Shown: piece by piece, positions 1-64,000 of the stretch
Numbering within the stretch: position 1 is the stretch's first letter
Layout: each line of letters starts with the position of its first letter
NCBI RefSeq assembly: GCF_003149185.1
Contig: NZ_QGDO01000001.1
Coordinates: 1,054,001 to 1,118,000 of the forward strand
Source of the DNA: Sediminitomix flava
GTDB lineage: Bacteria; Bacteroidota; Bacteroidia; Cytophagales; Flammeovirgaceae
DNA length: 64,000 nucleotides
Direction of reading: 5' to 3'
The notes under the pieces: generated by a model
What the model was told of the DNA's origin: nothing
Database searches by the model: none
The model's input: the letters and a program-made list of their open reading frames with translations, nothing else
Program-made: the position numbers and the translations under genes

Positions 1-2539
1 TATCGAAGCAATTTTTGCAGAAGAAAACATTCCAGACGATTTCAAATACCTAGCTCTTCAAGAAAGTGCGCTTTTACCTTATGCAATTTCTTCAGCAAAT
101 GCGGTAGGTTTTTGGCAATTCAAAGACTTTACAGCTTTAGAGAATGGTATGCGTGTCGATAATGTCATTGATCAACGTAAAAATATCGTCTCTGCAACCT
201 ATGGAGCGGCTTCTTACCTAAGAAAAAACAACAATGTGTTAGATAACTGGCTTTATACTTTACTCTCTTATAACCTAGGACTAACTGGAGCTAAAAGAAC
301 AGTAAGAGAACAAGAACTACTTGCTAGACATATCACTTTAGATAAAAACTCTCATCAATACATCATTCATTTCTTAGCTCATAAGATTGCATTTGAGCAT
401 TATGTTGGCAGAAGAGAAAACACGCCAACAGTACAGCTTCTGATCTACCCTAATGTTTCTGGAAAGTCTATTAGTTCAATAGCCAAAGAGACCAAGATCA
501 ACGAAGCAACGATTAGAGATCATAACTATTGGTTGTTAAAGGGAAAAGTACCTTCAGATCAAGATTACTACTTCATTTTACCCGTAGAGGTTAATGATAT
601 CGCTAAATACAAACAAAAGCATAAACTACTAGATGCTTCAGATATTTTTGGAACTCCTCGTTCTCAAGATTATTATGTAAGCAATGAGGTGGAAGAAAAT
701 ACTAACGATGGTTTCGAATATATTTTTGAAGGCGATGCATATCCAGACCTACAATCTGTTGAAGTTATTGAGCTAGGAGGTATACAAGTTGTAAGAGCAT
801 TTGCCAATGGTTTACCAGCTATCATTGCTCAAAAAGGACAAAAACTACAAGATATCTCTAAAGCTGTAGGTGTTTCAATTTCTAAACTTCGTAAGTACAA
901 CGAATTGGAGAAGTTTGATGAGCTACAAGCAGGACAAATTTATTATTTGAAGCGTAAGCGTCGTAAAGGACTTACAGACTTCTTCACTGTCACAGAAGAC
1001 AAGGGCTTATGGATGGTCTCTCAACGATTGGGTATTCGTAAAAAGAAATTGGTCAGAAATAACCGTATGCTACCACATGAACTCATCAAGAAAGGTAGAG
1101 TTCTTTGGTTGAAAAAACGCCGTCCATCTAGTGCTCCAATTGAGTATGAAGAAATTGAAGAAGAAACGGTTGAGGGAGAAGTTATCACACAAGAACCTTC
1201 AAATGACTCCCAAAAAGAAGAAGATACAATTCTTAGAGTTGAAGAAGATGTAGAAGAGGTTGACTTAAATGCAACTTATCACACTGTTAAAACAGATGAA
1301 AACCTTCTTTCTATCTCAAGACTTTACAATGTCACGATCATTGACCTCAGAGCTTGGAATAAAGACGAGTTAGGCGAAGATGGCGGTGTTGCTGTTGGGC
1401 AAAAAATTAGAGTTAAAGCTCCATCGAATTTTCAAAAAGATGAGCCTACGGGAAATGCTATCTTCATTGAAGAAGTTGAGAATGAAGTATTGGCTGACGG
1501 CACAATCATTCATATTGTAAGAGATGGTGAAGATTTGAATTCAATTGCAGCTCATTACGAGGTAAAAAGCTCTAAAATCATCATGTGGAATAGCTTACAA
1601 AGCCGACAGGTGAAAAAAGGAGATAAACTCATCGTAAAACCAATGAGTTCAAATAGTATTCCTTCAGCTTCTGAGCCAAAAGAAAAAGTAGAGGAAACAA
1701 TTGCCGAAGAAGGGGAAAAGACAACAGCACCAAAGCAAGAGGAGAATAATGTAGTAGAAAAGCCAAAAGTCAATGCAAAAGATTTCCATATTGTACAAAC
1801 AGGAGATACCTTCTATGGTATTGCAAGAAAGTACAATAAGAAGCCTGCAGATTTGATGAGGCTAAATCCTAACTTGAATCCGTCTTCATTGAGCCTTGGC
1901 TCTAAGGTTTACCTCACAAAGCAAGGAGAAAAAGTGACTAAGCCTAAAACTGAAGAAATAGCTAAACCAAATTACCACATTGTAAAACGTGGTGAAACTT
2001 TAAGTGCTATTTCTAGAAAGTACAATATCTCTGCGAAGGAAATTGTAGCTATCAATAAGCTTAAAAATGTAGATGATATAAAGGCTGGTCAAAAGTTACT
2101 GATTCGTTCTTCTAAAGAAAAAACAGAGGATGAAATTGCTTCTGAAGCCATTCCTGATGTAAAGTTAGATGATGATGGTACTTATGTTGTGGCCGAAGGT
2201 GCAAATACAAAATGGCATACCATCCAAAAAGGAGAAACACTTTACAGCATTAGTAGAAAATACAAAGTATCTACAAAGCAACTACAAGCATGGAATGAAA
2301 TGAATGGAGCATCGATCAATGCAGGAGATCGAATTATTGTTTTTAAAGGAAAAGAGGTTCAGAAAAAATCAGTTGAAGAAGCTCCAAAAACACATACTTC
2401 ATACCATCTAGTATCGAAAGGAGAAACACTTTACAGCATCAGTAGAAAGTATGGTGTGAAAGTTTCTGAGCTTATGAAATTAAATAATTTTAAGAGTGCA
2501 CAAGACTTGAAATCGGGAATGCGTCTTAAAATTCGATAA
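1..2539 (+). CDS. Membrane-bound lytic transglycosylase, MltD-like, with multiple LysM repeats (5' truncated by window edge)
   Basis: The reading frame is open from base 2, so the gene starts outside the window; the first internal ATG at 149 lies after the catalytic region and is not the start. Codons from base 2 encode an SLT/GH23 core: LQESAL with the catalytic Glu at 62-64, then SSANAVGFWQF. The C-terminal two thirds hold LysM repeats that bind peptidoglycan. Six are canonical and begin near bases 1276, 1507, 1783, 1973, 2213 and 2401, each with a GDT/GET-type core and a final Asn. Two degenerate copies lie near 810-900 and 985-1070. Glu/Lys-rich linkers separate repeats. The family cleaves glycan strands at the outer membrane or in the periplasm. 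The architecture is typical of Bacteroidota MltD homologues. A hairpin terminator follows. Confidence 0.93.
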   Translation, partial: IEAIFAEENIPDDFKYLALQESALLPYAISSANAVGFWQFKDFTALENGMRVDNVIDQRKNIVSATYGAASYLRKNNNVLDNWLYTLLSYNLGLTGAKRTVREQELLARHITLDKNSHQYIIHFLAHKIAFEHYVGRRENTPTVQLLIYPNVSGKSISSIAKETKINEATIRDHNYWLLKGKVPSDQDYYFILPVEVNDIAKYKQKHKLLDASDIFGTPRSQDYYVSNEVEENTNDGFEYIFEGDAYPDLQSVEVIELGGIQVVRAFANGLPAIIAQKGQKLQDISKAVGVSISKLRKYNELEKFDELQAGQIYYLKRKRRKGLTDFFTVTEDKGLWMVSQRLGIRKKKLVRNNRMLPHELIKKGRVLWLKKRRPSSAPIEYEEIEEETVEGEVITQEPSNDSQKEEDTILRVEEDVEEVDLNATYHTVKTDENLLSISRLYNVTIIDLRAWNKDELGEDGGVAVGQKIRVKAPSNFQKDEPTGNAIFIEEVENEVLADGTIIHIVRDGEDLNSIAAHYEVKSSKIIMWNSLQSRQVKKGDKLIVKPMSSNSIPSASEPKEKVEETIAEEGEKTTAPKQEENNVVEKPKVNAKDFHIVQTGDTFYGIARKYNKKPADLMRLNPNLNPSSLSLGSKVYLTKQGEKVTKPKTEEIAKPNYHIVKRGETLSAISRKYNISAKEIVAINKLKNVDDIKAGQKLLIRSSKEKTEDEIASEAIPDVKLDDDGTYVVAEGANTKWHTIQKGETLYSISRKYKVSTKQLQAWNEMNGASINAGDRIIVFKGKEVQKKSVEEAPKTHTSYHLVSKGETLYSISRKYGVKVSELMKLNNFKSAQDLKSGMRLKIR

Positions 2540-2569
2540 ATTAATCTTTATTAAAATCAATTTGATATA

Positions 2570-2608
2570 AAACCCAGAAATAATTCGTATTTCTGGGTTT
2601 ATTTTTAT
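2570..2608 (+). terminator. Intrinsic terminator after LysM transglycosylase gene
   Basis: There is a perfect 13-bp stem AAACCCAGAAATA/TATTTCTGGGTTT with a 5-nt loop, followed by a T-rich tail. It lies 30 bp after the stop codon. Confidence 0.85.
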
Positions 2609-2655
2609 GTTCCTAAAAAATACGATGATTTTTAGGGCGGTTAAATAAAAATACG

Positions 2656-4329
2656 ATGAAACATATTATATCAATTTTATTAGTTGCTCTTGTTGCATGC
2701 ACGCCAAAAGAGCAAGCTAGAAACGAGAAAAAACCTAAACTGGTTTTAGGAATAATGGTTGACCAAATGCGCTATGATTACATTAGCCGATTTTGGGATA
2801 AATACGATGACAATGGAGGTTTCAAACGCCTTGTAAACCAAGGTTACTTCTTAAAAAATGGTCACTTCAATTATGCACCAACAGCCACTGGACCTGGTCA
2901 CGCATCTGTTTATACAGGGACAACACCTTCCAATCATGGGATTGTAGGGAACTATTGGTTTGATAGAGCTACAGATAGAAGTGTGTATTGTGTTTATGAT
3001 GATTCTGTTGCTACAGTGGGTGCTGATAGTAAAAACGGAAAAGCGTCACCTCATAGACTTCAGGCCACTACCCTATCAGATGAATTGAAGTTATTCTCAA
3101 ACAAAAGATCTAAAGTAATCAGTATATCAATGAAAGACCGTTCAGCAGTTTTACCTGCAGGTTTTATGGCTGACGGATCTTACTGGTTAGATGACAAAAC
3201 AGGTAATTGGATTACGAGTACATTCTACAGAGATTCTTTACCGACTTGGGTTGAAAAAATCAATACTGCTGAAAATAGAGAAGTAGACCAACTCTTCAAC
3301 ACACCTTGGGAAACTCTCCTACCTATCGAAGAATATACGGAAAGCCATGCCGATGACACTCCATATGAATCCACATTTAATGGCGAAACAACTCCAACCT
3401 TCCCTCATGACCTTCAGAAAGCAATTGCTGCAGATAGAATGTCAAAAGTAAGCCAGAAAAAATATGGACTACTAAAAGGTACTCCTTGGGGAAATACAAT
3501 GGTGAAAAGTCTAGCCATTCAAGCTATTGAAAATGAAAACCTAGGGCAAGATAAATTTACGGACCTTTTAGCTATCAGTTTTTCATCTACAGATTATGTT
3601 GGACATGCCTATGGTCCTGCTTCAATTGAAGTTGAAGATACGTACTTAAGATTAGATCAGGATTTGGCGGAACTTCTGAACACTTTAGATCAAAAAGTTG
3701 GAAAAGGAGAGTATGTCGTATTCTTAACTGCAGATCACGCGGCTGCATACAACTCTGATCATTTGAAGGACGAAAAAATCAATGCAGGATACTACAACTC
3801 GAAAGAACTTAAAGGGCAATTGAATGACTACCTAGATCAAAAATATGGGAAAGCTCGTTCTGAAAACCGTTGGGTTAAATCTTTATATTCTGGATATGTT
3901 TACCTAAACAGAGAAGAAATTCAGAATAAGAGATTAGACCTTCACACTGTTCAACAAGTTGTTGCCGATTACATGATCGAAAAGCCTACAGTAAAAGATG
4001 CTTTAACAGCTTATCAGTTAAGATTTAACGAATATCAGACAGGTTACAAAAAGCTGTATACAAATCAGATGAATCCTAAAAATACAGCAGATGTCATCTT
4101 AGTTCACGATGCTGGATATATGGAAGTTCGCGACAAAGGAACGACACATGGTTCTCCATTTGTTTATGATACTCATGTTCCGATTATCTTCTACGGTTGG
4201 AATGTAAAACATGGTGAAACTCATGAATATCATACAATCACTGAAGTTGCTCCAACTGTGGCTTCATGGTTAGATATGAGTTATCCTAGTGCATGTTTCA
4301 ACAATCCTGTGAATGTTCCATTGAGATAA
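2656..4329 (+). CDS. pafA: PafA-type alkaline phosphatase lipoprotein (alkaline phosphatase superfamily)
   Basis: This is a 557-aa phosphomonoesterase precursor. Residues 1-15 form a lipoprotein signal with lipobox LVAC. Metal site residues of the superfamily are visible: D36 (MVDQMR), the likely Thr nucleophile T78 in PTATGPGHAS, D and H in SSTDYVGHAYGP, DH in LTADHAAA, and the late His in TTHGSPF. N99 and the K160/R162 pair (MKDRSAV) match, in spacing, the Asn/Lys/Arg set that marks PafA-like monoesterases rather than nucleotide pyrophosphatases. The family releases phosphate from organic esters outside the inner membrane. It stands alone between two terminators. Assignment to PafA rather than another superfamily member rests on these residues and on recollection of the family. 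Confidence 0.88.
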   Translation: MKHIISILLVALVACTPKEQARNEKKPKLVLGIMVDQMRYDYISRFWDKYDDNGGFKRLVNQGYFLKNGHFNYAPTATGPGHASVYTGTTPSNHGIVGNYWFDRATDRSVYCVYDDSVATVGADSKNGKASPHRLQATTLSDELKLFSNKRSKVISISMKDRSAVLPAGFMADGSYWLDDKTGNWITSTFYRDSLPTWVEKINTAENREVDQLFNTPWETLLPIEEYTESHADDTPYESTFNGETTPTFPHDLQKAIAADRMSKVSQKKYGLLKGTPWGNTMVKSLAIQAIENENLGQDKFTDLLAISFSSTDYVGHAYGPASIEVEDTYLRLDQDLAELLNTLDQKVGKGEYVVFLTADHAAAYNSDHLKDEKINAGYYNSKELKGQLNDYLDQKYGKARSENRWVKSLYSGYVYLNREEIQNKRLDLHTVQQVVADYMIEKPTVKDALTAYQLRFNEYQTGYKKLYTNQMNPKNTADVILVHDAGYMEVRDKGTTHGSPFVYDTHVPIIFYGWNVKHGETHEYHTITEVAPTVASWLDMSYPSACFNNPVNVPLR

Positions 4330-4350
4330 GCATTTTAATTTCTTGAAATA

Positions 4351-4388
4351 AAAAAAGCACTAAGCAGATTTCTGTTTAGTGCTTTTTT
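4351..4388. terminator. Bidirectional terminator between pafA-like gene and methyltransferase
   Basis: An imperfect hairpin, GCACTAAgCAG/CTGtTTAGTGC with loop ATTT, is flanked by A6 on the left and T6 on the right, so it can serve both convergent genes. Confidence 0.85.
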
Positions 4389-4402
4389 AGCTTTATGAGT
4401 TA

Positions 4403-5206
4403 CTAAGATTTTTTTCTTGCCTCTAATGCATAAACCATTGGCAGTTTTCCTTCTACGCCCTTAATCTGATAGCCTTTCTCAGACTTCACTGTATTATTAA
4501 AGCAATCATAAGGAGAATAATCATATTCCCTCAGGTTCGTAATTTCTAATCCTGCCTTGCTTAAACCTTGGAAAACATCTTCTAAACTATGATTCCAAGA
4601 ATATGATTTATCTTTTAGCTCAGCATCTCTATCTGTATAAGTACCCTCTGTTTCCTCTATGATAGCTCCACAGTCAAAATATCCGTATGTTACCTTTTCA
4701 AACTGCTCATCAAACATCCATATCACAGGGTGAAACTCAACCAATAATAACTGCGCATTAGGCTTCATCACCTTCTCAATAACTTTACCCCAAGTATTTA
4801 ATTCTGGCAACCAACCGATAACCCCATAAGATGTAAAAACGAAGTCGTATTGCTCATCCAATAATTGATCAATCTCAAAAACATCTCCGCACACGAACTT
4901 AGCATCTAATTCCAAATCTCTAGCGGTCTTCTGCGCCACTTCTATTGCCTTAGGAGATAAATCTACTCCTGTAACCTCAGCTCCCATTCTAGCCAAAGAA
5001 AGCGTGTCTTGTCCAAAGTGGCATTGCAAGTGCAATACTTTCTTTCCTTTAAGCTCAGGTAAAAGAGCTAATTCTATTTCATTCAAGGAGCTTCTTCCTT
5101 CCAAAAAACTCTTATGATCATAAAATTCAGAATCTAAATGAACAGGAGTCTTATGATCCCACAATGTTCTATTGATATTTAAATATGTTTTATCCATAAT
5201 AATCAT
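4403..5206 (-). CDS. Class I SAM-dependent methyltransferase, substrate unknown
   Basis: This 267-aa soluble protein has a Rossmann methyltransferase core. Motif I is KVLHLQCHFGQ at about residues 56-66, a variant in which the usual GxGxG is replaced by QCHFG. The acidic loop GVDLS follows at 80-84, and CGDVFE and FTSYGVIGWLP come later. Such variants are common in 'class I SAM-dependent methyltransferase' proteins of Bacteroidota with unassigned substrates. The start at 5206 gives MIIMDKT; the Met at codon 4 (5197) is an equally good start. A terminator hairpin ends 15 bp before the start, so expression needs read-through or a very close promoter. Function beyond methyl transfer cannot be told. 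Confidence 0.85.
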   Translation of the reverse strand: MIIMDKTYLNINRTLWDHKTPVHLDSEFYDHKSFLEGRSSLNEIELALLPELKGKKVLHLQCHFGQDTLSLARMGAEVTGVDLSPKAIEVAQKTARDLELDAKFVCGDVFEIDQLLDEQYDFVFTSYGVIGWLPELNTWGKVIEKVMKPNAQLLLVEFHPVIWMFDEQFEKVTYGYFDCGAIIEETEGTYTDRDAELKDKSYSWNHSLEDVFQGLSKAGLEITNLREYDYSPYDCFNNTVKSEKGYQIKGVEGKLPMVYALEARKKS

Positions 5207-5221
5207 TTTTACTTTTAGACA

Positions 5222-5256
5222 TAAAAAAAGAAAACACTCTAATATGAGTGTTTTCT
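5222..5256 (-). terminator. Orphan intrinsic terminator upstream of methyltransferase start
   Basis: The stem AGAAAACACTC/GAGTGTTTTCT (5229-5256) is followed on the minus strand by seven T. No protein gene lies just upstream on this strand, because the SpoIIE gene has its own terminator at 5771-5807. It therefore ends a small transcript or acts as an attenuator in the methyltransferase leader. Confidence 0.75.
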
Positions 5257-5770
5257 AGGACTTTTTCAGTAGGTAATAGCTTTAAAGATAAAACTGTTAT
5301 TACCTCTTATCTAACTTCCCCTTTAGATTTCCTTTGTATTACCGTTCGGATCAACTGCAATACTCAATATTTTATGATGATAATGTGAAATAAATTCTAG
5401 ATATGCTTAAGACTATTTTTAATACCTTATTGACTTTCTGAACTATCCTTGAGACTAGAATTCACTCTGAAATTCTTTGTCTCCCCACAATCCTCATTCT
5501 ACTTCTTTATGAATATGTACACTTAAAAAGTAAGATTAAATTTTGACACTGAAAGTAATAGTAAATAACCTGACACTGAATAATGTTATTTCTATAGTTT
5601 GATAATGAATATCACTGAATCGGTTAATTATAATTCCAAGAATATGCCAACACGCATAACCTATTGATTTACTGATTCTTAAAATTAATATCACAAAATA
5701 AGTCATAAAAAGAGTATCCGTAATTGATACATAAGTGTTCATATACGAACATCATTTCTTCATATGATGT
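5257..5770. other. Gene-poor interval with a structured segment next to the orphan terminator
   Basis: No convincing gene is present; a 68-codon frame at 5536-5742 on the minus strand has no recognisable features. Visible structure: an inverted repeat AGGTAATA/TATTACCT at 5271-5305 with inner TTTA/TAAA pairing, directly followed on the minus strand by the orphan terminator; two copies of TGACACTGAA at 5544-5553 and 5571-5580, with a related ATCACTGAA near 5611-5619; an imperfect palindrome GTTCATATACGAAC near 5737-5750; and ACATCAT/ATGATGT at 5749-5770. A short noncoding RNA or a regulated leader is possible. Confidence 0.45.
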
Positions 5771-5807
5771 ATAAAAAAAGGTCACTCTTAATGAATAAGA
5801 GTGACCT
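5771..5807 (-). terminator. Terminator of the TPR/GAF/SpoIIE gene
   Basis: The stem AGGTCACTCTTA/TAAGAGTGACCT (5779-5807) is followed on the minus strand by a T7 tract. It sits 20 bp after the stop codon. Confidence 0.9.
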
Positions 5808-5826
5808 CACATAGGTTTATATTTTA

Positions 5827-8800
5827 TTACAATTTGATACCAATCATACTGATATCATCTCGTTGTTCTGCTTTACCTTGGTGAGCAAGAAGTTCTCTTT
5901 CGATAATCTCTCTTTGCATCTCCATAGATTTCGATTTGTTATTTTGAAGTAATTCAAGCAACCTCATCGTACCAAACTTTTCTCTATTGATATCATTTTG
6001 GTCAACCAATCCATCTGAAGTTAGGTAAATGACAGTTCCTTTTTCTACATGTACTTCTTTAGACTCAAATCGCTTATCCTTTTTCTTTCTTCTCAGACCT
6101 CCGATAGCCAAGTTATCTCCTTTCTGGATTTGAACTTCATTATCCTCTGGGCCAATGTAGTAAAGTGATCGTTTTGCTCCTGCAAAAGTTACTCTCTCAA
6201 CAACTCCACCACCTCTTTCAAGTACAAGAAGACATACATCCATACCATCATCATTGGTACTTGTTTCATTGTCTTGTTGAAGTGCTTTCTGAATTCCGAT
6301 ATGAAGTTCATTCAAAATTTCACCTGCATCGTAGATGTTTTTCTGAACCACAATCTCATTAAGTAGTGTGTTACCAATCATGGACATGAAACCACCAGGA
6401 ACCCCGTGACCAGTACAGTCAGCTACGGCCAAGAAGATCATTGAGTCAGTAAACGGATCTGAAACTCCTGTTCTATCAATATCATCACCTTTCAAGTGCG
6501 TGAACCAATAGTAGTCACCAGATACGATATCTTTTGGTTTAAATAGAGAGAAAATCTCATAACCTGTACTTTCAATGTATTCTTTCGTTGGAAGAATTGC
6601 CTTTTGAATGGTCTCTGCATAACGGATACTATCTGTAATATGCTGGTTTTTCGCATTCAATTGGCTATATGCATTTGCATTTGAAAGTGCAATTGAAATA
6701 TATGAAGCAAAAGAACGAAGTAAGTTAACGTCCTTTTGTTCAAACGCTCTCTTATTGTAATTCTGAATGGTTACAACACCTAGTGTTTGCTCAATATTAA
6801 ATGGCAAATAAATCACCGACTGAGTCACCTCATCTGTATGCAGAATTGGGAAAGAAGCAAGGTAATCTTTGTATTCAACATCCATATTGCTGACTACAAT
6901 TTCTTCTTGACTTTTCACGGCCAATACCCCCATACTATCTCTTGAAGACATTGGGATCACCACTCGTTTCTTAGGAACACCTTTATCGATAAAAGTGATG
7001 TATTCCAAACAATCACGATCTTCTCTGAACAAACCTACACCAAACACATCAGCATCGGTGATCTGCCCAACATAATCGTATGCTTGAGAAACAATCTGTT
7101 TTATATCTAGCTTAGATGTAATTTCTTGTCCAAACTCCGAGATTACTTGAATGTTGTTGAACGCTCTTTCAGCTTGTGTTTTCGCTTTAGAAACTTGATC
7201 TCTTTGTTGCTCAATCTCTTCTTTTTGCTGTGTAATCTCAGTATTCTGACTTTTCAGTCTCTTATTTTTAGTGATATTTTTTCTAACTAAAACAATCGCT
7301 ACGATAAGGAAAATGAAGATAATTCCAATGATAACGGCAGCAATGATATTCATCTTCTCTTTCGCCTCATTTTGCTCCTGCAAAATTTTATTTCTTTCCT
7401 CTTCTGTTTTCTTCATCAAAGAAAGAAGATTCTTTTCACGTTGTGCTTTTTCAATCTGATCTGCCTGACGTTTGTTCAGAAGTTCTTGATACTTCTTCTC
7501 TTCCATCACCTTAGACAGCTCTTCTTCTTGCACTCTTTGTAAAAGTTCTTGTTCTGCAAGGTAAAGCTGATCTTCAATCTTACGTTTTTCTTCAACTTCA
7601 AGCTGGAAAGACATATTGTTGATTTCTTCTTTCTGCTTCAGCAACTCAAATGCTTGCGCCTTCTTGATTAGCTCTAACTCTAGACGTTCTTGACGAGCAC
7701 TTTGAAGTTCTTGCTCTGATTTCAATTCATCTAGCTCTCTCTCTTTCTTTTCCGCAGACATCAAGCGTCTTGTCTGAGCCTTTTGTCTATCTAACTCTTG
7801 GTTAAGAATTTCTTTGGTAACCTTCAGTAAGTCTTTGTAAGCTTCAACGGCTTTCAAGTTACGGCCTGCTCTTTCATAAATTTTTGTCAGAACATCATAA
7901 GTTCTTTCAAGCTGTTTGGTATCTCCTAACGATTTTGAAATATTGATGGCTTTCAATAATTCCTCTTCTGCTTCTCTCGTACGACCTTGAGAAGACAATA
8001 CAAGACCAATAGAGTGGTGAGCACTCGCTAGACCTTTTGTATCATTATTTTTCTTTACAATATCAAAGACCTTTCGGTAGTAACGCATCGCTTCGTCAGG
8101 GTTACGACGTCTCTGATAAATAGAACCAATATTTTTGTAGAGGGAAATATTTGCTGATTCTGGTTTTCCTAGAGATTTATTTACCTCAACGGCTCTTTTA
8201 AAGTATTCAATTGCCTTTTTACCATCACCAAGTTTTTGGTAATGAACACCAATATCGTTGAGGTTAATAAAAGTATCTTTCTCTCCGTTTTCTTCTTTTA
8301 CCTTTAAAATTTCCAAGTTTACCTCAAGAGCACTCTTGTTATCATTCTTACTAGAATAGATATTGGAAATTCTGTAAAGAATAGAAACGTACTGATTAAA
8401 ATCTTTCTGATTTAAGTGAAAGTCCTTACACTTATTGAAGAATACTAGGGCTTTATCTTTCTCTCCAATTTTAAGGTATGAAATGGCTATCAAATAATTG
8501 AAGTTGTTTGCCCTTGTCTTATCTCCTAACGAGTGAGCAATAGAAAGTGCTTTCAGTTGGAATGAAATCGTCTTTTCTGTCAATCCCCACTCTTGGTACA
8601 AGAATGATATTTCAGAATAAACTTTCAATAAGCTTTCTCTATTATCTCCATTAAGACCTTCTATGATTTGCATTGCACGAAGTGCGTAATCTAGTGCTTG
8701 TGCAAATTCTCTTTTGATACGAAAAACGTTTGCAATACAAAGTAACGCATCTGCATTACCTTTCTGATAGTTGATATCCTCTGCTAGAAACTGGGCATCT

Positions 8801-8970
8801 GTACCCAACTCTTTAGCATCTGAAAAACGGTTTTCTTCAATCGCTTTTTGAGCTTGAGAAACTAAATTATCCACTCTCAATTGCTTTTTCGACTTCAGCT
8901 GCTGAGCATTAACTGAAAAAGCACCACAAAGTAGAAGCGTAAAGAAAACAAGTTTTATAAATTTTAGCAT
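5827..8970 (-). CDS. Membrane TPR / GAF / SpoIIE-type PP2C serine phosphatase
   Basis: This is a 1047-aa signalling protein. It has a signal peptide (1-22, ending VNAQ), TPR repeats (about 35-395), a long charged coiled coil (395-540), one transmembrane helix (541-562), a second coiled coil (565-605), a GAF sensor domain (about 605-770) and a C-terminal SpoIIE/PP2C phosphatase (790-1047). Metal-binding motifs are present: VSGDYYW (816-822), DCTGHGVPGG (851-860), TSDGLVD (984-990) and RDDISMIGI (1038-1046). The predicted layout puts TPRs in the periplasm and phosphatase in the cytoplasm. The family usually acts on anti-sigma-antagonist or similar phosphoproteins, but no such partner is encoded nearby. 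It is a paralogue of the gene at 60488-62539, which lacks GAF. Confidence 0.9.
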   Translation of the reverse strand: MLKFIKLVFFTLLLCGAFSVNAQQLKSKKQLRVDNLVSQAQKAIEENRFSDAKELGTDAQFLAEDINYQKGNADALLCIANVFRIKREFAQALDYALRAMQIIEGLNGDNRESLLKVYSEISFLYQEWGLTEKTISFQLKALSIAHSLGDKTRANNFNYLIAISYLKIGEKDKALVFFNKCKDFHLNQKDFNQYVSILYRISNIYSSKNDNKSALEVNLEILKVKEENGEKDTFINLNDIGVHYQKLGDGKKAIEYFKRAVEVNKSLGKPESANISLYKNIGSIYQRRRNPDEAMRYYRKVFDIVKKNNDTKGLASAHHSIGLVLSSQGRTREAEEELLKAINISKSLGDTKQLERTYDVLTKIYERAGRNLKAVEAYKDLLKVTKEILNQELDRQKAQTRRLMSAEKKERELDELKSEQELQSARQERLELELIKKAQAFELLKQKEEINNMSFQLEVEEKRKIEDQLYLAEQELLQRVQEEELSKVMEEKKYQELLNKRQADQIEKAQREKNLLSLMKKTEEERNKILQEQNEAKEKMNIIAAVIIGIIFIFLIVAIVLVRKNITKNKRLKSQNTEITQQKEEIEQQRDQVSKAKTQAERAFNNIQVISEFGQEITSKLDIKQIVSQAYDYVGQITDADVFGVGLFREDRDCLEYITFIDKGVPKKRVVIPMSSRDSMGVLAVKSQEEIVVSNMDVEYKDYLASFPILHTDEVTQSVIYLPFNIEQTLGVVTIQNYNKRAFEQKDVNLLRSFASYISIALSNANAYSQLNAKNQHITDSIRYAETIQKAILPTKEYIESTGYEIFSLFKPKDIVSGDYYWFTHLKGDDIDRTGVSDPFTDSMIFLAVADCTGHGVPGGFMSMIGNTLLNEIVVQKNIYDAGEILNELHIGIQKALQQDNETSTNDDGMDVCLLVLERGGGVVERVTFAGAKRSLYYIGPEDNEVQIQKGDNLAIGGLRRKKKDKRFESKEVHVEKGTVIYLTSDGLVDQNDINREKFGTMRLLELLQNNKSKSMEMQREIIERELLAHQGKAEQRDDISMIGIKL

Positions 8971-9199
8971 AGCCTAGCCCTCTATATTACTACAAAAAAT
9001 TGCTTTATCGAATATGAATAGAAGCTTAATAATTAGACCATAAATCGTTAGAATAATTATTGTCAACTTCATGAACGTTAGATCAACACTTAATCAATTA
9101 ACGTGATAACAGATACCCGCTAAATTCAAGCCAAAAAAGAAAAAAACGTGAAATAATTGCACTATTACTTCGAGATGGGTGTCAATCTATTTGTTAGTA

Positions 9200-9232
9200 A
9201 AGAAAAGTCAATGGAGATTGCCCCCATTGACT
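9200..9232 (-). terminator. Probable terminator after the Dabb gene
   Basis: The stem AGTCAATGG/CCATTGACT (9206-9232) is followed on the minus strand by a short T-rich tract (TTTCTTT). The T tract is weaker than at other terminators in the window. Confidence 0.6.
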
Positions 9233-9245
9233 GAAGTATTACTGG

Positions 9246-9539
9246 TTAATACTCAATATCTCCAACAACCAATTCAGCTAAAATTGGCTTAATATGATTT
9301 TCAAGAACATCGACATGATCTGGGTGACTAGCATAAACAGCTAAGCCTTCTTTATCGTCAAAAATTGAATTTAGCATTACTGAAAAACCTTGAGAACGGT
9401 CAGAAAAGTTATATCCTGCATTCATTTCTACTAATGTAGGAACCTTACCTTTTAAGTCTTTCAATGCCTGAATAAGAGCATCTACCTTTTCTTGAGGAGT
9501 ACCCTCTTTGATTTTCATTAGTACCGTATGAACTACCAT
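9246..9539 (-). CDS. Dabb (stress-responsive alpha/beta-barrel) domain protein
   Basis: This is a 97-aa single-domain protein. The N-terminal MVVHTVLMKIKEGT strand, a central helix, FSVMLNSIFDDKEGLAVYASHPDH and a final I-KPILAELVVGDIEY match the ferredoxin-like Dabb fold, which forms dimeric barrels. Members range from stress-induced proteins to polyketide cyclases; most bacterial copies have no known reaction. It has no signal peptide. It lies 36 bp downstream of the coiled-coil membrane protein gene on the same strand, with only a weak inverted repeat (CTTTAAA/TTTAAAG) between, so the two may be cotranscribed. Confidence 0.85.
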   Translation of the reverse strand: MVVHTVLMKIKEGTPQEKVDALIQALKDLKGKVPTLVEMNAGYNFSDRSQGFSVMLNSIFDDKEGLAVYASHPDHVDVLENHIKPILAELVVGDIEY

Positions 9540-9575
9540 GCTTTAAACGATTTTTTGTTGATTTTAAAGTAGAGC

Positions 9576-10790
9576 TCAATTTTCGGATATATTCACCAAA
9601 TTTTCAATGACTTTTATACTAAATCTAGTTTTATTATCATCATTCTTATTAGATAATTCGCCATTTACCTCAAACTGTACAGAGGTTTTTCCATTTTTCT
9701 TGGCTTTACTATTGATTTCCCATACTTGCTTGTCTTCAATTTCACTACAAGTCTGATTACTAAAATCTAATAATTTGTTCGCATCAGTTACTTTTATATC
9801 TATGATTTTATAATCTATAGCTGCTACTGATAACTTGTTCAAGCTAATAATATTAGATTCTATCCTTTTAGTAATACGCTCCCACTCATCCATCTGTATC
9901 GAAGTATCTGCACTCCTAACCAAACTTTGAAGCTTATCTCTTAGCACATTTGTCAATCGCTGATGGTTTCTCAATAATCGAATGAAGGGACTGCCTTGAT
10001 CTTTGAGTATTGCATATTTGTAGAGAGCGTCTTGGGTTAAGACATAACTTTCATCTAATGAATTATTGAGAATCGTGAGTACAGAATCAGGTGAAGAAGG
10101 GTGTCTAAGCTGATTATATTGATATTCGAACAGAAAAAGTTTTTTCTTTAATTGAATTGACAATGCCAATAAACGACTCTGGGTTTCGATCAAATTATTG
10201 AGCGCAAATAAAGTCTCAGAACTAGAACTATTCCCTTCATCTATTTGCTGCTCAAACTGCTCACTAAAAATCTGATTTTGGGTCAGTAACTTTTTGTATT
10301 CTTGACTCACTAGATAAAGCTTTTTAAAGACATAATCTGTTTTGTGTTCATGAGCAAACCGAACAATATCTTCATTCTGGTAAACATTCTTGTAAGATGC
10401 TAACTTTGTATTTAGATTTTGCAGTTGGGGAAAATATGGTGTGAGTAAACTCTTTACTTCATTTTGTTCTTCTTCAGCTTGAAGTTCTAACTCTTGAATT
10501 AAACGGTTTAAAGAGTCTTTTTGCTTTTGAAGTTTTTGAATATTCGTAATCGGGATAACAAGTTGAAAGTTAGCTTCTTCATTCAGAAATACTTCCTTAG
10601 GTGATTCGAGATAGATATTTTCTTTCAGATAAGTAATCAATCTTTCTTCTTCAGGAGAAACACTGCTTGTATTCCACCAAAATACAATCCCGATCAGACT
10701 AATGAGAAGTAAGGGAATAAATACAAAGAAAATCCATTGAGGAATTTTCTTTTTCTCAGGTATATCTTGTTCTTGATTTTGCTCTGTCAT
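9576..10790 (-). CDS. Single-pass membrane protein with long periplasmic coiled coil, function unknown
   Basis: This 404-aa protein is not recognised. It has a short Gln/Glu/Lys-rich cytoplasmic N terminus, one transmembrane helix at about residues 21-43, then about 300 residues rich in Leu, Gln, Glu and Lys with heptad-like spacing, consistent with coiled coils. The last ~90 residues are predicted mainly as strands (KVTDANKLLDFSN, TSVQFEVNGELSNK, KTRFSIKVIENL) and may form a small beta domain. The hemF terminator lies immediately before the start codon, with the T tract about 5 nt from the ATG. Scaffold or envelope roles are possible but unsupported. Confidence 0.75.
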   Translation of the reverse strand: MTEQNQEQDIPEKKKIPQWIFFVFIPLLLISLIGIVFWWNTSSVSPEEERLITYLKENIYLESPKEVFLNEEANFQLVIPITNIQKLQKQKDSLNRLIQELELQAEEEQNEVKSLLTPYFPQLQNLNTKLASYKNVYQNEDIVRFAHEHKTDYVFKKLYLVSQEYKKLLTQNQIFSEQFEQQIDEGNSSSSETLFALNNLIETQSRLLALSIQLKKKLFLFEYQYNQLRHPSSPDSVLTILNNSLDESYVLTQDALYKYAILKDQGSPFIRLLRNHQRLTNVLRDKLQSLVRSADTSIQMDEWERITKRIESNIISLNKLSVAAIDYKIIDIKVTDANKLLDFSNQTCSEIEDKQVWEINSKAKKNGKTSVQFEVNGELSNKNDDNKTRFSIKVIENLVNISEN

Positions 10791-10833
10791 AAATAAAAAG
10801 AGGCAGTACCACTAAACTTGGTATTGCCTCTTT
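10791..10833 (-). terminator. hemF terminator abutting the next start codon
   Basis: The stem AAAGAGGCAgTACCA/TGGTAtTGCCTCTTT (10798-10833) is followed on the minus strand by a T-rich tract that runs directly into the ATG of the 404-aa protein gene. Confidence 0.85.
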
Positions 10834-10889
10834 CTAAGTTACAGCCCTTATGAAAAGTAATCAAGATAAGATTCCAACATTCTTATTGA

Positions 10890-11789
10890 TTATTCTAACC
10901 AATCGATCCCTTTTTTGAGTAAATCGAGTGTTTTAGCCTCAGGACTGCCTTCTTCTGCCTGAAAATCATAGACCCAATTAGCCTGCGGAGGTAAACTCAT
11001 CAAAATAGATTCTGTACGTCCATTTGTATCTAAGCCAAACTTAGTTCCTTTGTCCCACACAAGGTTGAACTCAACATATCTTCCTCTTCGAAGCTTTTGC
11101 CATTCTAGCTCACGCTCATCAAATGGAAGTGCTGCGTTTTTGGTCATCAGATGAGGATAAATATCGATAAATGCATTTCCTACATCTTGAACAAACTTGA
11201 AGAGTTCTTCCTTAGACTTCTTCTCTGATTGCTCATTCAGATGATCAAAGAAAATACCTCCAATACCTCTGGTTTCGTTTCTGTGCTTTATAAAGAAATA
11301 ATCGTCCGCCCAGTTTTTAAATTTTGGGTAGTATGATACCTCATGAAGATCACATACATCTTTTAATTTCTGATGGAAGAATTTTGCATCTTCTTTATTG
11401 ATATAATGAGGAGTCAAATCAATTCCGCCACCGAACCAATATGTACCATTACTCATTTCAAAGTATCTCACATTCATGTGGATAATTGGTACCATCGGAT
11501 TTTTAGGATGCATCACAATTGAAACTCCAGAAGCAAAAAAGTCTGCCTTTTCTAATTTTAGTTTTTCTAAAATCTTATCAGGTGTTTCTCCATGAACTGC
11601 TGAGAAATTTACCCCTGCCTTTTCCAATATATTACCTCCATTCAAGACTCTTGTTCTTCCGCCACCTCCGGCCTCTCTTTCCCACAAGTCTTGTTGAAAT
11701 TTAGCTTTCCCGTCTACTTCTTCGATAGCCAAACAGATTCTATCTTGTAAATCCTTGAACCAATCTGCAATAAATTCCTTTGTTAGCAT
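10890..11789 (-). CDS. hemF: Oxygen-dependent coproporphyrinogen III oxidase
   Basis: This 299-aa protein matches the usual HemF length. It converts coproporphyrinogen III to protoporphyrinogen IX by oxidative decarboxylation of two propionates, using O2, in the cytoplasm. Signature segments are visible: GGGIDLTPHY in the centre, FFDHLN, and the C-terminal block LRRGRYVEFNLVWDKGT, FGLDTNGRTESILMSLPP, all diagnostic of HemF rather than radical-SAM HemN. The N-terminal EREAGGGGRTRVL is also typical. The gene lies between the tamB terminator and its own terminator and appears monocistronic. Presence of the O2-dependent enzyme suggests aerobic haem synthesis. Confidence 0.97.
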   Translation of the reverse strand: MLTKEFIADWFKDLQDRICLAIEEVDGKAKFQQDLWEREAGGGGRTRVLNGGNILEKAGVNFSAVHGETPDKILEKLKLEKADFFASGVSIVMHPKNPMVPIIHMNVRYFEMSNGTYWFGGGIDLTPHYINKEDAKFFHQKLKDVCDLHEVSYYPKFKNWADDYFFIKHRNETRGIGGIFFDHLNEQSEKKSKEELFKFVQDVGNAFIDIYPHLMTKNAALPFDERELEWQKLRRGRYVEFNLVWDKGTKFGLDTNGRTESILMSLPPQANWVYDFQAEEGSPEAKTLDLLKKGIDWLE

Positions 11790-11809
11790 CTTTAGGATAA
11801 TGTTATGTC

Positions 11810-11839
11810 AAAAAAACCTTATCAATTAATTGGATAAGG
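11810..11839 (-). terminator. tamB terminator overlapping its stop codon, 20 nt before hemF
   Basis: The stem CCTTATC/GATAAGG (11817-11839) with a 9-nt loop is followed on the minus strand by T7. The hairpin overlaps the last codons of the tamB-like gene. The hemF ATG follows 20 nt later. Confidence 0.75.
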
Positions 11840-14800
11840 CTTGAGTATCTAAATTATTTTCTTTTTGCTTTGAAGCAAGTTGCTGCTTTTGTTTGGCATT
11901 CCTCTTTGCTTCACGAATTGCCTTTCGTTGCATTCGTTTCAAACGTTTGGAAGCTCCTGTATTCTTTCGCTTAAAGAAATCACTAAAACTATTGAAACTC
12001 TTTGTATGCATTATACTGAAGCCTTGAGTCGTCATTGTTTGACCTTGAGTCACATCATTGAAGTTGTTAAAGTTCTGTTTCACATAGACTTTAGCCCTCA
12101 AATTACCTTGTGGAGTTAATTCCATCTCTAAGGTAATGTCACCCAATACACTTGCAGCATCAGCTTTATTATCTTCGTTTACAAAACCACCATCACGAAT
12201 AAGCTTAAGCCTTCCTCCTAAGAAACTATAAGCAAATCTTAATTGCATCTGTTGAAGGTCATCCGAATCAAATCCTCCGAGATTCAAATCAATCTGCATG
12301 TTTTCATCAAGATTGGATAGCAAACTACTCAACTGATTTGATATAAGCTCACTTAGGTTTCCTGCTAGGTTGTCATTTTCAATAGCTTCATTGGACTCCA
12401 ACGGAACAAATTGCTTGAATATCATCAAGTTGACGACCTGAGCATTTAAAGCCGCTTCATCAGAATTGATTTTCTGTTTCATGTAATTTACATACATGTC
12501 CAAATCAACGACTTCTCCAGTTTCAGACAATTGAATTTGTTTTGGATAATCATAGACATCAATATCAAACGAAATAGTTGGTGAAAGCATTTGCCCTGTC
12601 ATCATCAATTTCACTTTCGTTGGATATTTTCTTCTTAGCTCAATTGGTGTTTTCTTATTTCCTTCTTCGTCTTCAGGGAAAAGCTCTGTATTTACCAAGT
12701 TTGCTAGATTGACAACCTGTTCATAAGAGGTTGTGATATCCATTGTAGCCTCATACGGATCCCCTGCCCAAACTATGCTTGAGTTAGGTTCTATATAAAA
12801 CTTCTTAGCCAATACATTGACATTAAGGTCTTTTCCTAAATTCAATGAATAGTTAAAGTTATACACTCCTTCTTGGATATCCACATTACCAAACATCAAA
12901 AAGGCTCCTTTAGTATCCATCTGAATCTGCAACTTCCCTTCTCCTCTACCCTGAATAAGGTCTCCTGTCGCTTTATCAAAAATCAATTCACAATAGGCAT
13001 CTGGTGTAATATCCAAATTCATATTGAGTTTGAATCCCATCTCCTCAGCTGCTTCCTCAACTTGTTCTTCCACTTCTGGATTTATGAAATGAATAAAACT
13101 ATCTGAGATTTCACCAGTATCTTCAATTGGAATGTAAACCTTTGTATTCTTATTTGATCTTGCTGTTATATCAAATTGTAAATCATTGAAAGGCCCTCTA
13201 AAATGTAAATTACCTGTTCCGAAAGCTTGTCCATAGAACAGTTCATTGTCTGTTTCTTGCGTGTTTAGCAACATAAAGTTTCTAAACCTAGCCTTCATAT
13301 CTAAACTCCAGTCGCCATCATTCAGCAATATGCCCCCATCTAAGAAACCGTAGTTATTATAATCATCTGCAACACTAAGGTTTTTGAAGGTAATTCCTTT
13401 ATTACTGAAGTCAATTCTATCATTGAGAACTTTGTAGGTTGTTTTGAGGTAATCAACCGTAAACTCCATTCCATCTAAAATGGCATCTCCTTCAAACCTA
13501 GGTGCATTCGGATTACCCTGTACTTTTATCAGACCTAATGCACTTCCTTTGATATCTGACATGACTCCCTCCATAAAGAATTCTAGCAACTGCAAGTCTG
13601 TATTGGCAAGGACAGCTTCCAAGTCAAACATGTCCGAATCATACTTGTATGGGAATATATTTCCAAAAACAAGCAGAATTTCTTCTTCTAACTTTTCAAT
13701 TGATGCATTAAGGTTTATTGCTTGAGACTTTGAGTCCCATTTTGAATATGCATAAATATCTCCGATATGGACATTCCCGGCATGGGTATCAAAAAGTTTT
13801 ACAGAACCATTCACCAATGGAACTTTAAGCAAGTCCGACACTGATAAATCTACATTCAAGATTCCAGAAAGATCGACATCCACAATCTTTCCGATGGTAG
13901 ATATATCTACATTATGAATACTAAAAACTAATTTATCTGAAGGGTCATTTGATATACCACCCGATAGTTTAATACTCTCATCTTTATGATTTAAGGATAT
14001 ATCTTGAATACTGAATTTTTCATGACTATAAATCACACTATTTGACATGGTTGAATCTTGTACCCATTCACGATCAAATAGTTTAAAATTTAAATCATTA
14101 AAAGCGATATCAATGCTGTCTCTAGAGAAAAGAACTGATGTTCCACTTGAGAAGTAATCATCCCTTACAGCATGATTAAGGTCTGTTGTCACCTTAAACT
14201 CTCGTTCTTTCTTTTCTATATTTAAGGATAAATCTTTCGTTTTACCTCCAAGCAACTCCTGTTTTTCAGACTCCAAGGTAACTTTAAGAGGAAACTCATA
14301 CCCAAATGTTTTTTTCTGCGCATTAACCAACAACTTAGAATTAGAGTAGCTCATATCAAACATGGAAACGCTATCTGCATCTAACCTAAGTGCCAAACGC
14401 ATTTTTTCTTTATCCTCTCTAAAAATACCTTTCAGCTTCGTATTTTTTGAGATATAAATATCTTGATTCCAGAAATCAAGTACTTTATTGATATCATTGA
14501 TTTTACAATCAAACATGGAAAAGAAGTTATGAAGTAGGTCTTTCTTCTTTTCTTCATAAAACGTTTCTACTTGCTCATCATTCGGATAAAGACTCATGAT
14601 GAACTCATCTTTCAAACGATTGATCTGAGTTGAATACTCTCTATATTCAAAATTCCCTTTAAAATTGGCATTAAGAACATCCGATTGAATATCAATTGTT
14701 TTTATTCCATTCTTAGCTCGAGCATCTGATTCTATTGTTACTTCACCTAGATTCAGTTCTGTCGTATCTCTTTTCAGTACTAAACTTGAGAAATACATTT

Positions 14801-16523
14801 TACCTAGATGGGATTCATTCCAATTACCATCCCAGTTAAATTTGAGTTTTGTATCAACTGAAAGTGAATCATCCATCAAATTCAAATCTGCTAAGTTTTG
14901 TGCCGATAAATCTAAGTCAAGAGTGACTGTGGTATCTGCTAAACTTCCTTCAAAAGGCAAATGAACTGAAATGAGGGAATCCGTCAAATTGAAGTCCCCA
15001 GAAATGTAATCTTTGCTAAAAGTAAGATTTGATAAAGTTGCTTGATCGTAGATATACTTGTTGACTTCGAACGCTGAAGCTTTGAGGTCGCCTTGGTAAT
15101 ACATCTTGCTAAGGTCTGTTCCTCTTCCGTTTACAAACAACTCGAGGTTAGCCCTTCCTAATTGCTCTTCTTGTTCAATCAGTTTTCCTAGATCAAACTG
15201 TTCTGTAGTCAACCAACCTTTAAGTATAGCTCCATTCGGTCGGTATGAAAGATCTGGAGATACGCGACCTAATTCAGTATCTAAGTGTCCACTAACAGCA
15301 AAATCGGATAAGAAACCTGCAAATGTCAAATCACCATCTAGTGTTCCGAACTTCTCAAGATAAGGGTGTACGACATTTGGGATAAAAGGCGCTAAATCTT
15401 TTCCTTGCACATTTATTGAAGGAAAAGAGAAAAGCATAAATGAATTTTCAACCTGAGGTAAACCCGAAAGGGTTATTTCACCTTGTATGACCGAGTGTTT
15501 TCCGAACTTTGCTTCTAAATCCGTAAAGTTAAAATCTGAAACCAGCCCTCTAAAATCCCCCGAAAGAATAACCTCCTCTTCGTAAGGAAAATCTTCAGCG
15601 AAAGGCTTTAAATCTTTAAGTGAAATTATAGATCGATCTAAGTGTGCATCAATTTTAACTTGATTGAAAAAGTCTGAGAAGGATTTATAATTTTCATACT
15701 CAAATGAAATGGAATCTCTTAAAACACTTTCCCCAATAGAGGCATACAGTTTATTGAGATGCATAGACTTCTGACAAATCATAAAATCTGTATCAAGTTC
15801 ATTGATACTTAAGCCAGAATTCACTTCTACGGTATTGAGTTTACTCACCGATAAAGCAATTGTATCAGAGGCAATCTTGAAATTGGAAGCACTTCCATTT
15901 AGGTTATCAAAAACTAGATGTCCAGGGTTAAATAAACCCTGTTTCATTTGAGGAGCTCCTTCAAGATGATTTTCGTAATGGCTATTTTTGAGCGTTACTT
16001 TTTCAATAATGAAAGGGATAGCTTGTTTAATTACTGAATCAGGTTCTACAATAACTTCTTCTGTTGGGACTTGCTCTTTCCCAAGCATCCTAAAAACCCA
16101 TTCATTTATGTTGTTTGATTCTTCTCGGTTATTCAATACAACATGTGCAGAATCTAAAGTAACCTCATCGATTAGAATTGATGTTCCACTAAGAAGACTT
16201 CTGAGTTTATAATCAATAATGACTTCACGTACGGAAATCATTTCTCTTTGGTCAGTGGTATCGTAAACATGAATCTGTTTTAGACTCATTTCATCGAACC
16301 AATTGATATTAACTTCCCCGATGGTTGTAGGGTAGCCCGTCTTTTCACTAAGAAATTCGGTAACAAAATTGATCAACTGACCTTGGACGTAGGGAAATTG
16401 GACACCTAAAAGCAAAAATATCCAAACAAAAAGGGTTAAAAAGCTCACCCTAGCCAACCAGACGCCAAATCGAGTATTCGAAAAGACTTGATTAAGAATG
16501 ATATTTTTTAACTTTGCCCCCAA
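11826..16523 (-). CDS. tamB: TamB-like AsmA-family translocation and assembly protein (DUF490)
   Basis: This is a 1565-aa envelope protein. A short N terminus is followed by one transmembrane helix (about 20-42) and then a very long repetitive beta-strand region, as in bridge-like AsmA/TamB lipid-transport proteins. The C-terminal DUF490-type block is recognisable: YDYPKQIQLSETGEV, VNLMIFKQFVPLE, and QLRFAYSFLGGRLKLIRDGG. The tail is Lys/Arg/Gln-rich. TamB proteins span the periplasm and work in outer-membrane biogenesis, probably moving phospholipids. The start used is TTG at 16523; no ATG occurs before the transmembrane helix, so the true start could be another non-ATG codon upstream. It is divergent from tsaD, an arrangement I recall in other Bacteroidota. 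Confidence 0.9.
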   Translation of the reverse strand: MGAKLKNIILNQVFSNTRFGVWLARVSFLTLFVWIFLLLGVQFPYVQGQLINFVTEFLSEKTGYPTTIGEVNINWFDEMSLKQIHVYDTTDQREMISVREVIIDYKLRSLLSGTSILIDEVTLDSAHVVLNNREESNNINEWVFRMLGKEQVPTEEVIVEPDSVIKQAIPFIIEKVTLKNSHYENHLEGAPQMKQGLFNPGHLVFDNLNGSASNFKIASDTIALSVSKLNTVEVNSGLSINELDTDFMICQKSMHLNKLYASIGESVLRDSISFEYENYKSFSDFFNQVKIDAHLDRSIISLKDLKPFAEDFPYEEEVILSGDFRGLVSDFNFTDLEAKFGKHSVIQGEITLSGLPQVENSFMLFSFPSINVQGKDLAPFIPNVVHPYLEKFGTLDGDLTFAGFLSDFAVSGHLDTELGRVSPDLSYRPNGAILKGWLTTEQFDLGKLIEQEEQLGRANLELFVNGRGTDLSKMYYQGDLKASAFEVNKYIYDQATLSNLTFSKDYISGDFNLTDSLISVHLPFEGSLADTTVTLDLDLSAQNLADLNLMDDSLSVDTKLKFNWDGNWNESHLGKMYFSSLVLKRDTTELNLGEVTIESDARAKNGIKTIDIQSDVLNANFKGNFEYREYSTQINRLKDEFIMSLYPNDEQVETFYEEKKKDLLHNFFSMFDCKINDINKVLDFWNQDIYISKNTKLKGIFREDKEKMRLALRLDADSVSMFDMSYSNSKLLVNAQKKTFGYEFPLKVTLESEKQELLGGKTKDLSLNIEKKEREFKVTTDLNHAVRDDYFSSGTSVLFSRDSIDIAFNDLNFKLFDREWVQDSTMSNSVIYSHEKFSIQDISLNHKDESIKLSGGISNDPSDKLVFSIHNVDISTIGKIVDVDLSGILNVDLSVSDLLKVPLVNGSVKLFDTHAGNVHIGDIYAYSKWDSKSQAINLNASIEKLEEEILLVFGNIFPYKYDSDMFDLEAVLANTDLQLLEFFMEGVMSDIKGSALGLIKVQGNPNAPRFEGDAILDGMEFTVDYLKTTYKVLNDRIDFSNKGITFKNLSVADDYNNYGFLDGGILLNDGDWSLDMKARFRNFMLLNTQETDNELFYGQAFGTGNLHFRGPFNDLQFDITARSNKNTKVYIPIEDTGEISDSFIHFINPEVEEQVEEAAEEMGFKLNMNLDITPDAYCELIFDKATGDLIQGRGEGKLQIQMDTKGAFLMFGNVDIQEGVYNFNYSLNLGKDLNVNVLAKKFYIEPNSSIVWAGDPYEATMDITTSYEQVVNLANLVNTELFPEDEEGNKKTPIELRRKYPTKVKLMMTGQMLSPTISFDIDVYDYPKQIQLSETGEVVDLDMYVNYMKQKINSDEAALNAQVVNLMIFKQFVPLESNEAIENDNLAGNLSELISNQLSSLLSNLDENMQIDLNLGGFDSDDLQQMQLRFAYSFLGGRLKLIRDGGFVNEDNKADAASVLGDITLEMELTPQGNLRAKVYVKQNFNNFNDVTQGQTMTTQGFSIMHTKSFNSFSDFFKRKNTGASKRLKRMQRKAIREAKRNAKQKQQLASKQKENNLDTQALSN

Positions 16524-16718
16524 ATTTAGTATCTGCGTTAGTCTCGTGATTTTATTTATTAACTGATCATAGATAAATAGCTGGTAGTGATGCAGTCCGT
16601 CTACGTCTTAATATTTGATAACAGGCGTATCAATATTTTACAAAAATAAAAAAACTCTCAAGAACCTCACCATATTCTGGGAGGTTTATCAAAAGAGATA
16701 TTTTATAAGCGATAAAAA

Positions 16719-17738
16719 ATGAAAAAAACAATAATTCTTGCCATAGAGTCCTCTTGTGATGAAACTTCAGCCTCTGTAATCATCAACGGAAAAATTAAAA
16801 GCAATATTGTTGCTACTCAGGAAGTTCACCACAAATATGGGGGTGTTGTACCCGAGCTGGCTTCTAGGGCTCATCAAAAGAATATTGTTCCTGTGGTAGA
16901 TCAAGCCTTGAAAGAAGCTGAGGTTCAGAAATCAGAACTTTCAGCAATTGCATTCACCAAAGGGCCTGGTTTATTAGGTGCATTGCTTGTAGGAGCTTCA
17001 TTTGCAAAGTCAATGGCTGCTGCACTCAATATTCCCTTGATTGGCGTGAATCATATGCAAGCACATATTTTGGCACATTTTATTGACGAACCTCAGCCTC
17101 AGTTTCCGTTTTTATGTTTGACCGTAAGTGGCGGACACACTCAACTTGTCATGGTTCGTTCTCACTTGGATATGGAAGTGATCGGAGAAACACAAGATGA
17201 TGCTGTAGGTGAAGCTTTTGATAAGACTGCGAAAATTTTAGGATTACCTTATCCGGGTGGTCCACTAATTGATAAGTATGCGCAAAAAGGAAATCCATTG
17301 GCTTTTGAATTTCCAATGGTAAGTACAGAAGGACTCAGCTTTTCATTCAGTGGAATTAAGACTTCATTCTTGTATTTCTTCAGAAAGAAGGTGCAAGAAA
17401 ATCAGAATTTCGTAGATGAAAATATTGAAGATATCTGTGCGAGTGTACAACATACTTTAATCAAGATATTAATGAACAAACTGCGTAAAGCAGCTGCAAA
17501 ACATAAAGTCAAGAATATAGGAATTGCTGGTGGGGTTTCAGCCAATTCTGGATTGAGAAAAGCAGTAAAAGAAGAAGGTGAGAAAAAAGGATGGGATGTA
17601 TTTATCCCTGAATTTGAATACTGTACCGACAATGCTGCAATGATTGCAATTACAGCTCATTATAAATATTTAGCGGGTGAATTTGAATCGCTAAATGTTT
17701 CGCCAAACCCTAGAATGAAATTTTCAGGTACGAGATAA
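16719..17738 (+). CDS. tsaD: tRNA N6-adenosine threonylcarbamoyltransferase
   Basis: This 339-aa protein is the TsaD/Kae1 subunit that transfers threonylcarbamoyl from TC-AMP to A37 of ANN-decoding tRNAs. It works with TsaB and TsaE, which are not in this window. The ASKHA-fold start AIESSCDETS, the metal-binding HMQAH (H112, H116), SGGHTQLV, GEAFDKTAKILGLPYPGGP and the late D in CTDNAAMIA are all conserved. Length is typical. The start ATG is unambiguous. It is divergent from tamB and followed by a hairpin that overlaps the annotated alternative GTG start of the next gene. Confidence 0.98.
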   Translation: MKKTIILAIESSCDETSASVIINGKIKSNIVATQEVHHKYGGVVPELASRAHQKNIVPVVDQALKEAEVQKSELSAIAFTKGPGLLGALLVGASFAKSMAAALNIPLIGVNHMQAHILAHFIDEPQPQFPFLCLTVSGGHTQLVMVRSHLDMEVIGETQDDAVGEAFDKTAKILGLPYPGGPLIDKYAQKGNPLAFEFPMVSTEGLSFSFSGIKTSFLYFFRKKVQENQNFVDENIEDICASVQHTLIKILMNKLRKAAAKHKVKNIGIAGGVSANSGLRKAVKEEGEKKGWDVFIPEFEYCTDNAAMIAITAHYKYLAGEFESLNVSPNPRMKFSGTR

Positions 17739-17759
17739 ACAATAAAACTTCAAGAAGTT

Positions 17760-17787
17760 AGGTAGAGATTCAAAAGTGTCTCTACCT
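17760..17787 (+). terminator. Probable tsaD terminator hairpin
   Basis: A perfect 9-bp inverted repeat AGGTAGAGA/TCTCTACCT has a 10-nt loop. The tail is only partly T-rich. It ends 12 bp before the preferred ATG of the MscS gene. Confidence 0.6.
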
Positions 17788-17799
17788 CATGTATTTATT

Positions 17800-18654
17800 A
17801 TGGAATTCCTACACGACTTGGTGAATCAGCACAATATTGTCCTTGTGTTGATCATCGTTGGAATATCAGTTGCGCTATTTCTTCTCAACAATCGAATAAA
17901 AGCTCAAATTGAAAAGTCTGGAAAAAAGTTAAAGTTAGAGCGTACACACCTCAACTTCTTAAAGAACGCTTCTTCATTTTTCCTCTTATTAACCATTATC
18001 ATTTTAGCACTATCTGTTTTTCCTAGTTCAAAAAAATACGGGAATACATTATTTGCCAGTGCCGGGGTTATTGCTGCTGTATTGAGTTTTTCAGCTCAGC
18101 ATGCTTTCGCAAATATTATCAGTGGAATCTTCATTGTCATCTTTCGACCTTTCAGAGTTGGAGATGTCATAGAGATCGGAGGTTATGATGTAATGGGTGA
18201 AGTTCAAGATATTACTCTCAGACATACAATCATTAAAGATTATTACAACAAGAGGGTTATCATTCCAAATCAAACCATTTCTACTGACCGAATTGTAAAC
18301 TCAGACATCGACGATCATGCTATCTGTAGATATTTGGAGTTTCCTTTCCCACAAGATGTAGACTATGACCATGCCTCAGACATCATTAGAGAAATTGGAG
18401 CGAAACATCCACTCTCTATGGATTATCGAACTGAAGAACATCTCAAAGAAGGTAGGCCATATATCAAAATTCGTATTGTCAGAATTGAAAAACACGCCAT
18501 AGTTCTCAGAGCTTATCTTTGGGCTGAAACATCTGATAAATCTTTTGTACTCAAATGCGATGTATTAGAAGAATGTTTGAGACGTTTCCAGAAAGAAGGT
18601 ATCAGAATTGCATTGTTAGATGATCAACGTGAAGAAAAAAGACTGAATTATTAA
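17800..18654 (+). CDS. Small-conductance mechanosensitive channel, MscS family
   Basis: This 284-aa protein has three transmembrane helices (about residues 12-29, 55-75, 82-110). The pore-lining TM3 and beta-domain junction is clear: FSAQHAFANIISGIF, FRPFRVGDVIEI, then VQDITLRHTIIKD and IIPNQ, all typical of MscS. The C-terminal alpha/beta region is complete. Such channels open on membrane tension and release solutes during osmotic downshock. The start chosen is ATG at 17800. An in-frame GTG at 17776 would add eight residues but lies inside the tsaD terminator hairpin, so it is unlikely. It is the only gene of its unit. Confidence 0.92.
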   Translation: MEFLHDLVNQHNIVLVLIIVGISVALFLLNNRIKAQIEKSGKKLKLERTHLNFLKNASSFFLLLTIIILALSVFPSSKKYGNTLFASAGVIAAVLSFSAQHAFANIISGIFIVIFRPFRVGDVIEIGGYDVMGEVQDITLRHTIIKDYYNKRVIIPNQTISTDRIVNSDIDDHAICRYLEFPFPQDVDYDHASDIIREIGAKHPLSMDYRTEEHLKEGRPYIKIRIVRIEKHAIVLRAYLWAETSDKSFVLKCDVLEECLRRFQKEGIRIALLDDQREEKRLNY

Positions 18655-18660
18655 TCAGTA

Positions 18661-18862
18661 AGTACTAGGACAAAAGAAAACGAGTGTAACTATCCTTAGA
18701 GTTTGCGAAGCTATCTAAGGTTTGATTGATGAGAGTAAGAGTCTTCAGACTCGAAAAAACTACTAAAATGTCGAGTCTGAAGACTCTGGTGTCCATTTAT
18801 GAGTTCTTAGAGCAACTCTAAGAACAGTAAAGTTTTATCCCGAAAACATTTGTCCTAGCACT
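18661..18862. mobile_element. MITE/REP-like palindromic element, about 200 bp, noncoding
   Basis: The interval is bounded by near-perfect terminal inverted repeats, AGTACTAGGACAAA on the left and TTTGTCCTAGCACT on the right (one mismatch in 14). Inside are three nested hairpins: CCTTAGA/TCTAAGG (18694-18720), a perfect 17-bp pair AGAGTCTTCAGACTCGA and its complement (18738-18754 and 18771-18787), and a perfect 10-bp pair GTTCTTAGAG/CTCTAAGAAC (18803-18825). Each 17-bp arm is itself palindromic (GAGTCT-TC-AGACTC). There is no open frame. No target-site duplication is obvious. This looks like a non-autonomous element mobilised in trans, or a BIME-type REP cluster. Confidence 0.65.
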
Positions 18863-18878
18863 TCACAAAGTATACAAG

Positions 18879-18908
18879 AAAAGCTAGCCCATTTTTGAGC
18901 TAGCTTTA
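18879..18908. terminator. Terminator between MscS/MITE interval and T9SS-tail gene
   Basis: A perfect stem AAAGCTAGC/GCTAGCTTT has a 10-nt loop. T-rich sequence on either side allows use by the minus-strand gene pair and possibly by the MscS transcript. Confidence 0.75.
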
Positions 18909-18928
18909 TTTTGTTGAACATAAAAGAG

Positions 18929-19378
18929 TTATTGACCATTAATAATGACCGTTTGAGAAAGAATATCCTCGCCTTTATCAGAAGTAAACTTCAAATGGTA
19001 CACTCCTTTTGGTAAAGGATCAGAACTTTGGTAATTGAAAAGTGCTTCACCGCTAATTCTAAATCTTCTAACAATTACACCTAATTGATTCATTATAACA
19101 GCTTCACCACTTTTCTTGAATGGATTTCCTACAGTAAATGTCCCATTATTTGGATTAGGGAAAACCATCATAGAATTGATCGTTTTTTCACCTAAAAATG
19201 ATTGTCGACTGTTTGAATTACAGTTTGCATCAGCTTCTTCTTGCGTCTCCCAACATTGGTCGCAACTCTGAATTGGACGGCATGGAGGACACTTTAATGT
19301 GATTGTCTGACTTTGAACTGCCGAAATAAAGAACAGACTAAGTAAACAACCGAATATGATATGTTTTATGAATTTCAT
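18929..19378 (-). CDS. Small secreted Cys-rich protein with type IX secretion C-terminal domain
   Basis: This 149-aa protein has a signal peptide (1-23, ending VQSQ), a short Cys-rich segment (CPPCRPIQSCDQCW plus one more Cys), and a C-terminal T9SS type A sorting domain of about 80 residues: VFPNPNNGTFTV, AVIMNQLGVIVRR, LPKGVYHLKF, and a final I-ING. The domain directs export through the type IX system and cell-surface attachment, after which the tail is normally removed. There is almost no cargo besides the Cys motif. It starts 4 nt after the stop of the di-haem protein gene, so the two are translationally adjacent. A partner or surface anchor role for the di-haem protein is inference. Confidence 0.88.
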   Translation of the reverse strand: MKFIKHIIFGCLLSLFFISAVQSQTITLKCPPCRPIQSCDQCWETQEEADANCNSNSRQSFLGEKTINSMMVFPNPNNGTFTVGNPFKKSGEAVIMNQLGVIVRRFRISGEALFNYQSSDPLPKGVYHLKFTSDKGEDILSQTVIINGQ

Positions 19379-19382
19379 AGTC

Positions 19383-22300
19383 TTATAAAGATTCTAAGAA
19401 CTTAATAATTTTTTGTTGGTCACTAGTTGATAAGCTGTTATAAGCAGCACGTGATCCACTGGCGTCACCTCCATGCAATTGAACGGCACCATCTAATGAA
19501 GTGGCTGTACCGTCATGCATAAATAAAGTAGCTTTATCGTTTCGTTCTAGTAATTGAATATTTCTACCAATTCCCCATAGTGCTGGAGTTCTGAATGTAC
19601 CATTATGTACCGTGTGTGTTTTCATGTCGGTATATGGTCTGATCGTAAGATCTCTAAACTCTGCAGGAGCATCACTACTTGTTCTTTGTGTCGGTGAATG
19701 ACAAGAAGCACAACCAACTTGATGGAATAAGACTTCTCCTTGTATCACATCTTCATCATTGTAAGATGCCGCACTACGTGTAGGAACCGTTAAGAACTCT
19801 GTATAAGCGATTAGTAGATTTAAGTCTTCTGGAGAAATATCTGCAGGGTTATCTGGATCAATTTTGTGATCTTCAACCAAAGCATTTTTAGTTTGTTCAG
19901 CTACTGTAGCAGCACCTCCGTCCCAACGTAGTCCAACTTCTGCTCCTGCAATCCACTGCAGTAAACCTGTCCCATATACAGCAGGAGGAACTCTAGGACC
20001 CCGAGGAGTTTGAATAACTTCAGGTCCTCTACCATCTCTGAAGTGACAGCTTCCACAACTGAAATCTCCGATTTGTACTTCATCAAGTACTGGAGGGCCA
20101 AGACGATTATTATCACTTCTATGAATTACACCATGGAAAATATGATGCCCTTCCAAGAAGTCATCCACATCATCTTCTTCTGTAAGCGTGATTAAGTGTT
20201 GTGTGAAAATGGCATCTCGTTCAAGATTGTAGTTTGTCTCGTTGAACCCTGCTGTTTGCAAACTTGGTAAAATCATAAGCGTACTTGCTTTACCTGCCGA
20301 AGCTAAACGAGGATCTCCAAGTGTATTAAAACCTTGTCCGATAAAGTAATTTTGAAGCGTGTTATAGGTTTGTGCTCCACTACCACCTGCTACGGCAGTG
20401 ATTTCGTAGTTCACCATATTTCCGTAGTTATAACCAGGACCAAGGTCTGCGTAAGTAGTACCACTCACTCCCCCAACTGTAGTCGCATATCTTGGGGCCG
20501 GAGAATCTCCAATATCCAAAATATCAATACGAACTGGAGTTACTGGAGCTCCTTCATGAGGATGGAAAGTACCATTCGCAGATGTTAATTGTGGATCTAT
20601 TCTTAAGTTATCTGGCCCATCTGTAATAATCGTTTCATAACGGTCTAAGTATCTCAACTGATCGGCATTGTGTACTGCATCAAATACGGCTTCTGTAATA
20701 CCATCATAAGCATGTGGGTGTCTGAAACGCATCCAGTTTGCTCCTTGAGAAACGATTGTTTCACGAGTTCTAGGATCTATTCTTTCTCCTTGAGTAGTGA
20801 ATAATGAAGAGTACATGTACTGATCTCCCGGATCATCTGTCTGATAATCTTTTTTCTTATATCTGAAGAAATAATAGAAATCACCAGCATCTTGACATTT
20901 TTGAGGAACTGCAGCAGGTCCTGAAGCAAGCGAAACACCTTCAAATTCTACTTGATTACACGAACAGTAGAATTCGAAATCAGGATTTCCGTCTGACTGG
21001 ATATAGATAGTTTGACCATAGTCAACAGAGATTTCAGAAAGATCTTCTGACAAGTCAAAAGTATAACCGTGTACACCCGGAGTTATACCTGTAACAGGAC
21101 TAGGAAGAGCTGGAGAAGGGTAGTTTACAAGAGGAATATCACCACAGGCACTTTCTTCACAAGCTGCACAAGGACCTCCACAATCAACTCTTTCTTCTCC
21201 TTGATTCAAGATTCTATCACTACAAGTTGGTTCTGGTCCTCCTTCATTGATTCGATAATCACCAAGGTTCATCGGACAGTCGCCGTTACTCCATCTGGCA
21301 TATACTTGATAGATTCCAGGAGGAAGATCATAAATAATTAAAGAACCCATGTCGTCAGGAGAAGCATACTGGTAGCTTAATCCTCCATCTAAACTAAATT
21401 GGATATCTGTACGACCTTCTACATCATTGAAATAGAATGTTATTGTACCGTCATTTTTGAATTCAATAGTTTCATTTGTTGTAAAGACTGTTGCTGAAGG
21501 ATTAGGAGTTCCGTTACAAATCGTTTCACAAGATTGACACTCAGATCCACCACAATCAACACCAGTTTCGTCTCCATTTTGCATACCATCATCACAAGTA
21601 GGGCATGGATCACATTCTGGTCCTCCACAGTCAATACCTGTTTCATCACCATTTTGAATTCCGTCATTGCATGTAGGAACGAAGTAACAACTGCTTTCTC
21701 CTGCAACAACTGTGAACTCCACATTTTGAGGAGAAGCTTGAATTGCTAAAGAATAAGTTTGACCGATTGTTACATCAATATCTTTTTGATAATACCCATT
21801 TTCATATCTATCGGGAGGAACACAATTATTGAATCCACCACCAGTACAGAAGTAAAGTGCTGTACCTAAATCGTCTTTGTAGTACATGATCCCTTTTCCG
21901 TCTACAACAGTAAGACCATAGTCGCCACAAGTTCCTGCATCTACAACAGGAGGAGGACAATCTTGACATTGAGAACCACCACAGTCAACACCAGTTTCAT
22001 CACCATTTTGGATTCCGTCATTACAGGTAGGTTCAACTACTTGCTCATTTTTCACAATCCACCATACATTTCCAGCGCCTTCTCCATTTGTATCTCCTTG
22101 TACTTGATCAGAAACGTAGAAATAAAGAGGATCACCATTATAAGTCAATTGAAGTGCCCCGTCGCATCGACCACTTACACCCCAAGTACCCGTAAATTCA
22201 TCTTGTACAGATTGAGGAATCAGCACTTCAGCTAAACTATTCACTAATACAGGAGGCCATGAATTCGCACAGCCATCGTTGCATTCGCTAAATTCTGTTT

Positions 22301-23063
22301 GGTCAGTATCGAAACTATAAATAGTAAGACCATTGCTACTACTTCCGGCTCCTCCCGTAAGAATAAGGCCATGCTCAGTGTGAGTGTAGATACTTACAGT
22401 TGGTTCTATAACAGGAGTAGAATCATCACAGGCTTCGCAGTCGGGTCCACCACAGTCAAGGCCAGTTTCATCGCCGTTCTGAATTCCGTCATTACAGGTA
22501 GCACATGGTTCGCAATCTGCTCCACCACAATCAATTCCGGTTTCGTCACCGTTCTGAATACCATCATTACAAGTAGCACAAGCTTCACAATCTGTTCCTC
22601 CACAGTCAATACCTGTTTCATCACCATTCTGAATCCCATCTGAACAAGTTGGCTCAACAGGTTCGTTACCTGCTTCAGAGGCTACCACATCATACATTGG
22701 TGAAATGTATTGTCCAGTAGAGTTATCTTGAATTTTTAATTGAATAGAATACGTTTGACCTACAGTGATTCCACTAATCTGTCTTTCCCATCTATTTCCA
22801 ACTTTTGTACCCGCAGTACAGTTATCGCCAAGACAGATATAGTTCCAGCCACCAGTCCAACCTTGATCTACAAAATAAATTGTAGCGGTTGTACCGTTGA
22901 CTTCAATACCATAATCGTTTTGTGCATAAGTGTTTGATACGAACAGTTGAATAGTGAGAACTGTTAGGCAGAGTTTAGTTATTAGACTGAACATCTGACT
23001 ACTTACAGTGCATAGTGTTCCACCACTAGAAGGTTTTACCTTAGTGTAAATGGACTTAAACAT
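19383..23063 (-). CDS. Secreted di-haem oxidoreductase (DHOR/DUF1111) with seven Cys-rich 'DGIQNGDETG' repeats
   Basis: This is a 1226-aa exported protein. An N-terminal signal is followed by a beta domain (50-130), three tandem 25-residue Cys repeats of the form CNDGIQNGDETGIDCGG (about 139-213), a 'secreted repeat of unknown function' domain (about 225-340: LTIYSFDTD, WPP, LTYNGDPLYFY), one more Cys repeat (346-370), a second beta domain (377-455), two tandem Cys repeats (464-513), a PKD-like region, and a diverged seventh repeat (613-636). The C-terminal half is a DHOR-type cytochrome with haem sites CGSCH (1003) and CASCH (1118), then FRTPALWGIG, MHDGTA and LHGGDAS. Redox or peroxidase-like activity is inferred from the family. 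The signal peptide fits best with Met24 (22994) as start. There is no T9SS tail on this protein; one is on the adjacent gene. Confidence 0.88.
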   Translation of the reverse strand: MFKSIYTKVKPSSGGTLCTVSSQMFSLITKLCLTVLTIQLFVSNTYAQNDYGIEVNGTTATIYFVDQGWTGGWNYICLGDNCTAGTKVGNRWERQISGITVGQTYSIQLKIQDNSTGQYISPMYDVVASEAGNEPVEPTCSDGIQNGDETGIDCGGTDCEACATCNDGIQNGDETGIDCGGADCEPCATCNDGIQNGDETGLDCGGPDCEACDDSTPVIEPTVSIYTHTEHGLILTGGAGSSSNGLTIYSFDTDQTEFSECNDGCANSWPPVLVNSLAEVLIPQSVQDEFTGTWGVSGRCDGALQLTYNGDPLYFYVSDQVQGDTNGEGAGNVWWIVKNEQVVEPTCNDGIQNGDETGVDCGGSQCQDCPPPVVDAGTCGDYGLTVVDGKGIMYYKDDLGTALYFCTGGGFNNCVPPDRYENGYYQKDIDVTIGQTYSLAIQASPQNVEFTVVAGESSCYFVPTCNDGIQNGDETGIDCGGPECDPCPTCDDGMQNGDETGVDCGGSECQSCETICNGTPNPSATVFTTNETIEFKNDGTITFYFNDVEGRTDIQFSLDGGLSYQYASPDDMGSLIIYDLPPGIYQVYARWSNGDCPMNLGDYRINEGGPEPTCSDRILNQGEERVDCGGPCAACEESACGDIPLVNYPSPALPSPVTGITPGVHGYTFDLSEDLSEISVDYGQTIYIQSDGNPDFEFYCSCNQVEFEGVSLASGPAAVPQKCQDAGDFYYFFRYKKKDYQTDDPGDQYMYSSLFTTQGERIDPRTRETIVSQGANWMRFRHPHAYDGITEAVFDAVHNADQLRYLDRYETIITDGPDNLRIDPQLTSANGTFHPHEGAPVTPVRIDILDIGDSPAPRYATTVGGVSGTTYADLGPGYNYGNMVNYEITAVAGGSGAQTYNTLQNYFIGQGFNTLGDPRLASAGKASTLMILPSLQTAGFNETNYNLERDAIFTQHLITLTEEDDVDDFLEGHHIFHGVIHRSDNNRLGPPVLDEVQIGDFSCGSCHFRDGRGPEVIQTPRGPRVPPAVYGTGLLQWIAGAEVGLRWDGGAATVAEQTKNALVEDHKIDPDNPADISPEDLNLLIAYTEFLTVPTRSAASYNDEDVIQGEVLFHQVGCASCHSPTQRTSSDAPAEFRDLTIRPYTDMKTHTVHNGTFRTPALWGIGRNIQLLERNDKATLFMHDGTATSLDGAVQLHGGDASGSRAAYNSLSTSDQQKIIKFLESL
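22425..22649 (-). repeat. Three tandem 75-bp coding repeats in the di-haem protein gene
   Basis: Three adjacent 75-bp units each encode a 25-residue Cys-rich module (three or four Cys and DETG). The DNA copies are clearly similar but not identical. Further units lie at about 21525-21674 (two in tandem), 21954-22028 and 21156-21227 (diverged). Confidence 0.85.
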
Positions 23064-23634
23064 AGTTGATGTATTTTTGAAATAAATAATTAACAGGTCA
23101 GAATGGCTTCAATTATTCAAAATGTTTTCAAAAAATAGAAAGGAATGTTTTCGCAATGAAGAATCACAAGCCTCCTACTTGAGGGAAGATTTAGCACATT
23201 CTAACACTACATATTTATTCAGATTTCAGAGCTTAACGTAATTTAAACCCACTTCAAAACCACTTCAAAAAACTGACGAATGATTGATGTGAGCCTATTT
23301 TAAGCATACTTTTTATACTTCGAACAAATGTTAAGCACACACCGATTAAGTCTAGATAACTAAGAATAATGAAAAAGAAATAATGCTTTATTGAAATACA
23401 ACTAAATTTGTTGAATGGCTTTAAAATCAATTAGAAGAGCATTAAAAGAAGGAATTTAGCATTAAGTGTAAAACCAACATTAGAATATTGAAAAATAGGT
23501 TTTACTTCAGTTTTTGGTTTACGATACGTCAGCTAACTACAAAATACATAACTACTCACTACATTTTTTTTGATGGCTTAAAAATCAATACAACTTGAAA
23601 CGGTCCATTTCCACCATTGGAGTAATATCGTTCT
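23064..23634. other. Noncoding interval between di-haem gene and bioD
   Basis: About 570 bp with no supportable gene. The only visible repeat is CCACTTCAAAA twice in tandem near 23250-23271. The promoter of the di-haem gene must lie here, but no clear TAnnTTTG box was found. Confidence 0.5.
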
Positions 23635-23674
23635 AAAAAAACAGAGTTGCTTGAAAAGGATTTCTTGCAACTCT
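23635..23674 (-). terminator. Terminator of the bio operon
   Basis: The stem AGAGTTGC/GCAACTCT (23643-23674) has a partly paired inner loop and is followed on the minus strand by T7. It lies 30 bp after the bioD stop. Confidence 0.85.
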
Positions 23675-23704
23675 ATCTTATATATTTTACTAAAAGAGAA
23701 AAAT

Positions 23705-24382
23705 TTAATTATCAAACACAGCAAAATCAATCAATGGAGTTTCACCTTTTTCTAATTTGGGAATTTCAACCAACACCTCAGGGAAACCATAATGCTTTAA
23801 ATATTTAAGAAATACTTTTCGACTATCTTCAGCAATGATATCTGAGTGATCAGCAACTCTATTGTAGATAATACCACGTATGTCTAATCCTCTATATTTT
23901 GCGATTTCAAGCGTCATCAAAGTATGATTAATACTTCCTAGTTTAGCAGAGCTAACAAGTACAATTGGATGACCTTCTTCCTGTAAATAATCGAGTAATG
24001 TCATTTCATTATTCAAAGGTACTTGAATACCTCCAACCCCTTCTATGATTACTTTATCATAATTTTCAGTCAATGAAGTTGTAGCTTTTCTAATATGCTC
24101 TATATCAATTTCATTACTTTCCAAAGCTGCCGATAAATGTGGAGAAGCGGGATATTCAAAAATATATGGGCAAGTCAGGCCTTCATTATCTGCTTCTTGA
24201 AATGGAATCCCCATTATTTCACGATGCATCTCAATATCTTCTGACACGTCTTTACAACCTGTCTGAGATAATTTCTGCGTGATCGTTTTATAACCTTTCT
24301 CTTGAAAATATTTTCCTAAAAGCCCTGTTGCAAATGTCTTCCCGGCATCGGTATCTATAGCTGTTACAAATAGTGTTTTCAT
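23705..24382 (-). CDS. bioD: Dethiobiotin synthetase
   Basis: This 225-aa protein forms the ureido ring of dethiobiotin from 7,8-diaminononanoate, CO2 and ATP. The N-terminal P-loop FVTAIDTDAGKTFATG is the BioD form (Gxxxx GKT with Asp in the loop). Other signatures are TCPYIFEYPASPHLSA and VIIEGVGGIQVPL, plus VSSAKLGSINHT. It is the last gene of bioA-bioC-bioD, 7 nt after bioC, and a terminator follows. Length is typical. Confidence 0.97.
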   Translation of the reverse strand: MKTLFVTAIDTDAGKTFATGLLGKYFQEKGYKTITQKLSQTGCKDVSEDIEMHREIMGIPFQEADNEGLTCPYIFEYPASPHLSAALESNEIDIEHIRKATTSLTENYDKVIIEGVGGIQVPLNNEMTLLDYLQEEGHPIVLVSSAKLGSINHTLMTLEIAKYRGLDIRGIIYNRVADHSDIIAEDSRKVFLKYLKHYGFPEVLVEIPKLEKGETPLIDFAVFDN

Positions 24383-24389
24383 TCTATTT

Positions 24390-25175
24390 TTAGTTTAGTT
24401 TTTTAGCAATAATAAAAAGTGCATCATAGGTCAAACTCAGTCCTTTTTCAGACCTAAAATGCTCTTCATAGGCTTTTTCAAAGTTTCTATATTCTCTGAT
24501 TGACCATGGTGACTGATGCACGCCATTCACCCCTGTGTCTTTTATATGTCGGAGTAAATCCTTCACACTTTCAAAATAGAGGGTATATGTTTTTTCTTGG
24601 AGATGAAGAATTTGAAAATTATAGAGTAAATGTGAGTAATCTTGTTTTTCTATATAGTTTAAACCTTGATTGGTCAACTGTCTTATTTCATAAAAATTCC
24701 TTGTTCCAAAAGTAGAAAAGCACAGCAATCCATTTACATCAAGATGATCTCTGAGTTTACAGAAAAACGTTCTTGGTGCTGTCACCCATTGAAAAGTTGC
24801 TCCAGATACAATCAAATCTAATTGATCGGGAATAGCTATTTTTTCAATGTCTCCAGCTAAAAAAGTACAGTCTTTTCTGATTTCACTGACAGTTTTTCCC
24901 ACCTCAGCGACCAAATCATTAGCCCAAAAACGCTCCATTTTTTCATGTGGGAGTTTTTGAGTTAGAAAACCAGTTCCACAACCAACTTCTAAAACGCGAT
25001 TGAATTCTTTATTCGAAAAGTCTTTTAGCAATTCGGACAAGTGACTAGCCATCTGCTCTTGTACAATTGCAGAATTTCGGTAAGTCTCCGTGCTTGATTT
25101 AAACCGTTGAGCTACCAAATCTTTATCAACATTTTGTTGATGTGATAATTTTTGAAATCCAATTTGAGTAATCAT
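24390..25175 (-). CDS. bioC: Malonyl-[acyl-carrier protein] O-methyltransferase
   Basis: This 261-aa SAM-dependent methyltransferase has the BioC N terminus VDKDLVAQRFKSSTETYRNS, motif I VLEVGCGTGFLT, and the BioC-type SGATFQWV. BioC methylates malonyl-ACP so that fatty-acid synthesis can build the pimeloyl chain. It lies 3 nt after bioA and 7 nt before bioD, so it is cotranscribed. The demethylating partner BioH (or an alternative) and bioF/bioB are not in this window. Context and motifs together make the call firm. Confidence 0.95.
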   Translation of the reverse strand: MITQIGFQKLSHQQNVDKDLVAQRFKSSTETYRNSAIVQEQMASHLSELLKDFSNKEFNRVLEVGCGTGFLTQKLPHEKMERFWANDLVAEVGKTVSEIRKDCTFLAGDIEKIAIPDQLDLIVSGATFQWVTAPRTFFCKLRDHLDVNGLLCFSTFGTRNFYEIRQLTNQGLNYIEKQDYSHLLYNFQILHLQEKTYTLYFESVKDLLRHIKDTGVNGVHQSPWSIREYRNFEKAYEEHFRSEKGLSLTYDALFIIAKKLN

Positions 25176-25178
25176 AGC

Positions 25179-26498
25179 TTAATCCATTTTTTCAATAACA
25201 CTAGCCATTGCTGTGGTTAAAAGTGCCAATTCATCATCTGAGATAATATAAGGAGGCATAATATAAATGAGCTTTCCAAAAGGTCTAATCCAAACTCCTG
25301 CGTCAACAAATTGAGCTTGAATTTCAGCCATGTTTACCGCTTCTTTCATTTCCACAATTCCTACAGCTCCAATTACTCGTGTATCAGCAACCTGTTCCAA
25401 TTCTGCTAATTGGTGAATAGCTTGGTTTAGGAATTTCTCAATACGTCTTACATTTTTTTGCCAATCACTTTCTTGAAGTAATTTCATACTTGCTACTGCT
25501 ACTGCACAAGCTAACGGGTTTCCCATAAATGTTGGGCCATGCATAAATACTCCGGGTTCTCCTTTTGATATGATTTCTGCAACCTCCTGAGTAGTCATGG
25601 TTGCTGCCAAAGTCATATAGCCCCCTGTAAGTGCTTTTCCTAGGCAAAGAATATCAGGAACGACTTTAGCATGTTCCATTGCAAACAATTTCCCTGTCCG
25701 TCCGAAGCCGGTAGCAATCTCATCAAAAATCAATAAGACATTATATTCATCACAAAGTGTTCTTAGTTCTTTTAAGTACTGTGGATGATAAGCCCACATC
25801 CCTCCAGCTCCTTGAAGGACTGGTTCAATGATCACAGCGGCTATTTCTTCATGATGTTGCTCCAATTGTATTTTTAGTGAGTCTATATCTTTTGGGTTCC
25901 ATTCTTCACCAAATCGGCATTTAGGTTGGTCAGCAAAAAAGTGAATCGGTAAAACTCCTGTGAAAATCTTATGCATTCCATTGTCAGGGTCGCAAACAGA
26001 CATCGCATGAAATGAATCTCCATGATAACCTGAACGCACGGTAAGCATTTTATTTTTACTTTTTTGCCCTTTACTGTACCAATATTGCATAGCCATCTTT
26101 AGCGCAACTTCAACAGAGATAGAGCCCGAATCTGCTAAAAACACCTTTTGAAGAGGTTCAGGAGTCAAATCAACTAGAAGCGATGTAAGCTCTACAGCAG
26201 GTTCATGAGTGATTCCTCCAAACATGACATGAGCCATTTTTTGTGTTTGATTGATTATCGCTTCATTCAACTTCGGATGATTATAACCATGAACTGCACA
26301 CCACCAAGATGACATTCCATCTATCAGTTCTCGACCATCTTTTAACTTTATCTTACAGCCTTCGGCAGATTCTACGGCATAAACAGGTAATGGATTTATC
26401 ATTGAGGTGTATGGATGCCATACATGTTCTTTATCGTAGCTTAAAAGCTCCTCCTCATTTTCCCATTTATATTGAGTACTATCTTGTTGTTTTACCAT
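25179..26498 (-). CDS. bioA: Adenosylmethionine-8-amino-7-oxononanoate aminotransferase
   Basis: This 439-aa PLP class III aminotransferase makes 7,8-diaminononanoate, using SAM as amino donor. Signatures are HVWHPYTSM near the N terminus, [53 protein letters not shown], and the PLP lysine in LGKALTGGY. The start used is ATG at 26498 (MVKQQDS). An in-frame ATG 90 bp upstream would place the start within the preceding gene and terminator, so it is rejected. It is the first gene of the bio operon. A terminator hairpin lies just 10 nt upstream of the start. Confidence 0.97.
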
Positions 26499-26507
26499 AA
26501 TTGTAGA

Positions 26508-26546
26508 TAAAAAAAGCCTACTACGGTTTTTATACCGAAGTAGGCT
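26508..26546 (-). terminator. Terminator of the 118-aa gene, directly upstream of bioA
   Basis: The stem AGCCTACT/AGTAGGCT with inner CGGT/ACCG (26515-26546) is followed on the minus strand by T7. It overlaps the last codons of the upstream gene and ends about 10 nt before the bioA ATG. Confidence 0.8.
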
Positions 26547-26886
26547 CACTCCATTTCTTATAAAAATACATACCCAATACAGACTCACATTCTACTGAAA
26601 GTGTGCTTGGGCTAGTTAATAATCCTTGTAAAGTCAATAACAGATGATCGACTAGGCTACCCGAATCTTCTTCAAGCTCCTGTAGCTTACCTTCTCTTTC
26701 TGCTATCAATATCTGTATGATTCTTCTTTTTCCTGTTTTTAAAGATTGTCTACAGATATCTATACTTAAACGACCAATTTTCACCTGTTTTCCCAAAATA
26801 GAAAACAGCGTATACCTCTTCCTCGTCCAACGAGAAAAAATGACAACCTTAGGCGATATTTTGGCTTTAAAATTCAATGATTTCAT
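26530..26886 (-). CDS. Small protein of unknown function upstream of the biotin operon
   Basis: This 118-aa product has no signal peptide or membrane helix. The N-terminal 50 residues are basic and contain [19 protein letters not shown] followed by [10 protein letters not shown]. That pattern (W-RK-Y--F--LGK-V-IG-LS--I) resembles, from unverified recollection, short conserved segments in small Bacteroidota proteins encoded next to cofactor-related or TonB-linked genes. The C-terminal half is acidic and Leu-rich ([20 protein letters not shown]). Its stop lies within the terminator ahead of bioA. Function unknown; coding is supported by position, frame and terminator. Confidence 0.65.
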
Positions 26887-27003
26887 TTAAGTATACCACT
26901 AAGATATTTATGATCATGGAAAAAGAAAAAGAGAATTGTAGTTTTCAGTGTTGATTTTTATCACAGAAGGGAAGTAATATCAATTAGATTTGAGTTTAGA
27001 AAA

Positions 27004-27040
27004 TAAAAAAGTCACCCCATATCTGTTTTAGGATGACTTT
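27004..27040 (-). terminator. ndk terminator
   Basis: The stem AAAGTCAcCC/GGaTGACTTT (27008-27040) is followed on the minus strand by a T-rich tract, 20 bp after the stop. Confidence 0.75.
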
Positions 27041-27061
27041 CTTATCAGTAAGAAGAAACTT

Positions 27062-27508
27062 TTAGTTTGCTACTTCAACACGAGTTAACTCTACACGCTC
27101 AAACTTATTGAAGAAGAAACTAGCTTCCAATTCTGCATTTTCGTCAGAATCAGAACCGTGAACTGCATTTTCTCTTGTACTAGTTGCGTATAAACTACGA
27201 ACAGTACCCTCTGCAGCTTCCTCTGGATTAGTTTTCCCAATCAATTCACGAAAATCCGTTACTGCATTTTCCTTTTCTAGAATTAGTGCCATAATTGGCC
27301 CTGAACTCATAAAATGACAAAGTGGTTCATAAAAAGCTCTTCCTTCGTGCACACTATAAAAAGTTTTAGCCATGTCTTCAGACATATGTAGCACTTTTGC
27401 CGCTACAATACCAAAACCTGCTTCCTCGATCATTTTTAGAATATTTCCAGTATTACCAGCTCCGAAAGCATCTGGTTTGATCATCGAAAAAGTTCTCTTG
27501 CCAGCCAT
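27062..27508 (-). CDS. ndk: Nucleoside diphosphate kinase
   Basis: This 148-aa enzyme balances nucleoside triphosphate pools by ping-pong phosphate transfer through a phosphohistidine. The start [11 protein letters not shown], the central [14 protein letters not shown], and the active-site NAVHGSDS with H117 are diagnostic. The C terminus carries a short extension ([17 protein letters not shown]), usual for Bacteroidota. It is divergent from the yfcE-like gene and has its own terminator. Confidence 0.98.
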
Positions 27509-27588
27509 GTTGTTTATGGTTTTAATGTTTTTTGGTTGAATAATCCGGTTAAAACCCGAATTGATAATTTATGAGTATTGTTTTATAC

Positions 27589-27596
27589 GTAGATTT
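27589..27596 (+). promoter_or_regulatory. Candidate -7 box (TAGATTTG) for the YfcE-like gene
   Basis: TAGATTTG fits the Bacteroidota TAnnTTTG consensus and lies 58 bp before the ATG. The same TAGATTTGTAAAA occurs ahead of the M48 peptidase gene (42731). No good -33 TTG is found at the usual distance. Confidence 0.4.
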
Positions 27597-27654
27597 GTAA
27601 AATCACGTTTGTAAATGAATATTAATAGAAATAAATAGATTAAGCAATTTTTTG

Positions 27655-28146
27655 ATGAAAATAGGCATATTATCTGATACCCATAGCTATATGGATGACC
27701 GTATTTTGGATCATTTGAGGGATTGCGATCAAATCTGGCACGCAGGCGATATTGGAGACATAAAAGTAACCGATCAGTTAAGGACAATCGCTCCTTTGAG
27801 AGCCGTATACGGCAATATTGACGGGGGTGATATTCGTAGAGAGTTTCCAGAACATCAAATTTTTGAGATAGAAGGTGTAAAAGTTTGGATGACACATATT
27901 GGGGGCTACCCTCCAAAGTACAGTAAGAAAATGATACCTATGCTCAATAAAATCAGACCTAAATTATTCATCTGTGGACATTCTCACATCTTAAAAGTGA
28001 TTCCTGATAAACACCGTGAGATGCTACACGTCAACCCTGGAGCAGTTGGACAACATGGTTTTCAAAAAGTAAGAACAATGATTACGATGAAAATCAAAGA
28101 AGGACGGATGTATGATATGAATGTGATTGAATTTGAAAGACCTTAA
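27655..28146 (+). CDS. YfcE/MJ0936-type metallophosphoesterase
   Basis: This 163-aa protein has a complete calcineurin-like metal site: GILSDTHS, WHAGDIGD, VYGNID, MTHIG and CGHSH. The small size and motif order match the YfcE phosphodiesterase family, dinuclear-metal enzymes that hydrolyse artificial phosphodiesters and whose natural substrate is often unknown. The start is ATG at 27655; an in-frame TTG one codon earlier is less likely. It is cytosolic, in a single-gene unit, divergent from ndk. Confidence 0.93.
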   Translation: MKIGILSDTHSYMDDRILDHLRDCDQIWHAGDIGDIKVTDQLRTIAPLRAVYGNIDGGDIRREFPEHQIFEIEGVKVWMTHIGGYPPKYSKKMIPMLNKIRPKLFICGHSHILKVIPDKHREMLHVNPGAVGQHGFQKVRTMITMKIKEGRMYDMNVIEFERP

Positions 28147-28155
28147 TTTTAGATG

Positions 28156-28183
28156 GCATCGAGTGAACACTCGATGCTTTTTT
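28156..28183 (+). terminator. Terminator of the YfcE-like gene
   Basis: A perfect 10-bp stem GCATCGAGTG/CACTCGATGC with a 2-nt loop is followed by T6. Confidence 0.92.
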
Positions 28184-28232
28184 GTTTTGCAACTTCTTTA
28201 TACATTGTATAATGTAAAACAAATTATTTTTT

Positions 28233-30689
28233 ATGCTTAACTCAAAATTTTATAAACTCATTAATCTACTGCTTCTAAGTAGTATTATTTCCCTCCCACT
28301 TTATGCGCAAAAAGACAACATTGATAATTTATCAAATTGGGAAAAAGAATTTCTTAAAGATGTAGATAAAGCAAGAGTCGTATTCTTAGGAGAACCTACA
28401 CACAATGAAGGAAATGTCTTTGAATACAAATTACGACTAGCTCAACTCCTCCATGAAAAGAAAGGATTCAACGTTATTGCTTTTGAAAGTGAATACTACG
28501 GATTTGAAGCCTACCAGCTAGGTTTATACTCTTATAAAAATGATTATCGCAGCTTTTTAAAAGATCATATTTTTGGAATTTGGACAGGCTACAAAGAATT
28601 TCAAGCCTGTTTAGATTGGATGAATGATAGACAAAATGAGCTAAAAGTATTAGGCTTTGATTCTCAGTTTTCTTCCGATAGTACTTATCAAGTTCTAGTT
28701 GAATTATTAAAAAAAGAATCAGAAAATGATGTAGATATTGATTGGGAACAACTAAAGTCTACGCTAAATACAGTAGCCAATCACTACAGCTTTCCTGAAG
28801 AAGTTAGCTTAAAAGATTTTGAGAAAGACCTAAAGCACATCGAAAAAGTATTACCCCAAAAAATCACCTCAGATGATCGAAAACTAGCATACTACAAGCA
28901 ATCTATAAAAAGTATACTTGCTATGGCTTACGATTTTGCGACTAACCATCCTGCATCAAAAACAGAGCAGACTTGGAGAGCAACCGACAGCAACCCAAGA
29001 GATGCACAAATGGGAAACAATTTACTTGCCTTACTAGAAATGTACCCAAATGAAAAGTTTATCTGTTGGGGAGCGCAAGGACATTTTGCCAATCAAGTGA
29101 GTGTACTAGAACACAATCAACTTGAGGAGTTTATACCTATGGGAAAAGTGGTAAAAGATGCTTTGGGTGAAGAGTATGTGAAAACGTATGCTTTTATTTC
29201 AGGCAATGGTTACAAAGAAGTCATAAAAGAAGATTCCACTCGATTTATACGTAAACCTATCCACACAAGTCTAGAGGCAGAACTTTCAGCTTCTAGAAGT
29301 ACAACTTCCTTTATCTCTTTAACTGGTAATGCTTATAAAAATAAGTCTTTTGTTTCACTTGCTATGGGTGATCCACCAGTAAAAGGAGTCTGGGCAAAGG
29401 TGTTTGATGGATTTATCTATCTAGATCATTTTACTTCTACTCATTATTTGAATCAAACAAATACATCTGAAACGAATGATGTTAAAGTGATCCCCTTAGA
29501 GATTGAAGATATTCCAAATAGCGATTCCACGTCTTTTAAAGAAAACAATTTAGCCTTACTCCAAAGAACACTTCATTTTAGAAATAAAAAGAACACTCCA
29601 AAAGAACTTTTACTAAAAGGAATAATAAAAGAGCTAGCTTCAAAAGAAGTAATTCCTTTTGCAGTTGTCAGAACAATGAGAGGGAATAACGGTGCCGTTT
29701 GTGACATAGATGGTCAGTTTCGTCTCGCAGTTCAAGCTACAGATACCTTACTTATATCCTCATCAGGCTTTGAAGAATTAAGGCTTCCTGTTTCAAAAAT
29801 AGTCAGTAGTTCAGATACTCAACATGAACTCTACCTAAAAGCGTCTGTTATTGAACTTGGACAAATCACTGTCATGTCAGATGAAATCACCCCAAAAGAT
29901 ATCATCAAGAAAGTGATTAAGAATCATAAGAAAAACTACAGTTCTCCTTCATACAAGCTTGAATATTATGCTAGAAATATGGCTTATAAAAATGATACCT
30001 CAGTAGTTGATGTTGAATTTGTGGGGGATATGTTTATTAAACCTAATAAATTTTCTAGACCTACGATTAAAGAAAAGAATAAAAAAGTTTTAGCACAATC
30101 AGCATTTGACGACAGAGATATTATTCCTTTTGCCTATGGAGGATTCCCTTTACTGGTAATGGGAGGAATAGAATATGACCTTATTCGCTCACCACGAAAA
30201 ACTAAGTTAAAACGTTATAGCTTTGAATGGGATAAGTCAAATTTTGACAGCGATCTATATATTATCAGCTTCGTAGAGAATAGCCCTAGGTATAATTTTA
30301 TACACAGAGGAAAGCTTTACATCGATATGGATGATTACGCAGTAGTTCGCTATGATGATAATCTATGGTTGAAGGAGGGTGAAAAATTTTCCTCTATTTA
30401 CGATAAAAGTCGTTCTATTTCTCACACCGCTACCTACCAAAAAGGAAATGATGGTATATACCGAATGAAAGAATTTTTTAAAGACTTTCATATCCAAAGA
30501 CACCAAAATGATGTAAGTGATGGAGCCTCTGTTATCATCAAATATTTTGCAAAGTATAAAGAGGCTGTACTAGAAGAAATTGATATAGATTCGATGATGG
30601 AGCTACCTGTAAACTTCTCAGATATTGAAAACTCTCTAGATCTAGAGTTCATGAAAAGTTCTAAACCAAAAGAGGGGAAATTGAATTAA
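28233..30689 (+). CDS. Exported fusion: erythromycin-esterase-like hydrolase domain plus CarboxypepD_reg-like domain
   Basis: This 818-aa protein has a signal peptide (1-25, ending LYAQ). Residues 30-340 resemble the erythromycin esterase (Ere/PF05139) superfamily: VVFLGEPTHNEG at 49-60, FNVIAFESEYYG, RDAQMGNNL at 256-264, and WGAQGHF at 279-285 with a possible catalytic His. Residues 340-450 link to a carboxypeptidase-regulatory-like beta domain (460-540: KEVIPFAVV, DIDGQFRL, ELYLKASVIELGQITV), followed by about 270 residues like the C-terminal half of the protein at 38279 (TPKDIIKKVIKNHKKNY). Macrolide hydrolysis should not be assumed. This domain pairing is unusual to me. The unit is monocistronic, convergent with rpoB. 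Confidence 0.8.
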   Translation: MLNSKFYKLINLLLLSSIISLPLYAQKDNIDNLSNWEKEFLKDVDKARVVFLGEPTHNEGNVFEYKLRLAQLLHEKKGFNVIAFESEYYGFEAYQLGLYSYKNDYRSFLKDHIFGIWTGYKEFQACLDWMNDRQNELKVLGFDSQFSSDSTYQVLVELLKKESENDVDIDWEQLKSTLNTVANHYSFPEEVSLKDFEKDLKHIEKVLPQKITSDDRKLAYYKQSIKSILAMAYDFATNHPASKTEQTWRATDSNPRDAQMGNNLLALLEMYPNEKFICWGAQGHFANQVSVLEHNQLEEFIPMGKVVKDALGEEYVKTYAFISGNGYKEVIKEDSTRFIRKPIHTSLEAELSASRSTTSFISLTGNAYKNKSFVSLAMGDPPVKGVWAKVFDGFIYLDHFTSTHYLNQTNTSETNDVKVIPLEIEDIPNSDSTSFKENNLALLQRTLHFRNKKNTPKELLLKGIIKELASKEVIPFAVVRTMRGNNGAVCDIDGQFRLAVQATDTLLISSSGFEELRLPVSKIVSSSDTQHELYLKASVIELGQITVMSDEITPKDIIKKVIKNHKKNYSSPSYKLEYYARNMAYKNDTSVVDVEFVGDMFIKPNKFSRPTIKEKNKKVLAQSAFDDRDIIPFAYGGFPLLVMGGIEYDLIRSPRKTKLKRYSFEWDKSNFDSDLYIISFVENSPRYNFIHRGKLYIDMDDYAVVRYDDNLWLKEGEKFSSIYDKSRSISHTATYQKGNDGIYRMKEFFKDFHIQRHQNDVSDGASVIIKYFAKYKEAVLEEIDIDSMMELPVNFSDIENSLDLEFMKSSKPKEGKLN

Positions 30690-30715
30690 TAAACAGAATT
30701 GATTTGCCACAAAAG

Positions 30716-30752
30716 AAAAAACCTGCAATGCCGAAGCTTTGCAGGTTTTTTT
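30716..30752. terminator. Bidirectional terminator between Ere fusion gene and rpoB
   Basis: The stem AAAAAACCTGCA/TGCAGGTTTTTT with a 12-nt loop is flanked by A and T tracts and serves both convergent genes. It shows that rpoC is not cotranscribed downstream of rpoB. Confidence 0.9.
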
Positions 30753-30771
30753 ATGGCTACTTTGTTCAGTT

Positions 30772-33700
30772 CTAGTCTAAAGTGATTTCTAGAGCCAAAC
30801 CTCTCAATTCGTGAACCAATACGTTGAATGATTCTGGAATATTTGGTTTTGGCATGTTATCACCTTTAACGATTGCTTCGTAAGCTTTTGCTCTACCCAC
30901 AACGTCATCAGATTTAACTGTCAAGATCTCACGAAGAACGTTTGCTGCACCGAATGCCTCAAGTGCCCAAACCTCCATCTCACCAAAACGCTGACCACCA
31001 AACTGTGCTTTACCACCAAGAGGCTGTTGCGTAATCAATGAGTAAGGACCAATAGAACGAGCGTGCATCTTATCATCAACCAAGTGACCAAGTTTCAGCA
31101 TGTAAGTAGTACCTACTGTTACTTGACGATCGAAACGCTCACCAGTCAATCCATCATATAGGTATGCTCTACCCCAATCAGGAACACCTGCTTCTCTCAA
31201 TTCTGCCAATACTTCCTCTTCAGAAGCACCATCAAAAATTGGAGTTGCATATTTTCTTCCCAATCTCTTACCAGCCCAACCTAGAACAGCTTCATAGATC
31301 TGACCGATGTTCATACGAGAAGGTACCCCTAGTGGGTTAAGAACAATATCTACAGGATTACCATCTTCTAGGAATGGCATATCTTCTACAGGTACAATCT
31401 TAGCAACAACACCTTTGTTACCGTGACGACCTGCCATCTTATCACCTACTTTCAGTTTACGTTTCTTAGCGATGTAAACCTTAGCCAACTTCACAATACC
31501 TGTTGGTAACTCATCTCCTACTTCAAGAGTAAATCTATCTCTCTTGAATGAACCAGTCAATTCGTTACGAGCTTTTGTGTAGTTGTGAACCATTTCTCCG
31601 ACCATCTTATTCAGACGCTCATCCTCAGTCCAGTTATCCAAAAGGATATCACCAATAAGGTTAGCTTCCTCTGGTACTGCGTAAGAACTATCGTCTCTAT
31701 AAGGGTTTTTCTCAGGGAAAAGGTTTGCAATGATGTTATCACGAGAGAATTTAACTCCTGGGCTCATGATTTCATCACCAAACTTGTGATTGATTCCTTG
31801 ACAAGTAACACCATCTAGGATACTTACAAGTTTATTAATCAATCTAGCCTCGATACCTTTCAAGTCGCGAGAATAAGTAGCTTTTAATGCCACTACTTCT
31901 TTCTTCGCTTTAGCTCTAAGGTCTTTATCTTTCTTAGGACGAGAGAACAACTTCGTATCGATAACAACACCTTCTAATGATGCTGAAGCTTTCATTGAAG
32001 CATCTTTTACATCACCAGCTTTGTCACCAAAGATTGCTCTAAGAAGTTTCTCTTCTGGAGTTGGATCAGACTCTCCTTTAGGAGTAATCTTACCGATAAG
32101 GATATCTCCAGCTTTAACTCTTGAACCAACACGGATGATACCGTTTTCGTCAAGGTTTTTCACTGCATCCTCAGATACGTTAGGGATTTCAGAAGTTAAT
32201 TCTTCCTCACCACGTTTTGTATCTCTTACCTCAAGCTCAAATTCTTCGATATGGATTGAAGTGAAGACGTCTTTCTTAACAACGTTTTCAGAAATTACAA
32301 TCGCATCCTCAAAGTTATATCCTTGCCAAGGCATGTAAGCTACCATAAGGTTTTTACCCAATGCAAGCTCACCATTATTTGTAGAATATCCTTCACAAAG
32401 AACTTGACCTTTCTTCACTACATCACCTTTCTTCACCAATGGAATCAAGTTGATTGTGGTATCCTGGTTAGTTCTACGGAATTTAATCAATTTGTTCTTA
32501 ACAACTTCGTTGTCAAACGTAACAGTACGTTGGTCTTCAGTCAAGTCGTAGCGAATGTTGATGCTATTTGCATCTACAGAGTCAACTACACCATCGTGTT
32601 GAGCTGTCAATACTGTTCTTGAATCTCTTGCAGTTCTCCACTCCACACCAGTACCTACGATTGGTGCTTCTGCTTTCAATAATGGAACTGCTTGACGCTG
32701 CATGTTGGATCCCATCAAAGCACGGTTGGCATCATCATGCTCCAAGAAAGGAATCAAAGAAGCCGCTACCGATACAATTTGGTTAGGCGCAACGTCCATG
32801 TAAGAAAGCTCTTCCGCAGGGATTAATGGGAAGTCACCTTCAAGACGAGATTTTACAATATCATTAGAGAACTTACCGTCTTCCTCAATTGATGCTTTCG
32901 CTTGAGCAATATTGTGTCCATCTTCCTCCTCAGCACTCAAATAAGTGATATCTGACTGATCTACTTTTCCTTCTTTTACTTCGTAATAAGGAGTTTCGAT
33001 AAAGCCCATGTCATTTACTTTAGCGTAAACACATAGAGAAGAAATCAAACCAATGTTTGGACCTTCAGGAGTCTCAATAGTACAAAGACGACCGTAGTGC
33101 GTGTAGTGAACGTCACGAACCTCGAAACCTGCTCTTTCACGAGAAAGACCACCAGGACCCAAGGCAGAAACTCTACGCTTGTGTGTAATCTCAGCCAATG
33201 GGTTTGTTTGATCCATGAACTGAGAAAGCTGGTTTGTACCGAAGAATGAGTTGATCACTGAAGAAAGTGTTCTTGCATTGATCAAATCAACTGGTTTAAA
33301 GTCTTCGTTGTCACGTACGTTCATTCTTTCTTTGATTGTACGAGCCATACGAGCCAAACCAACACCAAACTGAGAGTACAATTGCTCACCAACTGTTCTT
33401 ACACGTCTGTTTGACAAGTGGTCAATATCATCGACTACTGCTTTAGAATTGATCAAAGTGATCAAGAACTTCACAATCTCGATAATATCTTCTTTTGTAA
33501 GGACTTTAGTGTCCATAGCCGTATTCAACTTCAATTTCTTGTTGATACGGTAACGTCCTACTTCCCCTAGATCGTAACGCTTATCTGAGAAGAATAGGTT
33601 GTTGATAATATCACGCGCTGTTTGCTCATCTGGTGCCTCAGTGTTACGCAACTGACGGTAAATTTGCTCAACAGCTTCTTTTTCAGAGTTAGAATTATCT

Positions 33701-34638
33701 TTCTGAAGCGTGTTATAGATAATTTGGTAATCTGCAATGTTAATATCATCACGGTGAAGGATGATAGACTTAACACCTGCGTCCAAAATAATATCGATAT
33801 CAGCCTCTGTAAGCTCAGAGTCACGCTCAAGAACTACCTCGTTTCTGTCGATAGATACTACTTCTCCAGTATCCTCATCTACGAAATCTTCTGTCCATGT
33901 TTTCAAAACACGAGCAGCCAAGGTACGTCCTACAATTTTGTTAAGCTCACTACGAGAAGCTTCGATTTCTTGTGACAACCCGAACAAGTCAAGGATATTT
34001 TTGTCACTACCATAACCGATAGCTCTCAAAAGAGTCGTAACAGGGAATTTTTTCTTACGGTCGATATAAGCATACATTACGTTGTTTACGTCTGTAGCGA
34101 ATTCGATCCAAGAACCTTTAAAAGGAATTACCCTTGCAGAATAAAGCTTTGTTCCGTTTGTGTGTTTTGATTGAGCGAAGAATACACCCGGTGATCTGTG
34201 TAGCTGAGAAACGATTACACGCTCAGCACCGTTAATCACGAAAGAACCTCTTTCACTCATATATGGGATATTCCCCAAGAACACATCTTGTTCGATTGTC
34301 TCGAAGTCTTCGTTGTCCTCGTCATTACACGAAAGTTTCAATTTCGCCTTCAAAGGAACATTGAACGTCAGACCTCTTTCAATACACTCATCTTCTGTGT
34401 ATTTTGGAGGATCAACCGTATAATCGATGAACTCCAAAACGAAGTTTTCTCTCGAATCTGTGATCGGGAAATTTTCTTCGAAAACCTTATAGAGCCCTTC
34501 TTTTTCACGCTCTTCAGGCGGAGTTTCTAATTGAAAGAATGACTTAAATGACCTAAACTGTACATCCAAAAAGTCTGGGTATTCCAGTACATTTTCAATG
34601 GATGCAAAGTTTTTCCTGCCGTTTTTGAATGTAGCCAA
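30772..34638 (-). CDS. rpoB: DNA-directed RNA polymerase subunit beta
   Basis: This 1288-aa protein is full length for Bacteroidota RpoB. The rifampicin-binding cluster is wild-type: [18 protein letters not shown] and [12 protein letters not shown] keep the contact residues usually hit in resistance (Leu, Ser, Gln, Asp, His, Arg, Ser). Other blocks are [34 protein letters not shown], the [14 protein letters not shown] region, [25 protein letters not shown] and the C-terminal [15 protein letters not shown]. The gene stands alone: a terminator and an opposite-strand gene follow, and a thioredoxin gene lies upstream, so neither rpoC nor rplKAJL is adjacent. That is unlike the usual rplJL-rpoBC operon. 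It has its own promoter at 34744-34774. Confidence 0.98.
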
Positions 34639-34743
34639 GGTACTAATCCTTTATATTTTATAAACTGAACTTAACTTCAACCACCTATTTAGTGATCGCG
34701 GAAATTGTTTCAAACATGACACAATAGCCGCAAAATAGACTCG

Positions 34744-34774
34744 CAAAGTTAGGGAGTCCCCATTGTAAATCCAA
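34744..34774 (-). promoter_or_regulatory. rpoB promoter, Bacteroidota type (TTG-N20-TAACTTTG)
   Basis: On the minus strand, TTG (34774-34772) is followed after exactly 20 nt by TAACTTTG (34751-34744), matching the Bacteroidota -33/-7 consensus TTTG/TAnnTTTG. Transcription would start near 34738, giving a leader of about 100 nt. This is the clearest promoter in the window. Confidence 0.75.
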
Positions 34775-34845
34775 GTAAAAAAGCAAACTTAATTCTTTTT
34801 TTCCGATTCAAGTATTGAATATTTTCGATCTAATCTTATAATCAG

Positions 34846-35442
34846 CTACTTGGAGTTTAATTGGGTTATAAACTCTTTGAAAGAAGCGGTGTTGTAATTG
34901 GCTATTCCTTCCTTTCTAAAGACAATTTGCCCTTGAGGAGAGACTACAAATGTTGTAGGAACCACATTACTTTCAAATACCTTTGGTCTCGGACCAGCTA
35001 GACGATAGATTGGGAAATCATATGCTTTACGATTTATGAACTTCTTTAACTTCTCCAAGTCTTGATCAACAGAAAGCATTACAAAGATGATTTCCTCAGA
35101 ATGAATATCATCATAAAGAGCTTGTAACTCTGGCATTTCAGCAACACAAGGCGGACACCATGTCGCCCATACATTTATCAAAATGGTTTTTCCTCTAAAT
35201 TCTTCTAATGAAGATATATTACCTTCTAAATCAAGTAAATTCAAATCATAAGATGCTTCAGCTACATTTTCACTACTTGCTTCGGCATTCAAGATTCCTG
35301 TTTTAAGGACTAAACGCTGAAAAATCCCGATAACTTCAGTGTGATAACCAGAAAAATACAATCCTCCTATAAGGATAATCCATATCCCACCTTCAATTAG
35401 TTCCCTTTTCCAATCTTTTTTTCCTTTTTTCTTCTTTTCCAT
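34846..35442 (-). CDS. Membrane-anchored TlpA/ResA-like thioredoxin
   Basis: This 198-aa protein has a Lys-rich cytoplasmic N terminus, one transmembrane helix (about 18-34), and a periplasmic thioredoxin fold with NVWATWCPPCVAEMPEL (C96, C99) and the cis-proline segment VVPTTFVV. TlpA/ResA-type proteins reduce disulfides in envelope proteins, often for cytochrome c maturation. It lies 48 bp downstream of the SDR gene with no terminator between, so cotranscription with SDR and trehalase is possible. The physiological target is unknown. Confidence 0.9.
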   Translation of the reverse strand: MEKKKKGKKDWKRELIEGGIWIILIGGLYFSGYHTEVIGIFQRLVLKTGILNAEASSENVAEASYDLNLLDLEGNISSLEEFRGKTILINVWATWCPPCVAEMPELQALYDDIHSEEIIFVMLSVDQDLEKLKKFINRKAYDFPIYRLAGPRPKVFESNVVPTTFVVSPQGQIVFRKEGIANYNTASFKEFITQLNSK

Positions 35443-35490
35443 TCCTTACAAATCACCGTCTTCCCTGTATTTATAGCTTTCTATTTTCAA

Positions 35491-36369
35491 TTATTTTTTC
35501 CGATTTGCCTCTCTCACTTTTTGCTCTACAATATCCCACATTTCAGGCGTAACCTTTTCTAAATAGTTAAACTCTCCAGCTCCTTGCAACCATTCTCCTC
35601 CATCAATTGTAACTACTTCACCATTTATATAAGATGAAAAATCAGACATAAGATATGCTGCCAAATTTGCTAGTTCTTGATGTTCTCCAACTCTCTTCAA
35701 AGGTATACGACTCGCAGGATCAAACATTTCTCTCATATTTTCAGGGAAGAGTCTATCCCAAGCCCCCGCTGTTGGGAATGGGCCAGGAGCAATTGCATTC
35801 ATTCGAATACCATATTTCCCCCACTCTGCCGCCAAAGACTTTGTTAAAGAAAGGACTCCTGCTTTTGCACAAGCAGAAGGAACAACATAACCAGAACCAG
35901 TCCATGAATAGGTTGTTACTATATTTAGTACCGTACCACGTACTTTTTCTTCAATCCACTTTTTCCCTAAAGTCAAAGTACAATTGTACGTACCTTGTAG
36001 AACAATACCGACAATCACATCAAATGCTTTTGCACTAAGTCTTTCTGTGGGACTGATAAAATTACCTGCAGCATTATTTACAAGTCCATCCAATTGCCCA
36101 AACTCAGAATAAGCTTTTTCAATCGCTTTCTCTACATCTAAGATTTTACGAACGTCGCATGCTACTGGTAAAACCTTCCCTCCTGTCTCCTCTTCAAGTT
36201 CCTGGGCTGTTTGCGTCAGTACATCAATTTTACGACTTGAAATCACGACATTCGCTCCGAGTTCTAGAAAATACTTTGTCATAGAACGCCCTAGCCCTGT
36301 TCCTCCTCCAGTAACAAGATATGTTTTTCCTTTTAAGCTCCCTTCTTTTAGCATTGGTTGATTATACAT
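35491..36369 (-). CDS. Short-chain dehydrogenase, 2,4-dienoyl-CoA reductase-like
   Basis: This 292-aa SDR has the cofactor motif TGGGTGLG (about 20-27), SSRK consistent with NADPH preference, NNAAGNF, and SACAKAGV in place of the usual YxxxK. The last feature, with Ser rather than Tyr in that position, is typical of the dienoyl-CoA reductase (DECR) subgroup, which reduces 2,4-dienoyl-CoA in beta-oxidation of unsaturated fatty acids. APGPF and the FxxxNGxxxxxDGG-like YINGEVVTIDGG close the domain. It lies between the trehalase and thioredoxin genes on the same strand. Substrate assignment is moderately secure. Confidence 0.85.
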   Translation of the reverse strand: MYNQPMLKEGSLKGKTYLVTGGGTGLGRSMTKYFLELGANVVISSRKIDVLTQTAQELEEETGGKVLPVACDVRKILDVEKAIEKAYSEFGQLDGLVNNAAGNFISPTERLSAKAFDVIVGIVLQGTYNCTLTLGKKWIEEKVRGTVLNIVTTYSWTGSGYVVPSACAKAGVLSLTKSLAAEWGKYGIRMNAIAPGPFPTAGAWDRLFPENMREMFDPASRIPLKRVGEHQELANLAAYLMSDFSSYINGEVVTIDGGEWLQGAGEFNYLEKVTPEMWDIVEQKVREANRKK

Positions 36370-36459
36370 AGTCTTTGGTTTCTTGAATTATAAAAGTGTG
36401 TTTTCTACAAGATATATTTTTAGAAGAATAGTCAAAAGGAAAAACTTTAGCCAATTAAA

Positions 36460-38079
36460 CTATTTTGTCATTTCAGCCTCTACTATTGAGTTTGATTGTT
36501 GTTGTATTATTTCAGATAAGATGAGAGCAATTCCATTCGTCCATCCAAAGCCATCTTGATTAGGGTATTCGCCGCCTCCTGCTTTCAAATTGGTATTGAC
36601 TACATTATATTTTTCCATCATTTTGTGCTCACTCTGATATACTTTACGATTGAGGTTTAGCCAGTTTGACGCAATTTTCATAGCCAATTCATCATAGCCA
36701 TAATTCAATAAACCTTTTACAGTCATCCATTGCAAAGGAGCCCATCCGTTGGGTGCATCCCACTGTTCCCCACTTTCAATTAGAGTTGTCACCACCCCTC
36801 CGTCTTTCAAAAACTCTGATTCAATAATTTCACAAACCCTTTCCGCCTGTTCTGGAGAAGCCATTTTACAAAAGAGTGGATAAACCGTTGCCAACGTTTT
36901 AGCGGGAGTAAAACTCTGTAGCTTAAAATCATAATCTCGATACAGACCACTTTTGCTATCCCACATAAACGTATTTATCAACTCTTTGCGAAGATCAGCT
37001 CTAAACATATAATGATTCGCTTCTTCGGGATGACCATACCAATAATGCATTTCAGATAAAGTATGCTCTAAATGATAAAGTAAACTATTTAGGCAAACGG
37101 GTACGATATCCATAGTGTAGATACTATGGATATTTTCCTGATCCTTGAACCATCGACTACTAAAGTCCCAACCAGACTCACACGCAGCTCTGATATGTTG
37201 ATGAAAGGCTGATCTTTCGTGAGTATCTAAATGAAATGCCCATCTAGTTTCTTTGGAATAAGCTTCAGCTCTAGGGATTTTCAATTCGCTGTAATATCGA
37301 TTCAGTGTATGTAATGAATCTACCTTAACCAAATGACGGTAGCTTTTATCAGTTAGGTTATGAGGCTCATGCTCCATCCAATATTGATATTCTTTTTCTA
37401 GAGCTGGTAAATACTTGATCACACTTTCCCAACCATGCTTATCGGCATAAGCGCGTAGCATAAATGCAAAAAATGGGGGTTGTGATCTTGAAATGAAATA
37501 GGTTCGATTAGCATTAGGGATATGTCCAAACTCTTCAATCAGATATTGAAAATTATCTAACATCCCATGTACCAAAGAATCTTCATTAGAAACAAGAAGT
37601 CCTTCAATCGTAAAGTAACTATCCCAATAAAACATTTCCCTAAACCGCCCTCCGGGTACAACATAAGGTTTCGGAAGTGAAATTAAAGTTGAAGACATTC
37701 CTTCATCTGCTGCTGATTTTGTCAATCGTTTCCAATGATTTCCGAGGTGCTCCTCCATTGAAGTTGGGAACTCAAAATTTTCATCTTTTTCAGAAGTCGG
37801 CAACTGAAAATTATCTTGAACAAACTCTTTTAATTCAAAATCATGGCTATTTTTTTCTACTTGATACTTTTCAACAATTTCTGAAGGAGAATAAAGTGGT
37901 TCTGCATCTACAAAAGTTTTATCATCAGGAAACATTCCACTCCTTTGCACATCTGAAAATAAAACACCGAGGTGCTGATCAGGGATGTAATAGTTTTTAT
38001 GATTACTCGAATCTTGATTGAAAGATAAATTACAGGAACTCAAAAAAATCAATAGTAACAGTAAAATTGGATATCTCAT
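36460..38079 (-). CDS. treA: Trehalase lipoprotein, GH37
   Basis: This 539-aa enzyme hydrolyses alpha,alpha-trehalose to glucose. The lipoprotein signal is MRYPILLLLLIFLSSC with acylated Cys16. Both GH37 signatures are present: PGGRFREMFYWDSY (about 142-155) and QWDAPNGWAPLQW near residue 445. The C-terminal GGGEYPNQDGFGWTNG is also typical. Length fits TreA. It is probably anchored in the envelope and feeds glucose inward. No sugar importer is next to it. It may be first gene of a trehalase-SDR-thioredoxin unit, because no terminator separates it from the next gene (90 bp). Confidence 0.96.
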   Translation of the reverse strand: MRYPILLLLLIFLSSCNLSFNQDSSNHKNYYIPDQHLGVLFSDVQRSGMFPDDKTFVDAEPLYSPSEIVEKYQVEKNSHDFELKEFVQDNFQLPTSEKDENFEFPTSMEEHLGNHWKRLTKSAADEGMSSTLISLPKPYVVPGGRFREMFYWDSYFTIEGLLVSNEDSLVHGMLDNFQYLIEEFGHIPNANRTYFISRSQPPFFAFMLRAYADKHGWESVIKYLPALEKEYQYWMEHEPHNLTDKSYRHLVKVDSLHTLNRYYSELKIPRAEAYSKETRWAFHLDTHERSAFHQHIRAACESGWDFSSRWFKDQENIHSIYTMDIVPVCLNSLLYHLEHTLSEMHYWYGHPEEANHYMFRADLRKELINTFMWDSKSGLYRDYDFKLQSFTPAKTLATVYPLFCKMASPEQAERVCEIIESEFLKDGGVVTTLIESGEQWDAPNGWAPLQWMTVKGLLNYGYDELAMKIASNWLNLNRKVYQSEHKMMEKYNVVNTNLKAGGGEYPNQDGFGWTNGIALILSEIIQQQSNSIVEAEMTK

Positions 38080-38278
38080 AAGAACATGGGTCTAATTGGT
38101 TTTCAGACTTAAATACTTCTTTATAAAGATTCTAATCTTGAGTCTGAATATTGTTTTGGATTTGTAGAAATAAGGGTAATAGATTTTAAAAAAGTTACTT
38201 AAATGTAGCATTTTTTTAGAACCGCATCTTATAGAAGAAGAGGTTTTAGCGTATACTCTTTTAAAAAAGGGATTAAAC

Positions 38279-39577
38279 ATGACAAAACTAAGATATAGTA
38301 TCACATTACTGTTTGTGTTTTTTACAATTTCTGTCAGTGCTCAAGAAGTACAAGGGATTGTTTATGATGCAGAGAGCAATGAAGTTATCCCATATGTAAA
38401 TGTTGTCATTGACAATACCAGTAGAGGTACTGTCAGTGGACCAAATGGTACTTTCTCATTATCTATTCAAGGGCTAGACTTGAATGAAATTAAATTATCT
38501 TTTTCTTCAATTGGCTATCAAACACATCAGCAGTCAATACGTTTAGAAAGCGAAAGTACCGAAGCCATTGAAGTTTACTTGAAAGCATCTGAAATCACCT
38601 TAGATGAAGTAGTTGTTACCCCTTTAGCCCCAGAAGAATACATCAAAAGAGCTATTGATCAAGTCTCTGAAAACTACCCTGACTCGGCTTTTGTTTGCAA
38701 AGGCTACTTCAATGAATATCTAAAAGAAAACAAGGTCTATTTGAAGTTTTCCGAAGGTTTAATGGAAATGTGGCATCCTCCTTACGGAGACACAACAGCT
38801 ACAAAAGTGAGAATCTTAAATGCTAGAGCTAAAAGGGATTTAGGTCAGTTGACATTTATGAGAAAAAAGCTCGACAAAATGTATGACAAGGAAGTAAAAA
38901 AGGAAAAAGAGAAAGCTTTGAAAGGGGGAGAAGAATGGGATAATGAAGAACATCAATCCATTGATCAAGAGTTACTAGAATCGAGTCTTGGAGGACCGAA
39001 TGTCGTCACTTTTATAGATCCGATTTATAATATGGATGAATATTTACAGGAAAAACATTTCAAAGATTTTAATTACGAAATCAGTCGATTTACAGAATAT
39101 CAAGGGCAAAAAGTAATGGTCATTTCATTCAAGAGTAAACGAAAAATTGACCATATAAAAGGTCATGGTGAAATTTACCTAGACATAGACAAAGATGTAA
39201 TTGTAGCTGTAAAAGCAAAAGGAAAATTCTATGTTCCTACCCTCGCAAAACCTGTACTTTTTGTCATGGGCGTAAAAGTAAAATCAGCTGTGTTCCAAAA
39301 AGAAGTTCACTACAGGAATATAAATGGAAACTTCTATTTGAGTGACTTTGAAACCTACATCGAACTAGACCTGATCAACCTTAAGATGTTTTCAAAGAAT
39401 GTCCCTGCCAAATTTGAAATAGAGCAACATTACTTTGTTTCTAATATTGAAAAAAAAGCAAAGCCTCCTTTCCCAAAATCACAGTGGATGGATATTGAAA
39501 AGTCAATGGAAAGTCAAGCTGTATTTCCATATAATGAAGAAATGTGGGAAGAATATCAGAGCCTAAGACCGTGGTAA
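38279..39577 (+). CDS. Exported CarboxypepD_reg-like domain protein
   Basis: This 432-aa protein has a signal peptide (1-21, ending VSAQ), a carboxypeptidase-regulatory-like beta sandwich (about 22-110: VQGIVYDAESNEVIPYVNVVI, FSLSI, LSFSSIGYQT, ITLDEVVVTPL), then a charged helix-rich and strand region of about 320 residues ending PFNEEMW-like PYNEEMWEEYQSLRPW. The C-terminal part is similar in style to that of the 818-aa fusion at 28233 (EEYIKRAIDQVSENY versus PKDIIKKVIKNHKKNY). It probably lies in the periplasm or outer membrane. Function is unknown. Its terminator is shared with the TonB gene. Confidence 0.8.
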   Translation: MTKLRYSITLLFVFFTISVSAQEVQGIVYDAESNEVIPYVNVVIDNTSRGTVSGPNGTFSLSIQGLDLNEIKLSFSSIGYQTHQQSIRLESESTEAIEVYLKASEITLDEVVVTPLAPEEYIKRAIDQVSENYPDSAFVCKGYFNEYLKENKVYLKFSEGLMEMWHPPYGDTTATKVRILNARAKRDLGQLTFMRKKLDKMYDKEVKKEKEKALKGGEEWDNEEHQSIDQELLESSLGGPNVVTFIDPIYNMDEYLQEKHFKDFNYEISRFTEYQGQKVMVISFKSKRKIDHIKGHGEIYLDIDKDVIVAVKAKGKFYVPTLAKPVLFVMGVKVKSAVFQKEVHYRNINGNFYLSDFETYIELDLINLKMFSKNVPAKFEIEQHYFVSNIEKKAKPPFPKSQWMDIEKSMESQAVFPYNEEMWEEYQSLRPW

Positions 39578-39581
39578 AACA

Positions 39582-39617
39582 AAAAAGCATTTCTGAGATT
39601 GCTCAGAAATGCTTTTT
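39582..39617. terminator. Bidirectional terminator, CarboxypepD_reg gene / TonB gene
   Basis: A perfect 16-bp stem AAAAAGCATTTCTGAG/CTCAGAAATGCTTTTT with a 4-nt loop lies between the two convergent stop codons. Confidence 0.93.
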
Positions 39618-39642
39618 GTAAGATATGATTACCTAGTTGTTA

Positions 39643-40641
39643 TTAGCTCAATTTAAAGTTGATTGGCAAAACCATTTTTTGTTTTACCGCTCTACCTCTT
39701 TGCTTACCAGGTTTCCACTTCATAGATTTTCTAATTACCCTTTCAGCTTCTTCATCACATCCAGCACCAATTCCACGAACTGTTTTTACATCGATCAAAG
39801 AACCATCTTTGTCAACTACAAACTGAACGTATACTTTTCCTTCAACACCCATACGACGTGCTTGAGAAGGGTACTTCATGTTTTTACCTACCCACTTCAA
39901 GAATGCTGTAGTTCCACCTTGGTAAGAAGCTGGATCTTCTACGATTTCAAAAATCTCATCTACTGCTTCCTCTTCAGTTTCGAAATCTTCAACAACCTCT
40001 TCCATTTCGAATTCCTCGTCAAATTCAGGTAGTTCGATTTCAATTTCTTCTTCGATTTCAGCCTCATCTGGCACCTCTACAATCTGAGGGATTGTAACTT
40101 TTGGTGGTGGAGGTGGCTTTACAAAAGTTTGAGGAACTTCAATTTGCTCTTCAGCTTCCGCCTCAAGATTACCTAAATCCATAAGCGCTTGCTCTTCAAA
40201 CTGAGGAAATTCCATAAATGCAAGAATAACTCCGATACTCAAAGCCCATCCTACACTTGATACCATAAAACCGTTGATACCACCAAATCCTGCTGATGCG
40301 TATTTTTTATCAAGGATTGAAGAAGAGTTTTCGTTTGAATTTTGCTCTAATTCTTCCTGACTTCCAATACTCATCATATATTGCGTTAGTGAAACGATAA
40401 ACCAAATACCGTCAATAAACAATACAACAAGGTTGAATAAAAGAATATTTGTACCTGTGAATCCTAAATAAGCAAAGGCTCCAAGTACGATTATCGCTAC
40501 TCCGATTCCTGCTAGTTTCTTTATTGAACTTGAGTCAAGAGTCCCATCAGTCAATCGAATAGCTAGGTAAAGGGCCAGCAATATGATGTTGATTATCGGG
40601 AACATAACATTTCCCAATGTTTCATAGACCGCAACAAGCAT
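39643..40641 (-). CDS. TonB-family energy transducer with extra N-terminal membrane helices
   Basis: This 332-aa protein has hydrophobic helices at about 12-30, 43-62 and 65-90 ahead of a typical TonB anchor helix (122-145). The anchor is followed by a Pro run (KPPPPPKVTIPQI), a very acidic linker (about 190-235) and the TonB C-terminal domain (240-332: YPSQARRMGVEGKVYVQFVV, VIRKSMKWKPGKQRG, LPINFKL). TonB couples the proton motive force to outer-membrane receptors. Normal TonB has one helix, so the three-helix N-terminal extension is unusual. It is divergent from a cofactor-binding lipoprotein gene. Start ATG at 40641 keeps the extension; internal Met codons near 89-90 (YMMS) could give a shorter form. 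Confidence 0.88.
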   Translation of the reverse strand: MLVAVYETLGNVMFPIINIILLALYLAIRLTDGTLDSSSIKKLAGIGVAIIVLGAFAYLGFTGTNILLFNLVVLFIDGIWFIVSLTQYMMSIGSQEELEQNSNENSSSILDKKYASAGFGGINGFMVSSVGWALSIGVILAFMEFPQFEEQALMDLGNLEAEAEEQIEVPQTFVKPPPPPKVTIPQIVEVPDEAEIEEEIEIELPEFDEEFEMEEVVEDFETEEEAVDEIFEIVEDPASYQGGTTAFLKWVGKNMKYPSQARRMGVEGKVYVQFVVDKDGSLIDVKTVRGIGAGCDEEAERVIRKSMKWKPGKQRGRAVKQKMVLPINFKLS

Positions 40642-40734
40642 AGTACTAGTCGTTTTGTTGTTTAAAAATATTATTAAATGAATATCGAAAAATATAAATT
40701 AAGTTGGATAAAACACAAAGAATTATTGAAAAAT

Positions 40735-41925
40735 ATGATTTTGAGATTAAAAAAAATTTATAAGTCAGTCATTGTATTGTCAGTAATTGGGACAATAATT
40801 TCTTGCCAAAATGCAAATAAGTCTAACAATTCAAATGAAAATCAACAAAATATAAACGTCCAATGGGATAAGGTTGAAACAAAATACGCTAAGAAGTTTG
40901 ACATAAAATATTACGACGATCTCGGCTACAAAGAGCTAAACATTATTGAGCCTTTTTCAGGAAGTAAAGACACGCTTACTTACATCTTGAAAGAGTCGGG
41001 TGCACAAGTGCCAACTGAAGTGAAAAATAAGGCTATATCAGTTATAGATATTCCAATAAAATCTGCTGCATCGCTTTCAAATGCACATTTAGCCTACTTT
41101 GACAGGCTAGGTACACTTCCTTTTCTTACAGCCGTATCAGATACAGCCTTTATTTCAAATCCTTTGGTAAAAGAAATGATCGCTCAGAAACAGATCACAG
41201 ATTTAGGAAGCAGTAACCAACCAAACAAAGAGGTAATGCTAACTGTTCAACCTAAGCTTGTCACATATACAATTTATTCAGCAGCTCAACTCGGAACTGG
41301 TAGTGAATACAAAAATCTCGGTATTAATTATGTACCAATTGCCGAGTGGCAAGAAAATACACCTTTAGGTAGAGCAGAGTGGATTAAATTTTTTGCCTGC
41401 TTCTTCAATAAAGAAAAAGAAGCTAATGAGGTTTTTGACCTTGTGGAGGAAAACTATTTAAAATCAAAAGAGATTGCAGCTGAAGTAACAAACCGTCCTA
41501 AAGTTTTAACAGGACTTTCTTACCAAGGTGCTTGGCATGTTCCTAATGAAAATAGCTATATCGCTACACTGCTTTCTGATGCGGGAGCAGATTTACCTTG
41601 GGAAAATAATAAAGGTACTGCGAGTACACCGATGGCTTTTGAAGTCGTTTATGAAAAAGGACACAAATGTGATTATTGGATAAACATTAGTTCGATTCGT
41701 AATAAAAAAGAGCTTATTCAGACTGATCACAGATTTAATGACTTTCTGGCTGTAAAGGACAATCACTTGTTCAATAACAATAAAAGACTAAATGCACTAG
41801 GCTGGAATGAGTATTATGAAACCTCTACAATGAGCCCAGATATTGTACTAAAAGACCTCATTAAGATTTTCCACCCCGACCTCATCAAAGAACATGAGCT
41901 GTACTACTACCAAACACTTGAATAG
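40735..41925 (+). CDS. ABC-type periplasmic binding lipoprotein, iron-siderophore/cobalamin family
   Basis: This ~396-aa protein has a lipoprotein signal ending TIISCQ. The rest matches the Fe3+-siderophore/cobalamin binding class (PF01497): a first lobe with FLTAVSDTAFISNPLVKE and a second with VLTGLSYQGAWHVP, YIATLLSDAGADLPW, and WINIS. Start ATG at 40735 is chosen because it gives a compact signal peptide; the upstream ATG at 40678 adds 19 polar residues. No ABC permease or ATPase is next to it, so the transporter must be elsewhere. The TonB gene is divergent. Ligand (iron chelate or cobalamin) cannot be told. Confidence 0.82.
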   Translation: MILRLKKIYKSVIVLSVIGTIISCQNANKSNNSNENQQNINVQWDKVETKYAKKFDIKYYDDLGYKELNIIEPFSGSKDTLTYILKESGAQVPTEVKNKAISVIDIPIKSAASLSNAHLAYFDRLGTLPFLTAVSDTAFISNPLVKEMIAQKQITDLGSSNQPNKEVMLTVQPKLVTYTIYSAAQLGTGSEYKNLGINYVPIAEWQENTPLGRAEWIKFFACFFNKEKEANEVFDLVEENYLKSKEIAAEVTNRPKVLTGLSYQGAWHVPNENSYIATLLSDAGADLPWENNKGTASTPMAFEVVYEKGHKCDYWINISSIRNKKELIQTDHRFNDFLAVKDNHLFNNNKRLNALGWNEYYETSTMSPDIVLKDLIKIFHPDLIKEHELYYYQTLE

Positions 41926-41937
41926 ATTATAATAAAA

Positions 41938-41975
41938 AAAGAGTCACTCTAAATCTTCCTTTAGAGTGACTCTTT
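41938..41975. terminator. Bidirectional terminator, binding lipoprotein / FKBP genes
   Basis: A perfect 16-bp stem AAAGAGTCACTCTAAA/TTTAGAGTGACTCTTT with a 6-nt loop lies between convergent genes. Confidence 0.93.
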
Positions 41976-41993
41976 CTATTTCGCTAATATTTC

Positions 41994-42674
41994 TTAGTCT
42001 ACAATATCGATCAATTCTACTTCAAAATATAAAGTTGAATTTGCAGGAATACGTCCGATAGAACGTTCTCCATATCCAATCTCTGGTGGAATTCTTAATA
42101 TTGCTTTTGTTCCTACAGGAATACTCGTTAGACCTTCATCCCATCCATCAATTACACGACCAACACCAATTGGGAATGTCAAAGGAGTACCTCTGTCGTA
42201 AGAACTATCAAAGACTTCCCCATTCTCTAGCATACCTTTATAGTGAACTACAATTTCATCTCCCTTAGCTGGAATATCTCCATTTCCTTGTTCTAAGATT
42301 TTAATACCTAAACCAGAATCTGTAAAATCGAAACCAATTTTCGTTTTTTCTACATTCCAAGTTTCCAAGGCTACTTCCAAAAACAGAACATCTATGGCTG
42401 AAAGTTTTGCTGTCTTTTCAGTAATCTGTGTCAGCAAATAATCTACATGATTTTCACCTTCCTTAATTATCGGAAGTTTGTAAGACTTACTTTTTTTAGT
42501 AGAGAAAATAAAATAATCACTTTTCTCAATAAACTGAGCACATCTAATTCCAAATCGAGCATCGGTAAAACAGTAGTCTATATCTTCAGTTGTTGGGGCA
42601 CAATCCTCACATTGGGCATATACTGAAAAAAAACTCAACTGAGATATGAATAGTAATAGGATAAAAGCTCTCAT
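41994..42674 (-). CDS. Exported FKBP-type peptidyl-prolyl cis-trans isomerase
   Basis: This 226-aa protein has a signal peptide (1-20, ending VYAQ), a Cys-containing N-terminal region (CEDC, C35, C45) of unknown fold, and a C-terminal FKBP domain (118-226). The FKBP core is clear: [45 protein letters not shown] and [16 protein letters not shown]. It should assist folding of exported proteins in the periplasm. The N-terminal domain could aid dimerisation as in Mip/FkpA, but the sequence does not look like theirs. It is divergent from the M48 protease gene, another envelope quality-control factor. Confidence 0.93.
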
Positions 42675-42730
42675 ATTCTAAATCTATCTTTTGAACTATT
42701 TTTTGAACACTAATTAATCATCTAATTTCT

Positions 42731-42738
42731 TAGATTTG
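42731..42738 (+). promoter_or_regulatory. Candidate -7 box (TAGATTTG) for the M48 peptidase gene
   Basis: TAGATTTG matches TAnnTTTG and lies 24 bp before the ATG. A TTTG is present upstream but at about 25 nt, longer than the usual 19-21. Confidence 0.4.
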
Positions 42739-42762
42739 TAAAAGAGATCAAAAAAGAAAACG

Positions 42763-43995
42763 ATGGAACAGACAATTTTGTATGTTATTTTAGGAATTCT
42801 AACAGTTGAATTCTTACTAGAACGAACTTTAGGGTATTTAAATAAAAAAAATACGAAAGCTCAACTACCTTCTGAGCTAAGTGAAATATATGATGAAGAT
42901 AAATACGAAGAGTTTATCCGCTATTCAAAGGCTAAGGATCAACTAGGTAATATTTCTTCAATTTTTAGTTTTATTGTTACAATTCTGATGCTTGTGAAAG
43001 GTTTTGCGTGGATCAATGATTATGTAACTTCATTTGGGCTGAATCCTATGTGGACCTCTTTGGCATTTTTTGGTGTAATTGGTTTAGGTTCTACAATCAT
43101 TTCTTTACCATTTGACTGGTACGCTACGTTTGTAATTGAAGAAAAATTCGGATTCAATAAAACGACTGTTAAAACATTTATTCTAGATAAAATCAAAGGT
43201 TTAGTATTAGGCGCTGTTATTGGAGGCTTATTGCTTAGTGTATTCATTTGGTTCTACAATGCCTTCCCAGAATTCTTCTGGTTATATGCTTGGGGTATCT
43301 TTATGGTATTTACACTTTTAATTACAATGTTCTATACCAACTGGATTCTTCCTTTATTCAATAAATTGACTCCTTTAGAAGATGGTGAATTAAGAAACGC
43401 AATTGAGGCATATTCTAATAAGGTAGATTTTCCATTAAAAAATGTGATGGTACTAGACGGCTCAAAACGTTCTACAAAAGCAAATGCATTTTTTAGTGGA
43501 TTAGGCAAAGCAAAAAACATCGTACTTTACGATACTTTGATTGAGAAAATGACTACTGAAGAAATTGTAGCTGTGTTAGCACACGAAGTAGGTCACTACA
43601 AAAAGAAGCATACACTTCAGATGTTATTTATTTCTGCGGTCAATATGTTGATTACATTATATGTATTGAGTTTAGTAATTAATGAACCTTCATTCTCAGC
43701 GGCTTTAGGTGTAGAAACTCAAACACCAATTTTCCACTTAAGCCTTATTGTCTTCTCATTGTTATATAGTCCAATCTCTACAATTACAGGATTGACAATG
43801 AATGTACTTTCAAGAAAGAATGAATTTGAGGCAGATGCTTATGCGCGTTCTACATCTTCTGCTAATGATCTGATTTCTTCATTGAAAAAGCTTTCGGTAG
43901 ATGCTTTAAGCAATCTAACCCCTCATCCTGCTTATGTATTTTTCCATTATACACACCCTCCTTTATTACAGAGGATGGCTGCATTGAAAGCTTAG
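42763..43995 (+). CDS. Ste24/CAAX-type M48 membrane metalloprotease
   Basis: This 410-aa integral membrane protease has seven or so transmembrane helices. The zinc site HEVGH lies at 274-278 and the third ligand in NEFEADAYA (353-361). YNAFPEFFWLYAWG, SKRSTKANAFFSG and HPPLLQRM are signatures of the Ste24p/CAAX protease 1 branch rather than HtpX. In bacteria the family is thought to help with membrane-protein quality control, because farnesylation is absent. The ATG start follows a candidate -7 box and a very A-rich leader, as expected for Bacteroidota. A terminator follows. Confidence 0.95.
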   Translation: MEQTILYVILGILTVEFLLERTLGYLNKKNTKAQLPSELSEIYDEDKYEEFIRYSKAKDQLGNISSIFSFIVTILMLVKGFAWINDYVTSFGLNPMWTSLAFFGVIGLGSTIISLPFDWYATFVIEEKFGFNKTTVKTFILDKIKGLVLGAVIGGLLLSVFIWFYNAFPEFFWLYAWGIFMVFTLLITMFYTNWILPLFNKLTPLEDGELRNAIEAYSNKVDFPLKNVMVLDGSKRSTKANAFFSGLGKAKNIVLYDTLIEKMTTEEIVAVLAHEVGHYKKKHTLQMLFISAVNMLITLYVLSLVINEPSFSAALGVETQTPIFHLSLIVFSLLYSPISTITGLTMNVLSRKNEFEADAYARSTSSANDLISSLKKLSVDALSNLTPHPAYVFFHYTHPPLLQRMAALKA

Positions 43996-44016
43996 ATAAC
44001 ATATTTTTCACTAAAG

Positions 44017-44057
44017 AAACGGCATGTTTAGGTCTAACTAAACGTGCCGTTTTTTTA
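44017..44057 (+). terminator. Terminator of the M48 peptidase gene
   Basis: The stem AAACGGCAtGTTTAG/CTAAACgTGCCGTTT (one G-T type mismatch) with a 6-nt loop is followed by T7. Confidence 0.93.
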
Positions 44058-44161
44058 TTATATTCTAAATATTTCTATTGATTATTCACCTACCTATCCT
44101 TATCTTTTATAGACTATCTAAAATTTTTACACCTAATATTTTTCATAACCCAACCTTTAGA

Positions 44162-45379
44162 ATGAAACAATCTATTCTCTTTTTACTCATTTTATCTTTT
44201 TCGTCATCCTGTAACCTATTGGAGAGTAATGACTCTACAAACCAAGGCATATTGACACTCATACCTTCGGTGAATCAAAATCAAAACCCTGTACCGCTTA
44301 AAAATGCAAGAATAACAGAGGATTCATACCTTTTTACCATTGATATTTTCAATGAAGATGATTTAGAGAACTCCATCCGATCATTAGACACAGAATCACT
44401 AAGTGAAGAATTGATTTTACCCGAAGGAAACTATATCGCAAAAGCTTACACCAACGAGTACAGCTTGCCAAGCTTTTCAGATTCCATTTATAGCGGACAA
44501 TCAGAAAGTTTTTCTATTTCAGCTAATGAAGAAACGGAAGTTTCAATTAATTGTACACTTGAAAATGTAAAAGTCAGTATTTCCTACATACAGAATACCT
44601 TAGACTTTTTTGATGACATTTACACCGTTGTAAGCACCAATTCAGGAAGTTTATTATTCTCTCCAAATGATGAAATGACCTATTCTGGTTTCTTCGAGTC
44701 GGGAAACTTCAATTTTGATGTCAGAATGCAGAAAGACGGCATCAATTATCAATCGCTTTTTTCTTATGAAAATGCACAACCTTCTGATTGGTTAAAAATA
44801 AGTTTCAATTTCTCAGGAGAACTCACTGCCGATGGAATTGGGAACATCAACCTCATTATTGATGATTCTCAGAATGGAATCGATCTTGATTGGGAATTAG
44901 ATCCTGTTGAGCTCGAAAATTATGCTTTATATATTTCAGAATATGCAGAAGGAAGTGGCTACAACAAAGCCATAGAGATTTACAATCCTACAGCTGAGTC
45001 TATTGATTTAGCTAATTACAGTATAGTTTTTTATGCAAATGGAGCGACAGAATCTAGTTCTACTTTAGACCTAAGTGGGGAAATCGAAGCATATTCAACC
45101 TACCTTATTATACACTCAAGTTTTGATCAAGATTTACTTCCAGAGAACATCACCCAAAATCTTGAAGCAAGTATAAGCATTACAGGAAATGATGCTTTTG
45201 TTTTAAGTCATCAAGAAGAAGCCATTGATCAGTTTGGCGTGATTGGGGATGATGCTGATTTCGCATCGAATATTACCCTCAGACGTAAAGCTGAAGTAGG
45301 TGAAGGTAATTTAATATTCAGTATGGAAGAATGGGATGAATTTGAAGAAGACAATTTTGAGAATTTAGGAACAAGATAA
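44162..45379 (+). CDS. Lipoprotein with DUF4493-like domain and C-terminal lamin-tail domain
   Basis: This 405-aa protein starts at ATG 44162, giving a lipoprotein signal MKQSILFLLILSFSSSCN. An upstream in-frame ATG (44078) would add 28 residues ahead of the signal and is rejected. Residues 30-260 resemble DUF4493 (ILPEGNYIAKAYT, SISANEETEVSINCTLENVKVSI), a Bacteroidota surface-lipoprotein domain. The C-terminal part is a lamin-tail domain (LTD): YISEYAEGSGYNKAIEIYNP, IDLANYSIVFYANG, VLSHQEEAIDQFG. LTDs in bacteria accompany secreted enzymes or adhesins. No catalytic domain is present. A surface adhesion role is inference. Confidence 0.82.
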   Translation: MKQSILFLLILSFSSSCNLLESNDSTNQGILTLIPSVNQNQNPVPLKNARITEDSYLFTIDIFNEDDLENSIRSLDTESLSEELILPEGNYIAKAYTNEYSLPSFSDSIYSGQSESFSISANEETEVSINCTLENVKVSISYIQNTLDFFDDIYTVVSTNSGSLLFSPNDEMTYSGFFESGNFNFDVRMQKDGINYQSLFSYENAQPSDWLKISFNFSGELTADGIGNINLIIDDSQNGIDLDWELDPVELENYALYISEYAEGSGYNKAIEIYNPTAESIDLANYSIVFYANGATESSSTLDLSGEIEAYSTYLIIHSSFDQDLLPENITQNLEASISITGNDAFVLSHQEEAIDQFGVIGDDADFASNITLRRKAEVGEGNLIFSMEEWDEFEEDNFENLGTR

Positions 45380-45393
45380 ATACTTTAGAGTTT

Positions 45394-45430
45394 AAGCTGA
45401 TGTGGTATTCGCATCAGCTTTCTTCATTTT
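45394..45430 (+). terminator. Terminator of the lamin-tail lipoprotein gene
   Basis: A perfect 9-bp stem AAGCTGATG/CATCAGCTT with a 9-nt loop is followed by a T-rich tail. Confidence 0.8.
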
Positions 45431-45505
45431 ATAATTAACAATTTCGAATATCCTGAACAAAACGAAGTGATTTTACGTGAATGAATGGTTCACAAAACGA
45501 TATAA

Positions 45506-46732
45506 ATGGAACTCACTACAAAAGAAAAACGGATATTATATTTACTAGCAGCAGTAAGTTTTACTAACATATTAGACTTCATGATCATGATGCCTTTAGG
45601 GAATCAATTCAAAGAAGTCTTTGATCTCATACCTTCCCAGTGGAGTCTTGTCATTTCCTCTTATACCTTTTCAGCTGGAATATCTGGAATCCTTACTTTC
45701 TTTATCATTGACCGCTTCGAACGCAAGAGCTTTCTATTAAGTATTTATACAGGCTTCATCATAGGAACAGCCTTTTGTGCTTTGGCTTTTAGTTATGAAT
45801 CTTTGGTTGTTGCAAGGGCGTTTACAGGGATTTTTGGAGGTGTAATCAACGCTATACTTTTCTCTATGGTTGGTGATATTTTGCCTGTCTTAAAAAGAGG
45901 AAAAGGAATGGGCGTTTTACTCATTGGTTTTTCAGCAGCATCTTCTTTAGGTGTACCTCTTGGGCTATATTTAGGATTAAACGTTAACTGGCAAGCACCC
46001 TTCATTTTCATAGTGGGTGTCGCAGTATTGTTATGGTTTGCAATCCTAAAATTCATACCCAAAATCAATAATACAAAACAAGCGAGAAGTCTATCAGATT
46101 CGTTTAGAGCTTTAAGTAAAATATTTAGAAATAAGACACAAATTATTGCATTAGCAGGACTATTTTCGATGTTTTTCGGGCATTTCATTATTATCCCATT
46201 CTTAGCTCCATATATGGTCAATAATGTCGGAATTTCTGAAAATCACCTGACTTGGATATACTTCATCGGTGGGATTGTCACTATTTTCTCTTCGCCATTC
46301 ATTGGTCGATTAACGGACAAATATGGTAGATTGAAAGTATATGCAATACTGGCTTTACTTTCACTTATCCCTCACCTGATAATTACAAATATGGGCCCTA
46401 CTCCTATCCACTTTGTATTAATTGCTTCTACCTTATTATTTATTCTTGGGGGAAGAAGCATCCCTGCCAACACAATGGTTTTAGATACAGCAACAGCCGA
46501 AGAAAGGGGAGCATTTATGAGTATCAGATCAGGTGTCCAACAAATGGCATCTGCTCTTGCTTCTTTTATTGCAGGCTATATTCTTATGGAAACGCCTAGT
46601 GGTACTTACGAAAATTATTCTATTGCGGGAGGTCTCGGTGCAATACTGACATTGTCCTCAATATTTCTAATGTACAAGGCGATGAATGCTAATAAAAATG
46701 TAAAAGAAAAAGTTGCTGAGGTAGCCTCTTAA
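45506..46732 (+). CDS. Major facilitator superfamily transporter, probable drug/metabolite efflux
   Basis: This 408-aa protein has twelve predicted hydrophobic helices. The start FTNILDFMIMMPLGNQF and the loop after TM2 (FIIDRFERKSFLL), repeated after TM8 (GRLTDKYGRLKVYA), are MFS motif A variants. The sequence resembles AraJ-like sugar-efflux and drug:proton antiporters. The substrate cannot be told. It is a single-gene unit with a shared terminator against psuG. Confidence 0.9.
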   Translation: MELTTKEKRILYLLAAVSFTNILDFMIMMPLGNQFKEVFDLIPSQWSLVISSYTFSAGISGILTFFIIDRFERKSFLLSIYTGFIIGTAFCALAFSYESLVVARAFTGIFGGVINAILFSMVGDILPVLKRGKGMGVLLIGFSAASSLGVPLGLYLGLNVNWQAPFIFIVGVAVLLWFAILKFIPKINNTKQARSLSDSFRALSKIFRNKTQIIALAGLFSMFFGHFIIIPFLAPYMVNNVGISENHLTWIYFIGGIVTIFSSPFIGRLTDKYGRLKVYAILALLSLIPHLIITNMGPTPIHFVLIASTLLFILGGRSIPANTMVLDTATAEERGAFMSIRSGVQQMASALASFIAGYILMETPSGTYENYSIAGGLGAILTLSSIFLMYKAMNANKNVKEKVAEVAS

Positions 46733-46756
46733 GCTTTAAAAAGACTCTAATGCACA

Positions 46757-46797
46757 AATAAAGCCCCACTCTAAATCATAACGAATGGGGCTTTATT
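46757..46797. terminator. Bidirectional terminator, MFS / psuG genes
   Basis: A perfect 12-bp stem AATAAAGCCCCA/TGGGGCTTTATT has a 17-nt loop. Confidence 0.85.
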
Positions 46798-46810
46798 GCT
46801 TTCAAAAGAA

Positions 46811-47731
46811 TTATATATCCATTTCTGCCATTGTCTTTGCTAGCTGTGCGCCTACCAGTGCATTATTTTCAAGAAGATGAATATTTGCGATTAAGCTTCT
46901 ACCTTCAGTTTCTTGTCTTATTCTCTCGAGCAAGAATGGCGTTATTTCTTTACCAATTATATCTTTTTCTGCTGCCTCAAGCATTGCTTTACTGATTGCC
47001 ATATTGATTTCAGATATTTGCATTGCATGAATCTTAGGTATAGGGTTTGCGATCACAACTCCTCCTTTCAACCTCATTTTCCATTTCACTTCTACTACTT
47101 TAGCCAATTCTTCTAAAGTATCAATTGAATAATCACATTTAAAACCACTTTCACGACAGTAGAATGCTGGAAAATCTTCAGATTTGTAACCAATCACAGG
47201 TACTCCCCTTGTTTCAAGAAACTCTAAAGTCATTCCTATATCTAATATCGCTTTTGCCCCTGCACAGACCACTGCTACATCCGTTTTAGCTAACTCATTC
47301 AAGTCAGCAGAAATATCTAAGGTATTCTCTCCTCCCCTATGAACCCCTCCAATTCCTCCTGTCACAAAAACCTTGATCCCTACCATGTGTGAAAGTATCA
47401 TGGTTGAAGCTACTGTTGTCGCCCCGTTTTTATGAGAACCTACTACATAAGGTAAATCTCGTCTACTGACTTTTATAATATCTTTTGAAGTACAAATGAA
47501 CTCCAATTCTTTGTCAGATAATCCGACTTTTATTTTCCCATCAATAATACCAATGATAGCAGGTACAACCCCCTCTCCTCTGATTACTTCTACAACTTTT
47601 TTTGCTGTTTCAAGATTTTGAGGATAAGGCATTCCATGTGCAAATACAGTCGATTCTAAAGAAAGTACAGCCTGATTATTGGCCAAGGCATCCTTTACTT
47701 CATCGTTTATATCAAATAGCGTAAGTGGCAT
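46811..47731 (-). CDS. psuG: Pseudouridine-5'-phosphate glycosidase
   Basis: This 306-aa enzyme splits pseudouridine 5'-phosphate to uracil and ribose 5-phosphate. Signatures are SLESTVFAHGMPYPQN at the N terminus, SRRDLPYVVG, KNGATTVASTM, TGGIGGVHRG, the catalytic Lys in CAGAKAILDIG, and VIGYKSEDFPAFY. Length is typical. The pseudouridine kinase (psuK) that normally provides the substrate is not adjacent on either side, and no nucleoside transporter is near. The start ATG is clear. Confidence 0.96.
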   Translation of the reverse strand: MPLTLFDINDEVKDALANNQAVLSLESTVFAHGMPYPQNLETAKKVVEVIRGEGVVPAIIGIIDGKIKVGLSDKELEFICTSKDIIKVSRRDLPYVVGSHKNGATTVASTMILSHMVGIKVFVTGGIGGVHRGGENTLDISADLNELAKTDVAVVCAGAKAILDIGMTLEFLETRGVPVIGYKSEDFPAFYCRESGFKCDYSIDTLEELAKVVEVKWKMRLKGGVVIANPIPKIHAMQISEINMAISKAMLEAAEKDIIGKEITPFLLERIRQETEGRSLIANIHLLENNALVGAQLAKTMAEMDI

Positions 47732-47990
47732 AAGTATCGTTTAGCTAGTAGAAATAGTTAACTATTCGTTAGTGATTACTTCTATAAGTACCCGATAACA
47801 ACAGTAGTTCATTTTTATAAAATGATGCTCAAAATAAAGCTTGAAAATTAAAGCCTATGTAAAAAGGTTTATAGAGTAAGCTCTACACAAGAAAATACCT
47901 TAACACTTATTACTAAAAGATTAGAGCTAATCCACATCATTTAAAGGCACTTTGGGGTCTGTCTATATTGAAGATTTATAAGAATGCCTT

Positions 47991-49157
47991 ATGAAAAATA
48001 TATTCATTTTACTTTTTACATTTTTATTGACAAACACCTATCTCTTTGCCCAGAAAACCGAAAAAGTGGAGGCAGATACAGTGGGCTTTATCAACAATAT
48101 TGTAGAAAAAACTCTAGACCTTGTAACTGTTGAAAAAGGCAATACCACTTTTGCTGCTTTTCCTACCTTAGGATACTCAAGTGCTATCGGATTAGATTTT
48201 GGGATTTTTGGTGTTTATAGTATTAAACCAGAGGAAGATGAGCAGAGTACAAACAGCCGATTTCATAGACCAACTACATTTGTTCCATCGATTAGTTACT
48301 CAACCAAGAAACAGTATATGTTTTCTTTAGATGCTATGATTTTCTCAAAGAGCGGTTGGAACAGCATGTCTAGTTTTAATTTTTTAAATATGCCCGGAGT
48401 TTACTTTGGTATTGGGGTACAACCGAATGAAGAAGTTCAAACGACCCTATTCTCATCTACACGTTATCTTTTTATGGGGGAAATCAATAAATCTATCAAT
48501 GATATTTATTTCATAGGATTAAAGTATGATTTGAGCCACGTACACAATTTCAACCTTGAAGGAGAATCATTACAACCAGATATCACAGGATATGATGGTG
48601 GATGGGCTAATGGATTGGGAGTAACTTTGAAAAGGGATACACGAAATAATACCACCTACCCCACTCAAGGAAGCTTTTGGCAATTCTCAGCTATGAAGTA
48701 TGGCAAATACTTAGGAAGCTCATACGATTATGAGACTGTTTTATTTGATTTTAGGAACTATTTTGAACTCGGAGATGGTAAAAACTCATTGGCTGTACAA
48801 GCATTCATGCAAATGACTTTTGGGGAAGTCCCTTTTTATAATATGCCTAATCTAGGTGGTTCTAAATCTCTTAGAGGTCTTGTCCACCAGAGTAAATACA
48901 TAGACCAGCACATTTATTACGTACAAACAGAATACCGACGAACTTTAGATAACAGATTTGGTGTAACAGCTTTTGTAGGTACAGGAAATACGCTAGCACA
49001 CTTAGATGATAACTGGACAGAGGGAATGAATACGGTCTACGGTTTAGGAGGGCGCTTTAATCTAGTCCCAAAAGAGCGAATTAACTTTAGACTAGACTAC
49101 GGAAGAAGTATTACAGGAGAATCAACGCTTATCATGACTGTGATGGAAGCATTCTAA
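47991..49157 (+). CDS. Outer-membrane beta-barrel protein of the Omp85/bacterial surface antigen type
   Basis: This 388-aa protein has a signal peptide (1-20, ending LFAQ) and then a beta-barrel of the surface antigen D15 type (PF01103) without POTRA repeats. Supporting segments are the alternating strand pattern, GLGVTLKRDTRNNTTYP, the conserved LGGSKSLRGL turn of loop 6, and a C-terminal strand ending in Phe (TVMEAF), the usual outer-membrane insertion signal. Such short barrels are common in Bacteroidota, with no known substrate. It is a single-gene unit. Confidence 0.88.
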   Translation: MKNIFILLFTFLLTNTYLFAQKTEKVEADTVGFINNIVEKTLDLVTVEKGNTTFAAFPTLGYSSAIGLDFGIFGVYSIKPEEDEQSTNSRFHRPTTFVPSISYSTKKQYMFSLDAMIFSKSGWNSMSSFNFLNMPGVYFGIGVQPNEEVQTTLFSSTRYLFMGEINKSINDIYFIGLKYDLSHVHNFNLEGESLQPDITGYDGGWANGLGVTLKRDTRNNTTYPTQGSFWQFSAMKYGKYLGSSYDYETVLFDFRNYFELGDGKNSLAVQAFMQMTFGEVPFYNMPNLGGSKSLRGLVHQSKYIDQHIYYVQTEYRRTLDNRFGVTAFVGTGNTLAHLDDNWTEGMNTVYGLGGRFNLVPKERINFRLDYGRSITGESTLIMTVMEAF

Positions 49158-49160
49158 ATA

Positions 49161-49198
49161 AAAAAGGAGAAACCGATGATTCTCAGTATCTCCTTTTT
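49161..49198. terminator. Bidirectional terminator, Omp85-like / response-regulator genes
   Basis: The stem AAAAAGGAGA/TCTCCTTTTT has an 18-nt loop; an inner GAGAA/TTCTC pairing is an alternative. Confidence 0.8.
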
Positions 49199-49216
49199 AA
49201 CCCCGTTAGTATAAAT

Positions 49217-49627
49217 CTACACTTCTAGTGTATTAATATTTTGCTGAGTAAGTGGTTTATTTATATACTTCTTAACGTAAGTATAGTTTTTAGACTTACT
49301 GATATCTTGTGGATTAATTGACGAAGTCAACATGACAATTTTACATTTTTTCTTCGTTGCTTCGCTCAGTTTATCGAACAAGTCCAAAAACTGAAAACCA
49401 TCCATGAGTGGCATGTCAATATCAAGGAAAATGATATCTGGGAGAATAGTTTCAGCTACACTGTCAAGTTTCTCGACATTTTTCAAAAACTCAATCGCAC
49501 TTTTTGCTCCCGAATGTACGTATATATTTTCACTGATATTCGCCGCTTCAATCATCTTCTGATTGATCAAATTATCGATCTCATTATCATCAATGAGCAT
49601 TACGGAATAAAACTTTTTATCTGCCAT
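49217..49627 (-). CDS. Stand-alone response regulator receiver protein
   Basis: This 136-aa CheY-like protein has the acidic pair D13/D14 (MLIDDNEID), phospho-acceptor D69 in FLDIDMPLMDG, T101 (MLTSS) and K124 (YINKPL). There is no output domain, so it must signal by protein contact. The NEIDNLINQKMIEAA helix is typical of Bacteroidota orphan receivers related to the Rcp1 group. No histidine kinase lies nearby. An AACCCAAAT motif occurs 23 nt upstream of the start, shared with two other genes here. Confidence 0.93.
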   Translation of the reverse strand: MADKKFYSVMLIDDNEIDNLINQKMIEAANISENIYVHSGAKSAIEFLKNVEKLDSVAETILPDIIFLDIDMPLMDGFQFLDLFDKLSEATKKKCKIVMLTSSINPQDISKSKNYTYVKKYINKPLTQQNINTLEV

Positions 49628-49842
49628 TCGTTGAAGGGAATAATAATTTTATTTGGGTTATAAATAATAAAGGCAAGTCAATTTTGATGGTAATGCCAAC
49701 CTGCATCTCTATTACAATATAGAAAAAATTGTCTCAGTTTAAGCTTAAAAAGCTACGACTCATTTCTCCTCTCTTGTAAGCTTTTGAGCATAATTCAATT
49801 AAAAGTAAAAAAATAATTTAACATTTCATTCCTTATCAATAG

Positions 49843-49884
49843 AAAAAAGACCTTAACTTCAAGTCTTCTTGAAATTAAGGTCTT
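49843..49884 (-). terminator. Terminator of the ALDH7 gene
   Basis: The stem AAGACCTTAAcTTCAAG/CTTGAAaTTAAGGTCTT with a TCTT loop is nearly perfect; a T-rich tract follows on the minus strand. Confidence 0.9.
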
Positions 49885-49907
49885 GTAACTTTTGGAACTT
49901 TAATTCA

Positions 49908-51440
49908 TTAAATATCGAATTTTATTCCTTGTGCCAACGGCAATTCTGTACTGTAGTTTAGTGTGTTGGTTTGTCTTCTCATATACACTTTCCATGCATC
50001 AGAACCTGACTCACGACCACCTCCAGTTTCTTTTTCACCGCCAAATGCGCCTCCAATTTCAGCACCAGAAGTACCAATATTCACATTCGCGATACCACAA
50101 TCAGAACCTGCTGCAGCAAGGAATCTTTCAGACTCTCTTACATTTAGTGTAAATACTGCAGATGATAAACCTTGCTTCACTCCATTTTGAATCTCGATAG
50201 CATTCTCGATATCACCAGAATATTTGATCAAATACAAAATAGGAGCAAAAGTTTCTTCTTGAACCATTTCATATTCATTCTTAGCTTCTACAATTGCAGG
50301 AGTAACATAAAAACCCGATTCATATCCTTCGCCAGTAAGAACTTCACCACCTACAAGAACATTTCCACCTTCTTCACTTACATTACTCAATGCATTCTTG
50401 AAGTTATCTACAGCATCTTGATCGATAAGAGGCCCTACCAATTTAGACTCATCTAGAGGATTACCAATTGGTAATTTAGGATAAACACTTACCAATCTAT
50501 TTTTTACTTCCTCATAGACATTCTCATGAATAATCAATCTACGAGTAGATGTACAACGTTGCCCACATGTACCAACAGCACCAAATACAGTAGCTCTAAT
50601 TGCCATTTCCAAATCTGCATGTTCAGAAATAATCACTGCATTGTTTCCTCCTAACTCTAATAATGACTTACCAAGACGAGCACCTACAGCCTCACCAACT
50701 TTCTTACCCATTCTAGTAGAACCAGTTGCTGACACCAACGGAATACGCTTGTCATGAGACATCGCAGAACCTACTTCACCATCACCAATTACAAGATTAA
50801 AAATACCTTCAGGTAATCCATTCTTTCTCAAAACATCTTTAAGGATATTCTGACAAGCAATAGCTGTAAGAGGTGTTTTTTCAGAAGGTTTCCAAATACA
50901 AACATCTCCACAGATACCCGCCAGCATAGCATTCCATGCCCAAACAGCTACAGGGAAATTAAATGCAGAAATTATTCCTACAATCCCGATTGGGTGATAC
51001 TGTTCAAACATTCTGTGCTCTGGACGCTCTGAGTGCATTTGCAAGCCATAAAGTTGTCTTGATTGCCCCACAGCAAAATCACAGATATCAATCATTTCTT
51101 GTACTTCACCCAAACCTTCTTGGTAAATTTTACCCATTTCGTAGGTTACTAATTTTCCAAGAGGATCTTTATACTTTCTTAGTTCTTCTCCAACCTGTCT
51201 AATAATTTCGCCACGCTTTGGCGCAGGAAGTTTTCTCCATTCTTTAAAAGCAGCCTGCCCTACCTCTATAACCGTTTCAAGGTCTTTTTTAGTAGCCATC
51301 TCTACTTTTGCAATCAACTCACCATTTACAGGAGAATAAATTTCACGAATCTCACGTCCTCCTAGTTCTGCCCATTCCAAACCTGTTGCGTAAGCAGGAT
51401 TCACATCCTGAATACCTAGGGTTTTAAGTACTTCTTTCAT
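49908..51440 (-). CDS. ALDH7-type aldehyde dehydrogenase (alpha-aminoadipic semialdehyde dehydrogenase-like)
   Basis: This 510-aa NAD(P)-dependent dehydrogenase matches the antiquitin (ALDH7) branch: SERPEHRMFEQYHPIG, ISAFNFPVAVWAWN, WKPSEKTPLTA, the SATGSTRMGKKV clamp, LELGGNNA with the general base Glu, and catalytic Cys in GTCGQRCTSTRR. Antiquitins oxidise alpha-aminoadipic semialdehyde in lysine catabolism, and also related semialdehydes. The saccharopine dehydrogenase-like gene at 56425 could supply an earlier step, but is 5 kb away. The ATG start is clear. The unit is monocistronic. Confidence 0.93.
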   Translation of the reverse strand: MKEVLKTLGIQDVNPAYATGLEWAELGGREIREIYSPVNGELIAKVEMATKKDLETVIEVGQAAFKEWRKLPAPKRGEIIRQVGEELRKYKDPLGKLVTYEMGKIYQEGLGEVQEMIDICDFAVGQSRQLYGLQMHSERPEHRMFEQYHPIGIVGIISAFNFPVAVWAWNAMLAGICGDVCIWKPSEKTPLTAIACQNILKDVLRKNGLPEGIFNLVIGDGEVGSAMSHDKRIPLVSATGSTRMGKKVGEAVGARLGKSLLELGGNNAVIISEHADLEMAIRATVFGAVGTCGQRCTSTRRLIIHENVYEEVKNRLVSVYPKLPIGNPLDESKLVGPLIDQDAVDNFKNALSNVSEEGGNVLVGGEVLTGEGYESGFYVTPAIVEAKNEYEMVQEETFAPILYLIKYSGDIENAIEIQNGVKQGLSSAVFTLNVRESERFLAAAGSDCGIANVNIGTSGAEIGGAFGGEKETGGGRESGSDAWKVYMRRQTNTLNYSTELPLAQGIKFDI

Positions 51441-51529
51441 AGTTGTTATTTACCGGTTTTAAAGCTAATTGTTCAATTTGGGGCAAGATATAAATAATCT
51501 GAGATATATTTTCAGTGATATTTTTATAC

Positions 51530-51561
51530 AAAAAAAGCTTCTCACAAATGTCAGAAGCTCT
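51530..51561 (-). terminator. Terminator of the small lipoprotein gene
   Basis: The stem AGCTTCT/AGAAGCT (51535-51559) is followed on the minus strand by T6. Confidence 0.8.
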
Positions 51562-51608
51562 TTAGCGGTAATCTATATAAGTAATAGTTATTTTTCTTGA
51601 TATGAAAG

Positions 51609-52106
51609 TTAATTGACTATAGTAGTCTTGATAATTTCTCCTCCACAATCACAGGTGTAAAAAACAGAGCCATCATTTCTAATTGTGGCATCTGTTGTAC
51701 AACTTCCTTTTCCTGCACAACTTATTGATAAACCCGAAACCTGTTTTCCCATAAACATATGATCTAGGTCTATCACATTCTTCATCTCTAGAATTAAATT
51801 TCTTTTGATTGTTTGATTTATTTCAAAATCGATTGCGGCAAGAGTTGCCTTTTGTGTTTTCTCTGTTGAAACTCCTAAGATCGAAATCTCAGACTTATCT
51901 ACGCCCATTTGATCTGCAATGAAATACAGCAGATAATCGTCTTCTTCAAACCACCACATTCCTTCTTTTTCAAGCTGACTTACAAATACATCTTTTGAAT
52001 AATGTTCATATTCGCATGCTGAAAGAATAAATATACAAGTAAAAAAAATGATCGATTGAGTAAAAAATAGACGCATTGTACTTGCGAAATTTTTATACTT
52101 ATTCAT
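51609..52106 (-). CDS. Small lipoprotein of unknown function
   Basis: This 165-aa protein has a lipoprotein signal with lipobox LSAC at about residues 28-31. The start could instead be Met11 (52076), which gives a shorter signal. The mature part has a helical segment (about 45-115) and a C-terminal Cys-containing beta region (ISCAGKGSCTT, VFYTCDCGG) that may hold disulfides. It is not recognised. It is a single-gene unit with a terminator. Confidence 0.7.
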   Translation of the reverse strand: MNKYKNFASTMRLFFTQSIIFFTCIFILSACEYEHYSKDVFVSQLEKEGMWWFEEDDYLLYFIADQMGVDKSEISILGVSTEKTQKATLAAIDFEINQTIKRNLILEMKNVIDLDHMFMGKQVSGLSISCAGKGSCTTDATIRNDGSVFYTCDCGGEIIKTTIVN

Positions 52107-52343
52107 GTTAGTAGGTTAATTAGTTCGTGATTGATTTTTTGGACCAATAGTGTATCAATTTAGAGTTAGACAACGCTACATTAAATATGTAATCAGTTGT
52201 GGATAAAAAAATCTAAATTTTCAATAAAAGTCAGTCCGTAAACATTTTCATTTTACTTATGCACTTGTGAATACTCTTACTTTTCCTTCTTTTGAAAAAC
52301 CTTTTACTTAGGTCGTATTCGTTGTTATAAATTTAATAGAATA

Positions 52344-52378
52344 AGCCCATAAAATCCTAATCAAAGATCTTATGGGCT
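52344..52378 (-). terminator. Probable prfB terminator
   Basis: The stem AGCCCATAA/TTATGGGCT has a 17-nt loop. The T tract is weak, so termination may be inefficient. Confidence 0.65.
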
Positions 52379-52400
52379 ATTCTTATAGATAAAATTTTTA

Positions 52401-53478
52401 TTATTGAGCCATTAGGAAGGCTTTGATGTAGTCATTAATGTCACCATCTAAGACTTTTTGTACATCGGTACGCTCATGACCTGTACGTACATCTTTGATC
52501 AACTTATAAGGATGTAGTACATAGTTTCTAATCTGAGAACCAAAATCGATCTTCATCTTAGAACTTTCTACTTTATCTCGTTCAGCATTTCGCTTTTCAA
52601 TTTCTTGTTGATACAATCGAGATTTCAACATCTTCATAGCCTTTTCCTTATTCTGAAGCTGTGAACGTTCTTGCTGACACTCTACAATAATACCCGATGG
52701 TGCATGACGTAAACGAACGGCTGTTTCTACCTTATTTACATTTTGTCCACCAGCACCTCCTGAACGGAATGTTTCCCAAGTAATATCGGCTGGATTAATA
52801 TCAATATTTATAGTATCATCTACTACAGGATATGCAAAAACTGAAGCAAAAGAAGTATGTCTTCTTCCTCCCGAGTCAAAAGGAGAAATACGAACAAGAC
52901 GGTGTACTCCAATCTCAGATTTGAGGTAACCATAAGCAAATTCACCTTCGAACTCCAAAGTTGCAGATTTAATCCCCGCTACTTCACCTGGCTGATGGTT
53001 TACTGTTTTCACTTTAAAACCATTTGCTTCTCCCCACATCATGTACATACGGAAAATCATCTCGGCCCAGTCATTACTCTCCGTACCTCCAGCACCTGGG
53101 TTGATCTCAAGCATTGCGTTCAGTGAATCTTCTTCGCCCGAAAGCATTTTCTTGACTTCTAATTCCTCAATGGCATCTTCCGTCTTCTTTCCTTCTTCAA
53201 TTACTTCTTCTTCAGAAACATCACCTGCTTCAAAGAATTCATAAAGGGTTTCAAGATCCTCAAAAAGACCTTGAACTTTCTCGAAGTCCTTCACCCACGA
53301 TTTCTTACTCTTAATCTCTTTCAGTACCTTTTCAGCCTCTTTTGGGTCATCCCAAAATCCTGGTTGTAAAGTCTGCTGTTCCTCTTCTTCGATCAGTTTT
53401 ACTTTGTTTTCGTAGTCAAAGATACCCCCTCAAGGCATCCACTCTTGCCTTTAAATCCTTCAGCTGTGTAGCGTTCAT
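52401..53478 (-). CDS. prfB: Peptide chain release factor 2, made by programmed +1 frameshift
   Basis: RF2 reads UGA and UAA stops. The frame from 53294 lacks an N terminus. The true start is ATG at 53478: 20 codons end in CTT, followed by an in-frame TGA (53418-53416). A +1 shift continues as Asp-Tyr-Glu-Asn and gives a 358-aa product. The slippery site CTT-TGA-C is preceded at 53430-53425 by AGGGGG, as in the classical autoregulated RF2 frameshift, so low RF2 raises RF2 synthesis. The SPF anticodon-like tripeptide (RISPFDSGG) and the GGQ catalytic motif ([12 protein letters not shown]) are present. It is a single-gene unit with a candidate -7 box at 53513. Confidence 0.97.
53415..53430 (-). 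promoter_or_regulatory. prfB programmed frameshift site
   Basis: On the minus strand the site reads AGGGGGTATCTTTGAC: an SD-like AGGGGG, 3-nt spacer, slippery CTT, in-frame TGA, then C. It is identical in form to the well-known bacterial RF2 recoding site. Confidence 0.95.
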
Positions 53479-53512
53479 GGTTTTTGTTTTATAATTGATA
53501 AGTTTGAGCTAG

Positions 53513-53520
53513 CAAAGATA
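53513..53520 (-). promoter_or_regulatory. Candidate prfB -7 box (TATCTTTG)
   Basis: TATCTTTG on the minus strand matches TAnnTTTG and lies 35 bp before the ATG. The -33 region is not a clear TTG. Confidence 0.45.
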
Positions 53521-53668
53521 TTAATTTCAACAGCATTTTAGAAAAAAGATCTTACCTCACTCAATACTCACTTATATAAACCCATATTTTTTCAAAAATA
53601 TTTTTGTAGTGCTGCAACCTTCTTTTTTCACCTACATCTTTAGGTCAAATCAGTTAAATAAAACCAAC

Positions 53669-54376
53669 ATGAAAAATACTTATCTAAAAACCGTTTTTGT
53701 TCTTGCTCTTTCATTTTTGAGTGCTTCACTTTTTGCTCAAGACATAAAAAAAGACCTTCCTAACTTCAGCGCATTGAAAGTTAGTGGTGCGTTTGATGTG
53801 ATTTTAAAACAAGGCAACAAAACGGCTGTAGAAGTTCAATTGAAAGGATCTACAAAAGCAGAAGATATAGAAATTGAGGTAGAAGGTGAAAGTCTTAAAA
53901 TCAGACCAAATCCAAAGGTTAGAAGTTGGTATAATAGCTCTCCTTCTGCTACTATATATGTTTATTTTAAAAACTTGGAAAATATCTCTTCATCAGGCTC
54001 TAGCGATGTTACTTCTCGTGATGTTGTAAAAGCTGACGAATTGAAAATAGCATCTAGCGGTTCATCTGATATAAAACTTCCTATTGAAGTCAATGAATTA
54101 GATTTATCTGCTTCTGGTTCAACAGATATTTACCTTTCTGGTAATGTAAAAAATGATGCTGAAATGTCTCTTTCTGGCTCTTGTGATGTGGGCACTTATG
54201 ATCTAATTCTAAATAACTTAGAAATTAACATGAGTGGTTCTTGTGATGCAAAATTAACGATTAATGGCGAGTTAGAAGCTAGAATTTCAGGTTCTGGAGA
54301 TATCTCTTATAAAGGAGAGCCGACTACACAAAGTGTAAAAATCTCAGGTTCCGGAGACATTCACAAGGTTATGTAA
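53669..54376 (+). CDS. Exported 'head GIN' (DUF2807) auto-transporter adhesin-like domain protein
   Basis: This 235-aa protein starts at ATG 53669 (an upstream ATG would precede the signal by 20 residues). It has a signal peptide ending LFAQ and then a right-handed beta-repeat domain: FSALKVSGAFDVILKQG at the start, and repeated S-G-S-(G/S/C)-D motifs (SSGSSDV, SASGSTDI, LSGSCDV, ISGSGDI), which mark DUF2807. These occur in many Bacteroidota envelope proteins with no known reaction. Lines of evidence are sequence pattern only. A bidirectional terminator follows. Confidence 0.88.
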   Translation: MKNTYLKTVFVLALSFLSASLFAQDIKKDLPNFSALKVSGAFDVILKQGNKTAVEVQLKGSTKAEDIEIEVEGESLKIRPNPKVRSWYNSSPSATIYVYFKNLENISSSGSSDVTSRDVVKADELKIASSGSSDIKLPIEVNELDLSASGSTDIYLSGNVKNDAEMSLSGSCDVGTYDLILNNLEINMSGSCDAKLTINGELEARISGSGDISYKGEPTTQSVKISGSGDIHKVM

Positions 54377-54406
54377 TCTGTAAAAAATCATTTTCATATT
54401 AAACAT

Positions 54407-54440
54407 AAAAAGCAACAAGGAGCTTCCCTGTTGCTTTTTT
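54407..54440. terminator. Bidirectional terminator, DUF2807 / Nfu genes
   Basis: The stem AAAAAGCAACA/TGTTGCTTTTT with an inner partly paired loop serves both convergent genes. Confidence 0.9.
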
Positions 54441-54466
54441 ATGTATAGAAATAAGTTGTAAGCTGA

Positions 54467-54715
54467 CTACTCAGCCATATTTACAGCTTCTACTTTCACA
54501 ATTTCTGGTACAGCATTTTTTACTGCTTGTTCAATCCCTGCCTTCAAAGTCATAGCAGACATTGGGCAATCACCACATGCACCAAGCAATTCAATCTGAG
54601 CAATACCATCCTCAGTAACATCAATTACTTTTGCATTTCCACCATCAGCTTCCAAATACGGTCTGATTGTGTTTAAGGCTTCTTCTACTTGTTTGATCAA
54701 AGAATCGTTTGCCAT
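54467..54715 (-). CDS. NifU-like (Nfu C-terminal domain) Fe-S scaffold protein
   Basis: This 82-aa protein is a lone Nfu domain: IRPYLEADGGNAKVIDV, IAQIELLGACGDCPMSAMTL with the CxxC that binds a [4Fe-4S] cluster, and GIEQAVKNAVPEI. Nfu proteins carry clusters from the SUF/ISC machinery to apo-enzymes. It starts 16 bp after the stop of the mrp gene, so it forms a two-gene Fe-S unit. There is no terminator between them. Confidence 0.95.
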   Translation of the reverse strand: MANDSLIKQVEEALNTIRPYLEADGGNAKVIDVTEDGIAQIELLGACGDCPMSAMTLKAGIEQAVKNAVPEIVKVEAVNMAE

Positions 54716-54731
54716 ATATATTTAAATTAAG

Positions 54732-55835
54732 TTATTCCCAAGTTTTGATCTCTACACGTTCTGTTTCAGATTGTGCAGCATTTCGGATAGCCACATTTCT
54801 AGCCAATTCTTCAGCAATTCTTGCAAAAGCCTTAGATACAGGACTATTTTCATCCATTACGATTGGCTCACCGGCATCTCCACCTTCACGAATTCCTTGT
54901 ACAATTGGCACTTCTCCCAAGAAAGGAACCTCATATCTGGAAGATAGAAGTTTACCTCCATCTCTTCCGAAAATATAATATTGGTTATCTGGAAGTTCTT
55001 CTGGAGTAAAATATGCCATATTCTCAACCACACCTAGTACAGGTACATTAACTGACTGAGATTGAAACATTGAAAGTCCTCTTTGCGCATCAGCCAATGC
55101 TACTTTTTGAGGAGTAGTTACAATCACAGCTCCAGTTACAGATGCATTTTGAACTAATGATAAATGAATGTCACCCGTTCCTGGAGGAAGGTCCACGAAT
55201 AAATAATCTAATTCACCCCACTCTGTATCAGTAATAAACTGACGAAGTGCAGAACTAGCCATTGGTCCTCTCCAAATCACAGCATCTTGAGGTTGTGTCA
55301 GGAATCCAATAGAAAGGATTTTCACACCATATTGTTCAACAGGAATCATCATTGTTTTGCCCTCACGTTCTACAACACCAGGACGAGCATTTTCCATATT
55401 GAACATCGTAGGCATACTAGGTCCATAAATATCGGCATCAATAATACCGACTTTAGCACCTGTTTGTGCCAAAGCAACTGCAAGGTTTGCCGTTACGGTA
55501 GATTTACCTACCCCACCTTTACCCGAAGCAATTGCAATCACGTTTTTGACTTCTGACAAAGACTTCTTATCTGCTACATACGAAGTCACTGTCGCTGTCA
55601 TATTTATATCTAATTCGAGATCTTCAGCAACATGTTCTTTCACCGCATTCTCACAATCCTGTCTGATTCGCTCTTTTAGCGGACAAGCTGGTGTTGTTAA
55701 TACAACAGTGAAACTTACTTTTTTACCTTCGACTTTAACATCCTTAACCATATTTAATGTGATCAAGTCTTTTTTCAAGTCTGGATCATCTACATGGCGT
55801 AGAGCGTTGATTACATCTTTTTCTGTGAAGCTCAT
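54732..55835 (-). CDS. mrp: Mrp/ApbC P-loop ATPase, Fe-S cluster carrier, with N-terminal MIP18-type domain
   Basis: This 367-aa protein has an N-terminal DUF59/MIP18 domain (about 1-85; VDDPDLKKDLI, VLTTPACPLKER) and a P-loop ATPase (95-367) with deviant Walker A SGKGGVGKSTV, IDADIYGPSMP, and FVDLPPGTGD. It loads or carries Fe-S clusters with ATP. The CPxC cluster ligand usual in many Mrp proteins is absent; the segment reads FTPEELPDNQYYIFG instead, which I recall as usual for Bacteroidota. It is cotranscribed with nfu. A 7-bp inverted repeat CTTACCG/CGGTAAG (55865-55886) lies in its leader. Confidence 0.95.
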   Translation of the reverse strand: MSFTEKDVINALRHVDDPDLKKDLITLNMVKDVKVEGKKVSFTVVLTTPACPLKERIRQDCENAVKEHVAEDLELDINMTATVTSYVADKKSLSEVKNVIAIASGKGGVGKSTVTANLAVALAQTGAKVGIIDADIYGPSMPTMFNMENARPGVVEREGKTMMIPVEQYGVKILSIGFLTQPQDAVIWRGPMASSALRQFITDTEWGELDYLFVDLPPGTGDIHLSLVQNASVTGAVIVTTPQKVALADAQRGLSMFQSQSVNVPVLGVVENMAYFTPEELPDNQYYIFGRDGGKLLSSRYEVPFLGEVPIVQGIREGGDAGEPIVMDENSPVSKAFARIAEELARNVAIRNAAQSETERVEIKTWE

Positions 55836-55864
55836 TCTTTTATTCTATACAGTTACGCTTTCCC

Positions 55865-55886
55865 CTTACCGTTAAATTTCGGTAAG
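55865..55886. promoter_or_regulatory. Inverted repeat in the mrp leader, possible operator or hairpin
   Basis: CTTACCG and CGGTAAG are separated by 8 nt, 30 bp upstream of the mrp ATG. No T tract follows, so it is not a terminator. Confidence 0.35.
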
Positions 55887-56034
55887 AATCTAAGTATTGT
55901 TTGTAAATTTACGACAATTTTGGAAAAAGTGAGGATAGTTCATCTCAAACAATTCTATATACTTAAGATTATAGCTGTTTTCACTTCTTTAAACCAAGAG
56001 TCACCTTATTTAACCAACACAAATATAAATTGTT

Positions 56035-56361
56035 ATGACTATTGAAGAAGCACAAAAAATAGTTGATAAATGGATCAATACCACAGGAGTACGTTACTTT
56101 AATGAGCTGACTAACACGGCTATTCTTATGGAAGAGGTTGGTGAAGTTGCTCGTATTATGGCTAGAAAATACGGAGAGCAATCTTTCAAGAAATCTGATG
56201 AAGATGTAGATCTTGGTGATGAAATGGCCGATGTTCTTTTTGTTTTGATATGCCTAGCAAACCAAACAGGGATTGATCTTACTGAAGCTCTCAATAAAAA
56301 CTTAGAGAAAAAGTCGATCAGAGATGCTGACAGACATAAAAATAATGAGAAGCTAAAATAA
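56035..56361 (+). CDS. MazG-like nucleotide pyrophosphohydrolase
   Basis: This 108-aa all-alpha protein has the MazG-type metal motif: EEVGEVARIM and DLGDEMADVLFVLICLAN (ExxE...ExxD). Members hydrolyse NTPs to NMP plus PPi, often for house-cleaning of damaged or rare nucleotides. The single-domain, short form fits the MazG-like/dimeric dUTPase superfamily. Substrate unknown. It is divergent from mrp and has a shared terminator. Confidence 0.9.
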   Translation: MTIEEAQKIVDKWINTTGVRYFNELTNTAILMEEVGEVARIMARKYGEQSFKKSDEDVDLGDEMADVLFVLICLANQTGIDLTEALNKNLEKKSIRDADRHKNNEKLK

Positions 56362-56368
56362 GACTAAA

Positions 56369-56404
56369 AAAAACACCTTTTAGAGATTTCTAAAAGGTGT
56401 TTTT
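56369..56404. terminator. Bidirectional terminator, MazG-like / saccharopine dehydrogenase-like genes
   Basis: A perfect 16-bp stem AAAAACACCTTTTAGA/TCTAAAAGGTGTTTTT with a GATT loop. Confidence 0.94.
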
Positions 56405-56424
56405 GAGCTAATTTCAAAATATAC

Positions 56425-57639
56425 TTACCCCTTATAAGCATCTACATAATCTTGTAAATAGCTGTAATTTGAAGTCAGTTTACCTCCATTCGTAATTGTT
56501 GCTCTCTCAATTATTCCATCCGCATCATTTGAGAAAAGAAGAGGTACAATTTCTTCTACTAAATGACTTCCGAAATCTTTAGAAGCATCTTTCGGTAACT
56601 CACACGGCAAGTTATCTACTGCCATTACTGAAATGTTCTTATCAGAACTAAATGTACTTTCTTCACTTCCCGTCTGAGGATTATAATCATAGAACGGATC
56701 AGCTATAGTACTTGGTCGTAAAGTAGAAGGAATTGGGTCTGCTATATCACAACTGATATCTGAAATAAACTGAATTCTGAAATCATCTCTCTTTGCATCT
56801 TCTTGGGTAAAGAAAACTGGAGAACTTTGATCCCAGAAATGTCCCGCAATGAACATATCTGTTGACTTATAGAATTTTTCAAAATCGGAAACATAGTCTC
56901 CCCCATTTTTGAAAAAGTCTTCAAACTTAAACTCTTTCCCTTGTCCATGTTTAACGTAAGAATCGGCATCAGCTCTACAGAAAACAGGCTCTTGGAAACT
57001 TTCTTGTGAAAGATATTCTTCTACGTTAAGTTCTTTCAATTCTAAAAGCTTCAGAATTTCTTCAGCACCTCTTGCCACTCTACCACTACCCGTAAGTAGA
57101 ATCTTGATATTCGGTAGGTCTACTTTTTTCAATTCTTCTTTCAACTCTTCAAAATCATCACATTCATGAGCTGGTTTTAACTCATATCTTCCAAGACGAA
57201 TTCCGAGACCTCTGAAACCATTATATGCACCTACAATTCCAGCATATCTACCGAAACCCAATACACGAGAGCCATCTTTACGAGTCAGACACTCATAATC
57301 TGTCATTTTAAGTCCATTATCCAACATGGCTTTCAATAATGGCCTATTATATTCTTGGAATTTGTGAGTATGAGAGAAAAAGAAGTAATGTTTATCAGCC
57401 ATTAAATCTTTGATCGGCACTTCTTTTACCCCAAACAGTACATCACAATCACTCAAATCTTCTTGTAAAACAATACCTTTTTGAGTGTATAAATCATCTG
57501 AAAAACATCTGATAGGACTTGGTTGAACAACAAGCTCTAAATCTTCAAATGTATTTTTTAATAATTCACACTGCGTTGGAGTGAAAGGTACACGTTTGTC
57601 TGGTGGTGTTTTCCCCTCTCTTAAAATACCGATTTTCAT
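56425..57639 (-). CDS. Saccharopine dehydrogenase (lysine-forming)/AlaDH-PNT-family oxidoreductase
   Basis: This 404-aa protein starts GILREGKTPPDKRVPFTP, typical of the alanine dehydrogenase/transhydrogenase N-terminal family. The mid-part FSHTHKFQEYNRPLLKAML, GRYAGIVGAYNGFRGLG, the nucleotide loop ILLTGSGRVARGAEEIL and FISDISCDIADPIP-type TIADPFYDYNP resemble lysine-ketoglutarate reductase/LYS1 saccharopine dehydrogenases more than true alanine dehydrogenase. Such enzymes interconvert lysine plus 2-oxoglutarate and saccharopine. The exact substrate is not proven. No second saccharopine-splitting enzyme is seen here. Single-gene unit. Confidence 0.78.
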   Translation of the reverse strand: MKIGILREGKTPPDKRVPFTPTQCELLKNTFEDLELVVQPSPIRCFSDDLYTQKGIVLQEDLSDCDVLFGVKEVPIKDLMADKHYFFFSHTHKFQEYNRPLLKAMLDNGLKMTDYECLTRKDGSRVLGFGRYAGIVGAYNGFRGLGIRLGRYELKPAHECDDFEELKEELKKVDLPNIKILLTGSGRVARGAEEILKLLELKELNVEEYLSQESFQEPVFCRADADSYVKHGQGKEFKFEDFFKNGGDYVSDFEKFYKSTDMFIAGHFWDQSSPVFFTQEDAKRDDFRIQFISDISCDIADPIPSTLRPSTIADPFYDYNPQTGSEESTFSSDKNISVMAVDNLPCELPKDASKDFGSHLVEEIVPLLFSNDADGIIERATITNGGKLTSNYSYLQDYVDAYKG

Positions 57640-57702
57640 GTTTCTAGTATAAAAGTTGCTTTTGGCTAAGTAAAAAATGAATTATAAGATTCTTCAAACC
57701 TA

Positions 57703-58263
57703 CTAATAAGGAGATTTATATGTCTCCCTAAATTCAGTTAATTTTTTATCAAATGTCTCTTGCGAGCTAAATACGTCTTTCTGATCTGCGTGGCTTGAGA
57801 AGAAGGAGAGTAACATATGCATTTCCTCTTTCTGTCTGAATCCTGCTATTGGTAAAAGTACATCAAAATCATGACTAGCCAATACGACTGTTGGGTAGCT
57901 TAATCTACCTCCAAGTAATGCAGCTGCCAATTCATGATACCCTCTGCGTCCATTGGCTACAAACTTAAATTCATTCCCATTAAAATTGATTGGCTCTTTT
58001 TGCTCTGCATTAAATTTTATAGGCATAAACTTCTCATTCAAGACACTACTTACTTTAGGGTCTTTAAAAGTCATCTTGTCCATCTTTTTACAGTAGCCAC
58101 ACCAGTCGGTATACACATCTATAAAGATCATTTTTTGAGCAGAAGTATTTTCCTGCATCGCTTTTTCAAACGATTGCCATTCTACTTCCTGTCCTAAAGA
58201 AAGGGATAAATTAATTACACTTAGTAAAAAAGTAAAGAGGATACTACTTCTAAATACAGTCAT
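57703..58263 (-). CDS. Exported thioredoxin-fold protein
   Basis: This 186-aa protein has a signal peptide (about 1-24, ending SLGQ) and a thioredoxin fold with FIDVYTDWCGYCKKM (C55, C58), TFKDPKV, and the cis-proline YPTVVL. The CGYC active site with the following KKMD resembles DsbD-gamma/DUF255-type and 'thioredoxin family' proteins of Bacteroidota. Likely a periplasmic disulfide reductase. The C-terminal helical tail (FFSSHADQKDVF) is short. It lies 60 bp downstream, on the same strand, of a terminator-bearing interval and just before the saccharopine dehydrogenase-like gene, with no strong terminator between. Confidence 0.87.
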   Translation of the reverse strand: MTVFRSSILFTFLLSVINLSLSLGQEVEWQSFEKAMQENTSAQKMIFIDVYTDWCGYCKKMDKMTFKDPKVSSVLNEKFMPIKFNAEQKEPINFNGNEFKFVANGRRGYHELAAALLGGRLSYPTVVLASHDFDVLLPIAGFRQKEEMHMLLSFFSSHADQKDVFSSQETFDKKLTEFRETYKSPY

Positions 58264-58697
58264 GATATCAGGGTCAAATTTCTTAATCTATAATGCATTA
58301 GCATTTGAAGGAATGCGAAAACAATTTAAATACCAAAAATTACAATGGACTTATTTATGATACTTGCTCAAGTTCTTACAAAAGTAGGAAAATAAAAAAA
58401 GCCGCTAAAATAGCGACTTCTTTCCTCTGTTTAACCTAATTTATTAACCCATTATCAATCAAAAATCTTTACACTACTAACCGACTTCCCATAAGTAGTG
58501 TTCCATTCTCAATTTTTTTTTCGTGTTTTTTTGACATTTGTACCATTTTCCCACTTTTAGTCATCTATAATCTTTTTAAAAGTCAAAGCCTTACCGTGTC
58601 AAACATCAGTTTTTTCACAGCAAGGCTATCTGAAATGAATACATTTTGAATAGGTCATACTCCGTAAATCGGAAGAAGTACTAAATTTTTAAAACGA
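58264..58697. other. Noncoding interval with terminator of the XRE gene
   Basis: No gene is supported. It holds a terminator (58394-58417) and two weaker inverted repeats, CACTACT/AGTAGTG near 58471-58502 and AGCCTT/AAGGCT near 58589-58628. Runs of T near 58515-58530 are notable. The long distance (about 280 bp) from the XRE stop to the terminator could hide a small RNA. Confidence 0.45.
58394..58417 (-). terminator. Minus-strand terminator downstream of the XRE gene
   Basis: The stem GCCGCTA/TAGCGaC with an AAA loop is followed on the minus strand by T7. Confidence 0.7.
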
Positions 58698-58886
58698 TTA
58701 CTTGTAAAAATAATCGACGTTTACACTTAGTGAACGACTCAACTGAATCAAGTCACTAAGGCTTGGGGTCATTACTCCTTTTTCAATACGACATAATTGA
58801 CTTTGAGGGATCAAAGTTTTTTGAGCTAATTCTTCTTGTGATAGTTGTAGTTGTTTACGTAGACGTTTTACTTTTCTGCCGACCAT
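58698..58886 (-). CDS. Small XRE-family (Cro/cI-type HTH) DNA-binding protein
   Basis: This 62-aa protein is a complete helix-turn-helix: KRLRKQLQLSQEELAQKTL, IPQSQLCRIEKGVMTPSLSDLIQLS, then SVNVDYFYK. There is no partner toxin or restriction gene next to it, and no oligomerisation domain. An AACCCAAAT motif lies 12 nt upstream of the start, and a hairpin GTCGCTT/AAGCGAC (58936-58957) lies further upstream. Its target is unknown. Confidence 0.88.
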   Translation of the reverse strand: MVGRKVKRLRKQLQLSQEELAQKTLIPQSQLCRIEKGVMTPSLSDLIQLSRSLSVNVDYFYK

Positions 58887-59302
58887 AGTAATAGTATAAT
58901 TTGGGTTTTAGGAATTTAATAAGGTTTCATGAGAAGTCGCTTAATAAAGCAAGCGACCAAATAGAGCGCAGATAATAGTATTATTAGTTGATTATTATGA
59001 AACTAACACTATTTGAATTCAGAAGCAAGAATATGTATGATTTGGGATAAATGTGCAATTGTATTGCTGATAGCTAAATTTGCGAAATTTTAATTTCACT
59101 CATCTTAGGAGTGCAGTTTATTAGTCAGATAGTTTATTCTAGCACATAGAATTATACTTTTCTAATATTATCCATGTACTTAGTTTAGAAATCACATTTT
59201 CGATAATTTCAATCAATTTTTAAGTATTAAGAACGATGTTATGAGAATAGTAAGAAATGAGAAGTTTAGACATGTAATAAATACACTAAAATTGCAAAAA
59301 CA
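58887..59302. other. Noncoding interval between XRE and LRAT genes
   Basis: About 415 bp without a supportable gene. It contains the hairpin GTCGCTT/AAGCGAC (58936-58957). On the plus strand a TAAATTTG box occurs near 59087 but has no gene downstream. The LRAT gene ends at the left of this interval without an obvious terminator. Confidence 0.45.
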
Positions 59303-59764
59303 TTAATTATCGCTTCTTCGTTTAGGTAGTTCTTCATCCAAAGGAGTATCGAGATACCAATAAGACGCTACTGCCGCAAATACCAACAATACAGCGGAAC
59401 TCAATAAACCAAATCCGACCTTTTGCACTTGAGTACTTTCGTGTTTTCCTGAAATACACCATTCCACAAAATGCTCACAGTTATTTCCCCAAAGTGAATA
59501 TCCATCTTCTCCAATTCGGCTAAAAGCCCTTTTTACAGCTTCCATCGGATCGTATGTACGAGCGTCATCATCTCTTATATATATTTCCATTCCTTCTGAA
59601 AACTCTTCCAAACTCACAACAGATACAGGCCCAGCCTCCCAATCGCCTAAATACCCTGCATAATGGATGACTTTACCATCTCCGACACCAATTCCATGAT
59701 GTGTATACCATGACTTCTTTATATAGATGTGTTTGCCAAAATAGTTTTCTGCTAATTTGTTCAT
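59303..59764 (-). CDS. LRAT-domain (NlpC/P60-like) membrane-anchored protein
   Basis: This 153-aa protein resembles the lecithin:retinol acyltransferase/HRASLS fold, a circularly permuted NlpC/P60 papain-like family. Catalytic residues are visible: His in WYTHHGIGVG (22-23), second His in VIHYAG (34), and nucleophile C96 in the signature NNCEHFVEWC. A transmembrane helix (about 116-138) near the C terminus and a charged tail follow, as in eukaryotic tail-anchored homologues. The family acts as phospholipase or acyltransferase on phospholipids. Bacterial roles are mostly unknown. The single-gene unit lies next to a small XRE gene. Confidence 0.85.
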   Translation of the reverse strand: MNKLAENYFGKHIYIKKSWYTHHGIGVGDGKVIHYAGYLGDWEAGPVSVVSLEEFSEGMEIYIRDDDARTYDPMEAVKRAFSRIGEDGYSLWGNNCEHFVEWCISGKHESTQVQKVGFGLLSSAVLLVFAAVASYWYLDTPLDEELPKRRSDN

Positions 59765-59947
59765 AATAAGAAAATAGTTTTGGGTTCACTTAATATCTAC
59801 GAATTTCCCAATTCAGAGGTTAGCCCCTCAGAAAACACCTCCCATATGATTTTTGTAATGACAAGTGTAGAAAATTGTGTGCTTTACTTTTTTTCTTAAC
59901 TTGTGTTATCTCTATTTCTAGGAATAATTATATAACACATTTTTATA

Positions 59948-60286
59948 ATGAAGATCTTACATAATCCTCGTTGTACTAAAAGCAGGCAAACCTTAGCGCT
60001 AATTCAAGAGAAATCTGAAGATATTTCAATTATTGAATATCTAAAAACGCCACCGACACGAGACGAATTAAAGGACATTTTAAAGAAGCTCGATATGAAT
60101 GCTTCTCAAATAATTAGAAAGGGAGAGACAATCTTCAAAGAAAGCTTTAAAGGAAAAGATCTTACAGAAGATGAATGGTTAGATGCAATGGTTGAATTTC
60201 CAAAACTCATTGAAAGACCTATCGTTATCAAAGGAGATAAAGCTGTGATTGGTAGACCTCCAGAAAATGTATTAGAAATTTTATAA
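59948..60286 (+). CDS. arsC: ArsC-family reductase (arsenate reductase, glutaredoxin type, or YfgD-like)
   Basis: This 112-aa protein has HNPRCTKSR with catalytic Cys9, TPPTRDELKDILKKLDM, FKGKDLTEDEWLDAMVEFPKLI and ERPIVIKGDKAVIGRPPE, all standard for thioredoxin-fold ArsC. True arsenate reductases reduce As(V) with glutathione/glutaredoxin; relatives such as YfgD or Spx have other roles. No other ars gene (pump, ArsR) is next to it, so resistance function is uncertain. Confidence 0.87.
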   Translation: MKILHNPRCTKSRQTLALIQEKSEDISIIEYLKTPPTRDELKDILKKLDMNASQIIRKGETIFKESFKGKDLTEDEWLDAMVEFPKLIERPIVIKGDKAVIGRPPENVLEIL

Positions 60287-60291
60287 CTTCA

Positions 60292-60327
60292 AAAACTGCT
60301 AAAACACCAAGTTTTAGCAGTTTTTTT
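60292..60327 (+). terminator. Terminator of the ArsC-family gene
   Basis: A perfect 14-bp stem AAAACTGCTAAAAC/GTTTTAGCAGTTTT with a 5-nt loop is followed by T3 more. Confidence 0.93.
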
Positions 60328-60487
60328 ATACATAGTATTACTTACCCAATATAGTAGTGTGATTTAAACCTTTTTTATTCTCATAATATTCAACTACATT
60401 ATGCTTTAAATACAATAACAATTAACATACACAGTTAGAAACTACATTCTATCTAAACCAATTCAATTACCACTACCAGTACAAACT

Positions 60488-62539
60488 ATGAAATCAAAAT
60501 TAGTACTACTCTTACTATTTTGTCTCTACATTCCTTTGTATGGACAACTTACTGACATTGATAGTTTAAATAAAAAATTAGCAGAAGAAGGGATTACAGA
60601 TTCCACACGTATTGAGCTTCTTTGTCAACTTTCTGAATACTATTACAGAAATGACAACGAAAAAGGGATAGACTACGGGCTTCAAGCCTTGAAATATGCT
60701 CAAAATTTAGGGAGTCCTCTTTTATCTAACAAAGTGCATAATGCACTTGCGTTGAACTACACCACAGGGAGTATTTATGATAAAGCTCTTGAGCATGCTA
60801 TGCTCGCTTATGATTTTGCTAAAACAGTAAATGATGTTGATGTTTTAGCTCTAACGCTGAAAAACATGAGCTTTACTTACCACTATCAGGGTAAATACTC
60901 AGAGTCATTAAAATACAGTCAGGATGCTTTGGCACTACTTCGCCCGAAAGGTGGAAATGATCTTTTGATTAACACCCTTTACACACACGTAGGTGAAGGA
61001 CATCGTGAGTTAAAGAATTATGATAAAGCTTTGGAAGCTTACCAAAAAGGGATTCTAATTTCTAAAAAGAATAACTTTACAGAGCAGCTTGCTATGCACA
61101 AACACAATATGGGTTGTGCATATAATGATATGGGGGAGCACCTTAAAGCCATTTCTCTTCTGAATGAATCCTATAAACTTTTTGAGTCAATTAACTTCAA
61201 CTATGCATTCTCAGAACACTACCGTCAGAAGGGTGTTGCCTATAAATCTTTGGGTGAAGAAGAATTGGCACAACAAGCTTTTCTGAAAGCATTAGAAGAA
61301 GCCAAAGTCATTAGGTCTAGAGGATATGAAAAACAAGCATTGTATAGCCTTTTTCAACATTATCAATCAATCGGTGAATTTGAAAAATCACTTAACTATC
61401 ACATAGCTGTAAAAGATTTAGAAAATGAACTTCTAAATGAGAATAATGAGAGACACTTGGCCTTGCTACGTGTTCAGCATGGTTTGGAACAAAAAGAAAA
61501 AGCTTTGTCTCTCCAAGAGTCTGAAATCGAAAAACAAAGAATTTATCAGTGGTCTTTATTAGGTGCTGTTACTTCTTTGTTCATCATTATTCTTGTCCTT
61601 TTTGTTAGTTATAAACTAAAATCTAAATCGAACAAACAGCTTTCTGAACAAAAGGAGCTTTTACATGCACAAACTCAAGAGCTACAAACACAAGCCGAAG
61701 AGTTAAATCAGCTAAATGAAGAAATTCAGACCCAAAGAGACTTCCTTGAAAAAAATAACATCAACCTTGAAGCTTCTAATAAAAAGATGTTAGATAGTCT
61801 TCAAGCTGGTAAAATCATTCAGCAAGCACTTCTACCAAACAAAGTAGAATTCAGAGCTTTATTTAAAGACTCATTCTCTATTTATAAACCAAAAGATGTT
61901 GTTTCGGGAGACTTTTACTGGACTTCTAAGCATGACAATAGAACGTATTTAGCTGTTTTTGATTGTACAGGTCATGGCGTACCAGGAGCATTCCTAACTT
62001 TACTTGGGTATTCAATGTTGAATCAGATCGTGAACATTGAAAAAGAAAGTAAACCTTCTCTCATTCTTGAGGCTCTTCATAGAAAAATGAGTAAAGCCCT
62101 GCTTGAAGGAGGAAATACAAACAAAGATGCAGGAATGGATATTGGTTTGGCTTGTTTTGAAACAAAAGATGAAGACAATGTTCAAGTAACTTATGCTTCT
62201 GCCAAACGCCCATTGTACTACATTCATAATTTAGCCCTTGAAAAAGTAAAAGGAACTGCTAAATCAATCGGACAAGAAAAACAAGATGATGTTAGGTTTG
62301 AAGATTTTGAGCTAAATCTACATCATGGGGATATGCTTTACTTCACTACCGATGGCTATGTAGATGCGCCATCGGAAGACAGAAAGCGTTTCGGAACTCC
62401 TCGATTTGAAAATGTACTTTCAGAAATTCATCTTTCTACATTGAAAGAACAAAAATCAGTCTTGAAAGAGCTTCTTGAAAGACACATGAAGGATGAAAGT
62501 TTAAGAGATGATATTACAGTTTTAGGTATTAGAATCTAA
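60488..62539 (+). CDS. Membrane TPR / SpoIIE-type PP2C serine phosphatase
   Basis: This 683-aa protein has a signal peptide (1-20, ending LYGQ), TPR repeats (about 30-320), a coiled coil, one transmembrane helix (355-377), a second Gln/Glu-rich coiled coil (378-435), and a SpoIIE/PP2C phosphatase (440-683). Metal motifs are VSGDFYW (472-478), DCTGHGVPGAF (492-502), TTDGYVD (620-626) and RDDITVLGI (673-681). It is the shorter paralogue of the protein at 5827-8970, lacking its GAF domain. Periplasmic TPRs probably sense something; the cytoplasmic phosphatase target is unknown. Confidence 0.9.
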   Translation: MKSKLVLLLLFCLYIPLYGQLTDIDSLNKKLAEEGITDSTRIELLCQLSEYYYRNDNEKGIDYGLQALKYAQNLGSPLLSNKVHNALALNYTTGSIYDKALEHAMLAYDFAKTVNDVDVLALTLKNMSFTYHYQGKYSESLKYSQDALALLRPKGGNDLLINTLYTHVGEGHRELKNYDKALEAYQKGILISKKNNFTEQLAMHKHNMGCAYNDMGEHLKAISLLNESYKLFESINFNYAFSEHYRQKGVAYKSLGEEELAQQAFLKALEEAKVIRSRGYEKQALYSLFQHYQSIGEFEKSLNYHIAVKDLENELLNENNERHLALLRVQHGLEQKEKALSLQESEIEKQRIYQWSLLGAVTSLFIIILVLFVSYKLKSKSNKQLSEQKELLHAQTQELQTQAEELNQLNEEIQTQRDFLEKNNINLEASNKKMLDSLQAGKIIQQALLPNKVEFRALFKDSFSIYKPKDVVSGDFYWTSKHDNRTYLAVFDCTGHGVPGAFLTLLGYSMLNQIVNIEKESKPSLILEALHRKMSKALLEGGNTNKDAGMDIGLACFETKDEDNVQVTYASAKRPLYYIHNLALEKVKGTAKSIGQEKQDDVRFEDFELNLHHGDMLYFTTDGYVDAPSEDRKRFGTPRFENVLSEIHLSTLKEQKSVLKELLERHMKDESLRDDITVLGIRI

Positions 62540-62547
62540 AAATAATT

Positions 62548-62587
62548 AAAGGTAAAAAGGATGTATACATGTTCTTTTTACCTTTTT
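62548..62587 (+). terminator. Terminator of the TPR/SpoIIE gene
   Basis: The stem AAAGGTAAAAAG/CTTTTTACCTTT (62548-62585) is followed by further T residues. Confidence 0.85.
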
Positions 62588-62686
62588 TCAATTTTTATTC
62601 ATAATTTGTTTGGGTAAGCTTAAGCCTTTCCGTGGTATTCTTAGCTACTTTTAAGACTGATTATTTAGATTAATTGCCAATTTTTT

Positions 62687-63007
62687 ATGCCAAAATTACC
62701 AACTCTAAAAAAACGCAATTCAAGCGCTACAACGGTTCAAACCGTTTGCTTTGATGGTCCTATCCTAATCTCAGAATTATATCAAGACCCTTCTAGTCAA
62801 AAACACATACGCTCAAAAGACCCTATTAAACTTGTTGCTGAAGAAGGTAAATGGAATGTTTATTGGCAAAAGAAATACCTTTTAGGGCAACTTCCACAAG
62901 ATATTTACCCTACACTAGAGGGTATTATGAATAAAGGAGATAAAATAGAAGGTAGAGTAAGTAAAACTGGTGCACAAATTCACGTCGCACTTTATCAGAT
63001 TTCTTAA
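62687..63007 (+). CDS. Small protein of unknown function
   Basis: This 106-aa protein is basic at the N terminus (MPKLPTLKKRN) and then has a compact alpha/beta pattern: LVAEEGKWNVYWQKKYLLGQLPQDIY, GIMNKGDKIEGRVSKTGAQIHVALYQI. The layout slightly resembles HIRAN-like domains (LG-LP followed by a helix and final strands), but this is weak. There is no signal or membrane helix. Its stop codon overlaps that of the convergent exchanger gene (shared TTAA). Confidence 0.68.
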   Translation: MPKLPTLKKRNSSATTVQTVCFDGPILISELYQDPSSQKHIRSKDPIKLVAEEGKWNVYWQKKYLLGQLPQDIYPTLEGIMNKGDKIEGRVSKTGAQIHVALYQIS

Positions 63008-63993
63008 CCCCTGTTTACGACAAATACCATATACATCACAAATACGATGGTATAACTAAAACTTACTAACCTCGGCATCTTTTCATTTTTACCTGAAAGA
63101 TAACCAAAGATAATCATCACCATAGTTGTGAGAAGGAATAGCAAATCTACATTCAAAAAAGTAGGATAAGCAGGTGATCCAAAAGAGTTACTTGCTGGCA
63201 ATACAAAAAGGATGTTGAAAAGATTTGAACCTATTGCATTTCCTATAGCCAACATCTTTTGGTTATGTTTGAGTGCTATAAAAATGGTAACCATCTCTGG
63301 TAACGAAGTTCCTGGAGCTAAAATCAATAAACTTAGCATCGTATGGCTCATACCCAAGAATTGACTTAGTTTCACACTAAGCAGAAGACCTCCGAATGCG
63401 CCTAAAACAATCATTGTCAAGCCACTGATAATATCAAAAGAAACTCCCCACTTGTAATGAGACAATGCATAAGGAATATTTTCTTCACTTATAGCTATAT
63501 CTTTACTGTGATCTTCTGTTCTACTTTTTAGTGGCATTAAAATGTAATGGAACAAAAAGAATACGAAAATAATTGAAGTATCACTTGCACTCAATTCGTT
63601 TGTTTCTGCACCAAAAATAAGATGATCATTCACCAACACTCCTACAAGCAAAATAGAAAGAATAGCTAAAGGAATATCCTTCGCCAAAGTCATTTTATTT
63701 ATGCTCAGCGTTATGAAAAATGCTGGAATACCCAGAATACAGAATAAATTGAATAGGTTAGAACCAATAATTGTGGCATATAGGATTTCACCTGTTTCAT
63801 AATACGATGAAATAATTCCTACAGCTAGTTCAGGGAGAGATGTACCAATAGCCAACACACTCGCTCCTATGAGCATACTGTGCATTTTGGTTTGCTTAGT
63901 TAGTATTGAAATTCCTTGAACAAATGCTCTTGCACCTTCAGCTAAGATCAGTAAGCATATACCGATTCCAAATAAGTAAAAAAGTAACTCCAA
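63004..63993 (-). CDS. Calcium/sodium antiporter, CaCA family (YrbG-like)
   Basis: This 329-aa membrane protein has about ten transmembrane helices in two inverted halves. Each half carries an alpha-repeat: GTSLPELAVGI with GSNLFNLFCILG, and GTSLPEMVTIFI with GSNLFNILFVL. These form the ion-exchange site of Na+/Ca2+ or K+-dependent exchangers. The start is TTG at 63993; the codon just upstream (63996-63994) is TAA, and the next ATG would delete the first helix, so TTG is favoured. The gene is complete within the window. Confidence 0.93.
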   Translation of the reverse strand: MELLFYLFGIGICLLILAEGARAFVQGISILTKQTKMHSMLIGASVLAIGTSLPELAVGIISSYYETGEILYATIIGSNLFNLFCILGIPAFFITLSINKMTLAKDIPLAILSILLVGVLVNDHLIFGAETNELSASDTSIIFVFFLFHYILMPLKSRTEDHSKDIAISEENIPYALSHYKWGVSFDIISGLTMIVLGAFGGLLLSVKLSQFLGMSHTMLSLLILAPGTSLPEMVTIFIALKHNQKMLAIGNAIGSNLFNILFVLPASNSFGSPAYPTFLNVDLLFLLTTMVMIIFGYLSGKNEKMPRLVSFSYTIVFVMYMVFVVNRG

Positions 63994-64000
63994 TTAGAAA

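Follow-up and report, generated by a model that had tools for sequence, protein, structure and literature searches.

The window, the whole stretch of 64,000 nucleotides of Sediminitomix flava that we analyzed, carries a folded repeat between a gene for an MscS-type mechanosensitive channel and a convergent gene encoding a Por_Secre_tail domain. The channel gene, whose ORF may begin at 17776, has its stop codon 4 bp ahead of the element, and a terminator-like hairpin stands between the element and the convergent gene; inside the element itself no terminator-like site was found. Beyond the convergent gene, 19383–23063 encodes a large secreted protein in which a di-haem oxidoreductase domain stands alongside an AlcCBM31 domain (family 31 carbohydrate-binding domain) and Lipoprotein_15 repeats. 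The features of the locus are as follows.

17800–18654, forward strand: MscS-type mechanosensitive channel gene, upstream
18659–18864, forward strand: probable MITE copy, 206 bp including the flanking TA and TC dinucleotides
18659–18660, no strand: left target-site TA
18661–18674, forward strand: left terminal inverted repeat, AGTACTAGGACAAA-type
18690–18827, forward strand: predicted three-hairpin core, 138 bp
18692–18722, forward strand: left side hairpin, type H1, stem CCTTAGA/TCTAAGG with flanking pairs
18738–18787, forward strand: central hairpin, perfect 17-bp stem with self-palindromic arms
18803–18825, forward strand: right side hairpin, type H2, stem GTTCTTAGAG/CTCTAAGAAC
18849–18862, reverse strand: right terminal inverted repeat
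18863–18864, no strand: right target-site dinucleotide, TC in this copy
18880–18907, reverse strand: terminator-like hairpin, adjoining the element and separate from it
18929–19378, reverse strand: convergent downstream gene with Por_Secre_tail domain

A sequence-only reading had placed an element at 18661–18862. The block is indeed a repeat, and its extent becomes 18659–18864 once the TA duplications are counted. The 14-bp near-perfect terminal inverted repeats described there were recovered as arms at 18660–18674 and 18849–18863 pairing over 15 nt (93%). Likewise, the perfect 17-nt pair with self-palindromic arms lies where it had been placed (18738–18754 with 18771–18787). Three hairpins are present as well, although not nested as had been thought: the layout is end, side hairpin, central hairpin, side hairpin, end, and the apparent pair 18689–18703/18814–18828 is no stem of its own, arising because the two side hairpins are related in sequence. 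The single-stranded DNA fold of 18640–18880 has an energy of −40.3 kcal/mol in comparison with −20.2 ± 3.3 for shuffled sequences (z −6.0, 0 of 200 shuffles as good), and the RNA fold of 18659–18864 gives a z score of −7.3. No ORF of at least 80 aa crosses the element, in agreement with the claim that no gene explains the block, and an Rfam search of the element returned no family match, only generic miRNA hairpins below threshold.

The same reading had suggested a BLAST search of the genome for further copies, a single copy at a fixed position being the outcome that would point to a local regulatory RNA. The element is multicopy: we found it at at least 41 distinct places in its own genome (40 of 87 candidates scored), a draft assembly of 6.6 Mb in 39 contigs that is 99.4% complete. 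Among 22 well-aligned copies identities range from 61 to 93%, the best pair within the exact window family being 93% identical, and copies of this family are old. Most of the copies keep at least one clear outer end. All 30 copies examined for placement are intergenic, and 82% of genomic TA dinucleotides fall in coding sequence. Relative to a gene-orientation background from crude ORF calls over ∼385 kb of the same genome, copies between convergent genes were in excess (15 of 30 vs. 13% expected) and those between divergent genes scarce (2 of 30 vs. 22%). In three copies, judging from the coordinates, the first A of the element restores a TAA stop codon.

Most copies are bounded by TA followed by AGTACTAGGACA on the left and by TGTCCTAGTACT followed by TA on the right, and the consensus at both ends is TA followed by AGTACTAGGACA(A/T)A, with a variant AGTAGGTGG. 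TA was present at 16 of 20 left and 15 of 20 right ends in comparison with a background TA frequency of 7.6%. Adjacent elements in Flammeovirga have exactly one TA in common (e.g., L154 751–790, L155 1236–1275, and L170 1481–1520). The family thus shows what is expected of a MITE: it is short and noncoding, with terminal inverted repeats and many dispersed copies, and target-site duplication is seen as TA on both sides of most copies and as the shared TA of tandem insertions. The own genome contains a second MITE family of ∼390–420 bp with the same ends around an unrelated, strongly palindromic interior, found in at least 15 places (among them L038 7641–8060, L032 9595–10012, and L035 6890–7281 and 16318–16725). 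One pair of its copies, located on different contigs, shares 99% identity across 420 bp, has different flanks, and diverges exactly at TA; this pair is the best evidence for movement of these ends in the own genome. For an intact copy, no base-precise empty site was found in relatives; in Flammeovirga sp. SJP92, the matching spacer is 161 bp shorter, as expected, and is too diverged for alignment. One truncated insertion in Flammeovirga sp. OC4, which begins after CTA, is missing from three relatives.

The 29-bp end recurs at 97–100% identity in Flammeovirga aprica JL-4, SJP92, OC4, and Flammeovirga sp. EKP202, with 322, 137, 51, and 42 matches, respectively, and 0–6 in other Flammeovirga species; the control gave 3 for each of the two highest counts. 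F. aprica also contains an IS with these ends (1,102 bp, L172 1375–2476). Its transposase is spread over two frames that overlap and meet at a TTAAAAAG run, where a programmed −1 frameshift is likely. The joined frame, a reconstruction that assumes this frameshift, matches NF033545 transpos_IS630 with 179 bits (cutoff 100) and DDE_3 with 105 bits, and so places the transposase in the IS630 family, as in IS630-derived, RUP-like MITEs. The left end of the window element, its TA included, agrees with one end of this IS at 25 of 27 positions, as expected for a MITE and its autonomous element; the other end agrees at 20 of 27. Related end pairs were found at 7 of 30 fetched IS630 loci, whereas shuffled ends gave 0.15 on average and 3 at most; the seven include the same F. 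aprica IS and an EKP202 IS, leaving five further Cytophagales genomes. No matching transposase was found in the own genome, a 39-contig draft, the best match (E 0.027) being an IS630 gene with other ends, and we infer that the mobilizer has been lost from this genome or is missing from the draft. Scans for the end in viral contigs gave single matches per contig at most, those for the core in viral contigs gave none, and the plasmids and phages scanned held no match.

Three candidates for a mobilizer or a larger mobile unit were discarded. The own-genome IS630 at L051 has different ends. A 2.5-kb hydrolase cassette between two matching ends in OC4 was rejected, as its genes occupy the same place in 9 of the 9 Flammeovirga genomes searched, including those lacking the ends, and the left of the two ends belongs to a solo insertion that is truncated. 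A 2.3-kb end pair in the own genome (L031) encloses remnants of both MITE families together with genes, none of which encodes a transposase.

Taken together, 18659–18864 is very probably a MITE mobilized in trans by an IS630-family (Tc1/mariner-like) transposase, and the earlier proposal of a nonautonomous element served by a transposase encoded elsewhere is borne out by the terminal repeats, the copies, and the F. aprica IS630 with matching ends. The transposase would bind the ∼27-bp ends, excise the element, and join it into a TA dinucleotide, which would thereby be duplicated; copies would then persist where they are harmless, mainly in intergenic sequence and just past stop codons. As no matching transposase was found in the own genome, its copies now seem to be mostly stranded leftovers. 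The F. aprica IS is the one complete candidate mobilizer that was found, and in it a frameshift is required for a full-length transposase. No function of the element in its host was shown.

The interior is best described as a foldback core of three hairpins apparently built from interchangeable halves. The side hairpins fall into three sequence types, H1, H2, and H3, combined in 30 copies as H1+H2 (21), H3+H2 (4), and H1+H3 (3), with 2 ambiguous, and an extra GGCGGACGCAGTTC segment is found in one arm only (left or right), in both arms, or not at all. Of the stem pairs, 90% are intact, and both-side changes were observed at 12 pairs in comparison with 7.1 in shuffled and 3–7 in slid controls, although not all of these are independent, because whole halves have been exchanged. 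The coordinated changes that keep the pairing may reflect structural selection or template switches repairing the palindrome.

The core also occurs apart from the ends. In a genome of another Cytophagales family (G032), a homologous core of 131–151 bp is present in at least seven copies without AGTACTAGGACA ends, bounded instead by CTATCC...GGATAG. An alignment of own-genome and G032 cores showed both-side changes at nine predicted pairs (RNAalifold), a count that is conservative in the center, where some alignment columns are misplaced. The distribution of the core rests on searches and samples: ∼600 kb of G032 sampled irrespective of known copies held one further core copy only, and a search with the core model across loci sampled from other Cytophagales and from Flammeovirga yielded a single match with three hairpins, a weak one in F. 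aprica (E 0.001). This sequence (L157 8918–9075) has a core-like layout, a different sequence, and a long perfect central stem. Degraded cores without outer ends were found in the own genome at L365 10392–10551, L032 9376–9479, and L049 13004–13109. Flammeovirga provides a parallel with a different core: the 105-bp interior of a 163-bp MITE with AGTACTAGGACA ends recurs in SJP92, OC4, and EKP202 between AGCAGTTGTACA ends, both end types being TA-flanked, and defines a third Flammeovirga MITE type with TA followed by AGCAGTTGTACA (L400–L414). In both cases one core is paired with different ends, which suggests an exchange of cores and ends.

One may then ask whether the core is the primary unit, an independent mobile or functional palindromic repeat of 138–170 bp that was wrapped by IS630-type ends several times, making the window copy a composite. 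The end-less G032 cores, the few degraded ones in the own genome, and the Flammeovirga core carried by both end types are what this would produce. However, the outer ends retained by most own-genome copies mean that mobility of these ends explains the local spread, the end-less cores found there may be copies that have decayed, and no transposase was found for the core. We regard a primary core as a real possibility, if one falling somewhat short of probable; it is compatible with the window copy being an IS630 MITE and alters only the identity of the interior. Cytophagales might even hold separate pools of palindromic cores and IS630-type ends from which MITEs arise by re-pairing, with the three-hairpin core, present in at least two families, spreading or functioning independently and the window copy being a core with captured ends, a scheme that we put forward tentatively and with some doubt.

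Two other explanations concern the nature of the whole element. The sequence-only reading had considered a REP/BIME moved by an IS200/REP-associated tyrosine transposase, and palindromic, intergenic, modular, and mutually inverted hairpins, as well as one Y1_Tnp gene in the own genome, would agree with that. Yet this RAYT-like gene, the only one of its kind (L280 1249–1833), is flanked on both sides by a repeat of its own, ACTTCATCTAAAC...GTGCATCCTGATAAATATCAGGAC, not by the palindromes of our element, and the enzyme with matching ends is an IS630-family DDE transposase. REP elements are 20–40 bp long (PMC3733652), and REPs with RAYTs mostly bear a tag of the GTAG or TGTGG type (table in PMC2817692), which is absent from the hairpin feet here, while long terminal repeats and TA duplications are foreign to REPs; this origin is thus highly improbable. 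It is unlikely, if less remote, that the element is a domesticated regulatory RNA or a termination or mRNA-stability element of gene 3′ ends. The stem covariation, the strong bias to convergent gene ends, and the position of the window copy between stop codon and terminator would fit such a role, but swapping of half modules largely accounts for the covariation, the element contains no terminator-like site and has no Rfam match, and the same convergent bias in RUP and IS has been interpreted as parasite tolerance (PMC3049150).

The nearest known analogue of the IS630-mobilized MITE appears to be the pneumococcal RUP with IS630-Spn1. RUP, too, is a short, noncoding, folded repeat with terminal repeats matching an IS630-family element and a TA target, present in ∼100 intergenic copies that are overrepresented between convergent genes (PMC2229807, PMC3049150). 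It differs in being 107 bp long and in sharing its genome with the IS, whereas here the matching IS was found in other genera only and three hairpins form a modular core inside the element; the likeness drawn here is one of features. ISY100 and IS630/Tc1-mariner elements have the same TA target and duplication, ends of ∼24–27 bp, and a DDE transposase with an N-terminal helix-turn-helix, whereas the window element encodes no protein. Because ISY100 can transpose with as little as 30 bp from each end (PMC2170065), the 27-bp match could plausibly represent a full transposase binding site. The Correia/NEMIS elements of Neisseria are likewise TA-flanked, folded MITEs, 100–160 bp long, in which an internal segment may be present or absent (PMC2229807), but are likened by description and have different ends. 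The Tn3-derived TIMEs are also nonautonomous, moved in trans, and form mosaics with other DNA (PMC4133298), but depend on another transposase family and target duplication, and their mosaics carry genes, whereas here ends and cores seem to be swapped.

In this company the element is an ordinary kind of MITE, and the unexpected part is the folded core present in another family without the ends. A literature search for Flammeovirga with MITE found no paper, and we describe here a MITE family and its candidate mobilizer in Flammeovirgaceae. The ends form a graded series, from hundreds in some Flammeovirga through almost none in sister species to apparently old leftovers in the genus of the window. 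The interiors of MITEs are often unlike the parent IS and their origin is an open question, on which the sharing of cores between ends, if true, would therefore bear. Finally, at L153 1544–3400 in F. aprica we noted a membrane protein gene between two MITEs; it has a zinc-ribbon at its end, which we take to resemble those of IS1595 transposases.
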